Notes: generated by a model from the letters alone, not told the origin. Positions 1 to 64,000 are shown, counted from the first letter of the stretch. The stretch: 64,000 nucleotides of DNA from Gammaproteobacteria bacterium (GCA_016191285.1 JACPPA010000009.1:1-64000); one strand, 5' to 3'. Program-made: numbers and translations.

Positions 1-59
1 GAGTCGTTGATTCTCTTGTGTAAGATTCCCACCGCTCACGCATCTAGAATCAACGACTC
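1..59. repeat. 14-bp inverted repeat at the left window edge
   Basis: The 14 bases at 1-14 (GAGTCGTTGATTCT) are the exact reverse complement of 46-59, with a 31-base loop. The structure may continue left of the window. The outer sequence resembles spacers beside REP-associated or IS200-like transposase genes, but that is recollection only and no transposase is visible here. Confidence 0.6.
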
Positions 60-66
60 TGACCCC

Positions 67-100
67 TTGAACCTCCTTGAACTTTGAACCCCCCTTGAAC
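67..100. repeat. four TTGAAC copies
   Basis: TTGAAC occurs at 67-72, 77-82, 84-89 and 95-100 with uneven spacing in C-rich DNA. The array lies just downstream of the minus-strand YCF48-like gene and is followed by a small ACCACC/GGTGGT hairpin around that gene's stop. It may be a degraded tandem repeat; no function is evident. Confidence 0.45.
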
Positions 101-113
101 CACCGCGAGGTGG

Positions 114-1106
114 TCACGGAACTTGCGGCGGCCAGCCCATTCGGGTAGTGCCGCCTTGGCCGAAGATCAACACACCCTGGGGCACGAGCACCACTGCGGT
201 CGCTAACTGCCGCGTCTCGCGTGTGATCGATTTGAAGTTGAGCGCGGGATCGCTGTAGCTAACGTTGCCGCCGAGTCCAACGAAGACCACACTGCCATCG
301 GGACGTTCCGCGCCTGCGGTGAGGGATTGGTCGCTGTCCGTCGCGAGTGCTGTCCAGGTCGTGCCGCGATCATGTGAGATGAACGCATGGCCGGCCATTC
401 CCCACAACACCAAACTGCCGTCGTGGCATACCAGTCCACCCCACAGCGAGCCGTTGTAAGGAACGGTGTGCACCTGCCAGGTCACGCCGCCGTCGGTTGA
501 AATAAAAGCGTGGCCGGCTTCGGCGGCCACGCCTACCGTACCTTTGGTGTCGGCAAAGATTCCATTGAGATGACGTTCCGCATCGTCACCGGCGGCCAAG
601 TGGATGCGTTGCCAATGCAGACCGCCGTCCGCGGTGGTGACGGCGTAGCCATAGGGACCGACGGCAAGGCCGTATTCGCGGTCGCGGAACCACACTGAAA
701 ACAAGCTATCTTCGTCGGTAATTTTGCCGGCCCTAAGTTCCCAATGCTCGCCGCCGTCGCTTGTCGCGAGGATCTGCGCCCCATGACCCACGGCCCAGCC
801 ATGCAGCGCATCGACGAAGGAGACGGCGGTCAAGGTGGTAATGGTCGGCACGCGCTCGGCTTGGCGCCAATGCCGGCCCTCGTCGTCGGACAGCATGATT
901 ATGCCGTGTTCGCCAACGGCGACAATGCGCGAACCCGCGCGCACCGCGCCGAGCAACAGCGCTTGCTCGGCCATGCGGGCCGGACGTGCGCCTTGCGCGG
1001 CGTCCTCGTCAGCGCGCGACATCACGCCGCGTGTCGTTAGCAGTACCAGAATCGTTAAGCTCAAAACTAAACGCAACGAGTGCATCGAGCGTGACTCAAT
1101 GCGCAA
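114..1106 (-). CDS. YCF48-like (BNR/Asp-box) beta-propeller protein, exported
   Basis: A 330-residue protein with a hydrophobic N-terminal signal segment (about residues 10-30), then repeated beta-propeller blades of the type STDGGVTW, SHDRGTTW, TADGGLHW and SDDEGRHW. These are Asp-box repeats as in the photosystem II assembly factor YCF48. In non-photosynthetic proteobacteria such proteins usually sit beside RND transporters and DUF1302/DUF1329 proteins, as here. The reading frame overlaps the end of the upstream RND gene by 11 bases, which implies translational coupling. Met8 (1085) is an alternative start that would leave a tighter signal peptide. A periplasmic accessory role for the transporter is inferred; no photosynthesis genes are present. 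Confidence 0.8.
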   Translation of the reverse strand: MRIESRSMHSLRLVLSLTILVLLTTRGVMSRADEDAAQGARPARMAEQALLLGAVRAGSRIVAVGEHGIIMLSDDEGRHWRQAERVPTITTLTAVSFVDALHGWAVGHGAQILATSDGGEHWELRAGKITDEDSLFSVWFRDREYGLAVGPYGYAVTTADGGLHWQRIHLAAGDDAERHLNGIFADTKGTVGVAAEAGHAFISTDGGVTWQVHTVPYNGSLWGGLVCHDGSLVLWGMAGHAFISHDRGTTWTALATDSDQSLTAGAERPDGSVVFVGLGGNVSYSDPALNFKSITRETRQLATAVVLVPQGVLIFGQGGTTRMGWPPQVP

Positions 1107-3456
1107 GAAACGGCCGCCGCACGGGGCCGCGTCGCGGGAGGAGGGTGTCGATTACCACTGCCAACGCGGGCAGCAAGGTAATCGCCATCACCATGTTGAT
1201 CATGAACATGAAGGCCAGCAGCATGCCCATATCGGATTGAAACTTGAGATCGGAAAACGTCCACGTTGCAACCCCGACTGACAAGGTCAACGCGGTAAAG
1301 ATAGTGGCGTTACCGGTTTCGCGCAGTGTGCGTTGGAACGCAGCGACCGTCGGTAAGCCCTCGGCTAAATAGATCTGCAGCCGATTGTAAATATAGAACG
1401 CGTAGTCAACACCAATTCCAACGGCGAGTACCATCACCGGCAAAGTGGCGACAGTGAGCCCAATATCCAGTTCTTTCATGAACCAGTAGCCAAGGAAGGT
1501 TGCCAAGGTCAGCGGCATGCAGCAGGCCACAGTCGCGCGCCAATCGCGATAAGTGAAAAACACCAGCGCGATGATGGTGGCATAAACATAGAGCAGCATT
1601 GGTATTTCGGTGCGTTCCAACACTTCGTTGGTGGCCGCCTGCACGCCCACATTGCCGCTGGCGAGTCGCACGCGCACCGTGACATACGGATGAGCTTCGC
1701 GATAACGTTTGGCCGCCTGCACCACGGCCTTGATGGTGGTGGCCTTGTGATCCGACAAATAAACATTAATCGGCAACACCGTGCACAGCGGATCGTAGAG
1801 TCCCGAACCTTCGCCAGCGAGCCCGATAAAGCTCGCCATCGAGCGCGAGTCGCGTGGCAGACTCGCCCATTTCGGATTGCCTTCATTGAAACCCGAGGAG
1901 CCTAATTTCACGAGCCCTGGCAATGACGCCACGCTGATCACGCCCGGCACATTGTTCATGTACCAACTCAAATCGTCGAGGTAATTCATACGCCGGAAAT
2001 CGTAACACCCCCCCTCTGGAACTTCGTTGACGATCGTAAACACGTCCAAGCCCAAACTGAACCTTGAGGCGATCGCCACCGCATCCTGGTTATAACGCGC
2101 CTGCTCCCGGAGTTCGGGCGCTCCAGGTTTGAGGTAGCCAATGTGGCGGTTGAGGCTTTGCCAGTAGGCGACCGCGAAGAGCGCCACGGCGGTAAGCGTA
2201 ATCGCCACGGCATAGCGCACTTCGGCTGCATGATCCAAGTGCGCCATCCAGCGCTCTCGGTCCGCACGCAGGCGCGTTATACGCTGCACATAGCCCGGCC
2301 CAAAGTGAAAAAATGACGCCACCACGGGCAACATCACCAGGTTAGTCACGATTTTGTACGCGACTCCGATCGAGGCGGTGATCGACAGCTCGCGAATCAT
2401 CGGGATGGGGATCAGGACGAGCGTCGCAAACCCGACAAAAGCCGTCACCAGCGCCATCGTGCCGGGGATTAGCAGGCCCGTGAAACTGGCGCGCGCCGCT
2501 TCCAGACTCGACTTGCCGGCGCAGATCCCCTGCGAAATAAAATTCACCTGTTGCACGCCATGCGAAACGCCGATGGCGAAGACCAGGAAGGGAACCAGAA
2601 TCGCCAGCGGATCGAGCCCATAGCCCAATAGTTTGAGCGTGCCGAACTGCCACACCAGCGACACCAACGAACAGACCAATGTCGTAAACGTAAACACCAC
2701 GGAGCGGCTGTACCAATAAACGGCGAGCGCCGTAAACACGAAGGCGACGCCAAAATAATGCACGACGCTTACCGCACCGTCGGCGATATCGCTGATCTGT
2801 TTGGCGAAGCCGATGATTTGGATCTCGGCTTGGTCGTCCTCGAAATGCCGGCGGAGTTCGCTCTCGATGCGCCGGCCGAGTTCGATGTAGTCGGTCTTTT
2901 CCTTGGTGCGCGGGTTGTAGTCGAGAAAATCGGCGACCACCATGGCACCGGAATAATCATTCGCGACGAGGCTGCCGACGTAGCCGCCGAGAACCACGTT
3001 TTCGCGGATCTGCGCGATCTTGTTGACGTCGAGATTTTCGGGGATAACGTCACCGCCGATCACATCGCGAGCCTGGAAGCCCTCTTCGGTGATCAGCAGT
3101 ACGCGGGTATTCGGCGTCCACAACGACGATACCGTGTTACGGTCGACGCCGGGCATATACATGACCGCGTGCGTCACCTCGCTCAGACGCCGCAAAAAGC
3201 TTGGATTCCAGATATCGCCCTTGCGACTATGCACGACCACGATCAGGCGATTGGCGCCGAACAGCAATTCGCGATATTTAAAAAAGGTATCGGTGTATTC
3301 GTGGCCAACCGGCAGTTGCTTGTCGAAGCCGGCGTCCATGTGGAGCTGCGATCCGAAGTAAGCCATGACCGCCGTCACCATCGCCAGCGACGACAACACA
3401 AACTTGCGATGGGCGAACAGCGTCCGCTCGAAGGCGCGCAAGCAACGGGAGATCAT
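1096..3456 (-). CDS. RND/MMPL-family transporter
   Basis: A 786-residue polytopic membrane protein. It has an N-terminal transmembrane helix (about 20-38), a large extracytoplasmic loop, a block of five or six helices (about 220-400, including a sterol-sensing-like LAILVPFLVFAIGVSHGVQ segment), a second loop, and a second block of helices containing GIGVDYAFYIYNRL and a closing TLLPALAVVID helix. This is the duplicated layout of the MMPL/HpnN/Patched-like RND branch, which moves lipids or hydrophobic compounds. There is no membrane-fusion or TolC partner nearby; the DUF1302, DUF1329 and YCF48-like neighbours probably take those roles. A second, unrelated-looking MMPL protein lies at 59499-61976. 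The substrate is unknown. Confidence 0.88.
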   Translation of the reverse strand: MISRCLRAFERTLFAHRKFVLSSLAMVTAVMAYFGSQLHMDAGFDKQLPVGHEYTDTFFKYRELLFGANRLIVVVHSRKGDIWNPSFLRRLSEVTHAVMYMPGVDRNTVSSLWTPNTRVLLITEEGFQARDVIGGDVIPENLDVNKIAQIRENVVLGGYVGSLVANDYSGAMVVADFLDYNPRTKEKTDYIELGRRIESELRRHFEDDQAEIQIIGFAKQISDIADGAVSVVHYFGVAFVFTALAVYWYSRSVVFTFTTLVCSLVSLVWQFGTLKLLGYGLDPLAILVPFLVFAIGVSHGVQQVNFISQGICAGKSSLEAARASFTGLLIPGTMALVTAFVGFATLVLIPIPMIRELSITASIGVAYKIVTNLVMLPVVASFFHFGPGYVQRITRLRADRERWMAHLDHAAEVRYAVAITLTAVALFAVAYWQSLNRHIGYLKPGAPELREQARYNQDAVAIASRFSLGLDVFTIVNEVPEGGCYDFRRMNYLDDLSWYMNNVPGVISVASLPGLVKLGSSGFNEGNPKWASLPRDSRSMASFIGLAGEGSGLYDPLCTVLPINVYLSDHKATTIKAVVQAAKRYREAHPYVTVRVRLASGNVGVQAATNEVLERTEIPMLLYVYATIIALVFFTYRDWRATVACCMPLTLATFLGYWFMKELDIGLTVATLPVMVLAVGIGVDYAFYIYNRLQIYLAEGLPTVAAFQRTLRETGNATIFTALTLSVGVATWTFSDLKFQSDMGMLLAFMFMINMVMAITLLPALAVVIDTLLPRRGPVRRPFLAH

Positions 3457-3533
3457 GGCCGCGCGGCGGATTTGAACAGCAGTTGACGATTCACCGTGCG
3501 GACGACGCGTCGCGCCGTCCGCGGTGGCATCGC

Positions 3534-3693
3534 CTAGGGAATCTCTGCAAAAGGCAGAGATTCCTTAAGGCACAGGGAGGTGCCGTCATTTTCAATGGTC
3601 GAAGACCGTTGAAAATGAAGGAAAATAAAAATGACACTTTTTGTTTTCCTTACTCTGAAAAGTCCAGGAGGGACTTATTCAGAGGTTCCCTAG
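3534..3693. mobile_element. IS5-type MITE-like element with nested hairpins
   Basis: Outer inverted repeats (CTAGGGAATCTCTG at 3534-3547, and CAGAGGTTCCCTAG at 3680-3693, one mismatch) bracket about 160 bp. Inside are five local hairpins: GGAATCTCTGC/GCAGAGATTCC, GGCAC/GTGCC, CATTTTCAA arms around 3592-3618, GGAAAA arms around 3620-3652, and CTCTGAA arms around 3654-3684. CTAG at each end would fit the 4-bp YTAR target duplication of IS5-group elements, whose termini often begin GGGAACCTCTGA. The stop codon of the DUF1302 gene lies in the right-hand CTAG. There is no coding capacity. The family assignment is an inference. Confidence 0.6.
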
Positions 3694-5666
3694 AACGCAT
3701 ACGAAATGCTGGCGCTGAAGAAGTCGCGATCAGTAAGAATGTTGGTCAGGCCACCGCCGAAGAACATGCCATACCCAATCTGCCCGCGTACCACGCTGTT
3801 TCTATCGAAGTTGAGGCCTGCGAAGAATGACTTGCGGCCTTCGACGAAGGGCAGCGTATTCGGCGATATCCCCGCGAAGTCGTGCGCAAAATCGATTTGC
3901 GGCGTCAGGTTCAACCCGAATATCGCATACGGATAGGTGAGCCCAATCTCGAACACATAACCCGCCGACGTGTCATCCGGTACCGCGTAGCTCGGGAAGA
4001 TCAAATACGGAATGTGTTTTTGATCGAGGTTCGGATAATGCGTAATGGCCATTTCCGCGAGTACGTAGCCCTCGGCCGCGCCGAGCGCGCGCATGGCGCG
4101 ACCGAAGATCGAATTCACTTCGATGAAATAGAAACCCGTCAAATGCGCCTGCCATTTTTGTTCTTCGACGAAGCCGCGGACCGTGGTGCGGCAGGTCGCG
4201 GGATCGTGCTGTTTGCCTTCTCCAGGCGTCACGGCATCGCCGAGCCCGAGCGCACAACTAAACCCATCGAGGACGCTGAAACTCATGGCCTTGGTGCCGC
4301 TGGCTAAACCGGCGAAGGGAAAGGCGAAGGCGGTCGCGAGATTCTGCGGGGTCGGCACTGTCGGGTCGATGGCCACCGAATCCCGTGGCCGATACGACAG
4401 CTCGGCGCCCACCGCGACTGGTCCCACTTTGGTATTCATCGACAGGCCGAACAAATCCTTGTCCTCGCCGAACTCGTTGAAATACGTCAAGCCCAGCAAA
4501 TTCGCCTGACTCGCCGGATTGATGAGCGGCGTTTGCCGCTGATCAAAAACAAACGACGTGAACGGCAGCTTGTCATGATAGCGAATATAGTAAAACGCAA
4601 ATTCGGATTCGATCCGCTCGGGTTTGTAGCGCAGCGCGAAACCGTATTGGCCTCCCTTGTCGGGGGTTTTATCCGTGCGCTCGATAGGCACGATGTTTGC
4701 GCCCGGCAGCGCCGGCTGTCCGATGCGTGGGGTGCCGTCGCCGCATAAGACGGGTATGCACAAACCAAAGCTGGTCGGCGCGAAGGCGGGCTGCTGCCCT
4801 TTGCCGACGACATCCGCGCCGGAGAAGAAGGTGCCGACGGGATCGAAACGGAACGAATTCCACAGGATCTGGTAGTAGGCCTCGAAGTTCAGGGTGTCGG
4901 TTACCGCCGCGTTGAAATAAATCATCGGCGCCGGTCGAAAGACTTCCTTCAATTGCGTGCCGGGCGTGTGGAAGCGCCGGAGATCGAGCGCATTAACGGA
5001 ATTGATGCCCCCGACGATGAAGATGTCTTCGCCCCACGACACCACCTGATTTCCCACCTTCACGCGGGCCGGACGGTCGAAGAGGTTAAAGTCCTTCGCC
5101 ACCCACAGATCGAGCGGCGTGAAATTAAGCTCGGCGATGTCCTTTGCCGACGACGATAATTCGGTAAACCGTGTATCCGCGACGACCCCGTCATACAGCC
5201 AGGTCGCACGCCCGAGGGCCGACCAGCCTTGGCCCCATTTGACGCCAAGTTCGTGCGTACCTTTGAGCGGGGCGGACGTGAGATCGCCAGAGCGATAATT
5301 CAAATCGCCGTTGTCACCGTTGAGAAAGTTGAAATCGGGGTTGGATGCCGCGCCGCCGCCGGGCCCATGCAGCACTTCACCGAGGACTCCCTGGGTGGGG
5401 ACGTTGCCGCCGTTGTCGCGCCCGACATTGCGGGGATTGGGATCTTCGGTGCGCAGTTGAATCCCGAACGACAGGGTCGTATCAAAATTGAGCTGCACGT
5501 CGCCATTAGCGAGATCCCAACGGTAGGCTTTAGCGGGCGCGCTCATGAATAAACCGAGCGCCAGCGCAGGCAGAAGGTAACCGCGCGTTAATTGTCGCGA
5601 GCTCAAACGTGGAGTTTTCAGCATGGCGTGCTCCCGTGTCGAATTGGAGTTTTTCAGACGCAGCAT
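3690..5666 (-). CDS. DUF1302 outer-membrane-type protein
   Basis: A 658-residue protein with an N-terminal signal sequence (hydrophobic ALALGLFMSAPAKA), then long alternating beta-strand sequence and a C-terminal aromatic residue (SASISYAF), as in outer-membrane beta-barrels. Sequence and length fit DUF1302, nearly always paired with DUF1329 as here. The start at 5666 overlaps the DUF1329 stop (TAATG) and has an AAGGAG site 7 bases upstream. An internal ATG at 5624 also has GGGAG upstream and gives a more usual signal peptide, so the true start is uncertain. The stop codon lies in the right end of an inverted-repeat element, so insertion there may have changed the final residues. A role in uptake or export of hydrophobic compounds is inferred from the neighbouring RND transporter. 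Confidence 0.85.
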   Translation of the reverse strand: MLRLKNSNSTREHAMLKTPRLSSRQLTRGYLLPALALGLFMSAPAKAYRWDLANGDVQLNFDTTLSFGIQLRTEDPNPRNVGRDNGGNVPTQGVLGEVLHGPGGGAASNPDFNFLNGDNGDLNYRSGDLTSAPLKGTHELGVKWGQGWSALGRATWLYDGVVADTRFTELSSSAKDIAELNFTPLDLWVAKDFNLFDRPARVKVGNQVVSWGEDIFIVGGINSVNALDLRRFHTPGTQLKEVFRPAPMIYFNAAVTDTLNFEAYYQILWNSFRFDPVGTFFSGADVVGKGQQPAFAPTSFGLCIPVLCGDGTPRIGQPALPGANIVPIERTDKTPDKGGQYGFALRYKPERIESEFAFYYIRYHDKLPFTSFVFDQRQTPLINPASQANLLGLTYFNEFGEDKDLFGLSMNTKVGPVAVGAELSYRPRDSVAIDPTVPTPQNLATAFAFPFAGLASGTKAMSFSVLDGFSCALGLGDAVTPGEGKQHDPATCRTTVRGFVEEQKWQAHLTGFYFIEVNSIFGRAMRALGAAEGYVLAEMAITHYPNLDQKHIPYLIFPSYAVPDDTSAGYVFEIGLTYPYAIFGLNLTPQIDFAHDFAGISPNTLPFVEGRKSFFAGLNFDRNSVVRGQIGYGMFFGGGLTNILTDRDFFSASISYAF

Positions 5667-7036
5667 TAGCGATCTCCTTCGCGCCGCATTTCGTTGGCGT
5701 CGAATTTCTTTGGATTAATGCGGCCTTCGCGACCGGCGAGCCAGTCCACTTTCCCTTCTTGCGGCATGTTGTCCGCCATGTAGCGACCGACGTTCAAGTC
5801 GTAGCTGATATAGCCCTGGTAGACACAGGCCGGGAGTTCCGCGGCGGCATACGGATAGGCTTCCATTGCACGCCAGATCTTGCCTTGCGCGTCATAGAGA
5901 TCTTCGACCAGCAACATCCACGTGTCTTCATCAAGGTAGAACGTGCGCTTTGGAAACAGATGCCGCATGCCTTCCTTGACGGTCGCCTCAATACGCCACA
6001 CGCGATGCAGTTCATATCGCACGAGATCGCGCTGTGGATAATCCACGCCGAACATATCTTTAAACTTCTGCGCGGTATTGTTGAATTTATAAGTGTTGTA
6101 CGGGATGTAGAGCTCTTGCTTGCCGATGAGCTTGAAGTCGTAGCGATCGGTCGGGCCCGAATACATCGGGTATTGATCGACCATCAGCAGATTCTCGTAT
6201 CCCGGCACCGGATTATCGTAGGAAAACGAGGGCGAGTGACGTACGCGGCGTTGTCCTGGGAAATACAACCACGCTTCGTTCGATTTGTTCAGGAAGTAAT
6301 GCAGCAGAATCAACTCGCCGACCCGCGCGGCGGGGGCAATGACCTCGTTCAGCAGTTTGTATTCGATGCCGCCACTGTCGGCGAGTGCGGCGGCCTTGGG
6401 ATTGCCGAACGGCGTATAGGTCCATTGATTCTGCACCAGCGGCACGAAATCGCGCCCTGAAGGTTGCGAGAAAATTGTCGAATAGCGCTCGATGCGGCCC
6501 TCACCGGTCCAATGGAGTTTATGGTTCCAGATGGCCTCGGCGCCCGATTGTGGCAGCGGAAAGGGGACGCCCGCTGGTGTTGCCTCGGCGATGTCATAGC
6601 CATTCGCCGCCATTTTGGCCGAGGTCGCATTCTTGCGCGTGCGCTCATAAACGTAATCGGGATAACTACACTCGCGATGCGTCGGATAGACGTCCATGCG
6701 ATAGCCCTTGAGTCCCGTGATTAGCGCGATCTGGCTGGCCGACAGCTTGTCTTTAAATTTGTCGACATTGGTCGCGTCGATCGCGAGTATCGGCTTTTCG
6801 CTCGCGTAAGGATCGGGGCGTGGTTGCCCGGGGGTCCAGCCTGCTGGCGTTTGGATCGGTGCACCGGTCCACGCTGGGATACTGCCATCCGCGTTGCCCG
6901 CTTTTTCCGCGCCGACCGGTGTTAGCACGGTGCCGAGTTTGGCGGCGTCTTGCTCGCCGACCGCAGCCAGCGCCGACAGGCACGTTCCCGCGACCAATAC
7001 CGTGCCCACTCGTAGTACGAATTGCTTCAAAACCAT
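5666..7036 (-). CDS. DUF1329 periplasmic protein
   Basis: A 456-residue protein with a cleavable signal peptide (hydrophobic 8-24, ending SALAAVG). Motifs such as GSIPAWTG, NHKLHWTG, YFPGQRRVRHSP and the C-terminal KFDANEMRREG are typical of DUF1329. The family has an LolA/LolB-like fold and is thought to handle lipid-like molecules in the periplasm. It is the first gene of a minus-strand operon (DUF1329, DUF1302, RND, YCF48-like) and its stop overlaps the DUF1302 start. The first ATG follows GGGGGAACTGCC, an acceptable ribosome-binding site. The substrate is unknown. Confidence 0.87.
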   Translation of the reverse strand: MVLKQFVLRVGTVLVAGTCLSALAAVGEQDAAKLGTVLTPVGAEKAGNADGSIPAWTGAPIQTPAGWTPGQPRPDPYASEKPILAIDATNVDKFKDKLSASQIALITGLKGYRMDVYPTHRECSYPDYVYERTRKNATSAKMAANGYDIAEATPAGVPFPLPQSGAEAIWNHKLHWTGEGRIERYSTIFSQPSGRDFVPLVQNQWTYTPFGNPKAAALADSGGIEYKLLNEVIAPAARVGELILLHYFLNKSNEAWLYFPGQRRVRHSPSFSYDNPVPGYENLLMVDQYPMYSGPTDRYDFKLIGKQELYIPYNTYKFNNTAQKFKDMFGVDYPQRDLVRYELHRVWRIEATVKEGMRHLFPKRTFYLDEDTWMLLVEDLYDAQGKIWRAMEAYPYAAAELPACVYQGYISYDLNVGRYMADNMPQEGKVDWLAGREGRINPKKFDANEMRREGDR

Positions 7037-7157
7037 GGCAGTTCCCCCTCCGCTTTGGCGCCAGTCTACTGGGGGCCCAGACGGAAGCCAATCGGAGATT
7101 GATCGCGGTTGCGCCGAGCACGATCGCGATGGCCAATCGGCTCTCTCAACCTACTTT

Positions 7158-7565
7158 TCAGTGATGTAGCGCCTGAACAAAGGTTCGTAAATCGTCAAGA
7201 TTATTGCCTAGAATGGCTAATACTTTGTGCGAATCGATTTCGCTGTAGCGGTGGACGATTAAATTTCGGAGTCCGGCGGCGCCAGCGAGGCGAGCGCTGA
7301 GCTCCGGCGCAATGCGGCCAGCACGCGCAAGAAGGGCAAATGCCTCGGCAGGTCCCACTGGTGCGCCAAGGCCATCGTCAACACAGGCGTGAGCGGCAAG
7401 ATCAATGCAAGCCTGAATTGCCCGCTGCGGATCCATTAGCACAGTGTTATAGAGATCCTCATTTGCATCGAGCTCATCCGCGGTAACGTCGACACGCAGA
7501 TTTAGCCGCGCGCAGTGATGTAGCACTTGAGCAGTCTTACGGCGTAGTAAATCAGGACCAACCAT
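7158..7565 (-). CDS. hepT: HepT-like RNase toxin of a MNT/HepT system
   Basis: A 135-residue helical HEPN-family protein. The active-site motif Rx4HxY is visible near residue 110 as RNLIVHRY: Arg and His are catalytic, and the final Tyr is the residue that MntA-type antitoxins modify with AMP. Its start lies inside the end of the upstream nucleotidyltransferase gene (14-base overlap), the usual operon order for this type VII toxin-antitoxin family. It should cleave RNA when not modified. All motif residues are present, so the toxin looks functional. Confidence 0.87.
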   Translation of the reverse strand: MVGPDLLRRKTAQVLHHCARLNLRVDVTADELDANEDLYNTVLMDPQRAIQACIDLAAHACVDDGLGAPVGPAEAFALLARAGRIAPELSARLAGAAGLRNLIVHRYSEIDSHKVLAILGNNLDDLRTFVQALHH

Positions 7566-7977
7566 GGGCGATTCCTAACTTACGTCGATGACCTTCGTCG
7601 ATCACCTGGCGCGCGTACGCCCAGTCGAAATACTCGAGCAAGGTGGCAACGTGCAAGTCGCGCAAGGCGCTTCCGCCGCGATTGAAAAGTACTCGGCCTG
7701 TCGCAAATATTGAACGGCGTAACGCGGAATCGGCGTGCTCCAGATCGACGAGATGCACGTCGCGTCGTGCAATGATCCCTAGCTGTCCTAGGAGTTCGAT
7801 CACGTCCGCTTCTGCAGACGCGCGAGCCGTTGCGTTTACGTACAAGACCGCTATATCGATATCGCTGCCGGGGCGAGCTGTGCCCTTGGCGACCGAGCCA
7901 AACAGGATTGCCGCGGTGAATCGAGGATCCCGCGCGAGGGCCTGTGTTAGTAGTTCGACATTCTCTTCATCCATCAT
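7552..7977 (-). CDS. mntA: MntA-like minimal nucleotidyltransferase antitoxin
   Basis: A 141-residue minimal nucleotidyltransferase. The GSx10DxD signature is complete near residues 27-40 (GSVAKGTARPGSDIDIAV), with a third acidic residue in DVHLVDLEHAD. In characterised systems MntA inactivates HepT by attaching AMP to the Tyr of its Rx4HxY motif. It precedes and overlaps the hepT gene. The pair lies between an envelope-transport cluster and a phosphotransferase cluster, and its DNA looks somewhat less GC-rich than the flanks, consistent with horizontal acquisition. Confidence 0.87.
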   Translation of the reverse strand: MMDEENVELLTQALARDPRFTAAILFGSVAKGTARPGSDIDIAVLYVNATARASAEADVIELLGQLGIIARRDVHLVDLEHADSALRRSIFATGRVLFNRGGSALRDLHVATLLEYFDWAYARQVIDEGHRRKLGIAHGWS

Positions 7978-7980
7978 GGA

Positions 7981-8499
7981 TTAATCGTAGGTCGGTCGAA
8001 ACAACGATTCAATGCCTGGCAGATCCGCTGCGTCCGGATCGATACGCGAGGCGGCAAACCACACGCGATTCCGCCAGGTCTCGTGTTGGCCGTAGTCGAG
8101 CACGGCGTCGATCAAGCGCGGGTCCATCGCGGCCGTCGTATAGTCTCCGCTTATCACGCGATCGAGCAGCCGACCAAGCTGCTTGACCGCGGCACTGACC
8201 CGATCGTAATCGGTTCGATCGAGCGGACTCGCTGCGGCAAGCGCGGAGTCGAGTTCGCCGCGCAATCCCGTCTCCGCGATCACCGGCAACAGTTTACGTC
8301 CGAGCTCGCACAGCGAGTCATAGGCGCCGAGTTCAAATTTGAGCGCCATTTTCCATTGCGCTTCGAGCATTCCCAGATGACCGATGATGAGCCCGACCTG
8401 CTCGCACGCCTGTTGTTCGGAGGCCGGTACGGCCGGCAGTACGATGTCGCGTAGGGTCTTCGCGATCGCTTGCAGCCTGAGATCGATATCCGGCAGCAT
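7981..8499 (-). CDS. small helical partner protein of a phosphotransferase (paralogue 1)
   Basis: A 172-residue, mostly helical protein without signal or membrane segment. The start at 8499 is chosen because its ATG overlaps the phosphotransferase stop (TGATG), the same coupling seen for its paralogue at 12167-12694. Both share a start of the type LPDI-L...IV-PAV, a leucine-rich helix ending HLGML or LLRML, and a C-terminal RxRxW...P-IESL segment. I do not recognise a firm family. The arrangement recalls LvaB, the small subunit that works with the APH-like kinase LvaA on 4-hydroxyacyl-CoA, and DUF6285-type proteins found beside such kinases. A partner-subunit role is inferred from the coupling. 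Confidence 0.72.
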   Translation of the reverse strand: MLPDIDLRLQAIAKTLRDIVLPAVPASEQQACEQVGLIIGHLGMLEAQWKMALKFELGAYDSLCELGRKLLPVIAETGLRGELDSALAAASPLDRTDYDRVSAAVKQLGRLLDRVISGDYTTAAMDPRLIDAVLDYGQHETWRNRVWFAASRIDPDAADLPGIESLFRPTYD

Positions 8500-9674
8500 C
8501 AGCGCGCTCCCCTTATCAATTCGACGATTTGATCCATGAACACCGGGCCGGTGAACGCCACCCAGGTCAGCACCAAATCCTGATGACTTTGGCCGGCCCG
8601 CGCGGCATAACATCCGGTACTGAGCGCGAGAACCGCGCACTTCCACGCATTCAGTACTTCGTAATAGTGCAGCACATCCGGGTCGATTTTATTGCCCGTG
8701 GCCGCGGTGTATCGCGCCAGATACTCGTCCCGCGGGAGCAGGCTACAGACCAACGGTTCACCGTGTTCATCGCGCCGTAGAAAAAGCTTCTGCAGGGACC
8801 ACGCCAGATCGTCGTGAAAATCGCCGATATGCGCCAACTCCCAGTCGAGAATCGCGCTTATACGTCCACTCGGTTCTTCAAACATAAAATTACCGACGCG
8901 GTAATCGCCGTGGACCAGTACCGGCTTCATACAGACCGGCGCGTTTTCGCGCAGCCAACGTTCGGCCAGCGTGATAACCGGTAGAGATTCGACCAGATCT
9001 TGCGCCCACACGCGCGCCCACCAGTTGACTTGTCGCAACGCGGCCTGCGTCGTGCCAGGCGCGGGTGGATCGAAATCGGGCAGATGCGCCGCGCGCCAAT
9101 CGAACAGATGGAGCCGCGCGAGGTTGCCAACAAACTGCGGCGCGAGTATCGACGCCCACTTGCCGAATTGGATCCCGACCCCCGAGACGCCTTGGATCGC
9201 CGCGTCAGTCGGCTTGGTGACTCCCGCGACAAACGCCGTGATCAGACCCGGCTGACCCAAGTGAATGCCGTCGGCATCCACAAAACGCACCGGCGGCACG
9301 GTCACGGTGCCGGCCACCGCCATCAAAATTTGCGCCTCGCGACCACGACACGTTTCGACTATTCCCATGGTGGGATCCATGCGCAACACAAGACGCTCCG
9401 GCGCGGCGCTCCCGTCGTGCACGAGCGTGAAGGCGAACTGCTCTTTCGAAGCGCCACCGGTCATCCGTGCGAGGTTAGTAATTTGCACCCCACCAAAGCC
9501 TTCGGCGGCAAAAAGTCTATGTAACTGCCGGATGACTTCCGCATTCGTCCGCGCGGTGTAAGGTCCGCGTTCGGCACGGACGCGCATTTTACGGTCGAAT
9601 ACATAAGCGACTCGCGATTCGATGTCGTCGCGATCCCAGCGCGCGACAGGCGAGGACGGTGAGGGCTTGGTCAT
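8499..9674 (-). CDS. APH-fold phosphotransferase, ACAD10/11-like (paralogue A)
   Basis: A 391-residue kinase-fold protein. Visible motifs are a nucleotide-binding region MTGGASKEQFAF, the Brenner-type catalytic loop HGDYRVGNFMF (about residues 260-270), and the metal-binding ILDWELAHIGD. ACAD10/11-type phosphotransferases and bacterial LvaA phosphorylate hydroxyacyl-CoA; this protein belongs to that broad group rather than to antibiotic-resistance enzymes, judging by FVAGVTKPT and the metabolic context. It ends in a TGATG overlap with its small partner. A divergent paralogue pair lies across a shared promoter region, with a lipocalin-like gene between. The substrate is unknown. Confidence 0.82.
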   Translation of the reverse strand: MTKPSPSSPVARWDRDDIESRVAYVFDRKMRVRAERGPYTARTNAEVIRQLHRLFAAEGFGGVQITNLARMTGGASKEQFAFTLVHDGSAAPERLVLRMDPTMGIVETCRGREAQILMAVAGTVTVPPVRFVDADGIHLGQPGLITAFVAGVTKPTDAAIQGVSGVGIQFGKWASILAPQFVGNLARLHLFDWRAAHLPDFDPPAPGTTQAALRQVNWWARVWAQDLVESLPVITLAERWLRENAPVCMKPVLVHGDYRVGNFMFEEPSGRISAILDWELAHIGDFHDDLAWSLQKLFLRRDEHGEPLVCSLLPRDEYLARYTAATGNKIDPDVLHYYEVLNAWKCAVLALSTGCYAARAGQSHQDLVLTWVAFTGPVFMDQIVELIRGAR

Positions 9675-9800
9675 CGATCACGATGCTCCGTGGGATTGGA
9701 ATTATTCGCTCGCCGGATCCGCGATAAGGCCTCCCGTAAGCTAGCACAAAGCCCGTCGTGGCGGCGATACTTACCACTCGCCATTCATTAGGAGCGCGCG
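9675..9800. promoter_or_regulatory. divergent promoter region
   Basis: These 126 bases separate the starts of two divergent transcription units, the phosphotransferase pair on the minus strand and the 9801-12694 unit on the plus strand. AGGAGCGCGCG precedes the ATG at 9801 and gives a good ribosome-binding site. I cannot name clear -35/-10 boxes or an operator. Confidence 0.45.
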
Positions 9801-10928
9801 ATGATTACCACTTTAGACGACTATCCGATTCACCAGACTTCATTGCCGCTGGCGATTGTCGGCACTTCCGATCGCAATTTTTACGATCGCTTTTGGTTTA
9901 ACGGCTTCGTTGGCGACGGTTCGCTCTACTTCAGCGTGGCCATGGGCTTCTATCCTAACCGACGCGTGATGGATGGGGGCTTTAGCGTGCTGGTGGATGG
10001 GTGTCAGTATTCGCTGCATATCAGCGGCGAACTGCCATTGGATCGGGCACTGACCAAGCTCGGTCCGCTGTTGATTGAAACGATTATTCCGATGCGGCGC
10101 CATCGGGTGCGGGTGAACGATCCGGAACGCGGATTCGAAGCGGATCTCACCTTCGAGGCGGGAACCGGCACGCACGAAGAAGAACGTCAAATTCTCACCG
10201 ACGGCGTGCAGACCTCGATGGATGTGACGCGGTTAGATCAATTCGGCGCATGGTCGGGCTGGATCGTGGTCAAGGGTAAACGTATTGAAGTCGATCCCCG
10301 CGTGACCAACGGCACGCGCGATCGCTCGTGGGGTGTGCGTCCGTGTGGCGAATCCAGCGGTCGACCGCATCGCTGGGCAGCGCAAATGTATTTCGGTTGG
10401 TCGCAGACTTTTTGGGATGATTTTGTCTTGCACGGCGTGTTCTTTGTCGACGCCAAGGGCGACATCTTATTCGGCTCCGGCGCCACCATTCCGCGAGTTC
10501 CTAAAAGTGACGAACCCGTGTTCGCGCGCGATACCGGTGAAATCGCCGCCACGCCGAGCGCCTATAAATTTGACTATATCCCGGGGACGCGCCGGATCCG
10601 CCAAGCGATGACGCGCTATCGACGATTGGATGGACAAATGTTCGAAATAGAGTACGAACCGATCGTCGCGTTTCAAATGGCCGGTCTCGGGTACTTCCAC
10701 CGCGACTGGGGTCACGGTTATTGGAAAGGCAGTTACGCAATCGATGACGAGACCTGGAAGCTGGACGAGCTCGATATCACCCAACCCCACCTATTCCACG
10801 TTCAACAGGTGTGCAAAGTCACGCTGAATGGCAAGCAGAAATCCTGCGGAATACTCGAACATGCAGCGTATGGACCGCATGCGCCGAGCGGGTTCAAGGC
10901 GTTGCACGACTTGTACCAGCCGGCGTGA
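9801..10928 (+). CDS. lipocalin-like (AttH/CrtC-type) protein of unknown function
   Basis: A 375-residue soluble protein without signal peptide. It is rich in beta-strand sequence with many Trp and Tyr residues (YDRFWFNGFVGDGSLYFSV near the start; RWAAQMYFGWSQTFWDDF mid-protein). The pattern suggests the two-domain lipocalin-like fold of hydroxyneurosporene-synthase/AttH-type proteins or related DUFs, but I cannot assign a family with confidence. It starts the plus-strand unit, followed 34 bases later by a phosphotransferase and its small partner. It may bind a hydrophobic substrate shared with these kinases; this is inference from position only. Confidence 0.7.
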   Translation: MITTLDDYPIHQTSLPLAIVGTSDRNFYDRFWFNGFVGDGSLYFSVAMGFYPNRRVMDGGFSVLVDGCQYSLHISGELPLDRALTKLGPLLIETIIPMRRHRVRVNDPERGFEADLTFEAGTGTHEEERQILTDGVQTSMDVTRLDQFGAWSGWIVVKGKRIEVDPRVTNGTRDRSWGVRPCGESSGRPHRWAAQMYFGWSQTFWDDFVLHGVFFVDAKGDILFGSGATIPRVPKSDEPVFARDTGEIAATPSAYKFDYIPGTRRIRQAMTRYRRLDGQMFEIEYEPIVAFQMAGLGYFHRDWGHGYWKGSYAIDDETWKLDELDITQPHLFHVQQVCKVTLNGKQKSCGILEHAAYGPHAPSGFKALHDLYQPA

Positions 10929-10962
10929 TGACACGGGCAAAAACCAATTCGTCGCGACTCAC

Positions 10963-12165
10963 GTGACTTCGAGAGCAGTGGACAAAAACCAGCCCTCGGC
11001 GCCCTGGATCGCTCACTTGCGCGCGCGTTTCCCCTGCGAACCGGAAATCGATCGCGTGCTGACGCGCAAACTCGAGCGGCGAGCTGGGCCGGGTTATGCG
11101 TCGGTATCGTTGGCAACCCTGGTGGCAGGCATCGAATCATTGCTGCGCGCCGAGTTGCGCCAGCCTTTTACCATCGCGGAGGCGCGTTGGTTAGCGGGCG
11201 GCGCTTCGAAAGTGCAGATGGCGTTTGCCTTAACGTGGGCGCGGCCCGGACGGGGTCACGAGACCACCGCCATGGTCCTGCGCATGGAGCCGGCGGAATC
11301 GATCATCGAAACCAGCCGCTTGCGCGAATTTGAACTGATTAAAGCGTTCGCGGGCGTGGTGCCGGTACCGTCCGTGTATTGGGTCGACGCGTACGGCGAG
11401 CATCTACCGTATCCGGCGCTGATCTATGGCTTCGTCGCCGGCGTGACCAAGCCGACCCATGCCACCAGCATGGCAACCGGCATGGGTACCTACATGGCCC
11501 CCGAATGGCGCGCGCGGCTCGGACCGCAATTCGTCGAGTGCTTGGCGCGCATCCATACACGCGACGTGGCCAGCGCCGGCTTACACCACTTTGAATGTCC
11601 GCCCCCTGGCACTCGCGCGCTCGAATTGGCGTTGAATATGTGGGAGCGAGTCTGGGAAGAAGATGCGGACGAGGAGGTGCCTTTGCTGCGCCTGGCCGCG
11701 GTGTGGTTGCGCGAAAACATGCCGGTCTGCGCGCGGCCGGTGATTCTGCACGGCGATTATCGCACCGGTAATTTTCTATTCACGGAACACGACGCGCGAA
11801 TTACGGCGATCCTCGATTGGGAAATGGCGCGTATCGGCGATCATCACTACGACCTCGCATGGGCCGCGGCGCCGGCTTATGGCCACCCCGCCGAAGACGC
11901 GCGCACGTTGCTGGTGGGTGGCTTCATGTCCGAGCCGGAATTTTTTGATCGCTACCAGCGGATTTCCGGGCTGCAGCTAGATGCGAAAGCGCTGTACTAC
12001 CACAAGGTGTTTATCGGCTACGTGCAGGGCGTGATCTCGCTCGCGACCACTTATCGCATCGCGCGCAATGGCAAGACTCATCAGGATGTGCTGTTGACTT
12101 GGATCCTCGGGATCGGTTCGATGTTGATCGACGATCTGCGCAAACTGCTGGAGCTTGGAGCCTGA
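10963..12165 (+). CDS. APH-fold phosphotransferase, ACAD10/11-like (paralogue B)
   Basis: About 400 residues from a GTG at 10963; GTG 10978 is also possible, and an ATG at 10828 would overlap the preceding gene by about 100 bases. Motifs: LAGGASKVQMAF, FVAGVTKPT, catalytic loop HGDYRTGNFLF and metal site ILDWEMARIGDHHYDLAW. It is clearly paralogous to the 8499-9674 protein over its whole length, including the C-terminal THQDVLLTW. It is followed after one base by a small helical partner gene, mirroring the minus-strand pair. The function is probably phosphorylation of a hydroxylated acyl or alcohol substrate; the substrate is unknown. Confidence 0.82.
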   Translation: MTSRAVDKNQPSAPWIAHLRARFPCEPEIDRVLTRKLERRAGPGYASVSLATLVAGIESLLRAELRQPFTIAEARWLAGGASKVQMAFALTWARPGRGHETTAMVLRMEPAESIIETSRLREFELIKAFAGVVPVPSVYWVDAYGEHLPYPALIYGFVAGVTKPTHATSMATGMGTYMAPEWRARLGPQFVECLARIHTRDVASAGLHHFECPPPGTRALELALNMWERVWEEDADEEVPLLRLAAVWLRENMPVCARPVILHGDYRTGNFLFTEHDARITAILDWEMARIGDHHYDLAWAAAPAYGHPAEDARTLLVGGFMSEPEFFDRYQRISGLQLDAKALYYHKVFIGYVQGVISLATTYRIARNGKTHQDVLLTWILGIGSMLIDDLRKLLELGA

Positions 12166-12166
12166 C

Positions 12167-12694
12167 ATGCAACTGCGGCCGGACATCATTCTGACGAGCA
12201 CGATCAAATCGCTGAGCGACGTGGTCGCGCCGGCCGTCGATCCGCACAACAAGCTGGCGCAGGAACAAATCCAAATCGCGATTGGCCTGCTGCGTATGCT
12301 GGCGCGGCGCCTGCCGTTGGAATTTCGGTTTGATTGTGACGAACTGAAGCGGCTGCTCGGTTTCGCGGCCGATCTGCAGCGCCACGCGAACGACGCAGCG
12401 ACGTGCGCGCCGCTCGCTGACCTCGCGCTCGCCGCGAATGAAGGCGCCGAGATTTTGCGCCGCGCGCAGGCGGATCCGCGCGACGTGCAGAACGCCGTGC
12501 AACGACTGCGCGCGAGCAGCGGTACAGCGGTCGACGTGCTGTATCGTGAAGAGTCGCCGATAGCCAAAGCGGCGGTGAAGACACTGGTGCTCGCGCATGC
12601 GGCAGAGCAGTTGCTACGTGATCGCGCCTGGGTGAGCGCGCAGGGCTGGGAACCGCATCCCGAGGCTGTGCCGCCGCTTGAGGATCTTTTATGA
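12167..12694 (+). CDS. small helical partner protein of a phosphotransferase (paralogue 2)
   Basis: A 175-residue, all-helical, Ala/Leu-rich protein. The ATG at 12167 is taken as start because it lies one base after the phosphotransferase stop and gives an N-terminus (MQLRPDIILTSTIKSL) matching paralogue 1. The shared C-terminal pattern is RDRAWVSAQ...PPLEDL. There are no catalytic motifs or membrane segments. Duplication of the complete kinase and partner pair, with retained spacing, suggests the two proteins function together, perhaps as an LvaAB-like two-subunit kinase. Confidence 0.7.
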   Translation: MQLRPDIILTSTIKSLSDVVAPAVDPHNKLAQEQIQIAIGLLRMLARRLPLEFRFDCDELKRLLGFAADLQRHANDAATCAPLADLALAANEGAEILRRAQADPRDVQNAVQRLRASSGTAVDVLYREESPIAKAAVKTLVLAHAAEQLLRDRAWVSAQGWEPHPEAVPPLEDLL

Positions 12695-13021
12695 GCCTCT
12701 TTTGAATTTTGGGTGGGTGCGGTTACAAGCGTAATCGTCGCTAAAAGGTTAAATGGCTGACCGCGCTCGATGGTCTCTACTTCCCCCTCACCCCGGCCCG
12801 CTCCCGCGAGGGGAGAGGGAGCAATGCAAAAGCGCGATCCTTCCCCTCTTCCCTTGCGCGTAGGGTTAGGGCGAGGGGTTCGCGATCTTTCCCCTCTCCC
12901 CTTGCGGGAGAGGGGAAAGATTGAGGGGTTTAGGAGGGGTTTGGAGCGCGTGTCAACGCACCCGCTTGAATCTCAAAAGAGCCTTTTATGATGAGAATGT
13001 AGACTTCTGATCGAACGCAAC
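12695..13021. repeat. gene-free stretch with C/G-rich hairpin repeats
   Basis: No gene is supported in these 327 bases. At 12778-12815 and 12838-12935 there are degenerate copies of a CCCCTCTCCC...GGGAGAGGGG repeat seen widely between proteobacterial genes. The best hairpin is 12888-12918, a 13-bp perfect stem (TTTCCCCTCTCCC) around the loop CTTGC. The stretch lies between convergent genes and could act as a transcription terminator for both. Confidence 0.7.
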
Positions 13022-14041
13022 TCATCCCTCCAACAACTGTACTGCAAGCTCACCTCTGCGCGCGATGATGGTTTTATAGCCTTCGAGATCGAAGGCGCGC
13101 GAAGCGCCCATCGCACCCACTTTGTAACGCTTGTAGACGCCTTGCCGGATCGCGGCGATGCGCCAGTGGGAGAACGCGCGGTAATAGTTGATGTGGGTTA
13201 GGTCGAACCCGGTTAACGCGGCGTAGCGATTCATCAGTTCATCACGCGTGATGAAGCCACCGGCGGTGGTCGGCATGGCGTCGTCAACATCGCCCGTTGT
13301 TTCATCGGGCATGATCCACGTGTTCAGCAAGTAACCGAGATCGGCGAGCGGATCGCCCAGCGTGCACAGTTCCCAATCGAGCAATGCCTGGATCTTACCG
13401 CCGGCCACGATCATATTGCCGAGCCGATAATCGCCGTGCACGAGGCTGGCGCCGACTTGCACGGGCATGCGTTCGCTGAGCAGACGTAGCGCGTCGTCCA
13501 TGGCTGGCACTTCATCGATCTTGGTTTGTTCCCATTGCTGCGACCAACGTTTTAGCTGGCGCGCGATGTAATTCTCTTTGCGTCCGAGATCGCCCAAGCC
13601 GACCGTGTCCGGATTGAGCTTATGCAGCGCCGCTAACACGGCGGCGACCTGCAGACCGAGATCGCGACGTTCGGTGGCAGGGAGGGTGGCGGCGTGCGTG
13701 GCATCGTGTGGCACCAGTCCGGCCACGAAGCGCATCACGAAGAACGGCGCGCCGTTCACGCTGAGGTCGGTGCACAGGCCGTAGGTGGATGCCACCGGCA
13801 CTTGGCTGCCGGCCAGCGCCGAGATCACGCGAAACTCCCGCCCCATGTCGTGCGCGCTTTCCAGCACATGACCGAGTGGCGGCCGGCGTAAGACATAGCG
13901 CTTGCCAATGGCATCGTCGCAGGCGTAGGTCAAATTCGAATGACCGCCTGCGATTAGGGTGTAGTTCACCGGTGGCTTTAGCCTGCGGATATGCGCCGCC
14001 AACCACGCGGTAACTTGGGGTTCGTTGATGCCTTCGATCAT
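13022..14041 (-). CDS. phosphotransferase family protein (ACAD10/11-like)
   Basis: A 339-residue APH-fold protein. Motifs: GGHSNLTYAC near residue 30 (nucleotide-binding region), RRPPLGHVLESAHDMGREF typical of the ACAD10/11-type bacterial family, catalytic loop HGDYRLGNMIV (about 200-210), and metal site ALLDWELCTLGDPLADLGY. In other bacteria this subfamily is often beside acyl-CoA dehydrogenases and is thought to phosphorylate hydroxylated fatty acyl groups. It is shorter and less like the two paralogues at 8499-9674 and 10963-12165, and it has no small partner gene. The first ATG (14041) is used. Confidence 0.85.
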   Translation of the reverse strand: MIEGINEPQVTAWLAAHIRRLKPPVNYTLIAGGHSNLTYACDDAIGKRYVLRRPPLGHVLESAHDMGREFRVISALAGSQVPVASTYGLCTDLSVNGAPFFVMRFVAGLVPHDATHAATLPATERRDLGLQVAAVLAALHKLNPDTVGLGDLGRKENYIARQLKRWSQQWEQTKIDEVPAMDDALRLLSERMPVQVGASLVHGDYRLGNMIVAGGKIQALLDWELCTLGDPLADLGYLLNTWIMPDETTGDVDDAMPTTAGGFITRDELMNRYAALTGFDLTHINYYRAFSHWRIAAIRQGVYKRYKVGAMGASRAFDLEGYKTIIARRGELAVQLLEG

Positions 14042-14102
14042 GAGTTGCGCACGTAAGGACCTGAGGCAATCATATCGCAGGTCCTAAAACAGACAGCGCA
14101 TG

Positions 14103-14475
14103 TCACTTTCTGCTCGCTGCCGTAAGTTTTTTGTCGAGCGTGAGCAATTCACAGTGGAGCTCATTGGCGAGCCATAGGTAACAGGCGTCGTAAACAGTGA
14201 GGCCGGTCCGTTCGGCAAGCAATATAACTTCCGTATGTTCGATAGGCGAGGTGTCGATGTCGAGACGAGTCATCATTTGAAACGCCGCGATCAGTACATC
14301 GCGCTGACGGGCATGTGCGCGAAGTTTCTTTAGGCAAACGCTTGCAAGCTCAAGCGTGATCAAGGGGGGGTGCAACTAACGAGTCGCCAGCAATCTGCTC
14401 GATAATTTTTTCAGCGTCCGGTTCATTGAATAGAATGGCCGCTACCGCCGAGGCATCAACAACCTTAACGGGCAT
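14103..14475 (-). pseudogene. vapC: VapC-type PIN-domain toxin, frameshifted in a C7 tract
   Basis: The ATG at 14475 opens MPVKVVDASAVAAILFNEPD, a PIN-domain N-terminus with the first acidic residues Asp7 and Glu18. The frame runs to a seven-C tract (plus-strand G run 14364-14370), after which it hits a stop within a few codons. One C fewer would continue smoothly into PPLITLELAS and the remainder to 14103, including YDACYLWLA and LLTLDKKL with the other catalytic acids. The intact gene would be about 124 residues, normal for VapC. It overlaps vapB by 11 bases. It is a pseudogene, a phase-variable gene or a base-call error; the sequence alone cannot decide. Confidence 0.8.
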
Positions 14476-14701
14476 CGCGGTTCGCGCGGATCGCGGCGGT
14501 CGCTTCGCGGGGCGTACGCAGTCCAGTGTCGCGAACCAGCTGCAATAACTCGCGAGCGTTTATTTTGTTCGCAGGCGTTACCGCATCTTGTAATAGCACC
14601 AAGAGTTCGCCTTGCAGCGAACGATGATTGGCTTTGGCTCTCTGGCGTAGTTTTGCAGCCACCTGGTCCGGTACATTTTTAACTGAAAGATTGACGGGCA
14701 T
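14465..14701 (-). CDS. vapB: VapB/FitA-like ribbon-helix-helix antitoxin
   Basis: A 78-residue protein with an N-terminal ribbon-helix-helix domain of FitA type (LSVKNVPDQVAAKLRQRA, then RSLQGELLVLL), followed by a tail that should bind the toxin. The start at 14701 is chosen because GGAGG lies about 8 bases upstream; a longer frame to 14749 would begin with an unlikely hydrophobic extension. It overlaps the downstream vapC start (ATGCCCGTTAA). Such antitoxins normally repress their own operon. With vapC frameshifted, it may persist alone as an orphan DNA-binding protein. Confidence 0.85.
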   Translation of the reverse strand: MPVNLSVKNVPDQVAAKLRQRAKANHRSLQGELLVLLQDAVTPANKINARELLQLVRDTGLRTPREATAAIRANRDAR

Positions 14702-14996
14702 TGGCGCATCCTCCGTATAGGTTCCGGTTTGGAGCCATAATAGAACCAAGCGAATTCTCGAATCAATGTCTAATAGGTTAGTGCACGAAGACGTAAAGCG
14801 ATCCCGTCGTTAAGGATCGATTACCAGGCGCTTGCCAATATTCCGCAGCGGAGGTGCGGTTTGCACGACGCCAGATTCGTTTTATAGTCGCCGCTGCCGC
14901 GCCTGCGTCAGAATCCGGCGAGTCGCGCCAAACAGTTCCATTTCGATGCGGCGCGCCGAAACGCCGCGCGACGCTACGACTTGCGATGGGGGAGTG

Positions 14997-17300
14997 ATGA
15001 CTTCATTGACGCTTGAACTTCGTAGTTCCGAAGCGCCAACCATTAAAAGCACGCTCGCGGATTCCAGCACTTATATCCTGGATCACGGCGGCGTCATCGA
15101 GACCGAGGATCGTGTTGGCCAGCGCGCTCAGTTGCGCCTGGTCACCGCGCTCCAACAACTCTACGTCGAACCCGGCGCCGATGCGACCTTACTAGTCAAT
15201 GGCAAACCAGCCAGCGGCCGAACCGCGGTTCACCACGGTGACTGGGTAACGGTCAGCAATGTGGTCTATCAAATTAGCCTCACTCAAAGCACCGCATCGG
15301 CAACCCCAGCCGTGACCGCGGCGACTGTGCGGGTTGCCGCTGAACCGCCTCGACGAGTTGTCGCGACAGGTGGCACGCACGTGGTGATTGGCCGGCACCG
15401 AGATTGCACGCTTGCGATCGAGTCACCGCTGGTGTCGCGTGAGCATGCCCGCCTTCAAGCCGACGGCGGGCAGTGGTTCATCGAAGACTTGGGCAGCATC
15501 AACGGCACCTTTGTTAATGGGCGAAGAATTCGCGAGCGCGTCGCGCTCAATGCCGGAGATAAGGTCGGGATCGCCACTTTCCTTTATCGCTTCACTGGCG
15601 ACGGTTTGCTGGCCGATGGCGAAGAGGGGCGGGTGCGGATCGAGGCCCTGGGCGTGACCAAGACGGTGCGCGATCGGGCGAGCGGCCAGTCGCGGAAATT
15701 ACTTGACGATATCTCGCTTGTGATCGAACCGGGAGAGTTTGTCGTCATCTTCGGCGGCAGTGGCAGCGGTAAATCGACCTTGCTCGACACCCTGAACGGA
15801 CGCCGTCCCGCGAGCGCCGGCCGCATCCTGTACAACGGACTCGATTTTTACTCCGCGTTCGACATGTTTCGAGCGACCATCGGTTATGTGCCGCAGCAGG
15901 ACATCGTGCACCGGCGCATCAAAATGCGCCGCGCGCTCGACTATGCCGCACGTCTACGCTTGCCGGTGGATACCGCCGAGCATGAAATCGCCGCCTACCT
16001 CAAAGCAGTGCTAAAAAGCGTGCGGCTCGAGGAGCAGGCGGAACTATTAATCGATACGCCCGCGCCGTTGAGCGGCGGCCAGTTGAAGCGCGTCAGCTTG
16101 GCTGCCGAGTTGATCGCCAAACCTGGGGTGTTGTTTCTCGATGAAGTCACCAGCGGTCTCGATGCGGGCACTGACCGGCAAATGATGCAAACGTTCGCGG
16201 AACTCGCGGACGCGGGTAAGACCGTCGTTTGCGTGACCCATACCTTGGAAAATATCGCGGCATGTCAGTTGGTGACCTTGCTCCATCGCGGCCGACTCGC
16301 CTATTTCGGGCCGCCGGCTGAAGTCCAGGACTACTTCAAGATCAATCGGCTCTCGGATATTTACGAAGTGCTGGATACCAAGCGGCCCGAACATTGGGCG
16401 GATAAGTTCAGGGACTCGCCGTTGCGGCAACGTTACGTGTTGGATCGATTGTCGCCTGCGGCGCTTGCTGCGCCCGTGTCCGCGTCGCCGAGAGCGATCG
16501 CCACGACCGCGCGACGCAGCAGTTTTTGGCGCCAAACCAGGATCCTTACGCAACGCTATGTTGATCTCATGCTCGGCGATAAGCGCAATCTAGGCATATT
16601 ATTACTGCAAGCGCCGTTGATCGGCGCGGTGGTCGGTACCGTTTTTGACAGTGGCGGCGCGTTGCCGGCGCAGGCTGCCGCGCAGAGTCAGATCGCTTTT
16701 ATGTTGGTGCTGTCGGCAATCTGGTTTGGATGCCTCGATTCCGCGCGTGAAATAGTCAAGGAACTGCCGGTCTATCTGCGCGAGCGGGCGGTGAATCTAG
16801 GCCTTGCCCCGTACATCCTGAGCAAGCTCTTGCCGCTGGCGGCGCTGTGCCTCCTTCAATGCCTGCTGCTGCTCGGCACGGTGTCGAGCTTGGTTTCCTT
16901 GCCGGGGGATTTCATGCCGCGCTTGTTGTTGCTCACGGTTACGGCGTTTGCGGCTGCCGCCATGGGCCTGGCCATTAGCGCGTTTGTCGATACCAACGAC
17001 AAGGCCATCGCAATGGTCCCCATCTTACTTATTCCGCAAGTCGTGTTGTCCAATGCGGTCGCCAAACTCGCCGGCGCGAGTTTATGGATGGCCAAGTTTT
17101 CGATGATTTCGTTCTGGGCGTATGATGCGTTGAAATCAACACTGAGCGCCGAGGTGCGCGGCGTGCATGATGCCGTTGGCGCCGCGTTGATCCCGGTGCT
17201 TGAGCCTTATGCGAAGAGTCTTGGGGTAATCGCGCTCATGACGGTGGCGTTCTTGGTACTGGTAGGGATCGGTCTCGTGCTCAAAGACCGCAAAAATTAG
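14997..17300 (+). CDS. FHA-domain ABC transporter, ATPase and permease in one chain
   Basis: A 767-residue protein from the ATG at 14997 (GGGGGAG just upstream). Domains: a degenerate FHA-like region (about 20-95); a canonical FHA domain (about 125-195) with GRHRD, SREHARL and SINGTFVNG; an ABC ATPase with Walker A GGSGSGKST (253-261), Q-loop VPQQD, signature LSGGQ (358-362) and Walker B VLFLDEVTSGLD; then an ABC2-type membrane domain (about 520-767) with about six helices. The ABCG-like half-transporter layout implies a dimer. FHA domains bind phosphothreonine, and a Ser/Thr kinase is encoded 22 bases downstream, so kinase-controlled assembly or activity is likely. The substrate is unknown. 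Confidence 0.88.
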   Translation: MTSLTLELRSSEAPTIKSTLADSSTYILDHGGVIETEDRVGQRAQLRLVTALQQLYVEPGADATLLVNGKPASGRTAVHHGDWVTVSNVVYQISLTQSTASATPAVTAATVRVAAEPPRRVVATGGTHVVIGRHRDCTLAIESPLVSREHARLQADGGQWFIEDLGSINGTFVNGRRIRERVALNAGDKVGIATFLYRFTGDGLLADGEEGRVRIEALGVTKTVRDRASGQSRKLLDDISLVIEPGEFVVIFGGSGSGKSTLLDTLNGRRPASAGRILYNGLDFYSAFDMFRATIGYVPQQDIVHRRIKMRRALDYAARLRLPVDTAEHEIAAYLKAVLKSVRLEEQAELLIDTPAPLSGGQLKRVSLAAELIAKPGVLFLDEVTSGLDAGTDRQMMQTFAELADAGKTVVCVTHTLENIAACQLVTLLHRGRLAYFGPPAEVQDYFKINRLSDIYEVLDTKRPEHWADKFRDSPLRQRYVLDRLSPAALAAPVSASPRAIATTARRSSFWRQTRILTQRYVDLMLGDKRNLGILLLQAPLIGAVVGTVFDSGGALPAQAAAQSQIAFMLVLSAIWFGCLDSAREIVKELPVYLRERAVNLGLAPYILSKLLPLAALCLLQCLLLLGTVSSLVSLPGDFMPRLLLLTVTAFAAAAMGLAISAFVDTNDKAIAMVPILLIPQVVLSNAVAKLAGASLWMAKFSMISFWAYDALKSTLSAEVRGVHDAVGAALIPVLEPYAKSLGVIALMTVAFLVLVGIGLVLKDRKN

Positions 17301-17322
17301 CGGCCGAGGACTAATCGACACG

Positions 17323-19011
17323 ATGGAAGACTTGGACCGCACCGAACTCGCAGATCCCGATCCGACCCGCACGCTGGCATTGACCAAGCGCACGGCCGGC
17401 GAATATCAATGCCCGCGTTGTTTTACCGCATACAGCCGCGACTCCATTCGGCCTCCCGAGTACAAGTGCAGCTGTGGTCTAGAGCTCGCCTATCCCGAAA
17501 TTTCGCCCGGCGGCGAGGTGAAAGGAGTGTTGGGCTGGCTCAGCTCGCCCGGCACCGTCGTCCATCAACGTTATCGAGTAGTTCAGCTCTTGGGTCGTGG
17601 CGGATTCGGCTCAACTTATCTCGCCGAGGATATGAAGCTCAGCAATAAGCGCTGGGCGCTCAAAGAAATTCCGGAGCTCATGTTCGATGAGCACGAGAGC
17701 CGGATCCTCGCCAAGCTCAATCATCCCTCTATTCCGGGCATCACCGATCGCGAAGTGGTCGACGGCATGGTCTACATGGTGTTGGAATTCGGCGGTAATC
17801 GGACGTTCGAAACCGTGCGTCGGGCGACGCCCGACAAGCGGATTGGCTTAAGCCAGCTTGCGCCCTGGGCACGGCAATTGTGCGATGTCCTCGCCTACAT
17901 GCACGCGCAGACGCCGCCGATCGTGCATCGCGATCTAAAACCCGGCAATGTGCTGCTCGATGATCAGGACCGGGTCATGCTGATCGATTTCGGGATCGCC
18001 AAGGAAGCGATCGAATCCGAGCAAACCCGCGCGCTCGGGCGCGCGGTGACCCATGGCTTTAGCCCACCCGAGCAGGCGATGGGGAGCGGTACCGATGCGC
18101 GATCGGACGTCTATGCATTAGGCGCGACGATATACTACATGCTGACCGCGCAACGTCCACCGGGTGCGCGCGAGCGCATCCAAGGCATTGAGATCGGGTT
18201 GCCTTCGACGCTCGTGCCCGGGATCCCACCGGCAATCGATCGAGCCCTCCTGCAAGCCCTGTCGCTGAATCCGAACGAGCGTCAGCAAACGGTTCAAGAA
18301 TTCGGTCGTGCGTTCGATTACGACGCGCCGACGGTGAAGACCTACGATGATTTCGCAGGCCCCGAACGCACGGTGCTGGTCGGCAGCGCGACCACCACGC
18401 GCTCGGTGCCGACAACCCGTCCGCAGAAATCACTGAGACTGGGACCGGAAGGCGCGGCGGTAGTGTTGGATCAAGTCGCGAGTGCGCCGCGCGGCAACCG
18501 CCTGTGGCTGATTGCAGTCGGTGCGGGTACGTTGGTGGTGGCAGCGATCGTTGGCACCTATCTTTTTACTCGCTCCAATTCAACGCCCGCAGTGGTCAGT
18601 CCCAGTGCGGCGGCGATTGCGGCGGCGGCGCCGCCAGCTGCTACTGCGCCGCCGCCACTTACACCCAGCGCCCCAGTGGTTTCCATGAGTCCGAGCGGGT
18701 CTTCGCCGCCAACGGTTACCGCCGCGGTAGCGCCGGCACCCGTCATATCGCCGCCACCCGTCTCGGGATCGTCGGCGATGGAGGAACTCCTTAAGCGCCG
18801 ACAAAGCAGCGTCGAGGAGCCGGTGGCATATACCCATCCATCCGCAACCATAGACAAGCCGCCCACGAAATCGGTAAAACCGAATACGCCGTATAAACCC
18901 AAACCGGCGCCGGTCGCGGCGGTAGCGCCGCCAGCGCCGCTCGCGCCAAGCGTGCCGGCCGCCGCTGGTAGCTGGCAAAAGGCGAACGCGAACACCCAGT
19001 TTAATGAGTAG
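17323..19011 (+). CDS. membrane-anchored Ser/Thr protein kinase with zinc-ribbon N-terminus
   Basis: A 562-residue protein. A short N-terminal CPRC...CSC zinc-ribbon (about residues 30-51) precedes a Hanks-type kinase domain: glycine loop GRGGFGSTYL (91-100), Lys114, catalytic HRDLKPGNV (202-210) and DFGIAKE (222-228). A single transmembrane helix spans about 393-415, followed by a long Pro/Ala-rich extracytoplasmic tail ending in PAAAGSWQKANANTQFNE. All catalytic residues are present. It stands between the FHA-ABC transporter, its likely phospho-reader, and a secreted VWA protein. A 19-bp tandem repeat covers its stop codon. Confidence 0.9.
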   Translation: MEDLDRTELADPDPTRTLALTKRTAGEYQCPRCFTAYSRDSIRPPEYKCSCGLELAYPEISPGGEVKGVLGWLSSPGTVVHQRYRVVQLLGRGGFGSTYLAEDMKLSNKRWALKEIPELMFDEHESRILAKLNHPSIPGITDREVVDGMVYMVLEFGGNRTFETVRRATPDKRIGLSQLAPWARQLCDVLAYMHAQTPPIVHRDLKPGNVLLDDQDRVMLIDFGIAKEAIESEQTRALGRAVTHGFSPPEQAMGSGTDARSDVYALGATIYYMLTAQRPPGARERIQGIEIGLPSTLVPGIPPAIDRALLQALSLNPNERQQTVQEFGRAFDYDAPTVKTYDDFAGPERTVLVGSATTTRSVPTTRPQKSLRLGPEGAAVVLDQVASAPRGNRLWLIAVGAGTLVVAAIVGTYLFTRSNSTPAVVSPSAAAIAAAAPPAATAPPPLTPSAPVVSMSPSGSSPPTVTAAVAPAPVISPPPVSGSSAMEELLKRRQSSVEEPVAYTHPSATIDKPPTKSVKPNTPYKPKPAPVAAVAPPAPLAPSVPAAAGSWQKANANTQFNE

Positions 19012-19039
19012 GCAAACCGTTAATGAGCAGACAAACCGT
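19002..19039. repeat. 19-bp tandem duplication across the kinase stop codon
   Basis: TAATGAGTAGGCAAACCGT (19002-19020) is directly repeated as TAATGAGCAGACAAACCGT (19021-19039), with two differences. The first copy carries the kinase stop (TAG, 19009-19011); in the second it is CAG. The duplication pushes the TAGGAG ribosome-binding site and start of the VWA gene 19 bases further from the kinase stop. Confidence 0.85.
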
Positions 19040-19049
19040 TTAGGAGTAA

Positions 19050-20210
19050 ATGATGTACGCAGGACTCACTCGACTAGCGACTTCCAACCCTGGCCGCTGG
19101 ACGTGCGGCCCGCTGCTCGCGTGTCTTGTGACCGCGCTGATAACGGTCGCGGCTCATGCGCAAAGCACTGCACCGGGTACTTATGGCGTCAAAGTTTACC
19201 GCGTGGATTCCAGTCTCTATCCTTACGTCCAAGTATTCTTTCGTACGTTTAACGAGGCCAAGCAACCCTTGGTGAATCTAAACGAACTGAACGTCGGGCT
19301 GATGGTGAAAGGTCGCTCATACGACCCCACCAAACGCCAGTACAAGGTGGAGTCGGTACGGCAGAAACAAGTCGGCACGCGGACGGTCCTCGTGCTCGAC
19401 GCCAGCAAGTCCATGGCCGGACCGCCGTTCGAGTCGACCCTGCGCGCCGCGGCCCGCTACATCGACAGTAAACGGCCACAAGACGAAGTGGCGGTGCTGG
19501 CGATTCGCGATACCAAAGAGGGTTACTCGCCGGTTTCAACCTTTGAACGCGATCCGGCAGCACTCGCGCGGCGCCTGGCTGACGTGCAGGTGGATGGGCA
19601 GCACACCCGTCTCTACGACAGTCTGGCGGCGGCGATCCAATTATGCGGCGCGAGCGGGCAGGGGGCCCTGACTCCCGGTATCGACAATTTCATCGTGTCG
19701 TGTTCGGTGGTGGTGTTCTCGGACGGCTGGGATGAGGGGAGTGCCTTGTCACGTGAAGAACTCAACGGTCGAATCACCAACATGGGCATCCCGATCCCGA
19801 TTTATTCCTTGGCCTATTCGAAACATAGCGATCAGCACTTCAAGAATCTCGAAGCGCTGTCGAAAAACTCGTTTGGCAATTACTACCTGGTCGGCGAGAC
19901 CTTCGATCGCATGCAGCAGATTGTGGAAGAGATTCAAAACATAATTCAGAGCGACTACGTGGTGACGTTTCGCTCCTATGTGCCGGTGGATGGTGAGACC
20001 CATGCCTTGAAGCTTGGCATCGAGTACCCATCGGGAAGCGGCAAGTTCACTTACGACGCGGGTAGCTTCGAGGCGATCGAGCCGCCGCCGCTGGGTGGCG
20101 TGGCAGAAAAGCTCGGCGCCTTAACGCGAACCATTCCGCCACTACCGACCGCGAATCCCTTTTTCGAAGCACCGGCGGCTGCCGCGGCACCCCCGCCGGC
20201 GACCCATTAA
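19050..20210 (+). CDS. secreted VWA-domain protein
   Basis: A 386-residue protein with a Sec signal peptide (hydrophobic about 22-38, ending AAHAQ). The von Willebrand factor A domain carries an intact MIDAS start DASKS (about residue 115) and a later SDGWDEGS motif, so metal-dependent ligand binding is likely. The C-terminal tail is Pro/Ala-rich. Two adjacent ATGs (19050, 19053) follow TAGGAG. It lies in a co-directional run with kinase, lipoprotein and metalloprotease. A periplasmic adhesion or scaffold role is inferred. Confidence 0.85.
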   Translation: MMYAGLTRLATSNPGRWTCGPLLACLVTALITVAAHAQSTAPGTYGVKVYRVDSSLYPYVQVFFRTFNEAKQPLVNLNELNVGLMVKGRSYDPTKRQYKVESVRQKQVGTRTVLVLDASKSMAGPPFESTLRAAARYIDSKRPQDEVAVLAIRDTKEGYSPVSTFERDPAALARRLADVQVDGQHTRLYDSLAAAIQLCGASGQGALTPGIDNFIVSCSVVVFSDGWDEGSALSREELNGRITNMGIPIPIYSLAYSKHSDQHFKNLEALSKNSFGNYYLVGETFDRMQQIVEEIQNIIQSDYVVTFRSYVPVDGETHALKLGIEYPSGSGKFTYDAGSFEAIEPPPLGGVAEKLGALTRTIPPLPTANPFFEAPAAAAAPPPATH

Positions 20211-20250
20211 CGCAGTACCAAACTCCATTACTTTCAATCAGGAGATCAGC

Positions 20251-20868
20251 ATGACTACGACTTACAGAAAGACTGCCTTCAGTACCGCCCTCTGCGGTGT
20301 GTTGCTCGTTGGCTGCGCTGGGAATCCAACCACGACCCAACAATCAACCACGGCTACTGCCGCCCTGGGCGCATTGGTTGGGGGATTGGCAGGTGGCTGG
20401 GAAGGCGCTGCAATCGGGGCTGCCAGTGGCGCGTTGGTCGGTTGGGCCGCGGGGAAGGTAATTGAATCGCAGGAAATCGCGGCCCGTAGCCAAACTAAAG
20501 ACCAGCAGCTCTACGGTTACGCCGCGCCTGCGGATAGCACCTTCGTCCACATTAATTCCGCGACGTCGAATCCCCAGATCGTTGCGCCGAATAGCGTGGT
20601 TAATGTGGTTACCGACTACTCGTTGGCGCTGCCCAAGAACGCGCCGCAGACGCAGGTTTCGGTGACCGGCGTATTGCTCAAGGACGGCGTGCAACTCATG
20701 GACTTCAAGAATCAGCCGGTGGCCAAGACTGCTGGCGGCTACACCGTTAAATTACCGGTTAACATTCCGGCGGATGCGGCGGCGGGCACTTACGTGATTC
20801 GGCATACGATCAGCGCCGGCACGACTTATGACACCGCCGAATCGACCTTCGTCGTAAGAAAGGCCTGA
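20251..20868 (+). CDS. glycine-zipper lipoprotein
   Basis: A 205-residue protein. The lipobox LLVGC (Cys about 22) marks an outer-membrane or periplasmic lipoprotein. A glycine-zipper hairpin (about 35-70: ALGALVGGLAGGWEGAAIGA and onward) follows, similar to Rcs-type surface lipoproteins. The C-terminal half is a beta-sandwich-like domain (VVNVVTDYSLALP...AGTYVIRHTISAG) that resembles surface-exposed adhesion or filament proteins. AGGAG upstream gives the start. It belongs to the kinase/VWA/protease cluster; the precise role is unknown. Confidence 0.82.
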   Translation: MTTTYRKTAFSTALCGVLLVGCAGNPTTTQQSTTATAALGALVGGLAGGWEGAAIGAASGALVGWAAGKVIESQEIAARSQTKDQQLYGYAAPADSTFVHINSATSNPQIVAPNSVVNVVTDYSLALPKNAPQTQVSVTGVLLKDGVQLMDFKNQPVAKTAGGYTVKLPVNIPADAAAGTYVIRHTISAGTTYDTAESTFVVRKA

Positions 20869-20878
20869 GTTCGCGCCC

Positions 20879-21616
20879 ATGATGACGCGAGCGGTACTGG
20901 TACTTGTACTGCTTGCGACCTCCGTCCACGCCGCGCCGGTACTTGAGGCATGTCCGGCGGAAATCCGCCGTGCCAGTGATACGCTCGGCCAAATCTTTCG
21001 CCAGTGGCCGTTGCGCGCCACCGGCGATCCGATCGACTCGGCATTGCAAGCAGTGGCGAGTCAGCTCGCCGAGCGTGCGGGCGAGTCGACGCATCGTCGC
21101 TGGCGTACTCATGTTGTTCGCGATTCCAAACTCAACGCCTTCTCGATTGGTGACGGCCACATCTTCGTTACCGAGGGCATGTTGCGCTTTGTGACCAGCG
21201 AAGACGAACTCGCGGCGTTGCTGGCGCATGAATTCGGACATCACATCGCAGGTCATTTCTGTCAGACGAATGAACCGTCGGGATTTTTCAGCCACCTGTT
21301 TGGTCGCGGCGAAGCGCCCGAGGAACAACGGCAAGTGGGTGAACTTTCAGCGTCCATCGATTCCACGAAAGAACGTGAAGCGGATCGGATCGGAGTAATT
21401 ATCTTAAAGCGCGGAGGGTATAACCCACGCGCCGCGATCTTGCTCGCGGCCCGCATGGCGGCTAGTGGCACGCCGGCGCACTTCCAATACGGCCAGCGAA
21501 TCGAGGCCCTCCGGAAATTAATGACGGGTGTACCCCATACCGCTTGGGTGACCAATGATTCGGCGCCGTTTACGCGCTTGCAGGACGCACTGCGGGCGGA
21601 AGTGGGAAGTTCGTAG
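20879..21616 (+). CDS. secreted M48-family metalloprotease
   Basis: A 245-residue protein with a signal peptide (about 1-19). The zinc motif HEFGHH is at about residues 118-123, and the distal KEREADRIGV segment supplies the third zinc ligand. This is the BepA/LoiP-like or Oma1-like M48 type without membrane helices. It starts 10 bases after the lipoprotein gene and closes the FHA-ABC/kinase cluster, so envelope quality control or processing of the VWA protein or lipoprotein is plausible. The next gene is convergent. Confidence 0.86.
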   Translation: MMTRAVLVLVLLATSVHAAPVLEACPAEIRRASDTLGQIFRQWPLRATGDPIDSALQAVASQLAERAGESTHRRWRTHVVRDSKLNAFSIGDGHIFVTEGMLRFVTSEDELAALLAHEFGHHIAGHFCQTNEPSGFFSHLFGRGEAPEEQRQVGELSASIDSTKEREADRIGVIILKRGGYNPRAAILLAARMAASGTPAHFQYGQRIEALRKLMTGVPHTAWVTNDSAPFTRLQDALRAEVGSS

Positions 21617-21692
21617 GAATCCGGATCCGTGGCCGGAGCCGGCGAAGCGTCCGACCTGATCGCGAAGGCATCGTGATCGCCTCGATTCAAAC

Positions 21693-22583
21693 TTATTCTT
21701 GGCCCAACGGCCCCGTAAAATCGCGATGCTGGCGCAGCGCCCGTACGCCCATGATCACTAACGCGGTCATGATCAAGGTCATACCTAATAACTCTTCGGG
21801 GCGTGGATGCTCGTTGAAATGCCAGGCCGAGGAGGCAATGGCGATCACGGGCACGCTGAGCATCGCCATGCCGGCGATGCCGGCCTCGACATGCTTCAGG
21901 ATATACAGCCACACCCACCAACCGACTGCAGTGGATACCAAAGCAGTCGAAATCAAAACGGCTTCAAAGCGGAATGACCAGTGGACCGGCGGCTCGGCCG
22001 CGAGGTAGGCGATGAGCAACAAGGGGAGCGCGCCAAACGCCATTTGCCATGCCGTGAGCATGAGGAGATCGAGGGGTGCGCGCCGCTGCATTCGCTTGAC
22101 CATGATCGAACCGATGGCCCATAACATCCCAGCACCGAGGGCAGCCAATTTGCTGGCGATTGAACCATGCGCATCCCAGGGCCGGAGAATCACGACGAGG
22201 CCGGTTGCCGCGAGCGCAACGGCCACCCATTGCGAACCGCGAATTTCCTCACCTAGACACGGCCACGCTAAGAGCAGCGTCCAAAACGGCATCGTGAACA
22301 CCAGGATTGCGGTCGGACCCACGCCGCCTTTCACGAGTCCCCACATACTGAGTCCCACAAAGCCTGTGGTTTGGATCAGACCCAATAAGAGCAACTCAGT
22401 GACGCGTGTCGGACGCAAGGATTTTCCCGTCAGTGGCAACGCCAGCAACAGACACGCAGCCGCGAGCAGCATGCGGTACGCAGAAAACGTGAATGGTCCG
22501 GCATCGAGTAACGCGAGCTTATTGAAGATCCAGCTATAGCCCCAGCATAGCGAGAGCAACACGAGGCCAACGGCAGCTAGCAC
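21693..22583 (-). CDS. EamA/DMT-family permease
   Basis: A 296-residue inner-membrane protein with about ten hydrophobic helices and the duplicated EamA arrangement (first half from LLSLCWGYSWIFNKLALL; second from AALGAGMLWAIGSIMVKR). Drug/metabolite transporters of this type export amino acids or small metabolites; the substrate cannot be predicted. It is convergent with the M48 protease gene and encoded alone. Another EamA protein lies at 46856-47752 but is not obviously a close paralogue. Confidence 0.85.
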   Translation of the reverse strand: MLAAVGLVLLSLCWGYSWIFNKLALLDAGPFTFSAYRMLLAAACLLLALPLTGKSLRPTRVTELLLLGLIQTTGFVGLSMWGLVKGGVGPTAILVFTMPFWTLLLAWPCLGEEIRGSQWVAVALAATGLVVILRPWDAHGSIASKLAALGAGMLWAIGSIMVKRMQRRAPLDLLMLTAWQMAFGALPLLLIAYLAAEPPVHWSFRFEAVLISTALVSTAVGWWVWLYILKHVEAGIAGMAMLSVPVIAIASSAWHFNEHPRPEELLGMTLIMTALVIMGVRALRQHRDFTGPLGQE

Positions 22584-23070
22584 CGGATCGACGCAGCGTA
22601 GCGCAGCAGATTCAGTGGATGGGGCAACGTGCTCATGGGCTCGCGCACTTTAGCAGTCGTCTATGAGATGTAAATCAAAACGGTCGCGCTCCTAATGATG
22701 CGGCATCAAGCAAATCGGACTGGCTTTATGGCTGTCGCTGAGTAGAATGCTGCAACGCGATTAACCTCCATTCACCTTTGATACCCCACCCACTTGCGCA
22801 TTTCGTACAGCGTGTTGTTGAACCTAGAAACGGCCGTTGACCGCTAAACAACATGAGAAAGATCGCGACTGAATTGAAGTTACCCGTTCAAATGAGCTTA
22901 CCTAGTGGGTGACGCGCGCTACGGCGTGCGCAGCACGCCCCCCTGGGCGCAGCATGGCGGCGTTGCAACTCGTCGGAATAGCGCGCTATTCCTCTTCCTT
23001 GCGCCTTGCCCTGCATCCAATGGGTCACACTGCACACGTCGTTCAACTGCCGTTTCTAGGTTGACGACTC
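22584..23070. other. 487-bp gene-free region upstream of kup
   Basis: No credible gene is visible. It holds the divergent promoters for the DMT permease and kup, and is half occupied by the inverted-repeat element at 22821-23062. Because that element ends 8 bases before the kup ATG, the kup leader and any ribosome-binding site must lie inside it; only a weak TAGG is visible there. Confidence 0.6.
22821..23062. mobile_element. 242-bp MITE-like element with 22-bp terminal inverted repeats
   Basis: Left end AACCTAGAAACGGCCGTTGA (22821 onward) and right end 23041-23062 are inverted repeats with 20 of 22 matches. The interior has no open frame but contains an 18-bp perfect palindrome, GGAATAGCGCGCTATTCC (22975-22992), and a GCGTGCGCAGCACGC palindrome (about 22924-22938). 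These are properties of a non-autonomous element. No obvious target duplication can be read. Its alternative is a structured leader of kup. Confidence 0.6.
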
Positions 23071-24957
23071 ATGACTGAACGCGCGGCGAGCGCGGGTCGT
23101 TCGTGGCCCCTGATGCTGGGTGCGCTGGGTGTCGTCTTTGGCGACATTGGTACGAGTCCGCTATACGCGCTTCGCGAATGCTTCAACGCCGGTCATCACG
23201 CGCTCGCGGTAGTGCCCGAAAATATACTCGGCATCCTGTCGGTGATTTTCTGGATCCTGTTGTTGGTGATTACGATCGAATACGTGTCGTTCATCTTGCG
23301 CGCGGATAACAACGGCGAGGGCGGCATTCTGGCCTTGATGGCGCTCGTTGTACGCAAAGCGCAGGGCCGCGAACATTTGCGATCTTATTTCGTGTTCTTA
23401 GGCTTGGTCGGCGCGTCGCTACTATTTGCCGACGCAATGATCACGCCGGCAATTTCTGTTCTAAGTGCGGTCGAAGGCCTGAAGGTGCAGACGCCGGCGC
23501 TGGGGCCGTATGTGGTCCCGGTCGCGATCTCAATTTTGATCGTGCTGTATGCCGTACAACGTTTCGGCACAGCACGGATTGGCGCCATATTCGGTCCGGT
23601 AATGTTGGTCTGGTTTGTCATGCTCGGACTGACCGGCATCGCATCGATCGTGCAAACGCCCGGTGTCTTGGTCGCCGTGAATCCACTGTATGCGTTCAAA
23701 TTTTTTGTGCATCACGGGTGGCTGAGTTTCTTAGTGATGGGCTCGGTGTTTTTGGTCGTGACCGGCGGCGAAGCGTTGTACGCCGACATGGGCCATTTCG
23801 GCCGGCCGCCAATCCGCAATGCGTGGTTTGCGGTGGTGCTGCCGGGACTCGCCCTAAATTATTTTGGCCAGGGGGCACTGCTCATTCGCGATCCCTCCAC
23901 GGTCGAGCATTTGTTTTTCGCGACGGTGCCGCAAAGTTGGTTATTGCCCCTGGTGCTGTTGGCGACCGCGGCGACCGTGATCGCGTCACAAGCGGTGATC
24001 TCCGGCGCGTTTTCCGTCGCGAGCTCGGCGGTTCAACTGGGTTACATCCCGCGCTTGGATATTCAGCAAACAGCGTCCGATGCGGTGGGCCAGGTCTATT
24101 TGCCAGCGGTGAATTGGATATTCATGTCCGGCACACTGGGGTTGGTGCTGTGGTTCGAAAATTCGAGTCGACTGGCCGCCGCCTATGGGGTCGCCGTTGC
24201 GACCACCATGCTCGCCACGACTTTATTTCTGTATTTTGTCGCGCGCAACGTGTGGGGCTGGTCGCGCGGACGCGCCGTGGTGTTGGCCATCCCGTTTCTG
24301 TGTATCGATTCGACATTTTTTACGTCAAACCTACTTAAGATCCCAGCCGGTGGTTGGCTGCCGGTGTTATTCGCCGTCGGGCTCTATACGTTGATGGATA
24401 CTTGGAAAAAGGGCCGCCAAGCGCTGAACGACACGCTCACCGAAGAAAATTTGGACCTGGCATTGTTCGTCGACAGTCTGATCTACGAAGCGCCGGTGCG
24501 CGTGGCGGGCACGGCAATTTTTCTCACGGGCCAAAAGGCCGGGGTGCCACGCGCGCTGTTGCATAACATGAAGCACAATCGAGTGTTGCATCAGCATGTG
24601 GTGCTGCTCACTGTTGATACCGCGCGCGTGCCGCATGTGCCGGGCGCGGATCGCGTGCGGTTTCAAGCCGTGGGCCAGGGGATTAGCCGCATGACGATTA
24701 CCTATGGATTCTTGGAACGGCCCAATTTGCCGCGCGAATTGCGGCGTCTGCACGTGCCGGATTTTACCTACGATGAGATGGAAGCGACCTTCTTTTTAGG
24801 CCGCGAGACTGTGTTGGTCGCACGCGGCCGGCGGACGCTCGCCCGCTGGCGCCGCATCCTATTCGCCTTCATGCTGCGCAATGCGTCGAGCGCGGCGCGC
24901 TACTTTCATTTGCCCGCGAACCGCGTCGTCGAAATCGGCGCGCAGATCGAGATTTAA
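23071..24957 (+). CDS. kup: Kup-type potassium transporter
   Basis: A 628-residue protein. The hallmark GDIGTSPLYALRE lies near residue 22-34, followed by about twelve transmembrane helices to residue 430 and a cytoplasmic C-terminal domain. Kup proteins take up potassium, probably with protons. Length matches the family (about 620-630). The gene is alone; its start codon is only 8 bases from the right end of an inverted-repeat element. Confidence 0.95.
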   Translation: MTERAASAGRSWPLMLGALGVVFGDIGTSPLYALRECFNAGHHALAVVPENILGILSVIFWILLLVITIEYVSFILRADNNGEGGILALMALVVRKAQGREHLRSYFVFLGLVGASLLFADAMITPAISVLSAVEGLKVQTPALGPYVVPVAISILIVLYAVQRFGTARIGAIFGPVMLVWFVMLGLTGIASIVQTPGVLVAVNPLYAFKFFVHHGWLSFLVMGSVFLVVTGGEALYADMGHFGRPPIRNAWFAVVLPGLALNYFGQGALLIRDPSTVEHLFFATVPQSWLLPLVLLATAATVIASQAVISGAFSVASSAVQLGYIPRLDIQQTASDAVGQVYLPAVNWIFMSGTLGLVLWFENSSRLAAAYGVAVATTMLATTLFLYFVARNVWGWSRGRAVVLAIPFLCIDSTFFTSNLLKIPAGGWLPVLFAVGLYTLMDTWKKGRQALNDTLTEENLDLALFVDSLIYEAPVRVAGTAIFLTGQKAGVPRALLHNMKHNRVLHQHVVLLTVDTARVPHVPGADRVRFQAVGQGISRMTITYGFLERPNLPRELRRLHVPDFTYDEMEATFFLGRETVLVARGRRTLARWRRILFAFMLRNASSAARYFHLPANRVVEIGAQIEI

Positions 24958-24989
24958 GCAAGGAAAAGCGTTGGTCTAATCCGGCGCGG

Positions 24990-26204
24990 TTAGAGCCGGG
25001 CGGCGATTTTTACAATCTTCTTCGGCTTCGGCGGCGGGGCGGGTTCAGCAACGGGCGCGGGCGGGGTCACCGCACTGTTCTGGGCTTCGGGGGTTGGCGG
25101 GTCAGTAGCGGGTGTCGATTGAGGCGCGACTGAGTCCGCTGCCGTGGCGAGCGACTTCGGCGGCGCCGCAGCCTCTAACTCCGCGGTTGATAGCGGGGTC
25201 TGTACAATCGGATTTCCTGCTTTGACTTCGTCCGCGATGGACGGAATGGGAGTCTTCGCTGTGGCTTCCTTGGGCGCCAGCTTACTCTCGTCGATAACCG
25301 CGGCCTTGCCTTCGCCTTCGTTGACCGCATCGTCCGCCGCCTTGTTCATCACGATGATGCTGATGCGGCGGTTGATCGGTCCGAACGGGTTGTCTTTATC
25401 AAACAACACCGACGATGCAAGACCCACGACGCGTCCAATTTTGCTTTCGGGAAGTCCACCGACAATCAGCTCGCGGCGCGCCGCGTTTGCACGGTCGGAC
25501 GATAACTCCCAGTTGCTGTAGCCGTTGTTGCTGGCGTATGGCGCTCGATCGGTGTGCCCCGAGATGCTGATACGGTTCGGTACGTCGTTAATCACCTTGA
25601 CGATTTCGTGGAGGAGTTCGCGCATATAGTTTTCGAGCACTGGACTGCCCTGGGCGAACATTGCACGATTTTCTTTATCGACGATTTGGATTCGTAACCC
25701 TTCGCTCGTGATATCGAGCAGCAATTGATCCTTGAAGGGTTTTAGCGATTCGTTGGCGTCGACTGCTGCTTTCAGTTCATCGAGCAGCGACTTCAGGCGC
25801 GCGCGTTCTGCTTGCGCCGCGATTTCCGCGGCATCTTCGACTGACGGCGCGCCCGTGTTGGGACCGTTGGTTTGCGTACTGGGCGGCGTGGGGCCGGGTG
25901 TTTCCGTGGGAGCCGCCTGCGCAAAGGCTGATGGCCCGCGTCCATCCAAGATCCCGCTGCCACCGGTGAGCACGGGATTCGCGCCCGCGCCGCCCTGGCC
26001 GGTCGCCGCGAGCGGATTGTTCATATACTCCGAAATCGCTTCTTTTTGTTGTGGTGTGGTCGATCCCATCAGCCACATCAACATGAAAAAGGCCATCATC
26101 GCCGTTACAAAGTCGGCGAACGCAACCTTCCACGCGCCGCCATGGTGGCCGTGCCCGCGCTTCTTGATCTTCTTGATGATGATCGGTGGCGATTCAACAG
26201 CCAT
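24990..26204 (-). CDS. motB: MotB flagellar stator protein
   Basis: A 404-residue protein. The N-terminal KKRGHGHHGGAWKVAFADF leads into one transmembrane helix with the proton-channel aspartate (ADFVTAMMAFFMLMWLM), then a plug-like linker. A C-terminal OmpA-like peptidoglycan-binding domain follows (about 190-300) with ISGHTDRAPY and NRRISIIVM. An unusually long Ala/Pro/Lys-rich tail (about 310-404) follows. It is downstream of motA, 38 bases apart, same strand. No other flagellar genes are in the window. Confidence 0.93.
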   Translation of the reverse strand: MAVESPPIIIKKIKKRGHGHHGGAWKVAFADFVTAMMAFFMLMWLMGSTTPQQKEAISEYMNNPLAATGQGGAGANPVLTGGSGILDGRGPSAFAQAAPTETPGPTPPSTQTNGPNTGAPSVEDAAEIAAQAERARLKSLLDELKAAVDANESLKPFKDQLLLDITSEGLRIQIVDKENRAMFAQGSPVLENYMRELLHEIVKVINDVPNRISISGHTDRAPYASNNGYSNWELSSDRANAARRELIVGGLPESKIGRVVGLASSVLFDKDNPFGPINRRISIIVMNKAADDAVNEGEGKAAVIDESKLAPKEATAKTPIPSIADEVKAGNPIVQTPLSTAELEAAAPPKSLATAADSVAPQSTPATDPPTPEAQNSAVTPPAPVAEPAPPPKPKKIVKIAARL

Positions 26205-26242
26205 GCCGTACCCTCAACAATCTGGGCTCGCGTGATCGCGCA

Positions 26243-27097
26243 CTATTTCCGCTTCACGTGTTCTTCAAGTTCTTTGAAGCTCGGCCGTTCGGTCGAAAAA
26301 ATCGCCTTGCGCCCGAACTCCACGGCAATTTGTGGCGAGTAGCCTTGTTGTGAAGCCAACAGGGCGGTTTTTAGGACTTTAAAAAACTGCGCTTCGTCGC
26401 GCGCGATGTGTTCAACCAGGGTCGACATCGGAGCCACGAAGCCGTAGGCGAGCAAGATGCCGAGAAACGTCCCCACCAATGCCGCGGCGACATGGTGGCC
26501 AATTTCCTCCGGCGGCCCGCCCAATGCGCCCATGGTGATGACTATACCGAGCACGGCCGCGACAATGCCGAAACCCGGCAGGCCGTCGGCAATTCGCGTT
26601 AATGCCGCCGAGGGTTGATGGCTCTCGTCATGATGCGTATCGAGTTCCACGTCCATCAGATTTTCGAGTTCGAACGCGTTCTTGATACTGCCACCGACCA
26701 TCAAGCGCAGATAATCGGTCAGGAATTCGATCGCATGGTGGTCGTGTAACACGTTCGGGTATTTGCCGAAGATTTGACTCTTCTCTGGGTCTTCCACATC
26801 CGCTTCGAGCGCCATCATGCCTTCCTTGCGCGCCTTGGCCAGTAAATCGTAAATCAAGGCTAGCGCATCCATGTAGAGCGGCTTATTGAATTTCGAACCC
26901 TTAAGTAACAGCGGCAAATTTCGCGTGACGGCCTTGATGACCTTGCCCGGATTCGAGATGACGAACGCGCCAATGGCAGCACCGCCGATCACCAACAATT
27001 CGTAAGGTTGCCACAGTGCCGCGAGGTGACCAGCCGACAACACAAAGCCGCCCGCGACGCAGCCGAGCACCAAGATGAAACCGACAACGACATTCAT
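26243..27097 (-). CDS. motA: MotA flagellar stator protein
   Basis: A 284-residue inner-membrane protein with four transmembrane helices (near 3-22, 30-48, about 170-190 and 200-220). It contains the cytoplasmic loop with DPEKSQIFGKYP and the conserved PxxPGFGIVAAVLGIV-type segment of the MotA channel (LPGFGIVAAVLGIVITMG). With MotB it forms the ion-driven torque generator. It is the first gene of the motAB operon and divergent from a receiver-GGDEF-EAL gene, which fits c-di-GMP control of motility. Confidence 0.95.
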   Translation of the reverse strand: MNVVVGFILVLGCVAGGFVLSAGHLAALWQPYELLVIGGAAIGAFVISNPGKVIKAVTRNLPLLLKGSKFNKPLYMDALALIYDLLAKARKEGMMALEADVEDPEKSQIFGKYPNVLHDHHAIEFLTDYLRLMVGGSIKNAFELENLMDVELDTHHDESHQPSAALTRIADGLPGFGIVAAVLGIVITMGALGGPPEEIGHHVAAALVGTFLGILLAYGFVAPMSTLVEHIARDEAQFFKVLKTALLASQQGYSPQIAVEFGRKAIFSTERPSFKELEEHVKRK

Positions 27098-27269
27098 TGC
27101 GTTTGATTCTCGCTACGAAAAGAGTGAATTGACGCTCGAAATTATCGGCTGTGAAGGCCTCCGCTTGAGACCGGTTTTGGTAATTGGTTGATCTTAAGAA
27201 TCAAGCGCGCGAGGCCGCTAATCTCGGACGCGACGGAACCGATGCTCCGTCTAACCAATTCCGGCGAGC
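27098..27269. promoter_or_regulatory. divergent promoter region, motA and c-di-GMP gene
   Basis: These 172 bases separate the starts of motA (minus) and the receiver-GGDEF-EAL gene (plus). A short imperfect palindrome, GACCGGTTTTGGTAATTGGTT, begins near 27170. No sigma-28 or other named promoter could be recognised. Confidence 0.35.
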
Positions 27270-29057
27270 ATGACGATTATCGAGTCCACGCCCCTCTTAC
27301 CTGCACGGTTGCAAAAGCAGCTTCGACTCTTGCTGGTGGAAGACAACCCCGGTGACGAATTGCTGTTTCGCGCCTTGATTGGGGAAGCGACGCAAAAAAC
27401 AGTGTGCGTAGAAGGCGCGCAATCGATGGCGGCGGCGACCCGCAAGCTTGCGGGCGCCCCTTACGATGCGATTATCACCGACCTCGATCTCCCGGATTCC
27501 GAAGGGCTGGAAACTTTGTCCGCTTTGCTCGCGGTGACAAAAACCACGCCGATCGTGGTGCTAACACATTGCGAAGATGAGGACTTTGCGCTCGAGCTTC
27601 TAAAGCATGGAGCGGAGGATTACTTAGTCAAAGGCCGCAGCGAAGGCCCGTTAATTCTTAAAACGATTCGCTACGCGATCGAGAGAAAGGAAGCTGAACA
27701 ACATTTTCTCCAGCTCTCCTATTACGACAAACTGACCGGACTCGCCAACCGCGAGTTGTTTCGCGATCGCCTACGCCAAGCCATGGTCCGGGCCACGCGG
27801 TCCGCACAGCTCGTCGCCGTCCTGTTTCTTGATCTCGATCGCTTTAAAGCCGTCAACGACACCCTTGGTCATCTCGCGGGTGACGAACTCTTGGTGGAAG
27901 TGGCGGTTCGCTTACAAGGCTGCGTACGCAAAGCCGACACGATCGCGCGCCTCGGTGGCGATGAATTCACGATCGTCTTGGAAGACATTGACCATCCGTC
28001 GTTCGCCGAAGCCATCTGCCGCAAGATAATCGAGGCGTTACAGGCGCCGATTACCGTGCAGCGCCACGAGTTATATGTAACAACCAGTATTGGCGTGACC
28101 TTCTTTCCGACGGACGATGTCGACCTCAACGGCTTATTGCGCAATGCTGACGCGGCGATGTATCGCGCCAAGGATCAAGGGCGTAACAAATACCATTTAT
28201 TCACGGCGGATTTGGGCGCCGAAGCAGTGCGTCGCATGACGATCGAAGCGGCGCTGCGACACGCCATCGATCGCAACGAACTATTTCTGTGTTATCAACC
28301 TAAAATCGAGCTGAAGACCGGGGCGGTAATCGGCGCGGAAGCCTTGCTCCGTTGGCGCCATCCGGAGCTCGGGTTGATCGCGCCTGCTCAATTCATCCCG
28401 GTGGCTGAAGAAACCGGCTTAATCGTACCGGTCGGGGCGTGGGTCCTGCGTCAAGCCTGTGCCGACGCGCGGCGTTGGCACAACCTAGGTATTAGCGTGG
28501 GCCGGGTCGCGGTAAACCTGTCGGCCCGTCAATTTCGGGGCGGCGATCTCTGTGAATTCGTGCGGACTACGACCGCCGCGGCCGGACTAGAGCCTGCCTT
28601 TTTGGAGCTTGAGATCACGGAAAGTTTGCTAATGGAGGACACCACTGCTAGTTGTGCGGCACTCTCTGAACTCAAGAATCAGGGTTTCGGAATCTATCTC
28701 GATGACTTCGGCACAGGCTATTCATCACTCGCGTATCTCAAAAAATTTCAGCTCGATGGGCTTAAAATCGATCGCTCGTTTATTCGCGATCTGCCAACCG
28801 ATAGCGATGACGAAGCGATTACCCGGGCGATCCTCGCGCTAAGCCAAGCCTTACATCTGAAAGTGGTCGCCGAAGGCGTAGAAACCGTTGAACAGCATCG
28901 ATTTTTGCAAAAAGTGGGTTGCGGTGCCGTGCAGGGCTACTTTTATTCACGGCCGCTGGTTTATGACGAGTTCATGGCCTGGCTCATCGCACGCGAAAGC
29001 GGGCAGAAGTCCGATTCGCCCGGGTTCGAGGAGACGGAATTGCGCGTCGCTTCGTAG
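27270..29057 (+). CDS. response regulator with GGDEF and EAL domains
   Basis: A 595-residue protein: receiver domain (about 18-140; acidic pocket VEDN, phosphoacceptor Asp71 in ITDLDLPD, conserved Lys in DYLVKG); GGDEF domain (about 155-310) with intact GGDEF and an RxxD inhibitory site (RKAD) five residues ahead; EAL domain (about 325-580) with EALLRW and DDFGTGYSSL. All signature residues for both c-di-GMP synthesis and hydrolysis are present, so direction may be set by phosphorylation. No sensor kinase is adjacent. The divergent motAB operon suggests a link to motility. Confidence 0.93.
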   Translation: MTIIESTPLLPARLQKQLRLLLVEDNPGDELLFRALIGEATQKTVCVEGAQSMAAATRKLAGAPYDAIITDLDLPDSEGLETLSALLAVTKTTPIVVLTHCEDEDFALELLKHGAEDYLVKGRSEGPLILKTIRYAIERKEAEQHFLQLSYYDKLTGLANRELFRDRLRQAMVRATRSAQLVAVLFLDLDRFKAVNDTLGHLAGDELLVEVAVRLQGCVRKADTIARLGGDEFTIVLEDIDHPSFAEAICRKIIEALQAPITVQRHELYVTTSIGVTFFPTDDVDLNGLLRNADAAMYRAKDQGRNKYHLFTADLGAEAVRRMTIEAALRHAIDRNELFLCYQPKIELKTGAVIGAEALLRWRHPELGLIAPAQFIPVAEETGLIVPVGAWVLRQACADARRWHNLGISVGRVAVNLSARQFRGGDLCEFVRTTTAAAGLEPAFLELEITESLLMEDTTASCAALSELKNQGFGIYLDDFGTGYSSLAYLKKFQLDGLKIDRSFIRDLPTDSDDEAITRAILALSQALHLKVVAEGVETVEQHRFLQKVGCGAVQGYFYSRPLVYDEFMAWLIARESGQKSDSPGFEETELRVAS

Positions 29058-29324
29058 TTTCCTACACGCTTCCGTTTGCTTAAGGGTGCCAACCAACCTC
29101 TGTCTCTGTGGCACCATTCCAACAGAACTGCATCGGTCGTCCTCAAAAATGCGGGTTATTACTTGCATTTAGAGGCATATTCAATAAAATGCTGTGGCGT
29201 TTTTCGCATAAATTAAAAGCGCTAGTCGCCGATAGCGCGGCACTCAAAAAGCGAGCGACTGTTTGATGAAGGCAGTATGTTGCGTAGCAGCACTGAATTT
29301 TTGCATCGCCTCGCCGTCTGACTG
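29058..29324. other. intergenic region before the squalene-hopene cyclase gene
   Basis: This stretch is visibly more AT-rich than the surrounding genes. GGTGCCA/TGGCACC arms near 29086-29116 could form a weak hairpin after the GGDEF-EAL gene. A TTGCAT near 29163 followed by AATAAAAT could be a sigma-70 promoter, but this is tentative. No gene is visible. Confidence 0.4.
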
Positions 29325-31433
29325 ATGCAGATCCGTTACGAGTCGCGCGAAAGTTACCATCAGAGCAAATGCATGAACGAACGAATTGAATCCGCGCAAG
29401 TGCTGAGCAGTCACCGGTATGAATTCCGGCACGAGGCCTTTGCGCTGCCGTCGGTGCATGCACTCGAACCTGCTGCCGATCCCGTTCGGCACGCGCTGAC
29501 CAAGGCGGCGCACGCGCTGCTCGCAAACCAGGCGCACGACGGCCACTGGCGCTACGACCTCGAAGCCGACGCGACGATTCCGTCCGAGTACGTGATGTTG
29601 CATCATTTCATGGGCAGTTCAGATCGTGAACGCGAACAGCGCATCGCCATCTACCTCCGCCGCCGCCAACACCCGAATGGTAGCTGGTCCTTGTACCAGG
29701 ACGGTCCTGGGGACCTGAGCGCCACCGTTAAATCCTATTTCGCCCTCAAGTTAATCGGCGAATCCCATGACGCGCCGCACATGGAGGAGGCGCGGCGGTG
29801 GATCCTAACCAACGGCGGCGCAGAGCGCGTTAATGTCTTTACACGTATCACGCTCGCGGTATTCGGTCAGTTGCCGTGGTCGACGATTCCAGCGATGCCA
29901 GTCGAAATGATGTATCTGCCACAGTGGTGGTTTTTCAATCTTGGCAAAGTGTCGTATTGGTCACGCTGCGTTATCGTGCCGCTGTTAATTATTTTTGCGA
30001 AAAAGCCCAGCCTGCAAATGGCACCCGAACTCGGTATCCGAGAGCTATTCGTGACCGCGCCCGAAGATTTGCGCCATCTCGACAAGTTCAAGCCCGGCAA
30101 ACCGCTCGCGAATTGCTTTCTGCTGATCGACCGTGTGTTGAAAGCAATTGATCGGCGGGTCCCCAAATTTGTGCGCGAACCGGCCTTGCGTCGCGCCGAG
30201 CGGTGGATGCGCGAGCATATGCAAGGGGCGGGTGGCATCGGCGCGATCTATCCGGCGATGGCGAACGCCGCGATGGCGCTGAACGTACTGGGTGCGAAAG
30301 CAGACGATCCCGACCTGGTGCGCACACTGCAAGCGATTGATGATTTAGTGCTTGATCAACACGATGAAACCTATTGCCAGCCCTGCGTGTCGCCAATTTG
30401 GGATACCTGCCTGTCGATTTCGGCGCTTACCGAATCTGGCGCACAACCTGGGCATCCCGCGATTCAGCAGGCGGTTGACTGGTTATTCGATCAACAGATC
30501 TTTGTCCCCGGCGATTGGTGTGATCAAGCCAAGGGCCTGACCCCCGGTGGGTGGGCATTCCAGTACGAAAACGATAAGTATCCGGATGTCGACGACACCG
30601 GCATGGTCCTAATGGCCTTGCTGCGCGCCGGCGCGCAAGACAAAGAGCACAAGGTCAAGCGCCTCAATCAGGGTGTGAATTGGTTGCTTGGCATGCAAAA
30701 CAAGGACGGCAGTTGGGGCGCCTTCGATATTGGCAATAACTACGAATACTTGAACGCCATTCCGTTTGCGGATCACGGCGCGCTGGTCGATCCGGGCACC
30801 GCCGACTTGACTGCACGCTGCATCGAGTTGCTGGCTATGCTCGGCTACGACCGTAGCTTCCCGCCGGTGGCGCGTGCGCTGGCGTTTTTGGAAACCGAGC
30901 AGGAAGAAGACGGTGCCTGGTACGGTCGATGGGGCGTCAATTACATCTACGGGACCTGGAGTGTGTTATCGGCGCTCGGCGCATTGGGTGAGGATGTGGC
31001 CAAGCCCTATGTCCGCAAGGCAGTCGAGTGGCTCAAATCGACTCAAAACGCCGATGGCGGATGGGGTGAAAGCTGCAATTCGTATGACGATCCGCTGTTA
31101 AAAGGGCACGGTCCGAGCACGCCATCGCAAACCGCGTGGGCCTTGATTGGGCTGATGGCGGTCGGCGATGTTACGTCTTCGACCATTAAGCGCGGGATCG
31201 AACATCTGGTGCGGACGCAGAACGAACGCGGCGAGTGGGATGAAGAACTCTACACCGGTACCGGGTTCCCGCGTGTTTTCTATCTGCGTTACCACGGCTA
31301 CAGCAAATACTTCCCCTTGTGGGCCTTGGCAACCTATGCCCGCCTTCGCCGCGGCCTGCCAACGCGCCAGCATGAAGTGGTGGTAAGCGGTCCCATCGAT
31401 CTCGGACCGCTTGCGGTTCTAAGCGGCGCGTAG
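29325..31433 (+). CDS. shc: squalene-hopene cyclase
   Basis: A 702-residue terpene cyclase. The catalytic acid motif appears as PDVDDTG (DxDD), and several QW repeats are visible (DGHWRYDLE, NGSWSLYQDG, DGSWGAFDIGN, DGAWYGRWG, DGGWGESCNS). The enzyme cyclises squalene to hopene at the inner membrane, the first step to hopanoids. Family length is about 630-725. Met17 (29373) is an alternative start; neither has a strong ribosome-binding site. No squalene-synthesis or other hpn genes are adjacent, so it appears unlinked. Confidence 0.93.
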   Translation: MQIRYESRESYHQSKCMNERIESAQVLSSHRYEFRHEAFALPSVHALEPAADPVRHALTKAAHALLANQAHDGHWRYDLEADATIPSEYVMLHHFMGSSDREREQRIAIYLRRRQHPNGSWSLYQDGPGDLSATVKSYFALKLIGESHDAPHMEEARRWILTNGGAERVNVFTRITLAVFGQLPWSTIPAMPVEMMYLPQWWFFNLGKVSYWSRCVIVPLLIIFAKKPSLQMAPELGIRELFVTAPEDLRHLDKFKPGKPLANCFLLIDRVLKAIDRRVPKFVREPALRRAERWMREHMQGAGGIGAIYPAMANAAMALNVLGAKADDPDLVRTLQAIDDLVLDQHDETYCQPCVSPIWDTCLSISALTESGAQPGHPAIQQAVDWLFDQQIFVPGDWCDQAKGLTPGGWAFQYENDKYPDVDDTGMVLMALLRAGAQDKEHKVKRLNQGVNWLLGMQNKDGSWGAFDIGNNYEYLNAIPFADHGALVDPGTADLTARCIELLAMLGYDRSFPPVARALAFLETEQEEDGAWYGRWGVNYIYGTWSVLSALGALGEDVAKPYVRKAVEWLKSTQNADGGWGESCNSYDDPLLKGHGPSTPSQTAWALIGLMAVGDVTSSTIKRGIEHLVRTQNERGEWDEELYTGTGFPRVFYLRYHGYSKYFPLWALATYARLRRGLPTRQHEVVVSGPIDLGPLAVLSGA

Positions 31434-31557
31434 CGCGTAGCGCGAAGCGCGCGGGCGCGCCGGGTCACGGCAAGCGTCCGCCAGGATACTCGCCGATAAT
31501 TGTTGAACTACTATCTCCGTGCGTGTCCGCGCGGGTTTCCGCTTGTGTTGGAGTTTG

Positions 31558-33354
31558 ATGATGTCCGAGTACACCGCGCCGATTGCTGAAATGCGTTTTT
31601 TAATTGAGCGTTTATGCAACCTCGGACAGTTAACCCATTTCCCACGCTATGCCGAAGTCACGATCGATTTGGTCGAGGCCGTGCTGCAGGAAGCAGGCAA
31701 ACTAGCCAGCGAAATTCTCGCGCCGCTCAACCGCTCCGGCGATCGCGAAGGCGCGAAATACCATGCAAACGAAGTTACCATGCCGACTGGCTGGCAGGAT
31801 GCCTATCAAAAATTCATCGATGGTGGCTGGAATGGGCTGCCCTTCGCGGCCGCGCACGGTGGCCAAGGCCTACCCAAGGTGTTGGCCACGGCGGTCAGCG
31901 AAATGTGGAACACGGCCAACTTATCTTTCGCGCTCGGGCCGATGCTGACGGCGGGTGCGGCGGAGGCCATCGAGCATCATGGGAGTGCGGCGCAGCGCGC
32001 ACTGTTTCTCGAAAAATTGGTGACCGGCGCCTGGACCGGCACGATGAATCTGACCGAGCCGCAAGCCGGCTCCGACTTAAGCACCGTGCGGACGCGGGCA
32101 ACACCGGAAGGTGCGCATTATCGGATCGTCGGCCAGAAAATTTTCATCACCTATGGCGAACACGATCTTACCGAAAATATCATTCATCTCGTTCTCGCGC
32201 GCCTGCCCGATACGCCGGCCGGGACGCGTGGCCTCTCGCTATTCATAGTGCCCAAGATTCTTGTCAATGCGGATGGCTCGCTCGGCGCGCGCAATGATGT
32301 ACGCTGCGCCTCGCTCGAACACAAGCTCGGGATCCACGGCAGCCCGACGGCGGTCATGGTCTATGGTGAAGCAGGAGGCGCGATTGGATACCTGATCGGC
32401 GCGCCGAACCGTGGGCTCGAATACATGTTCACGATGATGAACAACGCGCGCCACGCGGTGGGTCTGGAGGGCGTCGCGATCGGCGAAGCGGCCTATCAAA
32501 AGGCATTACGCTTCGCGCGCGAACGCGTGCAAGGCAAGCCGCTGGGATTTCAGGGGCAGGTCACCCCGTCCATCATCGAACACGCCGACGTCAAACGCAT
32601 GCTGATGACCATGCGCGCGAGTGTCGACGCGATGCGTGCGCTCACTTATGTGTGTGCGATGGCCTTCGATCTTGGGCGTGAACATCCCGATGCCTCGACG
32701 CGTGACTATTTCCGCCGCCGCGGCGATCTGCTGACGCCGATCGTTAAAGGCTGGTGTACCGAGACCGGTCAGGAAATCGCCTCATTGGGGATTCAAGTCC
32801 ACGGCGGGATGGGTTTCATTGAAGAAACCGGTGCGGCGCAAATCTATCGCGATGCACGGATCACCACCATTTATGAAGGAACAACCGGCATCCAGGCGCA
32901 GGATCTAGTCGGGCGCAAAACGCTGCGCGATGGTGGCAAGGCGGTACGCGAATTAATTACTGAAATACGTACCGATCTCGCGCGCCTGCCACGTGATGCA
33001 AACGCGCAGCTGGTCGCGATCGCGCAGGAACTCGACGCGGCCGTTACCGCGTTTACAACCGCGTTCGAGTGGTTGCTCGCCAATCAAGCGCCGGATCCCA
33101 ACCTGGTGGCTGCGGCCTCGGTTCATTTTCTTAAGCTCGCCGGAATCGTCACGGGTGGCTGGCAGCTCGCCCGCGCGGCAATGCTCTGCGTTGAAGATCG
33201 CGAGGCCGGACGGGGCACGGCGGAGTGCGCGACGCGTTGGCTGGCGAGCGCGCGTTTTTTCGCCACGCAGATTTTACCGCAGGCACCTGGGCTCGCTCGC
33301 ACCATGGTCGTCGGCTCAGCGTCGGTGCTTGAGACCCCGAGTAGTGCGCTCTAG
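31558..33354 (+). CDS. long-chain-type acyl-CoA dehydrogenase, about 598 residues
   Basis: An FAD-dependent acyl-CoA dehydrogenase of the long (about 600-residue) class. Motifs: GTMNLTEPQAGSDLS (FAD/substrate), the catalytic-Glu region IYEGTTGIQAQDLVGR (about residue 445), and a C-terminal extension domain. Adjacent ATGs at 31558 and 31561 start the protein, giving MSEYTAPIAEMRFLIERL. This class includes the 3-methylmercaptopropionyl-CoA dehydrogenase DmdC and fatty-acid enzymes, which cannot be separated by eye. It oxidises an acyl-CoA to the 2-enoyl-CoA. Confidence 0.9.
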   Translation: MMSEYTAPIAEMRFLIERLCNLGQLTHFPRYAEVTIDLVEAVLQEAGKLASEILAPLNRSGDREGAKYHANEVTMPTGWQDAYQKFIDGGWNGLPFAAAHGGQGLPKVLATAVSEMWNTANLSFALGPMLTAGAAEAIEHHGSAAQRALFLEKLVTGAWTGTMNLTEPQAGSDLSTVRTRATPEGAHYRIVGQKIFITYGEHDLTENIIHLVLARLPDTPAGTRGLSLFIVPKILVNADGSLGARNDVRCASLEHKLGIHGSPTAVMVYGEAGGAIGYLIGAPNRGLEYMFTMMNNARHAVGLEGVAIGEAAYQKALRFARERVQGKPLGFQGQVTPSIIEHADVKRMLMTMRASVDAMRALTYVCAMAFDLGREHPDASTRDYFRRRGDLLTPIVKGWCTETGQEIASLGIQVHGGMGFIEETGAAQIYRDARITTIYEGTTGIQAQDLVGRKTLRDGGKAVRELITEIRTDLARLPRDANAQLVAIAQELDAAVTAFTTAFEWLLANQAPDPNLVAAASVHFLKLAGIVTGGWQLARAAMLCVEDREAGRGTAECATRWLASARFFATQILPQAPGLARTMVVGSASVLETPSSAL

Positions 33355-33402
33355 GTCGCGTGACTTGTGGTGCCCTGCATGCATAATTCGAGGCATTACT
33401 TC

Positions 33403-33466
33403 GTGGAGCGGCTTTAGCCGCGAAAGGAAGATGAGGACTGTATTGGCCGCCAAAGCGGCTCCCACC
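33403..33466. repeat. REP-like paired palindrome
   Basis: GTGGAGCGGCTTTAGCCGCGA (33403 onward) and GGCCGCCAAAGCGGCTCCCACC (ending 33466) are imperfect inverted copies of one another, each a small hairpin itself (GCGGCTTTAGCCGC). They resemble Pseudomonas/Xanthomonas-type REP sequences arranged as a BIME. They lie between the acyl-CoA dehydrogenase and the hydroxyacid oxidase genes, where they may also limit readthrough. No RAYT transposase is in the window. Confidence 0.7.
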
Positions 33467-33588
33467 GAGACGCGCTAGTGGCGACTCGTTATGAAAGTTC
33501 ATTACAGGATAGCTTCTACTCGCGTCGCCGCGGGCGCTTCTGTTATCGTTCGTGCATTGGCTAATCAGCCGAGGAAGCCCTCGAATTT

Positions 33589-34788
33589 ATGGCCTGGCCT
33601 TCAATTCGCGCCTTAGACGAACGTCTTTCCGCATGGCATCTGCGGCGCTGTCAAAATATTACTGATCTGCGACGCGTGGCCGAACGGCGCGTACCGGCGC
33701 CGATGTTTCATTACATGGATGGCGCCGCCGAAGATGAAGTAACGCTCGCGCGCAATACGAGGGATTTCGCGAATTGGGAACTGCTGCCACGTAATCTCGT
33801 CGATATTTCGTACATCGATCCCACGACCACCGTGATGGGACAGAAAATTGCTTTTCCGGTGATCTTGGCACCGACCGGAATGTCGCGACTTTTTCATTGG
33901 GAAGGTGAGCGCGCGGTCTCACGCGCGGCGGCGCGCGCCGGCACGATCTATTCATTGTCCACCATGGGCACGCATTCGATTGAAGAAGTGGCGGCTGCCT
34001 GTCTAGGCCCGAAGTGGTTCCAAATTTACGTGTTTAAAGACCGCGGTCTGGTCACTGAATTTATCGCACGCTGCAAAGCCGCGCGTTACCACGCGCTGTG
34101 TTTGACCATCGATCTGGCGCTTACCGGCAATCGCGAACGCGATTTGCGTACTGGCATGACGGTGCCGCCGAAGTTCACGCTGCGCAGTTGGTTCGATTTT
34201 GTGCTGCATCCAGTGTGGTCGATGAGCTTTGCGACCTCGAGTCCTTTTTCGCTTGCCAATATCGCGCACCGTGTCAACACCGCCGATCAAAATAACGTCA
34301 ACACGCTGGTGTCGTATATCGGCGAGCAGTTCGATCGAACCGTAACCTGGGATGACGCCGCCAAAATGATCGCGCAATGGGATGGTCCGTTTGCGATTAA
34401 AGGCATCCTGACCGCCGACGATGCTAAACGCGCGGTCGATATCGGCGCCAAGTGCATCATTGTCTCGAATCATGGCGGACGGCAGCTCGATCATGTGCCA
34501 TCGTCGATCGGTGCCTTACCTGAGATAGTCGCGGCAGTCGGCGATCGCGCGGAAGTGATCGTGGACGGCGGGATTCGGCGCGGCACCGATGTCTTGAAAG
34601 CCTTGGCGCTCGGCGCGCGCGCCTGCATGGTTGGCCGTAGTTATTTATTCGGACTCGGCGCGGGGGGCGAAGCTGGCGTCACCAAGGCCTTGGATATTTT
34701 ACGCACCGAGGTGGTACGCGATATGGCGTTACTCGGGACCCGCAACGTCGCCGAAATCACGAGTGCTTATGTGCGCCGCCGTCGCTGA
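33589..34788 (+). CDS. FMN-dependent alpha-hydroxy-acid oxidase/dehydrogenase (LldD-like)
   Basis: A 399-residue TIM-barrel flavoprotein. Motifs: substrate-binding MFHYMDGAAEDEVT, FMN-binding LAPTGMSRLFHWEGE, catalytic SNHGGRQLD (about residue 295) and DGGIRRGTDVLKALALGA, then GRSYLFGL. The family oxidises L-lactate, glycolate, mandelate or similar 2-hydroxyacids to 2-ketoacids. It starts a dense co-directional run that also contains a D-2-hydroxyacid-type FAD oxidase at 36579, so both stereoisomers may be handled. The stop overlaps the start of the CoA-binding gene by 20 bases. Confidence 0.92.
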   Translation: MAWPSIRALDERLSAWHLRRCQNITDLRRVAERRVPAPMFHYMDGAAEDEVTLARNTRDFANWELLPRNLVDISYIDPTTTVMGQKIAFPVILAPTGMSRLFHWEGERAVSRAAARAGTIYSLSTMGTHSIEEVAAACLGPKWFQIYVFKDRGLVTEFIARCKAARYHALCLTIDLALTGNRERDLRTGMTVPPKFTLRSWFDFVLHPVWSMSFATSSPFSLANIAHRVNTADQNNVNTLVSYIGEQFDRTVTWDDAAKMIAQWDGPFAIKGILTADDAKRAVDIGAKCIIVSNHGGRQLDHVPSSIGALPEIVAAVGDRAEVIVDGGIRRGTDVLKALALGARACMVGRSYLFGLGAGGEAGVTKALDILRTEVVRDMALLGTRNVAEITSAYVRRRR

Positions 34789-35263
34789 TTTCGACACCGA
34801 CGTTCCGACCTTGCGGCGTATTTTGGCCGGCGCCAAAACCGTCGCCGTGGTTGGGCTCTCGGCCAACTGGCAGCGGCCGAGTAATTTCGCCGCCAAATAC
34901 ATGCAAGCGCATGGCTACCGCGTGATCCCCGTAAACCCGGCGTATACCACAGTGTTGGGTGAACGCTGTTATCCGTCACTGGCCGCAATTCCCGAACCGA
35001 TCGATATGGTGGACTGCTTTCGCGCGAGCGCCGAAATCACCGCGCTCGCGCGCGAAGCCATCGCGGTGGGCGCCAAAGTGTTGTGGATGCAATTGGGCGT
35101 GATCAATGTCGAAGCCGCGGTGATCGCGCGCGCTGCCGGACTCGAGGTAGTGATGGACCGCTGTGTCAAAATCGAGCACGCACGACTTTTCGGTGGACTC
35201 AATTTTGTCGGCGTCAATACCCAGATCATTTCGTCAAAACGCCCGAAGTACCTCGCGAACTAG
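34769..35263 (+). CDS. CoA-binding domain protein (YccU-like)
   Basis: A 164-residue Rossmann-fold protein. Motifs VAVVGLSANWQRPS and GYRVIPVNPAY are typical of the small CoA-binding proteins related to the N-terminus of succinyl-CoA synthetase alpha. The ATG at 34769 lies within the end of the oxidase gene, showing coupling; a longer upstream frame would run through that gene and is rejected. The family has no defined enzymatic role. Confidence 0.88.
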   Translation: MCAAVADFDTDVPTLRRILAGAKTVAVVGLSANWQRPSNFAAKYMQAHGYRVIPVNPAYTTVLGERCYPSLAAIPEPIDMVDCFRASAEITALAREAIAVGAKVLWMQLGVINVEAAVIARAAGLEVVMDRCVKIEHARLFGGLNFVGVNTQIISSKRPKYLAN

Positions 35264-36559
<1,296 letters not shown>

Positions 36560-36578
36560 AAGAACAGGGCGCAAACTC

Positions 36579-37964
36579 ATGGCCGATTTAATTGATGAAT
36601 TAACCGCAATCGTCGGTGCGAACGGGGTGCTTGTCGGCGCCGACGTTAGCGCCCGCAATATTCACGTGTGGCGGCAAGAGCCGGTGATCGCGAAAGCAAT
36701 CGTGCGACCGTCGACCACGGAAGAAGTCGCCGCCGTGTTGAAGCTCTGCAATGCACGCGGGCAAACGGTGGTGCCACATGGCGGATTGACCGGTCTGGTC
36801 CAGGGCTGCAACGGCACCGCGGCGGATGTGGTGCTCTCGCTTGAGCGACTTAACAAAATCGAAGCAGTCGACCCGGTGGGTCGCACGATGACGGTGCAAG
36901 CCGGCGTGCCGCTGCAAATTCTGCAACAAGAAGCCGAGAAGCATGGGCTGATGTTTCCGATGGATCTCGGGGCCCGCGGATCGTGTCAAATCGGCGGCAA
37001 TGTGTCGACCAATGCCGGTGGCAATCGCGTCATCCGCTTCGGCATGACGCGCGAAAATGTGTTGGGGCTCGAAGCGGTATTAGCCGATGGCACGGTGATC
37101 ACATCGCTCAACACGATGATCAAGAACAATGCCGGCTACGATCTCAAGCATCTGTTCATCGGTAGCGAAGGCACGCTCGGCGTGGTCACGCGGGTGGTGA
37201 TCCGTTTACGCGAGATGGCGCTCGGGCAACAAACGGCGTTTGCGGCGTTCGATAACTTTGGACAAGTCGCCGGTTTCCTGCGCTTTATCGATCGCGCGAT
37301 GGGTGGGGGCTTAAGTTCATTCGAAGTCATGTGGCGCGACTATTATGAACTCGTCACCACGGCGCCGGCGGACAATGTGCGTCCGGTGCCAGTCGAACAT
37401 TCGCATTTCGTGATCTGTGAGGCGCTCGGCACGGGGCACACGAACGATGCCGAACGCTTCGAGGAGGCGATGGCGGAAGCGCTGGAGCGCGAGCTAATTG
37501 TCGACGCGGCGGTTGCAAAATCCGAGAACGAACGGCGCGCGATGTGGCGGATCCGCGATTCGGTCGATCAATTTTTTCGTTTTGGTCCCGCCTTTCTGTA
37601 CGACGTAAGCCTCGCGATCAAGGACATGGAAAACTACGTGCGCGAGGTCAAACGGAGTTTGGACGCGGCGTATCCCACGCATCATTGCTTTACGTTGGGC
37701 CATATCGGCGATGGCAACATCCATTTCGCGATAGCAGTGGGGTCCGCCGAGCCGGTTCATCAGCACCGCGTCAACGACTGCGTTTATCGGCCGTTGCACG
37801 GTATCGGGGGCTCGATCTCGGCCGAGCACGGGATCGGCACTGAAAAAGTCGCGTACCTGCCGTTGAGCCGCAGCCCGGCTGAAATCACGTTGATGCAGCA
37901 GCTGAAAACGGTGCTCGATCCCAAGGGCATCTTGAATCCGGGCAAGATATTTTCGTTGCCTTAG
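36579..37964 (+). CDS. FAD-linked 2-hydroxyacid dehydrogenase (GlcD/D-LDH family)
   Basis: A 461-residue enzyme of the PCMH/VAO flavoprotein fold. FAD-binding motifs: VPHGGLTGLVQG, GSCQIGGNVSTNAGG and FIGSEGTLGVVT. The C-terminal domain carries GHIGDGNIHF and GSISAEHGIGTEKV. Relatives oxidise D-lactate, D-2-hydroxyglutarate or glycolate, passing electrons to quinone or ETF. Iron-sulfur partner subunits (GlcE/GlcF) are absent, so a single-subunit dehydrogenase is likely. It sits directly after metY. Confidence 0.9.
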   Translation: MADLIDELTAIVGANGVLVGADVSARNIHVWRQEPVIAKAIVRPSTTEEVAAVLKLCNARGQTVVPHGGLTGLVQGCNGTAADVVLSLERLNKIEAVDPVGRTMTVQAGVPLQILQQEAEKHGLMFPMDLGARGSCQIGGNVSTNAGGNRVIRFGMTRENVLGLEAVLADGTVITSLNTMIKNNAGYDLKHLFIGSEGTLGVVTRVVIRLREMALGQQTAFAAFDNFGQVAGFLRFIDRAMGGGLSSFEVMWRDYYELVTTAPADNVRPVPVEHSHFVICEALGTGHTNDAERFEEAMAEALERELIVDAAVAKSENERRAMWRIRDSVDQFFRFGPAFLYDVSLAIKDMENYVREVKRSLDAAYPTHHCFTLGHIGDGNIHFAIAVGSAEPVHQHRVNDCVYRPLHGIGGSISAEHGIGTEKVAYLPLSRSPAEITLMQQLKTVLDPKGILNPGKIFSLP

Positions 37965-38003
37965 CACGCGCGAATTCGAATTTCGATCGTCACGCGTGAC
38001 ACG

Positions 38004-39374
38004 ATGACCAGTCCCGCCCGTGCCGGCCATGTCCTCGCGCACGTCGATTTAATGATCGACTCGGCGCAGGTTTCGGTCGGCTGCGTCGATTGGAACGGAC
38101 GCCTGCGCACCAAGCAAATACATCCGGGAAAACTCGCGGCTGCGCTTCAAGACGGCGTGGCGATGACAAGTGCCATCTTTGCACCCGACACGGCCGAGCA
38201 TCCGATCGAATCCGGTCTTTTTCACAACCCGGAACACGGCTATCGCGATGCCTGGCTTAAACTCGATACGACAAGTCTGCGTCGCGATCCCCTGACCGCG
38301 AGTGGCGCTGGCACGCTCGTCTTAGGCCAGCTCGAAGGCGAGTTCGCCGCCTACTGTCCGCGCGCATTGCTGGCGCGTGAATGCACACGCCTCGCCGAGT
38401 GTGGATTCGAGGCGCTAAGCGCCTTTGAATTCGAATGTCATCTCTTGCAGGAGTCACTGACGACGCTGGCGCAAAAGCCACCTCATGCACTGGTTACATT
38501 GCCTGAACTGACGCGCATGTATTCGTTCGTCGATCAAGCCGTCGCGTGCGATTTATTCGGCGACATTCAACGCTTCGGCGCCGCGATGGCGATCCCGCTC
38601 GCGACCTTGCATGCCGAATTCACTGGCCTGCTTGAGGCGAGTCTGGCACCTGCTCCACCGATCGCGAGTGGCGACGCGGGAGTACTCTACAAGGCAATGG
38701 TCAAAGCGGTCGCGCGTCGCCATGGCGCGCTCGCGTGCTTCATGGCTCAACTCAGTAATCGACACGAGGCGGCCGGCGCGCACCTTAATCTGTCGTTACT
38801 CGAACGTGGATCGGCGATGCCAGCGTTTTATTCAGAGGATAGCCCGGATCGACTCACACCGACCCTGCGGCATTTCGTTGCTGGCCTGCAAACGTTTTCG
38901 CCAGAACTGATAATTCTGTACTTACCGACCATCAACTCCTTCAAACGGCTGGGCGTGCATTCGCTGGCGCCACGGACCAACACCTGGGGCATCGATAACA
39001 AGACCGTGGCCTACCGCGTGGTCAACACGCGGCGTGAACTGACGCGTATCGAAATTCGGATCCCGGGCGCAGATGTTAACCCGTACCTGGCGTTGGCCGC
39101 GGCGCTCGCCGCCGGCCGTCGCGGACTCGAGCTAAAGCTCGAACCCAGCCCGCACGTCATGGGCAATGCATGGCGCGAGGAGTTGCTGCTCAGTGTGCCG
39201 CTCCCGCGGGATTTTTCGGCGGCACTAGCGGCGTGGCGTCGCTCGTCATTTGCGCGCATCACGTTTGGGGCGGCCTTTGTGGACGCGTTTGCGCAGAGTC
39301 GCGAGTGGCAACTGGAGCGCTTCGCGCATGCCGTTACCGATTGGGAAGTGCGACAATTCGCCGAGTGCGTATGA
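38004..39374 (+). CDS. glutamine synthetase-like gamma-glutamyl ligase
   Basis: A 456-residue GlnA-family protein. Conserved elements: acidic ligands in AFEFECHL, GAHLNLSL, the ATP/substrate loop NSFKRLGVHSLAPRTNTWG, and RIEIRIPGADVNPYLALAAALAAG. The sequence departs from true glutamine synthetase at several positions (GAHLNLSL for GSGMHVHQSL; DNKTVAYR for DNRSASIR) and resembles GlnA-like enzymes joining glutamate to amines. A gamma-glutamyltransferase-family gene lies two genes on, suggesting a gamma-glutamylated intermediate. Its stop overlaps the next start (ATGA). Confidence 0.82.
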   Translation: MTSPARAGHVLAHVDLMIDSAQVSVGCVDWNGRLRTKQIHPGKLAAALQDGVAMTSAIFAPDTAEHPIESGLFHNPEHGYRDAWLKLDTTSLRRDPLTASGAGTLVLGQLEGEFAAYCPRALLARECTRLAECGFEALSAFEFECHLLQESLTTLAQKPPHALVTLPELTRMYSFVDQAVACDLFGDIQRFGAAMAIPLATLHAEFTGLLEASLAPAPPIASGDAGVLYKAMVKAVARRHGALACFMAQLSNRHEAAGAHLNLSLLERGSAMPAFYSEDSPDRLTPTLRHFVAGLQTFSPELIILYLPTINSFKRLGVHSLAPRTNTWGIDNKTVAYRVVNTRRELTRIEIRIPGADVNPYLALAAALAAGRRGLELKLEPSPHVMGNAWREELLLSVPLPRDFSAALAAWRRSSFARITFGAAFVDAFAQSREWQLERFAHAVTDWEVRQFAECV

Positions 39375-39853
39375 TGAGGTCAATTCCGCTGCCGTTCGTC
39401 GATCAGCTAACCGTCAAAGCCGAATGGCTGGATCCGAATGGCCATATGAATGTGGCGTTTTATTTACGCGCTGTCGATGACGGGAGCAATGCGTTTTTCG
39501 ATGACATCGGATTGGGTTGGGGTTACACCGAAACGGGCGTGGGATCGGTGTTCGTGACCGGCTGCAATCTCGATTTTCACCGCGAGCTTTTCATCGACAA
39601 TAAGTTACGCGTGACTACCTGGCTCATCGACTGGAGCCCCAAACTTTTGCACACCTACTCCGAGCTTTTCAATCACGAGGAGAATTACGTCGCGGCTACT
39701 TGCGAGACCTTGTATATGCACATCGCATTCGCCACGCGGCGGAGCGCGGAAATGCCGCTGACCGCGCAAACGCGTCTGGCTGAAATCCACGCCGCACACC
39801 TGCAACGCGCGCCGTCTGTGACGCTCAATCGCCCGCTTAAAATTCGACGATGA
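39371..39853 (+). CDS. hotdog-fold thioesterase
   Basis: A 160-residue 4HBT/FcbC-type thioesterase. The active-site region is EWLDPNGHMNVAFYL, with Asp and His at the family positions. The start ATG at 39371 overlaps the preceding stop, and its own stop overlaps the next gene (ATGA at 39850-39853), so three genes appear translationally coupled. It should hydrolyse an acyl-CoA; carnitine-pathway thioesterases share this general look. The exact substrate is unknown. Confidence 0.85.
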   Translation: MMRSIPLPFVDQLTVKAEWLDPNGHMNVAFYLRAVDDGSNAFFDDIGLGWGYTETGVGSVFVTGCNLDFHRELFIDNKLRVTTWLIDWSPKLLHTYSELFNHEENYVAATCETLYMHIAFATRRSAEMPLTAQTRLAEIHAAHLQRAPSVTLNRPLKIRR

Positions 39854-41529
39854 TCAGCGACCTCGCCGCGCTCTCCACCCCAGCGCGCGTCCCGGTCGTG
39901 GCGCGGAACGGCATGGTGGCGACCAGCCAGCCGCTCGCGACGCAAGCGGGGATCGCGGCCTTGCGCGGGGGCGGTAGTGCAGTCGACGCCGCGATCACCG
40001 CCAACGCCGTGCTCGCCGTGACGGAACCGCACATGTGTGGCCCGGGTGGTGACTTGTTTGCGCTGGTCTGGGATCCCGTGGCGCGCAGCCTTGCCGGCCT
40101 GAATGCGAGCGGTCGCAGTCCTTACGGGTTGTCGCACGCCGCGCTCGTCGCCGGTTTGGGCAGCCGCCGGTCCATCCCCACGCGTGGACCGTGGACCTTG
40201 ACGACGCCGGGCGCCGTTCAGGGCTGGCACGATCTACATGCGCGCTTCGGCAAACTGCCGTGGCCGGCCCTCTTTGCACCAGCCATCGACATTGCACGTG
40301 ATGGTTTCGCACTTGGCGTGATTACCGCGGGCTGGTGGCGCCGGGCGAGCGAAGAAATTCTGCGCGAACCCGAACTTCGGCATCGTAACGTGGCATTCCA
40401 AACGGCGTTCATGCCCAATAAGGCGCCACCCGCAGCGGCTCAGCTGGTGAAAAATGCCGGGCTTGCGCGCTTGTTTGAAACGCTCGGTGAGCAAGGCGCC
40501 GTTGGTTTCTATCGCGGCGGCGTGGCCCGCGCATTACTCCGCGCTCAACAGCGCTCGGGTGGCCACCTGGCGCAAACGGATTTCGATCAGGTGTCTGCCG
40601 ATTGGGTGCCGCCGCTGACCACCGATTATCGAGGGTATCAGGTGAGCGTTTTGCCGCCCAATGGTCAGGGCTTAAGTGTGCTGCAGATGTTAAATCTGCT
40701 CGAAGGATTTCCGCTCGCCGATTATTCGCCAACCGATCCCACTTGGTGGCATCTATTTATCGAAACCAAGAAACTCGTGTTCGAGGATCGCACGCGCTAC
40801 TACGCGGATCCCGCGTATGCGGCGATCCCGATTACCGCGCTCTTGGACAAAGACTACGCGCGTGCACGCGCAAGTTTGATCGATCCGCGCCGCGCGAGCA
40901 CCGACGCGACTCCCGGAAGCGTTCGAATACCGACCGGCGACACGACCTATCTGACGGTCGCCGATCGTGAAGGCATGCAGGTGTCCTTGATTCAAAGTTT
41001 GTTCAATCCTTTTGGTTCTGGCATTGTGGTGCCGGAGTATGGGTTTGCCTTGCAGTCACGCGGCGCTGGGTTCACGCTCGATCCCACCCATCCCAACGGC
41101 TACGCGCCCGCCAAACGGCCATTTCATACAATCATGCCGGGGTTTGTATGCCAGCATGGCGCACCGTGGCTTAGCTTCGGCGCGGTGGGCGGCGACATGC
41201 AGCCGCAAGCTCAAGTTCAGGTGCTCGTGAATCTAATCGACTTCGGCGCCGATCTGCAGCGCGCGGGTGATCTGCCGCGAATGCGGCATGCCGGCGGCAC
41301 GCAGCCGAATGGGCTCCGCGAAGCCACACTCGGCGTCGCCCATTACGAGACGGGTTTTGCCGCGGCGACGGTCGCGGAATTAATCCGCCGCGGCCATGTC
41401 ATGGCGCCTATTCGTGATCCCTTTACCGGGTTTGTCGGTGGCTATCAGGGAATTTTGCGCGACCCTGCGAGTGGGGCTTATTGGGGGGCGAGCGAGAGTC
41501 GGCTCGACGGTTGTGCGCTCGGGTATTAG
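39850..41529 (+). CDS. gamma-glutamyltransferase-family protein, cytoplasmic
   Basis: A 559-residue Ntn-hydrolase. N-terminal [28 protein letters not shown] is the usual GGT start. The autoprocessing and catalytic Thr lies in [10 protein letters not shown] (about residue 365), where the commoner form is TTHxS, so one flanking His is replaced by Tyr. There is no signal peptide, unlike periplasmic glutathione GGTs. With the GlnA-like ligase two genes upstream, it may remove a gamma-glutamyl group in an intracellular pathway, a PuuD-like role carried out by a GGT; this is inference. Confidence 0.86.
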
Positions 41530-41545
41530 TTCAAATGAGAAGCGC

Positions 41546-42865
41546 ATGAATAAACCCGGAAAAATCGGCTTCGTCAGTTTGGGCTGTCCTAAAGCCCTGG
41601 TCGATTCCGAGCGAATTTTGACGCAGCTAAAACTCGACGGCTACGCGCTGACCAATTCGTATGACGGGGCCGATCTCGTCGTCGTGAATACCTGCGGATT
41701 CATCGATAGCGCCAAAGCGGAATCGTTGGCGGCGATTGGCGAGGCGTTACACGCCAACGGACGCGTGATCGTCACCGGCTGTTTAGGGGCTCAGGCGGAA
41801 ACGATTCGCGAAGCCCATCCCAACGTGCTGCACATCTCGGGACCGCAACAATACGAAGCGGTGGTCGCCGCCGTTCATGAACACGTGCCGCTCACCGCCA
41901 CGCCTGACCCGCGTATCGATTTAGTGCCGGCCCAGGGCATTAAGCTCACGCCGCGGCATTACGCGTACTTGAAGATCTCCGAAGGCTGTAATCACCACTG
42001 CAGTTTCTGCATCATCCCGTCCATGCGTGGCAAATTGGTGTCGCGGCCATTGTCCGAAATCATGGGCGAAGCCGAACGGTTGGTCGCGGCGGGAGTGCGT
42101 GAACTACTCGTTATTTCGCAGGACACAAGCGCCTACGGTTCCGATCTCAAAACTCGAACCAGTTTTTGGCAGGGTCGGCCGTTACACGCAAGCTTCGCTG
42201 GATTATGCGCGGCACTCGGCGAACTTGGGGTGTGGGTTCGACTGCACTACGTCTATCCATACCCGCATGTCGACGACGTGCTGCCACTGATGGCCGACGG
42301 TAAAATTCTGCCGTATCTCGATATTCCTTTTCAGCACGGTAGTCCGCGCATTTTGAAATTGATGCGCCGGCCCGCCGCAGCCGAGAATACCCTGGAACGC
42401 ATTCGACGCTGGCGTGAAGTGTGTCCGGAACTTGTATTACGCAGCACGTTTATCGTCGGCTTCCCCGGTGAAACGGACGCGGATTTTCGAACCTTGTTGG
42501 ATTTTCTCAGCGCGGCGGAACTCGATCGCGTGGGATGCTTTCAGTATTCACCAGTGGCCGGTGCGGCGGCGAATCGATTGCCGGACCCAGTACCGGCTGC
42601 GATCATGCAAGCGCGTTACGCTGAGTTCATGATCGTGCAACAGGCGATTAGTCGACGGCGTTTGCAACGTCAAGTCGGCAGGCGGCTTTCGGTATTGATC
42701 GATCGCCTGGAAGACCAGGCAGCGGTCGGCCGCAGCTATGCGGATGCACCAGAAATCGACGGCCTGGTTTACGTCAAACCGAAGACCAGACTAGCGCCCG
42801 GCGAGCTGGTCGAGGTCACCATCGACAGTAGCGATGACTACGATCTCCACGGGCGCATTGACTAG
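41546..42865 (+). CDS. rimO: ribosomal protein S12 methylthiotransferase RimO
   Basis: A 439-residue radical-SAM methylthiotransferase. The N-terminal UPF0004 domain starts [19 protein letters not shown], with cysteines for the first cluster; the radical-SAM cluster motif is [15 protein letters not shown]; a TRAM domain closes the protein. RimO modifies Asp of ribosomal protein S12. The start at 41546 (MNKPGKIG) matches the family; an upstream extension would overlap the GGT gene. It is a housekeeping gene apart from the preceding metabolic run. Confidence 0.95.
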
Positions 42866-43072
42866 CCCCGGCGACTGATCCCGCCGCACTCAACGGCGAA
42901 GTGGAAATATCGGCCCTCTTGAACGGCCCCCGCTTAAGATCCCAGGTCGTGGGTGAAAACACGGCGATTCGCCGCCCACCGGCATCCCAATTTCCGTGGT
43001 GCGGCAGCGCTCCGCTGGCACCTCCAGCCGCCATTGCGTAACATCAAACTGTTAAAAAGTGTGGAGACAGGC

Positions 43073-43942
43073 GTGACCAGGGTCGCATTCATCGGCTTAG
43101 GCGTCATGGGATATCCCATGGCCGGCCACCTTGCGCGCGCCGCCCACGCGGTAACCGTGTTCAATCGAACGACGAGCAAGGCTGAGCGCTGGATCGCGGA
43201 GTACCGTGGTGAAGCGGCACGGACTCCGCGTGCCGCCGCGCATGCCGCGGCGGTGGTTTTCTCCTGTGTTGGCAACGACGACGATCTGCGCGAAGTCGTC
43301 AGCGGCGCGGACGGGGCGTTCGCGGGCATGGCGCCCGGCAGTTTGTTCGTCGATCACTCGACGACCTCGGCGCGGGTGGCGCGCGAATTGGCGGTGCTGG
43401 CTGCCGAGCGCCAAATCGAGTTCATCGATGCGCCGGTGTCAGGCGGTCAGGTCGGCGCTGAAAAAGGTGTGTTGACCATCATGGCGGGCGGCAATGAAGC
43501 CGCTTATCAGCAGGCCGCGCCCTTACTCGGCGCTTACGCTAAAAGTGTGCGGCGCATCGGGCCGGTCGGCGCAGGTCAATTGACCAAAATGGTGAATCAA
43601 ATCTGTTGTGCCGGCGTCATCCAGGGCCTCGCGGAGGGACTCAATTTCGGACTGCAAGCCGGGCTCGATATGGAAGAAGTGGTGGCGGTAATTGCCAACG
43701 GCGCGGCACAATCCTGGCAGATGGATAACCGGGCACATACGATGCTTAACGGTGAATACGCTTTCGGATTCGCGGTCGACTGGATGCGTAAGGATTTAGG
43801 GATCGTGTTGGATGAAGCGCGCCGTAACGGCGCCGATCTCCCGACGACCGCGGTGATCGACCAATTCTTCGGCGAGCTGCAGCGACGGCAGCGGAACCGC
43901 TGGGACACTTCCAGTCTCATGACGCTGTTGCGGGATCGCTAG
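43073..43942 (+). CDS. 3-hydroxyisobutyrate dehydrogenase-family oxidoreductase
   Basis: About 289 residues from a GTG at 43073 with GGAG upstream; an ATG at 42953 would add 40 poorly matching residues. It has Rossmann motif FIGLGVMGYPMAGHL, substrate motif DAPVSGGQVGAEKGVLTIMAGG and catalytic Lys in GAGQLTKMVNQI. Members oxidise beta-hydroxyacids (3-hydroxyisobutyrate, tartronate semialdehyde and others) with NAD(P). Specificity cannot be set by sequence alone. It precedes the Sel1-repeat gene by one base. Confidence 0.9.
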   Translation: MTRVAFIGLGVMGYPMAGHLARAAHAVTVFNRTTSKAERWIAEYRGEAARTPRAAAHAAAVVFSCVGNDDDLREVVSGADGAFAGMAPGSLFVDHSTTSARVARELAVLAAERQIEFIDAPVSGGQVGAEKGVLTIMAGGNEAAYQQAAPLLGAYAKSVRRIGPVGAGQLTKMVNQICCAGVIQGLAEGLNFGLQAGLDMEEVVAVIANGAAQSWQMDNRAHTMLNGEYAFGFAVDWMRKDLGIVLDEARRNGADLPTTAVIDQFFGELQRRQRNRWDTSSLMTLLRDR

Positions 43943-43943
43943 T

Positions 43944-45254
43944 GTGGCGCTGGCTGCCGTCAAAATCGAGCAGGGTATGCAGAGTATCCGTGCGCTAATT
44001 GACGCGGCTGAAAGCGGCGATCCCGAAGCGCAGTTCGAACTCGGCGAACGCTTGCGTCAACGCGGCAATGTCGAGGTCGATCTCCGACAAGCCTTCGTCT
44101 GGTATCAGCGTGCCGCCACCGCGGGCCATGTCCGCGCGCAACATCGCCTCGGCATTAGCCTTCTTGAAGGTATTGGCTGCGTGTGCGATCCGGTGGCCGC
44201 ATTGCAATGGTTGGAGTCGGCCGCCGAAGATAATCATTCCGATGCGCAGGCCTTGGTTGGGTGGTGCTATCACAATGGCACCGGCACGCCGCGCGATTCC
44301 GAGCGTGCGTTCAGTTGGTATTACGCGGCGGCGGCGAGCGGCAATGCCATTGCGCAACACAATTTGGGCGAAATGTATGCGAAGGGTATGGGCGTTAAAC
44401 GCGATATCCATGCGGCGGTTCGCTACTGGGAAACCGCCGCGAATCAGGATTATCCCAAAGCCCAATTGAACCTTGGTCTGGCCTACGCGCACGGCGAAGG
44501 CGTCGAGCCTGACTACGAGATGGCGATCTATTGGTGTAAACGCGCGGCCGAAGCCGGTTACCCCAAAGCGCAGCACAATCTTGGCTTGATCTACGCAAGC
44601 GCGCCGCTGCGCTATAAAAATTTAGATGAAGCCGAACATTGGCTGCGGCTTGCCGCGGAAGCCGGCTTGCCGCATGCGCAATACGCGCTAGGGCGTTTTT
44701 TTCAACGTGGGCTGGGACCGAATCCCGATCTGTCGGTGGCGTTGGAGTGGTTACGCAAGGCGGCCGATCAAGGTCATGTTAAAGCGGTTTATCGCGTGGC
44801 GCTGGCGTTCGAATCCGGCATGGGGGTCGAACTGAATCGACCGCGCGCGATTGCCTGGCTGCGGCACGCCGCGCAGCTCGGTTACGCCAAGGCCCAATAT
44901 GAAGTCGGGCGACGAGGACTCTTCGGTCAAATTCCGGGCTTGATGAAAGAAGAAGCGGTGCAAATGTTAGAACGCGCCGCGCGCCAAGGACATATCCGTG
45001 CGCAATATGGACTTGGTGTGTGCTACGCCAACGGCGTCGGGACCGCGCGCAATACTGCTAAGTCATACGCCTGGTTATCGCTGGCGGCGGAACGCGGCTC
45101 GCCGAAGGCCAGGCACAAACTGGCGCTGTTGGAAGATCATTTGGAACCCAAGGTGTTACAAGAAGGGCGGCGCGAATTAGCCACCATTCGCGGCGCGGTG
45201 CGGATGGAAGACGATGATGAACGGGTGTTACCGGCGCGCCGCTTTCAGACTTGA
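43944..45254 (+). CDS. Sel1-repeat (TPR-like) protein
   Basis: A 436-residue protein made of about ten Sel1 repeats of roughly 36 residues (for example AQHNLGEMYAKGMGVKRD and AQLNLGLAYAHGEGVEPD). It has no signal peptide, so it is probably cytoplasmic. The GTG at 43944 is directly after the dehydrogenase stop; ATG 43977 is an alternative. Sel1 proteins act as scaffolds. The last 126 coding bases, with the 70 bases after them, recur about 1.6 kb downstream, showing that this 3' end was duplicated. Confidence 0.85.
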   Translation: MALAAVKIEQGMQSIRALIDAAESGDPEAQFELGERLRQRGNVEVDLRQAFVWYQRAATAGHVRAQHRLGISLLEGIGCVCDPVAALQWLESAAEDNHSDAQALVGWCYHNGTGTPRDSERAFSWYYAAAASGNAIAQHNLGEMYAKGMGVKRDIHAAVRYWETAANQDYPKAQLNLGLAYAHGEGVEPDYEMAIYWCKRAAEAGYPKAQHNLGLIYASAPLRYKNLDEAEHWLRLAAEAGLPHAQYALGRFFQRGLGPNPDLSVALEWLRKAADQGHVKAVYRVALAFESGMGVELNRPRAIAWLRHAAQLGYAKAQYEVGRRGLFGQIPGLMKEEAVQMLERAARQGHIRAQYGLGVCYANGVGTARNTAKSYAWLSLAAERGSPKARHKLALLEDHLEPKVLQEGRRELATIRGAVRMEDDDERVLPARRFQT

Positions 45255-45324
45255 CGCCGAGGACGCGGCGCGCAGCCCCGTCGCGAGCAAGATCAAAACC
45301 CCGCCCGTTATGCTGATGCGGCTC
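45129..45324. repeat. 196-bp direct repeat, copy 1 (Sel1 3' end plus EamA remnant)
   Basis: This segment matches 46757-46952 in direct orientation with about 8 mismatches in 196 bases by my count. It covers the end of the Sel1 gene (stop 45252-45254) and then, on the minus strand, a broken copy of the last roughly 30 codons of the EamA permease gene (remnant motif GGVLILLATGLRAA). Homology stops at 45324, just before the 45334-45413 inverted repeat. Confidence 0.9.
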
Positions 45325-45333
45325 TGGTAGCTC

Positions 45334-45413
45334 GGTGTTCAGAGCTTGCCTTTCGCCCATATCACGAGTGCACTAGGCCGCGAAGATGAAGGCAAAAGGC
45401 AAGCTCTGACACC
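45334..45413. repeat. 80-bp inverted-repeat element at the duplication breakpoint
   Basis: GGTGTTCAGAGCTTGCCTTT (45334-45353) is mirrored by AAAGGCAAGCTCTGACACC (45395-45413), differing by one extra T. The 41-base interior shows nothing else. It begins 10 bases after the duplicated EamA remnant ends and just before the 3' end of the Uma2 gene, so it marks the edge of the inserted segment. Confidence 0.75.
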
Positions 45414-45423
45414 CGTAAGTCAA

Positions 45424-45993
45424 TCAGCTCGAAGTTGGATGAACGCCCTCGAATATCTCGCTTACCGCGACGATGAGGTCGGGAAATGTTGCGCTGGTCA
45501 GCGTTTCGTCAGCGCTCAGAATAATGGGCACACCATATTGCTCGATCGCACCCAGTACGTACTGTTCGACAAACCCGTTGACGGAGACGAGCCAATACTC
45601 CGCGACTCGATAGCGTTCATACAGCGCCTTCTTTTCGCGGCGGTCGCGAGTTTCGGTTGAGGGCGAGAGGATTTCGATAACGAGATCGGGCGCGCCGACG
45701 ATAGCTTTCTCTTCGATTTTCTTCGGATCACAAACTATCAGCAGATCGGGCTGTAGAAGGTCTGAATCGGATAACTTCACATCAATCGGCGCGAGGAAAG
45801 GTCGACAGGATTTGCCGCGAAAGTGAGTTAATAGAATTCCTGCGAGATTGAGTTGAATTGTTTGATGGCGCGTAGTGGGTGCCGGTAGCATGGCATAAGC
45901 CGCCCCGTCGATAAGCTCCCATCGCGTATCGTCGGACCAGGTAAGGTAGTCCGTATACGTATAACGCTGATTCTTTTTAACGGAGATTGTCAT
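45424..45993 (-). CDS. Uma2-family (DUF820) restriction-endonuclease-like protein
   Basis: A 189-residue protein of the PD-(D/E)XK-like Uma2 family. Visible: RWELIDGAAYAM near the N-terminus, QPDLLIVCDP and APDLVIEILSPST (metal-binding acids), and YRVAEYWLV. The start at 45993 (MTISVKKNQRYTY) is preferred to a longer frame. The family is abundant in cyanobacteria and Chloroflexi and patchy elsewhere, and its function is unknown. It lies between two copies of a direct repeat with a transposase fragment, so recent arrival is likely. Its DNA seems less GC-rich than neighbours. Confidence 0.85.
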   Translation of the reverse strand: MTISVKKNQRYTYTDYLTWSDDTRWELIDGAAYAMLPAPTTRHQTIQLNLAGILLTHFRGKSCRPFLAPIDVKLSDSDLLQPDLLIVCDPKKIEEKAIVGAPDLVIEILSPSTETRDRREKKALYERYRVAEYWLVSVNGFVEQYVLGAIEQYGVPIILSADETLTSATFPDLIVAVSEIFEGVHPTSS

Positions 45994-46284
45994 AATCAAA
46001 TTTTCCGAAAAACGGAGAAGTCGTCCCGATAATCTAGGCAAACCAAAGAACGAGCATATAGGAAAGATAACCGGCCTGTTCGACGAAATCGAGCGTCGTC
46101 AACCGGAACTATCGCGGTGAACGGCGGCCGCTTAAGCTGGAATTTCACTGGACCACGGCGCCAGCGTCGCGTTGAAGGGGTTTTCTGCCGCGCAATTTCG
46201 ACCGTATTGTCTGGCCGGCGCGAGCGACAGCGCACCGGGTGTTAAGCCAGCATCGCATCCGTGCGTGAGTAAGGCGGAGTAGCG
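45994..46284. other. non-coding part of the inserted segment
   Basis: This 291-bp interval separates the Uma2 gene from the transposase fragment. No credible gene, promoter or repeat was recognised. It presumably belongs to the same imported segment and may contain decayed insertion-sequence DNA. Confidence 0.4.
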
Positions 46285-46710
46285 TCAGCCTGGTTCCTTC
46301 AGGCCCGATAGTTCCGCTGGCGGCGCAGGCGCGGCGCGCCGCTCAAGATGCTCAAGGATCTGTTTGATCACCGTCGGATCTTCGGTGCTCGCTATCACTT
46401 TCACCGCACCACCACAGTTTCCACACGTCTCGATATCAATCTTGAACACGCGCTTCAAACGTTGCGCCCCTGTCATCGAGACGTGGGCCGCAGGGGTTGG
46501 CTCGTTAGCGGTCCCAGCGCCACGCCGGCCACGGCGTGACGGGGTAATCTGCTCACGCAGCCGGTGATTCGGCGCGAACACGCCGTGGTAGCGCGTGAGG
46601 TTGACGAGTGGCGTCGGTACCAGCGCCGCCAGTTGGGCCATAAAGTCGAGCGGCTCGAACACCACGTCCGTTGCCATCCCGGTACGACGTCCGCAGGCGC
46701 TAACGGACAT
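46285..46710 (-). pseudogene. IS91-family transposase fragment, C-terminal part
   Basis: An open frame of 141 codons of which about 130 match the end of IS91/Y2 transposases: FEPLDFMAQLAALVPTPLVNL, RYHGVFAPNHRLREQI, RLKRVFKIDIETCGNCGGAVKVIA with its CxxC pair, and a closing ILEHLERR. The N-terminal catalytic part (two-Tyr HUH nuclease) is missing, so it cannot act. The upstream junction is near 46690-46710, where sequence changes to Sel1-like DNA. IS91 elements move by rolling-circle replication and can carry adjacent DNA, which could explain the Uma2 gene here. Confidence 0.85.
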
Positions 46711-46872
46711 TGCGGCCGAGCGCGGTTCATCGAAAGCGCCTCATAAACTGCCGCTATTGGAAGATCATTTGGAACCCAAGGTGTTACAAGCAGGGCGGCG
46801 CGAATTAGCCACCATTCGCGGCGCGGTTCGGATGGAAGACGATGATGAACGGGTGTTACCGGCGCGCCGCTT
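46707..46872 (+). pseudogene. second, truncated Sel1-gene 3' end
   Basis: In the plus frame the translation AAERGSSKAPHKLPLLEDHL and onward to RRFHT parallels the end of the intact Sel1 protein (AAERGSPKARHKLALLEDHL to RRFQT). Upstream of 46707 the match stops at the transposase fragment. The first 50 bases differ at many third codon positions, but from 46757 onward identity is very high. It has no start codon of its own and is non-functional. Confidence 0.8.
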
Positions 46873-46952
46873 TCATACTTGACGCCGAGAACGCGGCGCG
46901 GAGCCCCGTCGCGAGCAAGATCAAAACCCCGCCCACCATGCTGATGCGGCTC
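46757..46952. repeat. 196-bp direct repeat, copy 2
   Basis: Direct repeat of 45129-45324. It contains the truncated Sel1 3' end and the true 3' end of the intact EamA gene on the minus strand (stop at 46856). This is the original convergent gene junction; copy 1 carries the matching Sel1 gene but a broken EamA end. Confidence 0.9.
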
Positions 46953-47752
46953 GGCACTTCGCCGTGTACCCACCACGCCCAGAGTGGATTCAACACCGGC
47001 TCCAGTAGCAACAACAAAGCCCCTTCGAGCGCCGTCACGCGGCGCAGACCAAGCGCAATCAAAATGAATGAGCTGCCTAACTGGAGCACTCCCATATAGG
47101 ACACCAGCAGCCAATCCAAGGGTCGTGCCGAGCTTGGCACGCCGACAATCGGCAGCAAGACCAAGGCGAGGCCAATATTCGCGACGATTACCGCGGCGAT
47201 CGACCGCTGAAATCCGGTGTCCGGGATCCGCGCGAGCCCGCGCATCGTGAGCGTCGTAAACGCCCATGTCACCCCGCAAACTGCCGCGACGATACCGCCG
47301 AGTAACGGATTAGTCGCCGTTGCGCTCGGCGCCGCGGGATGGGTTAAGAGCAGCAACATGCCGCCGACCATCAGCACTACCAGTGCAACATCGCGCCGCG
47401 TCACTGGTTCTTTGAGCAACCAAGGTCCGAGCGCCAACAAATAAACGGGTGCGGTGTATTGCAGAAAGATCGCGGTTGCCGCGCTCGTTAGCTTGTTGCC
47501 GACCATGAACAGAATGGTGGTTACGGCATGGGCGAGAGCGGCCGGCACGAGTTTACGATCCCAGCATTGGCGACTAGGGCGCACTGCCGCAATCAGAAAT
47601 AAGGTGATAACGACTGCGCGCCAGCCGGCGAGTTCGAACGCTGACAAATGGGCGGCCTTGATAACCGTCGATCCGGTCGAAAGCAGCAGTGCGCCGGCTA
47701 GGATTTGGAGGTAGGCAAGGGCTTGAGGGTTCACGCGGCTGAATCCTAACAT
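46856..47752 (-). CDS. EamA/DMT-family permease
   Basis: A 298-residue permease with about ten hydrophobic helices and duplicated EamA domains (KLTSAATAIFLQYTAPVYLLALG in the first half; GVLQLGSSFILIALGLRRVTALEGALL in the second). The start at 47752 (MLGFSRVNPQALAYLQ) is chosen because the longer upstream frame would run into the divergent aminotransferase gene. The substrate is unknown. Its last 97 bases lie in the 196-bp duplication, and a broken copy of this end occurs at 45255-45324. Confidence 0.86.
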   Translation of the reverse strand: MLGFSRVNPQALAYLQILAGALLLSTGSTVIKAAHLSAFELAGWRAVVITLFLIAAVRPSRQCWDRKLVPAALAHAVTTILFMVGNKLTSAATAIFLQYTAPVYLLALGPWLLKEPVTRRDVALVVLMVGGMLLLLTHPAAPSATATNPLLGGIVAAVCGVTWAFTTLTMRGLARIPDTGFQRSIAAVIVANIGLALVLLPIVGVPSSARPLDWLLVSYMGVLQLGSSFILIALGLRRVTALEGALLLLLEPVLNPLWAWWVHGEVPSRISMVGGVLILLATGLRAAFSASSMKAARR

Positions 47753-47861
47753 GTGGGCTCGGACGTGAGGCGCGACCCGCTGGGCGAGGATCGGATTCGC
47801 CGCTAGAATGAAATTCAATGATGACACCGCATCGAGTAACCGAGACCGAAGGAGGGAGCAA

Positions 47862-49253
47862 GTGAGCTTACAACCTGGTTCGATCCAAGCGCGGGATGCA
47901 GCAGCCGTTCTGCATCCGATGGTGAATCTCGGCGCAATCGAAGACAAGGGCGCGCTGATGATCGCCCGCGCACAGGGCGTGTACGTCTGGGATGCCGCAG
48001 GCAAGCAATACCTCGAAGGGCTTGGCGGCTTGTGGTCGACGTCTCTCGGCTATGGCAATGAAGAGCTGGCGCAGGCCGCGTACGACCAAATCAAAACGCT
48101 GTCATTCAGCCATATGTTTAACGGTAAAAGTCATGAGCCAGGCATGTTGCTCGCCGAAAAGCTGAAAGCACTAGTGCCGATGGAGGCGTCGAAAGTTTTT
48201 TTTGGCCTATCGGGTTCCGATGCGAACGACACTCAAGTGAAATTGATCTGGTTCCACAATAACGCACTCGGCCGGCCACGGAAGAAAAAGATTATTGGCC
48301 GCATGAAGGGCTATCACGGAATAACCTTGGCCTCGGGCAGTCTGACGGGCTTGCCGCCCATGCATAATCAATGGGACTTACCGCTCGACGGGCGTTTCAT
48401 CCATACCGATTGCCCGCACCATTATCGGTTCGCGGAGAAGGGTGAGTCCGAAGAAGACTACGCCTCGCGCCTCGCGCACAGCCTCGAGCAATTGATTCTT
48501 AAAGAAGGACCCGACACGGTCGCCGCCTTCATCGCCGAGCCGGTCATGGCGGCGGGTGGCGTGCTAGTGCCGCCGCGCACGTATTTCGAAAAAGTTCAGA
48601 GCGTGCTTGCGAAATACGAGATATTGTTTGTCGCCGACGAAGTGGTGTGTGGGTTTGGTCGCACGGGCAAGCCATGGGGCTCGCAAACCTTGAATATCAA
48701 ACCCGATACGATGACGCTCGCCAAGGCGCTGACGTCGTCGTATCAACCGTTATCGGCGGTGATTATTCCGGAGAAAATGTACGCGCCGATCCTGGAGGCC
48801 AGTCGCAAACTCGGCACCTTCGGCCACGGCTATACCTACAGCGGTCATCCGGTGTGTACCGCGGTAGGCCTGAAAACCTTGGAGATCTATGCGCGCGATC
48901 GGTTGTTCGAACGCGCCGCGCAGTTGTCGCCCAAGTTCCAAGCGCGCTTACGATCCTTTGCGGATCATCCGCTGGTCGGCGAGACGCGTGGCATCGGATT
49001 GATTGGCGCGGTCGAATTTGTGTCAAACAAGGCGAATAAAGCGGGTTTCACGCCGCCGGGATCGATCGGCACTTATTGTTTCGAACGCTGCCACGTGCAT
49101 GGGCTTATCCCGCGCAATGTCGGTGATGGTATCGCTTTTTGTCCGCCGTTGATTATCACCGAGGCGCAGATCGATGAGATGTTCGATAAGTTCACGTTAG
49201 CCCTCGATGAAACCCTGGATTACGTGACGCGCGAGGGCTTGCTCGCCGCTTAA
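47862..49253 (+). CDS. class III (omega) aminotransferase
   Basis: A 463-residue PLP enzyme. The GTG at 47862 follows a strong AAGGAGGGAG site, so the extra 18 residues from an ATG at 47808 are unlikely. Motifs: GLGGLWSTSLGYGNEEL, FFGLSGSDANDTQVKL, ADEVVCGFGRTG (PLP-binding Asp) and the Schiff-base Lys in TLAKALTSSYQPLSAV. These match omega-amine:pyruvate or putrescine-type aminotransferases (SpuC-like). Together with the GlnA-like and GGT-like genes upstream it may act in amine catabolism. Confidence 0.92.
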   Translation: MSLQPGSIQARDAAAVLHPMVNLGAIEDKGALMIARAQGVYVWDAAGKQYLEGLGGLWSTSLGYGNEELAQAAYDQIKTLSFSHMFNGKSHEPGMLLAEKLKALVPMEASKVFFGLSGSDANDTQVKLIWFHNNALGRPRKKKIIGRMKGYHGITLASGSLTGLPPMHNQWDLPLDGRFIHTDCPHHYRFAEKGESEEDYASRLAHSLEQLILKEGPDTVAAFIAEPVMAAGGVLVPPRTYFEKVQSVLAKYEILFVADEVVCGFGRTGKPWGSQTLNIKPDTMTLAKALTSSYQPLSAVIIPEKMYAPILEASRKLGTFGHGYTYSGHPVCTAVGLKTLEIYARDRLFERAAQLSPKFQARLRSFADHPLVGETRGIGLIGAVEFVSNKANKAGFTPPGSIGTYCFERCHVHGLIPRNVGDGIAFCPPLIITEAQIDEMFDKFTLALDETLDYVTREGLLAA

Positions 49254-49264
49254 GTTCGTCGGCA

Positions 49265-50068
49265 TTGACCCGCTATCCGCATCTCGTCGTTGACGGACGC
49301 GCCGTCGAGTATCGTCGTGTTGCTGGCGACGCGGCGCTTCCGATCTTGGTCTTGCTCCACGAGGGCTTAGGTTGCGTCGCGCTGTGGCGGGATTTCCCAG
49401 AGCGACTAGCCGCGATCTCCGGCTGCGCGGTATTCGTCTATTCGCGATTCGGCTACGGCGGATCGGCTGGCGAACCGACGCCGTGGCCGCTCGACTACAT
49501 GCAGCGCCATGGACGCGCTATGCTACCTGCGGTGTTGGACGCTGCCGGGATTGGCCCGTGTATTTTGATCGGCCATAGCGATGGCGCGTCGATCGCCTTG
49601 GTGAACGCCGGCGCGGTTCGCGATCCGCGAGTGCAGGGTGTCATAGCGATGGCGCCGCACGTCTTCACCGAAGCGCACGGGCTCGACAGCATTCGCGCCG
49701 CGCGCAGCGCTTTTACCGAGGGCGATCTCAGGGCGCGATTGGCGAAGTACCATGGCGCGAATGTGGCATGTGCTTTCCTTGGCTGGTGCGATTCGTGGCT
49801 GCATCCAAATTTTGAATTCTGGAACATCGAAGAATATCTCGAGAGCATTCAGGTCCCGGTCATGTTGATTCAAGGGGCGGATGATCAATACGGGACACGC
49901 GAACAGTTGTACCGAATCGAGCGGCGGGTAACCGCTCCCGTCGAGTCCCATTTATTGACGGCGTGTCAGCACGCACCCCACTTCGAGCAGGGTGCGCAGA
50001 CCTTGGAGTTGATGCGGGAATTTATCGCGCGACACACTACGCCGCAGGGCCGCGAACCACCCGGATAG
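49265..50068 (+). CDS. alpha/beta-hydrolase
   Basis: A 267-residue alpha/beta-hydrolase without signal peptide. The nucleophile elbow is GHSDGAS (Ser about 100), the oxyanion region LLHEGLGCVALWRDFP, the acid in IQGADDQYGT and the His in CQHAPHFEQ. The frame opens with TTG at 49265, 11 bases after the aminotransferase stop. The substrate is unknown; esters, lactones or C-C bonds are possible. Its stop codon lies inside a strong hairpin. Confidence 0.88.
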   Translation: MTRYPHLVVDGRAVEYRRVAGDAALPILVLLHEGLGCVALWRDFPERLAAISGCAVFVYSRFGYGGSAGEPTPWPLDYMQRHGRAMLPAVLDAAGIGPCILIGHSDGASIALVNAGAVRDPRVQGVIAMAPHVFTEAHGLDSIRAARSAFTEGDLRARLAKYHGANVACAFLGWCDSWLHPNFEFWNIEEYLESIQVPVMLIQGADDQYGTREQLYRIERRVTAPVESHLLTACQHAPHFEQGAQTLELMREFIARHTTPQGREPPG

Positions 50069-50086
50069 CAAGATTGCTATCCGGGT
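50059..50086. terminator. hairpin overlapping the hydrolase stop codon
   Basis: ACCCGGATAGCA (50059-50070) pairs perfectly with TGCTATCCGGGT (50075-50086) around a 4-base loop. The hydrolase TAG stop is inside the left arm. There is no T run after it, so it is a likely but not classical terminator. Confidence 0.65.
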
Positions 50087-50425
50087 AAAACTGCCCGACC
50101 TTATGTTTTTCGGACCAGCGTATTGGGAACCGACGGCATCGCGCCATTCGGTCTGTTCAGGCTACTGTGGTGGTGGCGGACTTCCAAGCACCAACTACGT
50201 GATGTAGTACCGGTTTTAGCGATGTCACTTCGCCGTCGAGCAACATAGCGCCCGTAACTGTCTTCGAGGCCCAAGGCGGTTGTCGGGTATGCGCTCCGCT
50301 CTTCCTCGCCGGCCATCCCTGACCGGCTCGGCGCTGTTTCGCGCTCGGCGCTATCCCTGCGCCGAGCGCTCCACAAGCTGCTACGCGCACACCCGACAAC
50401 CGCCTCGCAACCGCTGAATCACCAT
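50087..50425. other. gene-free region between convergent genes
   Basis: About 340 bases between the alpha/beta-hydrolase (plus) and the monooxygenase (minus) 3' ends. It holds the 131-bp inverted-repeat element at 50274-50404. No gene is supported; the small frames here lie in the repeat and lack ribosome-binding sites. Confidence 0.6.
50274..50404. mobile_element. inverted-repeat element, family A copy 1
   Basis: AGGCGGTTGTCGGGTATGCGC (50274-50294) and its inverted copy (50384-50404) match at 20 of 21 positions. The interior contains an 11-bp perfect hairpin GCGCTCGGCGC / GCGCCGAGCGC (50339-50367 region) and a GCCGG/CCGGC hairpin. A shorter relative occurs at 57945-58002. It looks like a non-autonomous multi-hairpin repeat family. 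Confidence 0.75.
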
Positions 50426-51880
50426 TTAGCTGAGCTCATATTGTTCCGCCTCGAACTTTCGCGTCCGCCACCAGTATTCGACCGTATACCCAGGCCACAT
50501 AGTGTAACTATTGCCATCCGCGCTTAAGTACCAACTCTTGCAGCCCGACAGCCACGTGGTCCCGCGTAAGCGTTGTTGGATTTCGGTCGAGAATTGTTGT
50601 TGAACCGCCGGCTTCAAGGCCGCGCATTGTCGACCTTCGCGCGTTAAGCGTTTTAAACATTCGATGACGTAATGCCCCTGAGCTTCGATCATGAAGATGA
50701 TCGAATTGTGGCCGAGCCCGGTGTTGGGGCCGACCAGCAGAAACAGATTCGGAAACTCGGCCAGCGTGATACCTAAGTAGGTACTCGCACCGGTCCGCCA
50801 GACTTCCGAGAGCTCGCGATTATCGGCACTGTAGATGCGCATCGGCGTTAGGAATTCAGTCGCGCGGAATCCGGTGCCGTAAATAATTGCGTCGACCGTG
50901 ATTTCGCGGCCCGCTTGGGTACGCACCCCAGTTGGCGTGATCTCCATGATGGCATCGGTGACGACTTCAACATTAGACCGGTTCAGACTCGGGTAATAAT
51001 CATCCGAGATCAACGCACGCTTACACCCAATGCGATAATTCGGCGCGAGTTTCTCGCGCAATGCCGCGTCGGCAATCTGCTTTTTGAGAAACCACCGGCC
51101 GACGCCTTCAAAAAATCGCCGTGTGCGCCCATCGTTCAACACCGCGACACCAAAATGCTCAAGTCGCCAATACAATAATTTCCGGTGCAGCCACAGCCAC
51201 GGCCTACACCATCGAAAAAGCGCTTTCTCCCAACCGCGATAAGCACGGTCCATCCGCGGCAAGACCCACGGCGGCGTACGTTGAAAAAGCGTGAGCTCTG
51301 CGACCTGCTTCGCGATGTTCGGCACGATTTGGATTGCGCTCGCACCGGTGCCGATTACGGCGACCCGCTTACCCGCCAGCGCATAGTCGTGATCCCAGTG
51401 ACTCGAATGGAACGACTTGCCGGTAAATGTTTCGCGCCCGACGATGTTCGGGAGATCGGGTTTGTTTAACGGCCCGGTGCCACTTACTACCACGTGGAAA
51501 TGTTCCTCGGCGCCAGCACGCGTGCGCAGACTCCACATTTTCGTGGCGCCGTGGAAGCGGAGCTCGGTGATTTCGGTATTGAATCGAATCTGCGATCGCA
51601 AGCCGTATTTGTCCACACAATGCTGCAAATACCGTGCGATCTCGCGCCATGGCGAGAACGCGCGCGACCAGTTGGGATTCATTTCGAACGAATAAGAGTA
51701 GAGATGCGACGGCACATCGCAAGCGCAACCCGGGTACGTGTTGTCACGCCAAGTCCCGCCCAAATCCGCCGCGCGTTCGAACACGGTGACATTTGAATAG
51801 CCCGCGGCCTTGAGTTTGATCGCCATGCAAATGCCGGAGAATCCGGCGCCGATAACGGCGATTCGAAAGGGCGAGTTCAT
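50426..51880 (-). CDS. flavin-containing monooxygenase, Baeyer-Villiger type
   Basis: A 484-residue FAD/NADPH enzyme. FAD-binding GAGFSGI (about 11-17), GGTWRDNTYPGCACDVPSH, the Baeyer-Villiger fingerprint FTGKSFHSSHWD (FxGxxxHxxxW plus Asp), and NADPH-binding GTGASAIQI. Such enzymes insert oxygen beside ketones, forming esters or lactones, including in steroid and cycloalkanone breakdown. It overlaps the upstream quinone-reductase gene by 4 bases (ATGA), so they are co-translated. The alpha/beta-hydrolase gene on the opposite side could hydrolyse a product. Confidence 0.92.
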   Translation of the reverse strand: MNSPFRIAVIGAGFSGICMAIKLKAAGYSNVTVFERAADLGGTWRDNTYPGCACDVPSHLYSYSFEMNPNWSRAFSPWREIARYLQHCVDKYGLRSQIRFNTEITELRFHGATKMWSLRTRAGAEEHFHVVVSGTGPLNKPDLPNIVGRETFTGKSFHSSHWDHDYALAGKRVAVIGTGASAIQIVPNIAKQVAELTLFQRTPPWVLPRMDRAYRGWEKALFRWCRPWLWLHRKLLYWRLEHFGVAVLNDGRTRRFFEGVGRWFLKKQIADAALREKLAPNYRIGCKRALISDDYYPSLNRSNVEVVTDAIMEITPTGVRTQAGREITVDAIIYGTGFRATEFLTPMRIYSADNRELSEVWRTGASTYLGITLAEFPNLFLLVGPNTGLGHNSIIFMIEAQGHYVIECLKRLTREGRQCAALKPAVQQQFSTEIQQRLRGTTWLSGCKSWYLSADGNSYTMWPGYTVEYWWRTRKFEAEQYELS

Positions 51881-52857
51881 GCGAGATCGATTACCACATT
51901 GCCCAGCAGCGTGCCGCTTTCGACCGCTTCATGGGCCGCCACGGTCTCGGCCAGTGGGAAGCGCGCGGCAATATTGTGCCGAAGTCTCCCGGCGCGCAGC
52001 AGCTCACCGAGTTCACGTTCCGCGTGTGCGCGATCGCTTGGGGCTAGGTGGTACACCATAAAGAAGCGATAACGAATGTTTTTTATGATCGACGGTGCAA
52101 ATGGCACGGAGATGTCTGGTTTACTCGAGCCGTAAACGACAATGTCGCCCTCGGGTTTTAAGACCGTATGATCCAAGATGATGTTCGTACTCAAGTCGAC
52201 TTCGAGCACGCGGTCTACGCCCTTGCACAGCGCCTGGATGCGCGCTGGGACATCTTCAGTGCGGTAATTAATGATCTCGTCAGCACCGGCCGCGCGCGCG
52301 AGATCGGCTTTGGCTGGACCGCTGATAGTGGTAATAACCTTGGCGGCCCCGTAATGCTTCGCCAATTGGATTGCATAGTGCCCGACCGCGCCCGCGCCGC
52401 CCGGGACTAATACGTTTTTGCCGCGCACCCCGCCATCCATTAGCACCGCATGCAACGCGGTCAGGGCCGGGATCCCTAAACAGGCGCCGGCGGCGAAATC
52501 GACCGCGTCGGGCAAGGTCACCGCTTGCGCCGTGGGCAGCACGATGAACTCCGCCGCGGTTCCGTCCGCCCGACCCCAACAACCATTCCAGATCCAAACC
52601 CGCTCGCCTAGACGCGCTGGCGCGACTCCACTGCCGATTTCATCGATGACACCAGCGCCGTCGCTGTGCGGCACCAAGCGTGGAAAGGGCAGTACCTTAC
52701 TTCGCATGCCAGAGCGGGTTTTGACATCGGACGGATTTACGCCAGAAGTTATCAGGCGTACGCGAACTTCGCCGGGTCCGGGTCGTGGGGTCGGTAATTC
52801 AACGGCCTGTAATACCTCGCGGGCGGGTCCGACTTGGGTGTAGCTAATGGCACGCAT
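51877..52857 (-). CDS. NADPH:quinone reductase-like MDR oxidoreductase
   Basis: A 326-residue medium-chain dehydrogenase/reductase lacking the zinc cysteines, as in quinone oxidoreductases. Visible: SGVNPSDVKTRSGM near the N-terminus, nucleotide-binding VPGGAGAVGHYAIQLAKHYGA and a C-terminal LGNVVIDLA. It reduces quinones or enones with NADPH. It is the first gene of a two-gene minus-strand operon with the monooxygenase. Confidence 0.9.
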   Translation of the reverse strand: MRAISYTQVGPAREVLQAVELPTPRPGPGEVRVRLITSGVNPSDVKTRSGMRSKVLPFPRLVPHSDGAGVIDEIGSGVAPARLGERVWIWNGCWGRADGTAAEFIVLPTAQAVTLPDAVDFAAGACLGIPALTALHAVLMDGGVRGKNVLVPGGAGAVGHYAIQLAKHYGAAKVITTISGPAKADLARAAGADEIINYRTEDVPARIQALCKGVDRVLEVDLSTNIILDHTVLKPEGDIVVYGSSKPDISVPFAPSIIKNIRYRFFMVYHLAPSDRAHAERELGELLRAGRLRHNIAARFPLAETVAAHEAVESGTLLGNVVIDLA

Positions 52858-52955
52858 GTGAACTCTCTCTTTAATTTAGTGGTAAACAGTTCGCGGTGGC
52901 GGACAAGCGATATGAGGCGTAGCAGGTCCAATGCGCATCGCTGACCTGTCGGGAG

Positions 52956-53053
52956 CGGTAGGTAAGCGAGTTAAAAACCGTCGGCCGCAGGGACGCGGCC
53001 GTCGAGCGTCCAGGGATGGATTTACAGCGTGTTTTCAACTCGCTTGCCTACCG
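52956..53053. mobile_element. 98-bp inverted-repeat element, family B
   Basis: CGGTAGGTAAGCGAGTTAAA (52956 onward, 23 bases) and 53031-53053 are inverted repeats with 21 of 23 matches. Between them lies a CGGCCGC/GCGGCCG hairpin (around 52983-53002) and a CCAGGGATGGATTTACAGCG core. Similar cores occur in MITE-like repeats of marine gammaproteobacteria, by my recollection. It sits between the reductase promoter and the 3' end of alkA. Confidence 0.7.
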
Positions 53054-53092
53054 ATCGAGTGCACCGGGGCGTAATCGAATTCGCATCGTCGC

Positions 53093-53719
53093 TTATTCTG
53101 TCGGCCCATTGTTCGCAATTTTCCACATGTAAAGCGCCAGAAACGAACGATGTGGTGCAAACAGTTCGGCGGCGCTGGTGACCGTGTGGTGCGCATGGTC
53201 ACGCACAAACCCTTCGAAAGTTTTGCGCACCGCTAAATCGCCCAGCGGCCAAATATCCGTTTCGTGAAAGTAGAACATTGACACCATGTCGGCGGTCCAG
53301 GGGCCGATCCCCCACAGCGCGGTCAACGCTTCACTGCGCGCCGCGGGGTCGAGACGTTCTAATTGGCGTGCATCGAGTCGTCCGTCGCGTTCGGCACGCC
53401 GCAGGGCGATTAGGGCTTTTACTTTGTTGTTGGATAGCCCGCATTCGCGTAATTGAATGGCACTACGTTCGACACAAAATTCGAGCACCCGCGGTGCGTG
53501 CGCCGCGGCAGCCTCAACCCGCGTCCAGATCGAGCGCGCGGCGAGCGTTGAAAGTTGTTGTCCGACCACAATCCGCGCGAGATGCACGCCCAAATCGCGA
53601 GTTTTTCGCCGTTGGTAACCGAGCGGACCGAGCGTCGTCATCGCCTCCGCCAGCGGACGCGAAAATTGGTGCGCAATGGCGATGAATTCGCGGTGGCGCT
53701 CGACGGTGAGTTGGCGCAT
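53093..53719 (-). CDS. alkA: DNA-3-methyladenine glycosylase II (AlkA-like)
   Basis: A 208-residue HhH-GPD base-excision enzyme. The helix-hairpin-helix is LWGIGPWTADMVSMF and the catalytic Asp is in WPLGDLAVRKTF, 15-20 residues later. ARIVVGQQLSTLAARSIW is the usual AlkA substrate region. It lacks the N-terminal domain of E. coli AlkA, like the short bacterial version, and should remove alkylated purines. Encoded alone. Confidence 0.9.
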   Translation of the reverse strand: MRQLTVERHREFIAIAHQFSRPLAEAMTTLGPLGYQRRKTRDLGVHLARIVVGQQLSTLAARSIWTRVEAAAAHAPRVLEFCVERSAIQLRECGLSNNKVKALIALRRAERDGRLDARQLERLDPAARSEALTALWGIGPWTADMVSMFYFHETDIWPLGDLAVRKTFEGFVRDHAHHTVTSAAELFAPHRSFLALYMWKIANNGPTE

Positions 53720-53855
53720 CGAGGAATTTGGCTCGAGTAATGAACGCCGATAATAGCAGGCGCCCGGGCGAGTGCTAACTGGCGGCCAAAGCCGGTAGAA
53801 TAGCGCTGAACCCCGCCGTTCGGTGGGCAGGTCTTAAGCGAGAGGAGTCGACGAC

Positions 53856-55682
53856 ATGGGCTGGCAAAAGAAAGTCCTGCGGGTGAACCTAACGGCAGGC
53901 ACCTGCACACACGAACCCCTGAACATGGAATGGGCCCAACAATACCTGGGGTCCCGCGGTCTCGCCACGAAATATCTGATGGCGGAAATCGATCCGAAAG
54001 TCGATCCACTGTCGCCGGCCAACAAACTCATTATCGCGACCGGGCCGCTGACTGGGACCATGGCCTCGACCGGCGGACGCTGGACGGCGGTGACCAAGGG
54101 CGCACTGACCGGTGCCATCGCCAGTTCGAACTCCGGTGGTCAATTCGGTGGCGAGCTTAAGATGGCAGGCTACGACCTCGTCATCCTCGAAGGCCGCGCA
54201 CCGAAGCCCGTGTATCTCTATATCCAAGACGATAAAGCCGAGCTGTTGCCGGCGGATGATCTATGGGGCAAGTCGGTGTGGGAAATCGAACCCGCGATCA
54301 AACATGCGCATAACGATCCCTTGATTCGCGTGGCCTCGATTGGACAAGCAGGCGAATATGGTTGTCGTTATGCCTGCATCGTCAATGATCTCCACCGTGC
54401 AGCCGGGCGCTCCGGGGTCGGCACCGTGATGGGATCAAAGCAATTAAAAGCGATTGCAGTTCGTGGCACCAAGGGCGTTAAGCCCCACAACCCCGAAAAG
54501 TTTTTCGCCGCGGTCAAAATTGCCACTGAAGCGCTGGCCAAAAACAAAGGCCGCAAGGGGATGACGTCGGACGGCACCATCGCGATGATGGATGTCACTG
54601 GCGCGTTTGGGGCGCTGCCCACGCGCAATAATCAGCAGGTGCAATTCGAAGGTTCCGGCAAACTCAACGCCAGGGCGATGAAGGCGCCGAACGCGAATGG
54701 CCACGTCAACTTAATTCAGAACGGGGCGTGTTTCTCGTGCACGATCGGTTGCGGCCGGATCTCGCATATCGATCCGGCGCATTTTTCGGTCAAGGACAAA
54801 CCGCAGTATCAAAAAGCGTCGGGCGGCTTGGAATATGAAACCGCGTACGCCTTGGGCTCGGCGGTGGGCGTCGACGATATGGATGCGGCGACTTACGCCG
54901 GGTTCCTGTGTAACGAGTACGGGATGGATCCCATTTCGTTCGGCGGCACGCTGGCCGCCGCCATGGAGCTCTATCAAGTCGGTGCGATTACTAAGGAACA
55001 CACTGGCGGCATTGACCTATCCTTTGGCAACGCCGAGGCCTTGTGCCAACTCGCCGAGCAGACCGGCAAAGGCGAAGGCTTCGGTCGCGACCTTGGTCTC
55101 GGTTCCAAACTTTTAACCGCGAAATACGGTCGGCCGGAATTGTCGATGGCGGTTAAGGGCCAGGAGTTCGCTGCTTACGATGGCCGCGCGATGCAGGGCA
55201 TGGGCTTAGGCTACGCCACCAGCAATCGCGGCGCCTGTCATTTACGCGCGAACCCCTACGCTTCGGACTTCACGACCACGGAAACCGCCGAGAAGCCGCA
55301 AGTGGTGCGCACCACGCAAGATTTGATTTCCGCTATCGATGCGACTGGCTTGTGCCTGTTCACTGCGCATTCGGGCGCTACACCAGAGCATTATGCGGCG
55401 CAAATCGACGGTGCCTGCGAAGGCGGTTGGGACGTTGAACGCCTGACCAAAACCGGCGAGCGGATTTGGAATCTCGAGCGCCAGTTCAACTTGGCCGCCG
55501 GCTTTACCGCGAAGGACGATACCTTGCCGAAACGGATCCTCGAGGAACCCGCGCCGAGTGGCGTCGCGAAAGGCCTGGTCAGCAAACTCAAGGAGATGCT
55601 GCCTGAATACTACAAGCAGCGCGGTTGGAGCGAGGACGGCAGGCCAACGCGTGAAACGCTTGATCGACTTGGGCTGAATTAG
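53856..55682 (+). CDS. aor: aldehyde ferredoxin oxidoreductase (tungstopterin type)
   Basis: A 608-residue AOR-family protein. The N-terminal pterin-binding domain begins MGWQKKVLRVNLTAG and contains GPLTGTMASTGGRW and SSNSGGQFGGELK. The iron-sulfur cysteines are in ACFSCTIGCGR (about residue 292-299) with the fourth in GLCLFTAHSG (about 500). It should oxidise aldehydes to acids, or reduce acids, using a tungsten bis-pterin cofactor and ferredoxin. A GAGAGGAG site precedes the ATG. A MoaD-like gene follows. AORs are uncommon in aerobic-looking gammaproteobacteria. Confidence 0.93.
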   Translation: MGWQKKVLRVNLTAGTCTHEPLNMEWAQQYLGSRGLATKYLMAEIDPKVDPLSPANKLIIATGPLTGTMASTGGRWTAVTKGALTGAIASSNSGGQFGGELKMAGYDLVILEGRAPKPVYLYIQDDKAELLPADDLWGKSVWEIEPAIKHAHNDPLIRVASIGQAGEYGCRYACIVNDLHRAAGRSGVGTVMGSKQLKAIAVRGTKGVKPHNPEKFFAAVKIATEALAKNKGRKGMTSDGTIAMMDVTGAFGALPTRNNQQVQFEGSGKLNARAMKAPNANGHVNLIQNGACFSCTIGCGRISHIDPAHFSVKDKPQYQKASGGLEYETAYALGSAVGVDDMDAATYAGFLCNEYGMDPISFGGTLAAAMELYQVGAITKEHTGGIDLSFGNAEALCQLAEQTGKGEGFGRDLGLGSKLLTAKYGRPELSMAVKGQEFAAYDGRAMQGMGLGYATSNRGACHLRANPYASDFTTTETAEKPQVVRTTQDLISAIDATGLCLFTAHSGATPEHYAAQIDGACEGGWDVERLTKTGERIWNLERQFNLAAGFTAKDDTLPKRILEEPAPSGVAKGLVSKLKEMLPEYYKQRGWSEDGRPTRETLDRLGLN

Positions 55683-55761
55683 CCGTCAGCCGCTTTGCGC
55701 CACGCTCGTGCGGTGGAATCCGTAGTCGACGTCGTGGCGTTTTCGATCGACAGCGGTGTTC

Positions 55762-56016
55762 ATGCGCGTTAACGTCAAATTACTGGGCTGGATGCGCGAA
55801 TTTCTCGGCGACGGGATCGCGCATTTCGATGAGCAGGACTTCGATCTCGCCGATGATCAAACCTTAGGTCAGTTGGTGAATAAGCTAGGGTTCCGCACCG
55901 AAACCCAATTCATGGCCATGCACAACGGTGACCGCGTACTCGACTCGGTTCTCGATACGACCCCGCTCCACGACGGCGATCAAGTCGTCTTCGTCCCACC
56001 GCTCAAAGGTGGATAG
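55762..56016 (+). CDS. MoaD/ThiS-like small sulfur carrier
   Basis: An 84-residue beta-grasp protein ending in the Gly-Gly of VPPLKGG, the site of thiocarboxylation in MoaD and ThiS. MoaD supplies sulfur for the dithiolene of molybdopterin or tungstopterin. Placement 80 bases after the aor gene suggests a dedicated carrier for tungstopterin. ATG 55762 is preferred to GTG 55756. No partner E1-like (MoeB/ThiF) gene is adjacent. It is convergent with the SCO1-MauG gene, with three bases between. Confidence 0.85.
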   Translation: MRVNVKLLGWMREFLGDGIAHFDEQDFDLADDQTLGQLVNKLGFRTETQFMAMHNGDRVLDSVLDTTPLHDGDQVVFVPPLKGG

Positions 56017-56019
56017 CCG

Positions 56020-57906
56020 TTATCGGCGATCGCCAATGGGCGCGAGGTACGCGTCACGTGTCAACGCTTCGACGTTGTCGCCGGTCAGGGCTTTCAAAAA
56101 CTCGACCAACTGCAGTTCCTCTTCAGCGGACAGATGCAGCGGCTTAAGCCGCGGATCGCGACCTTCGTTGGCAATCCCACCGGCATTATAAAAGTCGACG
56201 ACCGCCGATAAGTCTGGTAGCGAACCGTCGTGCATGTAAGGGGCGGTTAGCGCGACGTTGCGCAGGCTCGGCGTTTTATAGGCCCATCGATCGCGGGGAT
56301 CTTGCGTGATTTCGTAGCGTCCAAGATCGTTGAGTGGCGCTTCGGTGGGTGCGACTGCTCCCGATACCAGCGCCAATTGCGTGCCGGGGCCTACCGGGAT
56401 CGAGGATTGCGCGCTTAGGCCCATGGAGCGTCGGAAGCCGATACCCGTGTTATGAAACGCGTAATCAGTAAATAGCGCCGAGGTCGTGCCAATTTCATGA
56501 CAGGCGCCGCAGCCGCCCTTTCCGCGAAATAATTCGAAGCCGGCACGTGCCGCGGTGCTAAGCGCCGTCGCGTCATGTCCAAAATACCAGCGATCGAAGG
56601 CGCTGTTGGCGGACACCAAACTGCGTTCGTACGCGGCGAGCGCGGCGCCCAAGGTTTCCATCGTGATCGCGCCGCTCGTAAAAGCTTGTCGAAATTCGTT
56701 GGCGTAGTCATCGAGCGCGCGCAGTTTGTCGAGCACATAGCCAACTGCGGGATTGCCCATTTCATTGGCGGCTAGTAACGGCGACCACACCTGCTGTTCG
56801 AGACGTGTCTCGCGACCGTCGTGAAACAGGCGCGGTGCAAAGCCCACGTTATAAAGCGCCGGCGCATTGCGCCTGACACTGCGACCTTCTATCCCGATCG
56901 GTAGGGCGAGTTCGTTGCTGGTAAAGCCTTGTTCGGGAATATGGCAGCTGGCACACGCCAGGGTGTTGTTGTGCGATAAGCGGCGATCGAAGAATAGTCG
57001 ACGGCCGAGCGCAATGGCCTTTGCCGAGGACGGGGCGCTAGACGGCAAGCCGAGCGGTGCGCCAGTTGGCGGTGTCTCGGCGCCGTGCCCGTGGCGCGCC
57101 GCGAGCGAGCGCGAGCGGGTGGTGTAATCGCCGCTAAGGTAGCCGCCTTTGTAATCCCCCGAGCCAGCGAGCAGTGGATTCGGCGCGCCGCGAAAAGCCG
57201 GATGCGTGTCTGGGTCGGGAATCGATCCGGTCAGGGTGCGTAAATCCGCGAGCACGGTATCGGCGTGTAAAAAACTTGCGCTGTATTCATTTCGGATCTG
57301 CTTGTGCTCATCGATCAAGAACACGCGAAGTTGATGCGCATAAGCTTCGCCGCTGGGATCACGAACAATTTGCTGGCCGTAGGCGCGAAGGACTGTGGTC
57401 AGACCGTCGCCGGAAGTCGGCAGGACAAAATACCATTCGAAGCCGGGTTTGCGGAATGAGGCGGCGTAGTGCTCAAGGGTAGCGGGGGTGTCGCGCGCGG
57501 GGTCAAAGCTGACACTGATGAACCGCACGCGATCATGCAACCCTGGATCGGCGGCCAGCTTCGTCGCCAACTGGCTCATGACAAACGAGGCGAGCGGACA
57601 CCCATTCGGATCCGCGCAGTGGGTGTAGATAAAGCTTAAGATCACCAGGTGATTGGCGAACAAATCGTGAAGCGAACTCCGCGTCCCGCGATCATCGATG
57701 ACTTCGGCGTCGGCGGCCGGATGCAGCGCCGGCAGCATATAGGTACCAGGGATCGGCGCCGAAAAATTTAATTCGCGATAGCCGGGGGCGAGCTCGGCGC
57801 TGCCTTTGGGTAACTCATGCGCGCCTACTGACGCCGTGATTGCTAGGCCCGCCCAGCACAGGGCGCGTAAACGTTCGGTGAGTCCGAGAGATCTAGCGTG
57901 TTTCAA
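56020..57906 (-). CDS. fused SCO1/SenC and MauG-like di-haem protein
   Basis: About 628 residues from TTG 57906, which gives a signal peptide (LRALCWAGLAITASVGA); the open frame to ATG 58041 would run through an inverted-repeat element. Domain 1 (about 60-220) is SCO1/thioredoxin-like: metal-binding CADPNGCP, SFDPARDTP and the His in YAHQLRVFLID. Domain 2 (about 260-625) is a di-haem cytochrome c peroxidase/MauG protein with haem motifs CASCH (about 317) and CGACH (about 465). In known methanethiol-oxidase operons SCO1/senC and mauG are separate genes next to mtoX; here they form one chain, next to the mtoX-like gene. Role: periplasmic copper delivery and oxidative maturation. Confidence 0.85.
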   Translation of the reverse strand: MKHARSLGLTERLRALCWAGLAITASVGAHELPKGSAELAPGYRELNFSAPIPGTYMLPALHPAADAEVIDDRGTRSSLHDLFANHLVILSFIYTHCADPNGCPLASFVMSQLATKLAADPGLHDRVRFISVSFDPARDTPATLEHYAASFRKPGFEWYFVLPTSGDGLTTVLRAYGQQIVRDPSGEAYAHQLRVFLIDEHKQIRNEYSASFLHADTVLADLRTLTGSIPDPDTHPAFRGAPNPLLAGSGDYKGGYLSGDYTTRSRSLAARHGHGAETPPTGAPLGLPSSAPSSAKAIALGRRLFFDRRLSHNNTLACASCHIPEQGFTSNELALPIGIEGRSVRRNAPALYNVGFAPRLFHDGRETRLEQQVWSPLLAANEMGNPAVGYVLDKLRALDDYANEFRQAFTSGAITMETLGAALAAYERSLVSANSAFDRWYFGHDATALSTAARAGFELFRGKGGCGACHEIGTTSALFTDYAFHNTGIGFRRSMGLSAQSSIPVGPGTQLALVSGAVAPTEAPLNDLGRYEITQDPRDRWAYKTPSLRNVALTAPYMHDGSLPDLSAVVDFYNAGGIANEGRDPRLKPLHLSAEEELQLVEFLKALTGDNVEALTRDAYLAPIGDRR

Positions 57907-57944
57907 CGCAATTAATTTGGCGCTCGTATTTAGTATCCATGCCA

Positions 57945-58002
57945 AGGCGGTTGTTGGGTATGCGCTCCACAATGACGCTACGCGCACACCCGACAACCAC
58001 CT
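57945..58002. mobile_element. inverted-repeat element, family A copy 2 (short)
   Basis: AGGCGGTTGTTGGGTATGCGC (57945-57965) and its inverted partner (57982-58002) are the same ends as the element at 50274-50404, with the interior cut to 16 bases. It lies just upstream of the SCO1-MauG coding region, so it may alter that gene's leader. Confidence 0.72.
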
Positions 58003-58077
58003 TCGTTTCGACCCAATGGACGAGCGGCCAATCAGGATCACGCGCTCCGCATCAGTCGGCCGCCATCCGGTAAGTCT

Positions 58078-59442
58078 CTATTTGACGGTCGCCAGCGCCG
58101 GTGCCGTTGGTGCGGGAGCGTTCTTGGCATACAACGCATAAGCACCGGCCGTCATTTGGTGCGGTCGACCGAGTTTTTGCCCCACAAAATTGACACTGAA
58201 TGATGGCGTCAGCTTGTTACCGTTCCACTGATAGCCCTTCAGGTACTGCAAGTCGCCTTCGGGTCCAGTGGTCTTATCCCAGTTGGCAAGCAGGGATGAC
58301 GTGAAGTACACCCGCTTACCGTCCCAACTCTGCGACACCATGTTGAGTTGCTCGCCGATTTTTTTGCTGTAAATTTGCTTCGGCGCATGGGGATTCGAAA
58401 TATCAAACAGGCGCGCCAGGCCATCGTTCCAGGTATCGACCCACAGGCGTGTGTCATCCGCCGAGATCGAAATATCCACCGGCAGCGGAATTTTCTTGGC
58501 GTCGCCAATGTCGGCCACCGCTTGCGCTTGCCAGACGCCGGCCTGGTCGCGATAGATCAGCCAAATTTTCGATGTGAGTGCGGTGGTCGTGAAACAGTAG
58601 TCGTGGTTGGCCCCCCATGCACAGCGCACCTCGAGCGGCGCGCCTGGGACATCGAAGATTTTCTTCGGTTGGCGCGTGTGTAGATCCCACACGACGACGG
58701 TATTGCCAAAGCGTTTCATCGCTTCCGCGTCGCCCATCATCTTGCCCAGGTTCATCATGTAATTGTTCCAACCGGTGAACGACGAACTCACCATTACGTT
58801 CAACCGGGGTTGCGCGCGGATGTCATAGCCATAGCCGTCGGCGAGTTTGCCCGACTTGGTGGCGCCCTGCAGGTTGTCGTCGGTTGGCATCCAATGCGTG
58901 GTGATGTATTCGCCGCCGTTGGTGTATTCCGCCATGCCGGTGCGCCCACCATGATCTTGATTGTTCGACAGCCCCGTGATCAGCATGCGGCCGGGCAGGG
59001 CGTAGAACGTATGCGGCCCGACCACACCCTTGGTATCGGCGACGAAGTTATCGATGGTTTTTGCGAGCGTCGGCTTTGCCGGATCGGTGTGCACATCGAA
59101 AATGAAAATAGTGCTGGTATCCAAACCACCGGCCCACAGGAACTGTCGATCATCGGTGTACCCAGAGTGGTGCGCTTCATTGCGCCCACCTACTGACAAT
59201 GAATTGATAACCTTGCCGTAGGTTTTCGAGCGTGAATTGACATCGATGGTTACTAATTTGTCCTGTTCGTCACCGACGCCGGCGACACCCAAGGTCCATA
59301 CATACATAAAGTCTTCTTGGCCGACAATCTTCGCCATATAGGGCGACATGCACGTTTCGTCAGCGCGCCCGAGTCCGGCGCCAAATATTGAGACAGCGAG
59401 GGTGATGGCCATGAAGCCAGTGCGGACGGACGGTAGTCGCAT
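58078..59442 (-). CDS. mtoX: methanethiol oxidase/SBP56-family protein
   Basis: A 454-residue exported protein. The ATG at 59442 follows GGGAGAAACTC and gives a signal peptide (ITLAVSIFGAGLGRADE). The sequence is the SBP56/selenium-binding-protein beta-propeller type: VGPHTFYALPGRMLITGLSN, GGRTGMAEYTNGGEYI, WNDGLARLFDISNP and the closing LGRPHQMTAGAYALYA. Bacterial members (MtoX) convert methanethiol to formaldehyde, sulfide and peroxide using copper. The adjacent SCO1-MauG gene is the characteristic maturation partner, which strengthens the call. Other SBP56 roles remain possible. Confidence 0.85.
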   Translation of the reverse strand: MRLPSVRTGFMAITLAVSIFGAGLGRADETCMSPYMAKIVGQEDFMYVWTLGVAGVGDEQDKLVTIDVNSRSKTYGKVINSLSVGGRNEAHHSGYTDDRQFLWAGGLDTSTIFIFDVHTDPAKPTLAKTIDNFVADTKGVVGPHTFYALPGRMLITGLSNNQDHGGRTGMAEYTNGGEYITTHWMPTDDNLQGATKSGKLADGYGYDIRAQPRLNVMVSSSFTGWNNYMMNLGKMMGDAEAMKRFGNTVVVWDLHTRQPKKIFDVPGAPLEVRCAWGANHDYCFTTTALTSKIWLIYRDQAGVWQAQAVADIGDAKKIPLPVDISISADDTRLWVDTWNDGLARLFDISNPHAPKQIYSKKIGEQLNMVSQSWDGKRVYFTSSLLANWDKTTGPEGDLQYLKGYQWNGNKLTPSFSVNFVGQKLGRPHQMTAGAYALYAKNAPAPTAPALATVK

Positions 59443-59498
59443 GAGTTTCTCCCTTGGATCAGCGTGTGTCGCCGAGGATTCTACTCGCGCTTCGCCTG

Positions 59499-61976
59499 TT
59501 AGTGGAATGGCCGCCACATTAGGAGCATTTTCGGCATCAAAGTTAGCGCGGCGAAAATCGCGATCGTCATGGCGAGTGTGGTTAGAAACCCGAATAGGAT
59601 GCTCGGAATGAAATTCGAGAGAACCAATATCGAAAAACCGAAACACACCACCACCGTGGTGTAAAAGCCCGCTTTGCCGATGCTCGAATGGCAGTGGTAC
59701 ATGGTCTTAAGGCCATCGCGATATTGGGCATATTCGAGACGATAGCGATAGAGGTAATGAATGCAATCCTCGACCGCGATACCCATCGTAAGCGAAGCAA
59801 TCATAATCGTCATCATGTCGAGTGGAATGCCGAGCCAACCCATGATTCCAAGTACCGACACCGCGGCGACAAAATTGGGAATGACACCGATGATGGCCGC
59901 GCGCAAATTGCGAAACAGAAAGCCGAGCGTGAGGGCGACGCCGAGAATGGAATAGGCGACCGACTGGATCTGCGACGAGTACAGGCTCTGCAACATGTTG
60001 TTATAGAGAACCAACAAGCCGACGACTTCGTATTCGCTTTGCTTCAGGCCGAGGTCGTGTGCCAAACCGATATTAATTTGCTGAATCAGCGCTTGCCGGC
60101 GTAGTTTGGGTAAGGAATCGAGAATGCGTAGCGAGATCCGTGCTTCATCGCGCTCAATTGAAATATAGGGAGAAAGCATTTCGCGCTTTAATTGATCCGG
60201 CAAGCGCTTGTAGATAACGTTCAATTCGAACGGATCGAATTCGCGGCCCTTATTCAAGTCCTCGGCGACGCGCACTAACGAGGCCAATGACAGCACTTTG
60301 CCGACGCCGGGAATTTTCTCGATGTAGTCGTGAACTTCTTTGATTCGGGCTACTTTTTCGGGAGTAAACCAATAGGACGATTTCTCAACGGGTTTCTCGT
60401 CCGAATACAAGGCGTCGATTTCATCAGACTGCGCGTCCGCCGCGACGGTCTTCGACACCTCAGGTGGCGGAAATTTCAGAATAATCTCGAGCGGAGTCGT
60501 GCCGCCCAACGTTTCATCGACCTTCTTCAGCCCTTGGTAAATCTCGGTATGTTGTTTGAAGTAGCTAATAAAGCTGTTCTCGACTTGGAGTCGGGTTATC
60601 CCAATTCCGCCAAGAATCGTGACGCCAACCGTCAACGCGATGACCAAGTTGCCGTGGCGATCGGTTAATTGCGCGCAGAAATCGGTGAAGCCAAATTTGC
60701 CTGCATCGCTGGTCCGTCCGCCGCGCTTTTCCATCAATACCATCATCGCGGGCACCAACGTGAAGACCACGCCATAGACCACGAGCAGGCTCACCGTCAT
60801 CATCCAACCGAAATCGATAATCGGCTTGATGTTGCTGGTGACCAGCGACGCGAACCCGATCATGGAGGTTAACGATGTGTACAGACAGGGTTTCGCCATG
60901 TCGTGCACCACGCCCTGCACGAGTTCGAACTGCGACCACGTGGGGTGCTCTTCCAATAATTCACGGTAGTGAACGATCAGATGGATGTTGATCGAAATCG
61001 TCAGGATTAAATTAATCGCAATGAAATTCGACGAGATGACGGTTAGGTGCCAGCCGATGTAACCGAGGAGTCCGAGAATTATTACCGTCGATACCGCACA
61101 AGTGATAACCGGGGTCACCACCCAACGCGCTTCGCGAAAGATATAGCCGAGGACACCCAGCGTTAGCGCCAGTGCGCCGATGCCGAACACGATGATGTCG
61201 GAGCGCACATACGAGATCATATCGTCGGCGATCATGGAGATCCCGCCGAGGTGGATCTCGGCCTGGCTGGAAAATTGCGCAATTAGCGCGCGCAACGTCT
61301 CGAGCGTTTGATGATTAGCGATATCGACGCCGTCCTTCGCCCGTTGGTAGACTGGTTCAATGGTCGCCAAGCGCGCGGATTCGGCTTCGGTTAGCGCAGT
61401 GGTGCCCCGCTTAAACAAGAGGTCGCCGCGTTCGTTTTGCAGCGTCCGGAAGTCCGCGTGGTCTTTTAGAACGACCCGAATCGCAGTGGTGCTCGCATCC
61501 GGACTCATGACGACATTGCGATAAAGCGGGCTCTCCGTCAGCTCTTGGCGGGCACGCTCAAAATTCACTTCGGACGATTCGAGTGTGCGGTAATGCGTGG
61601 CGGCTTCGGACAGTTTGCCGGGAACATTCTTGACCAACGGCACGTCCAGCACCGTCACCACGGATTCCACCGCCGGCACGGCTTTTAAAGCCGTGCGTAA
61701 CCGCGCGATAAGTTTTAAACCTTCGGCGCTGAAGATTCCGCCGCGAGGCGTGACGGTGACGAATAGAAAATCGCGGGCGTGATACCGTTGGTTGAGTTCG
61801 CGAAAATGCTTAAGGTCCGGATCGTTTTCGAGCAGTAGGGAGTCGGCCGAGGCATCGAGCCTAAAATCAGCAAGACCAGCCCCGAACAATACGAAGAAGA
61901 GACCTAAGCACACGAGCACCAGGCGTGGCTGCGCGAGGACGAGGCGATCATAGACGCCAGCGAAGTGTTGAATCAT
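59499..61976 (-). CDS. RND/MMPL-family transporter
   Basis: An 825-residue membrane protein of the predicted-exporter RND type. N-terminal helix (about 12-32), a large periplasmic loop, five or six helices (about 255-420), a second loop, then helices from about 665, with the motif SLTMGIAVEDCIHYLYRYR and a final ALTLMPKMLLMWRP. First gene of a minus-strand unit with the methanethiol-oxidase-like gene 56 bases downstream. Some mtoX regions carry transport genes, but the substrate is unknown. It is distinct from the MMPL protein at 1096-3456 and lacks adaptor proteins. Confidence 0.88.
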   Translation of the reverse strand: MIQHFAGVYDRLVLAQPRLVLVCLGLFFVLFGAGLADFRLDASADSLLLENDPDLKHFRELNQRYHARDFLFVTVTPRGGIFSAEGLKLIARLRTALKAVPAVESVVTVLDVPLVKNVPGKLSEAATHYRTLESSEVNFERARQELTESPLYRNVVMSPDASTTAIRVVLKDHADFRTLQNERGDLLFKRGTTALTEAESARLATIEPVYQRAKDGVDIANHQTLETLRALIAQFSSQAEIHLGGISMIADDMISYVRSDIIVFGIGALALTLGVLGYIFREARWVVTPVITCAVSTVIILGLLGYIGWHLTVISSNFIAINLILTISINIHLIVHYRELLEEHPTWSQFELVQGVVHDMAKPCLYTSLTSMIGFASLVTSNIKPIIDFGWMMTVSLLVVYGVVFTLVPAMMVLMEKRGGRTSDAGKFGFTDFCAQLTDRHGNLVIALTVGVTILGGIGITRLQVENSFISYFKQHTEIYQGLKKVDETLGGTTPLEIILKFPPPEVSKTVAADAQSDEIDALYSDEKPVEKSSYWFTPEKVARIKEVHDYIEKIPGVGKVLSLASLVRVAEDLNKGREFDPFELNVIYKRLPDQLKREMLSPYISIERDEARISLRILDSLPKLRRQALIQQINIGLAHDLGLKQSEYEVVGLLVLYNNMLQSLYSSQIQSVAYSILGVALTLGFLFRNLRAAIIGVIPNFVAAVSVLGIMGWLGIPLDMMTIMIASLTMGIAVEDCIHYLYRYRLEYAQYRDGLKTMYHCHSSIGKAGFYTTVVVCFGFSILVLSNFIPSILFGFLTTLAMTIAIFAALTLMPKMLLMWRPFH

Positions 61977-62369
61977 GCGATGCGGTTACAGTCCGATGAT
62001 TTATTGTCGTTTGCGGTGTAAACCGGAGCGGCGCCTAGCAGCGCACGGGGCCGGCGGCGCATCATAGCTGGAACATCGTCTTATCACTATCCACTCTCGA
62101 CTAGCCACCAGGCCTTAGGCGTGGCCGTTAGGTGGCGAGACCGGCCTTAACGCCATGGTCCCGGCGTGGCGCCGGCCGCGCGCCGTATTAATGGAAATTA
62201 TGCGAGGTCCGTCGCATTGCCAGGCGCGATGCTTTGCTCGGTTCCTGGACTAAGTCACAATTCTCAACCATCGGACCGGCAAGCCACGGAGCGGCGGCTC
62301 AATCAACCGGCACCGCAAGCCTTAAGGAATTGGGGCTTGCATAAGCGCGCGACTGGATTTCCCGACGCA
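61977..62369. promoter_or_regulatory. divergent region, RND operon and diguanylate cyclase
   Basis: About 390 bases between the RND start and the probable start of the cyclase (62370). A frame open from 62166 would extend the cyclase N-terminus by 68 residues, but its composition (PSDRQATERRLNQPAP) looks unlike a protein start. A CACCAGGCCTTAGGCGTGGCC stretch near 62106 is weakly palindromic. I see no other gene. Confidence 0.45.
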
Positions 62370-63650
62370 ATGACCGCTCCTGACCCAAACGTGCCTGAGA
62401 TGGATTCCGCGGCGGTGTCGCGTCTGGTTCGCAAACGCCAATTCGATCTTGCCTTTGACAATGCTCGCTGTGGACTCCTGCCGCTGTTTCTATCGGTGTG
62501 TTGCTATGCGGTTCTGCTTGGCAATTTTGTGTCGAGCGCGGTGCTTGCGACGTGGTTGTCGGTGATGTTCGCGGCGATCGGCGTGCGCGGCGCGGCATTG
62601 CTCGCGTACGCCCGCGCGCCGGACAAGACGCATCGGCGCTGGATTTATTGGCAGGTGGGTACGTTGAGTGTACTGGGTCTTGCCTACGGCAGCACTGCGT
62701 TGTTAACCGCGTTGCCGAGTCAGGCGTGGCAAACCGCCGTGATCAACTTATGGTTGGGTGGAATCACGGTTGCCGTACTCCTGGGGCAAGGCATCGCATG
62801 CCACCTGGGCTTGGCTTTCGCCATCCCAGCGTTAGTCCCTTTGCTTATCCGACTATTGATTAGCGCCGATCCAATCCTCGCGGTACTCGGCACCGGCAAT
62901 TTGCTGTTTTACACCTACGTGTTCAGCGTGATCGCCCGCACTCAAGCGCATATGCTGCATGAGGTAAAAAATCGGGTGCAATCGGATTGGCTTGCCGATC
63001 GCCTCGAGGGACAACGCCGCCACGGCGAACAACTGGTCGAGACCTTGACGCGGGAGGTGGCGCGCCGCAAGCGCGCGCAAGAGGCACTCCGCCACGCGCG
63101 TAATGCCGCCCGCGAACAGTCTGAACTCGACCATCTGACGGGGTTGGCGAATTATCGAATATTCGAACGGACGCTGACCCGCGAATGGACGCGAGCGCAA
63201 CGTGATCGTCGCCCACTGTCCGTGATCTTGTGCGATATCGATCGCTTTCGAATTTACAACGACCGGTATGGACATCACGCGGGTGATCGCTGTTTGATGC
63301 GTTTAGCCGGTGTGATAAACGCGGTGGCGGTGCGCCCGGGGGATCTGGTAGCGCGTTACGGCGGCGAGGAGTTCGCGGTGTTATTGCCGGAAACGAACGA
63401 ATATGCGGCGCTCAATCTCGCCGAATCGATCCGCACCAAAGTGTATGAATTGACCATTCTCCACGGCGGTTCAGATGTCGAACGCATCGTGACCGCGAGT
63501 TGCGGCGTGGCCACCATCATTCCCGAAGCGGATAACCGCGAGCATGATCTTGTGGAAGCTGCCGCGCTCGCGCTCCGGCGCGCCAAGCAAGCTGGCCGGA
63601 ATTGCGTCTTTACTTTGTACGGCGCACAAGCGACGCCTGATGAAGCCTAA
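62370..63650 (+). CDS. membrane diguanylate cyclase
   Basis: About 426 residues from the ATG at 62370 (ATG 62400 also possible). The N-terminal half has about six hydrophobic helices (about 35-210) forming a MASE-like sensor; then a coiled-coil linker (RRHGEQLVETLTREVARRKR) and a GGDEF domain with active site GGEEF and inhibitory RxxD (RPGD) five residues ahead. It should synthesise c-di-GMP with product inhibition. It is the second c-di-GMP gene in the window and has no obvious partner. Confidence 0.9.
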   Translation: MTAPDPNVPEMDSAAVSRLVRKRQFDLAFDNARCGLLPLFLSVCCYAVLLGNFVSSAVLATWLSVMFAAIGVRGAALLAYARAPDKTHRRWIYWQVGTLSVLGLAYGSTALLTALPSQAWQTAVINLWLGGITVAVLLGQGIACHLGLAFAIPALVPLLIRLLISADPILAVLGTGNLLFYTYVFSVIARTQAHMLHEVKNRVQSDWLADRLEGQRRHGEQLVETLTREVARRKRAQEALRHARNAAREQSELDHLTGLANYRIFERTLTREWTRAQRDRRPLSVILCDIDRFRIYNDRYGHHAGDRCLMRLAGVINAVAVRPGDLVARYGGEEFAVLLPETNEYAALNLAESIRTKVYELTILHGGSDVERIVTASCGVATIIPEADNREHDLVEAAALALRRAKQAGRNCVFTLYGAQATPDEA

Positions 63651-63670
63651 CGCCAGCCGCTAACGGTGCG

Positions 63671-64000
63671 TTAGTGACTAGCGCGTAACGCTGCAATGCG
63701 TTCAGCCAATGGCGGATGCGTCATGAAGAGCTTCGCCCAGCCACCGTCCCCGCTAATGCCGAAGGCCGCCAAGGTCGTTGGCAGGGCTTTCGGTTCCGAT
63801 TCAATTTGTAGCCGTTCGAGTGCTGCGATCATTTTTTGGCGGCCGGCGAGGTCGGCGCCGCCCGCATCGGCGCGAAACTCGCGATGACGACTAAACCAAA
63901 ACACGATCAGCGACGCCAGAAAACCGAGCACGGTTTGCGCCAGCATGTAGCCTAGGTAATACCCCATGCCGCGGCCACCATCACGGCCATTACCGCGGTC
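63671..64000 (-). CDS. htpX: HtpX membrane metalloprotease, C-terminal part
   Basis: The frame is open to the window edge, so the start is outside. The visible 109 codons match the end of HtpX: a transmembrane helix (YMLAQTVLGFLASLIVFWF), the SRHREFRADAGGADLAGR region with the third zinc ligand, and the closing LFMTHPPLAERIAALR. HtpX is an inner-membrane M48 protease for misfolded membrane proteins. The HExxH motif would be in the missing part. Confidence 0.93.
   Translation of the reverse strand, partial: DRGNGRDGGRGMGYYLGYMLAQTVLGFLASLIVFWFSRHREFRADAGGADLAGRQKMIAALERLQIESEPKALPTTLAAFGISGDGGWAKLFMTHPPLAERIAALRASH

Follow-up and report, generated by a model that had tools for sequence, protein, structure and literature searches.

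A 64,000-nucleotide stretch of DNA from a gammaproteobacterium (GCA_016191285.1, JACPPA010000009.1:1-64000; the whole stretch is referred to here as the window) contains an operon that joins a predicted FHA-ABCG-type exporter to a transmembrane Ser/Thr kinase, a secreted or periplasmic VWA protein, a glycine-zipper lipoprotein and a secreted M48 metalloprotease. We propose that these genes constitute a dedicated phospho-signalling and export operon, in which a kinase-gated ABCG exporter or flippase would be combined with an envelope sensor or quality-control arm, a reading to which we give roughly even credence on the evidence of the sequences.

The five open reading frames are co-directional on the + strand between positions 14997 and 21616, with intergenic gaps of 22, 38, 40 and 10 bp. 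An earlier note on this DNA, made from the sequence alone, had listed the same genes at the same coordinates, and its gene list and domain calls were both right. Domains were assigned by Pfam with curated cut-offs and by NCBIfam, and all five proteins have Pfam matches above the curated cut-offs. The exporter (14997..17300, 767 aa) matches FHA (9e-23), ABC_tran (7e-26) and ABC2_membrane (1e-18), and the kinase (17323..19011, 562 aa) matches Pkinase (1.3e-32). The VWA protein (19050..20210, 386 aa) is recognized by VWA_2 (5e-9), the lipoprotein (20251..20868, 205 aa) by Gly-zipper_YMGG (8e-8) and the protease (20879..21616, 245 aa) by Peptidase_M48 (4.8e-19). The complete kinase motifs, zinc-ribbon and VWA MIDAS that the note had described are likewise present. 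The kinase motifs, the MIDAS, the M48 motifs and the lipobox Cys are conserved across homologues; the signal peptides of the VWA and M48 proteins, the lipobox and the transmembrane helix of the kinase were read straight from the sequence. Promoter and terminator scans gave scores not above those of shuffled sequence.

The exporter starts at ATG 14997; an alternative in-frame TTG upstream, at 14832, is less likely to be the start because orthologues begin near the ATG. The protein has a tandem FHA layout, in which a degenerate FHA-like region (aa ~1-95) precedes a canonical FHA domain at aa 129-193 (nt 15381-15572). In the window the first region keeps its VNG...GDW part, its GR and SxxH phosphate-binding residues are missing, and it has no Pfam FHA match, so that the function of this first domain has likely been lost although the layout is tandem. 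The canonical domain matches the Rv1747 FHA structures 6ccd and 6cah. Its GR, SREH/SRRH and NG residues, which are of the types named as phosphothreonine-binding motifs (PMC1262709), are kept in every copy with a canonical FHA, including an FHA-only form found in the genome G091 (see below). The nucleotide-binding domain (NBD) carries Walker A/B and LSGGQ motifs, with Walker A, LSGGQ, Walker B and the H-loop invariant in 9 orthologues, and the ABC-2 membrane domain occupies aa ~512-709.

The kinase consists of an N-terminal zinc-ribbon, a Hanks-type kinase domain, a juxtamembrane linker, one transmembrane helix (aa ~394-415) and a periplasmic tail. The catalytic K, HRDLKP and DFG motifs and the activation-loop Thr are conserved in 13 sequences. 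In the window the zinc-ribbon reads C-x2-C...C-x-C, and relatives outside the family of the window's organism have C-x2-C...C-x2-C. The linker between kinase domain and membrane is poorly conserved apart from a single residue, Thr350 (T350; codon 18370..18372, + strand), which is the sole invariant juxtamembrane residue, present in 13/13 kinase homologues in the context (R/K)-T-(V/T). We propose that T350 is the predicted autophosphorylation site on which the FHA domain would dock. The periplasmic tail is Pro/Ala-rich and of low complexity; an SA-x-E-x-L-x-KR motif is loosely conserved in it, and it ends in a W motif.

On the envelope side, the VWA protein has a signal peptide and an intact MIDAS (DASKS, FSDG; DxSxS), and at 61–84% identity over all loci it is the best-conserved soluble component; its predicted structure is usable in the VWA core alone, the model being poor elsewhere. 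The lipoprotein combines a lipobox (Cys22), Ala at +2, a glycine zipper and a C-terminal Ig-like beta-sandwich, and it is probably directed to the outer membrane. Residues 98-202 form the beta-sandwich in the AlphaFold prediction (pLDDT ~90), and comparison of the fold with the PDB returned a generic Ig-like sandwich and no informative match. The zinc ligands of the M48 protein, HEFGH and EAD, are intact in the window, and HExxH is kept in all 11 copies. The nearest solved structures are the M48 protein 3c37 and BepA. Like the envelope proteases of the BepA/LoiP type it is a secreted M48 protein with HExxH and weak profile matches to them, but the BepA and LoiP NCBIfam scores are far under the curated cut-offs (48.5 vs 570 and 22.4 vs 365 bits), and in contrast to BepA it is a stand-alone protein of 245 aa that has no TPR part and is tied to a kinase operon.

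The earlier note had made its proposal depend on the genes being kept together in relatives, and they are: the five genes keep their order in 10 genomes from three families, namely the window's own, G174 and eight from the Methylotuvimicrobium family (G249, G699, G706, G826, G693, G716, G767 and G749). The order FHA-ABC, kinase, VWA, lipoprotein, M48 is maintained at 34–65% protein identity with flanks that differ between genomes, and the identity of the lipoprotein and of M48 among the copies falls to about 34%. A class-wide search with the exporter returned two full-length relatives from other genera (G249 and G174), and in both the exporter gene sits within the five-gene set, arranged as in the window. 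Within the Methylotuvimicrobium family the module was found in 10/151 genomes and 6/29 genera, while among 398 genomes sampled from the phylum the VWA protein was present in the window's own genome only. A scan of a genome collection with the VWA protein yielded at least 7 loci, including Methylotuvimicrobium buryatense 5G and Methylomicrobium sp. wino1, an undercount given the two narrow peptide patterns used. The module is thus rare and patchy, yet kept together, and the conserved order in 10 genomes combined with the patchy distribution indicates that the genes are gained and lost jointly. The pairwise identities of all six module proteins are strongly correlated (Mantel r 0.67–0.99), which is weak evidence for co-function because shared species phylogeny could yield the same correlation. 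A plasmid or phage origin was rejected, since neither 72,556 plasmids nor the viral contigs scanned contained a match to the VWA protein.

Some copies are incomplete or irregular. In G277, of the same genus as the window's organism, the set is divided between two contig ends; a contig titled as a Klebsiella pneumoniae MAG (CAMATU010000194.1, L045, 8605 bases) is identical with contig 194 of this genome and apparently mislabelled. Apparent frameshifts occur in the exporter and VWA genes of G174 and in the VWA gene of G738, and these may be assembly errors. G738 also contains a tandem pair of lipoproteins of the module family (L077 178-558 and 1649-2236), one of them inside a longer frame.

The methanotroph copies carry an additional member. 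A PP2C phosphatase gene directly follows M48 on the same strand and is the last gene in 8/8 methanotroph loci, where on the evidence of its predicted function it completes a set of writer, reader and eraser. The window operon has no adjacent PP2C or DUF4359 gene, and three PP2C candidates are located elsewhere in the genome. The best PP2C homologue lies on contig 27 beside a kinase and an FHA protein; this separate kinase-PP2C-FHA triad (L056, about 42007-43934) might supply the phosphatase that the operon lacks. DUF4359 proteins occur between M48 and PP2C in G826 and G693 (L074 13813-14136; L075 7564-7887), in two copies in G174 (L039 3559-3879 and 1891-2199), and directly after VWA in a Syntrophobacterales MAG (L050 3117-3395). 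Because DUF4359 recurs inside or beside the module, it may be a module component. In Methylotuvimicrobium (L038, L049, L051 and L078) an SPFH/Band_7-GYF_2 protein and a zinc-ribbon membrane protein adjoin the module upstream of the exporter, a flank reminiscent of membrane-stress gene clusters.

A reduced variant occurs in G091, a genome of the window's family rated 100% complete: ABC part and VWA are gone, and what is retained is an FHA-only protein together with kinase, lipoprotein and protease. The FHA-only protein has 192 aa and ends right after the FHA domain, with the kinase directly next to it (L041 7540-8115 and 5676-7547). The joint loss hints that exporter and VWA cooperate and that the four retained parts make up another sub-unit, as far as a single event can tell. 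Like the lack of an adjacent PP2C in the window, it is a point against the gated-exporter reading, in that the core for phospho-signalling appears to keep a function where the exporter has been lost.

The closest characterised relative of the kinase-exporter pair is found in M. tuberculosis, where the Ser/Thr kinase PknF and the ABC exporter Rv1747, with its tandem FHA domains, are encoded in one operon of two genes. PknF positively modulates the exporter (PMC3908365), and FHA I of Rv1747 binds a phosphothreonine partner (PMC5549992). In the window, too, the kinase gene adjoins a single-chain exporter of tandem FHA layout, ABCG-like NBD and ABC-2 domain. The FHA-NBD-TMD chain has intact phosphothreonine-binding residues, and 22 bp downstream of its gene is that of a transmembrane Hanks-type kinase with intact catalytic motifs, the predicted writer. 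The two systems differ in that only the second FHA is canonical here, in contrast to the two functional FHA domains of the PknF-Rv1747 type. Moreover, the first FHA is degenerate, there is no long inter-FHA linker, and the kinase has an N-terminal zinc-ribbon. The operon also adds VWA, the glycine-zipper lipoprotein and M48, with PP2C and DUF4359 elsewhere, and belongs to a Gram-negative envelope. FHA-ABCG proteins encoded on cyanobacterial and actinobacterial plasmids are 34–41% identical to that of the window over FHA+NBD+TMD. In Brasilonema (cyanobacteria) the tandem-FHA ABC-2 exporter adjoins a kinase, and in Rhodococcus it lies near kinases, but neither has an annotated VWA/lipoprotein/M48 set, and the third genes in Brasilonema are different ones, encoding WD40 and Ig_VWA7-like proteins. 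The earlier claim that no characterised system has this exact set had overlooked PknF-Rv1747. It holds for the larger set with VWA, lipoprotein and M48 (and PP2C elsewhere), in that a search of open-licence papers for the gene combination found no description of it. The kinase-exporter core is therefore already known, and the larger ordered set is a previously undescribed extension.

These features lead us to the following scheme. The periplasmic tail of the kinase, together with the VWA protein and the lipoprotein, would receive an envelope signal, upon which the kinase would autophosphorylate, most likely at sites that include the juxtamembrane Thr350. The canonical FHA of the exporter, to judge from its intact phosphothreonine-binding residues, could then dock on the phosphothreonine of the kinase, and the activity of a homodimeric ABCG pump would be confined to the sites and times of kinase activity, in the way PknF modulates Rv1747. 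PP2C, the last gene in the methanotroph copies and presumably encoded elsewhere in the window's genome, would reset the switch. The pump would export or flip an envelope component, VWA and lipoprotein may serve as periplasmic acceptor or sensor, and M48 might process, quality-control or turn over VWA/lipoprotein parts. Phosphorylation-gated export with extracytoplasmic processing, as the earlier note had suggested, is thus plausible. The gene content, its order and conservation, the intact motifs and the independence from type VI secretion are observed; each interaction of the scheme, its signal and its cargo are inferred. A phosphothreonine-gated ABCG exporter appears to be the simplest explanation because a writer, a reader fused to the pump and, in relatives, an eraser are encoded together, with envelope proteins across the membrane. 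To our knowledge, the Rv1747-PknF pair has been studied in one pathogen, and its cargo and docking site are not settled. The gating of ABC exporters by phosphothreonine docking becomes testable in a compact Gram-negative cluster that unites predicted writer, reader and eraser, has an invariant T350 and is present in cultured methanotrophs such as Methylotuvimicrobium buryatense 5G. Such a cluster would also show that the kinase/VWA/lipoprotein/FHA logic of type VI secretion occurs where there is no secretion machine.

Chief among the alternatives is a pathway for sensing, with transport secondary, in which envelope damage would be detected, the ABC part would be a sensor or structural element, and the state of the outer membrane would be reported to other cytoplasmic targets, as a T6SS-free counterpart of the threonine phosphorylation pathway of type VI secretion (T6SS). 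We regard it as doubtful, if still worth serious attention. It draws on the PpkA-PppA-Fha1-TagQRST pathway of P. aeruginosa (PMC3224232, PMC6657622), which likewise comprises a membrane Ser/Thr kinase, an FHA reader, a periplasm-facing VWA, an outer-membrane lipoprotein and an ABC transporter; its PP2C has an adjacent counterpart in the methanotroph loci, and in the window's genome candidates on other contigs. The kinase PpkA bears a C-terminal, extracellular VWA domain (PMC3224232, PMC1262709), which would here be split off as the gene next to the kinase, and the outer-membrane lipoprotein TagQ, TagR and the ABC transporter TagST act upstream of PpkA (PMC6657622). The retention of the signalling part in G091 and the presence of a lipoprotein and an M48 protein, both typical of envelope quality control, also agree with sensing. 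However, TagST are separate proteins whereas here there is a single ABCG-type chain, and the fusion of FHA to an ABC part whose NBD motifs are all invariant argues for regulated transport. The similarity of the lipoprotein to TagQ is limited to the common glycine zipper: homology was rejected at 20 bits vs a cut-off of 300, and across 369 genomes TagQ-type matches cover the glycine zipper only, in many unrelated OmpA-like lipoproteins. Among these genomes a single locus is truly TagQ-like (L093), and its neighbours do not resemble the module. Unlike the PpkA pathway, the operon has a VWA that is a separate protein, an FHA fused to an ABCG exporter and an added M48, and it has no TagR. Nor does the window's genome contain a T6SS: as the earlier note had stated, this is not type VI secretion, the TssB sheath gene (PF05591) being without a match in the window's genome and in five others of the 14 module genomes. 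Membership in the T6SS threonine phosphorylation pathway fails because there is no sheath, the similarity to TagQ is confined to the zipper, and the VWA is unfused.

An accessory or orphan regulator set of a T6SS would share the logic of kinase, FHA and phosphatase, and the sheath gene is indeed present in 8/14 module genomes. Where present it is located away from the module (in G249, for example, at 0.89 and 4.78 Mb vs 2.39 Mb), and the sheath-free genomes include, besides the window's, G706 and G738, which are 98–100% complete; we find this explanation very improbable. Somewhat easier to entertain, though unlikely, is an export and maturation system, in which the ABCG pump would secrete a lipid, glycolipid or peptide, M48 with VWA and lipoprotein would process, receive or display it, and the kinase would only fine-tune the process. 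In its favour M48 follows the lipoprotein in each locus whose contig covers this part of the cluster (the Syntrophobacterales MAG excepted), lipoprotein and VWA bear export signals, and Rv1747 has been implicated in the export of a cell-wall component or PIM (PMC3908365, PMC5549992). However, the set is not accompanied by any conserved gene for a small precursor peptide or for biosynthesis, the flanks vary, and ABCG proteins mostly move lipids and small molecules rather than peptides for M48. That the five are a chance neighbourhood of unrelated envelope genes might have been argued from the view of one genome, since both glycine-zipper lipoproteins and M48 proteases are widespread, but the five-gene order in 10 genomes with different flanks refutes it and leaves it next to no credence. 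Returning to the phosphorylation-gated exporter, we can tentatively carry the comparison with PpkA one step further, to a T6SS-independent transenvelope phosphothreonine circuit. Here the split PpkA-like kinase/VWA pair, the lipoprotein and the protease would read the envelope, an FHA-ABCG pump resettable by PP2C would be the direct effector, and local envelope damage would switch on the export of an envelope component. Such a circuit is possible, though less likely than not.

In the window, positions 8499-14041 hold a cluster with three genes of the APH/phosphotransferase family, inside which (9801-10928) is a 375 aa protein without a Pfam match. Just upstream of the operon, at 14103-14749 (- strand) and thus divergent from it, is a pair encoding a FitA-like antitoxin and a PIN-domain protein, a toxin-antitoxin arrangement in which the PIN reading frame is short.
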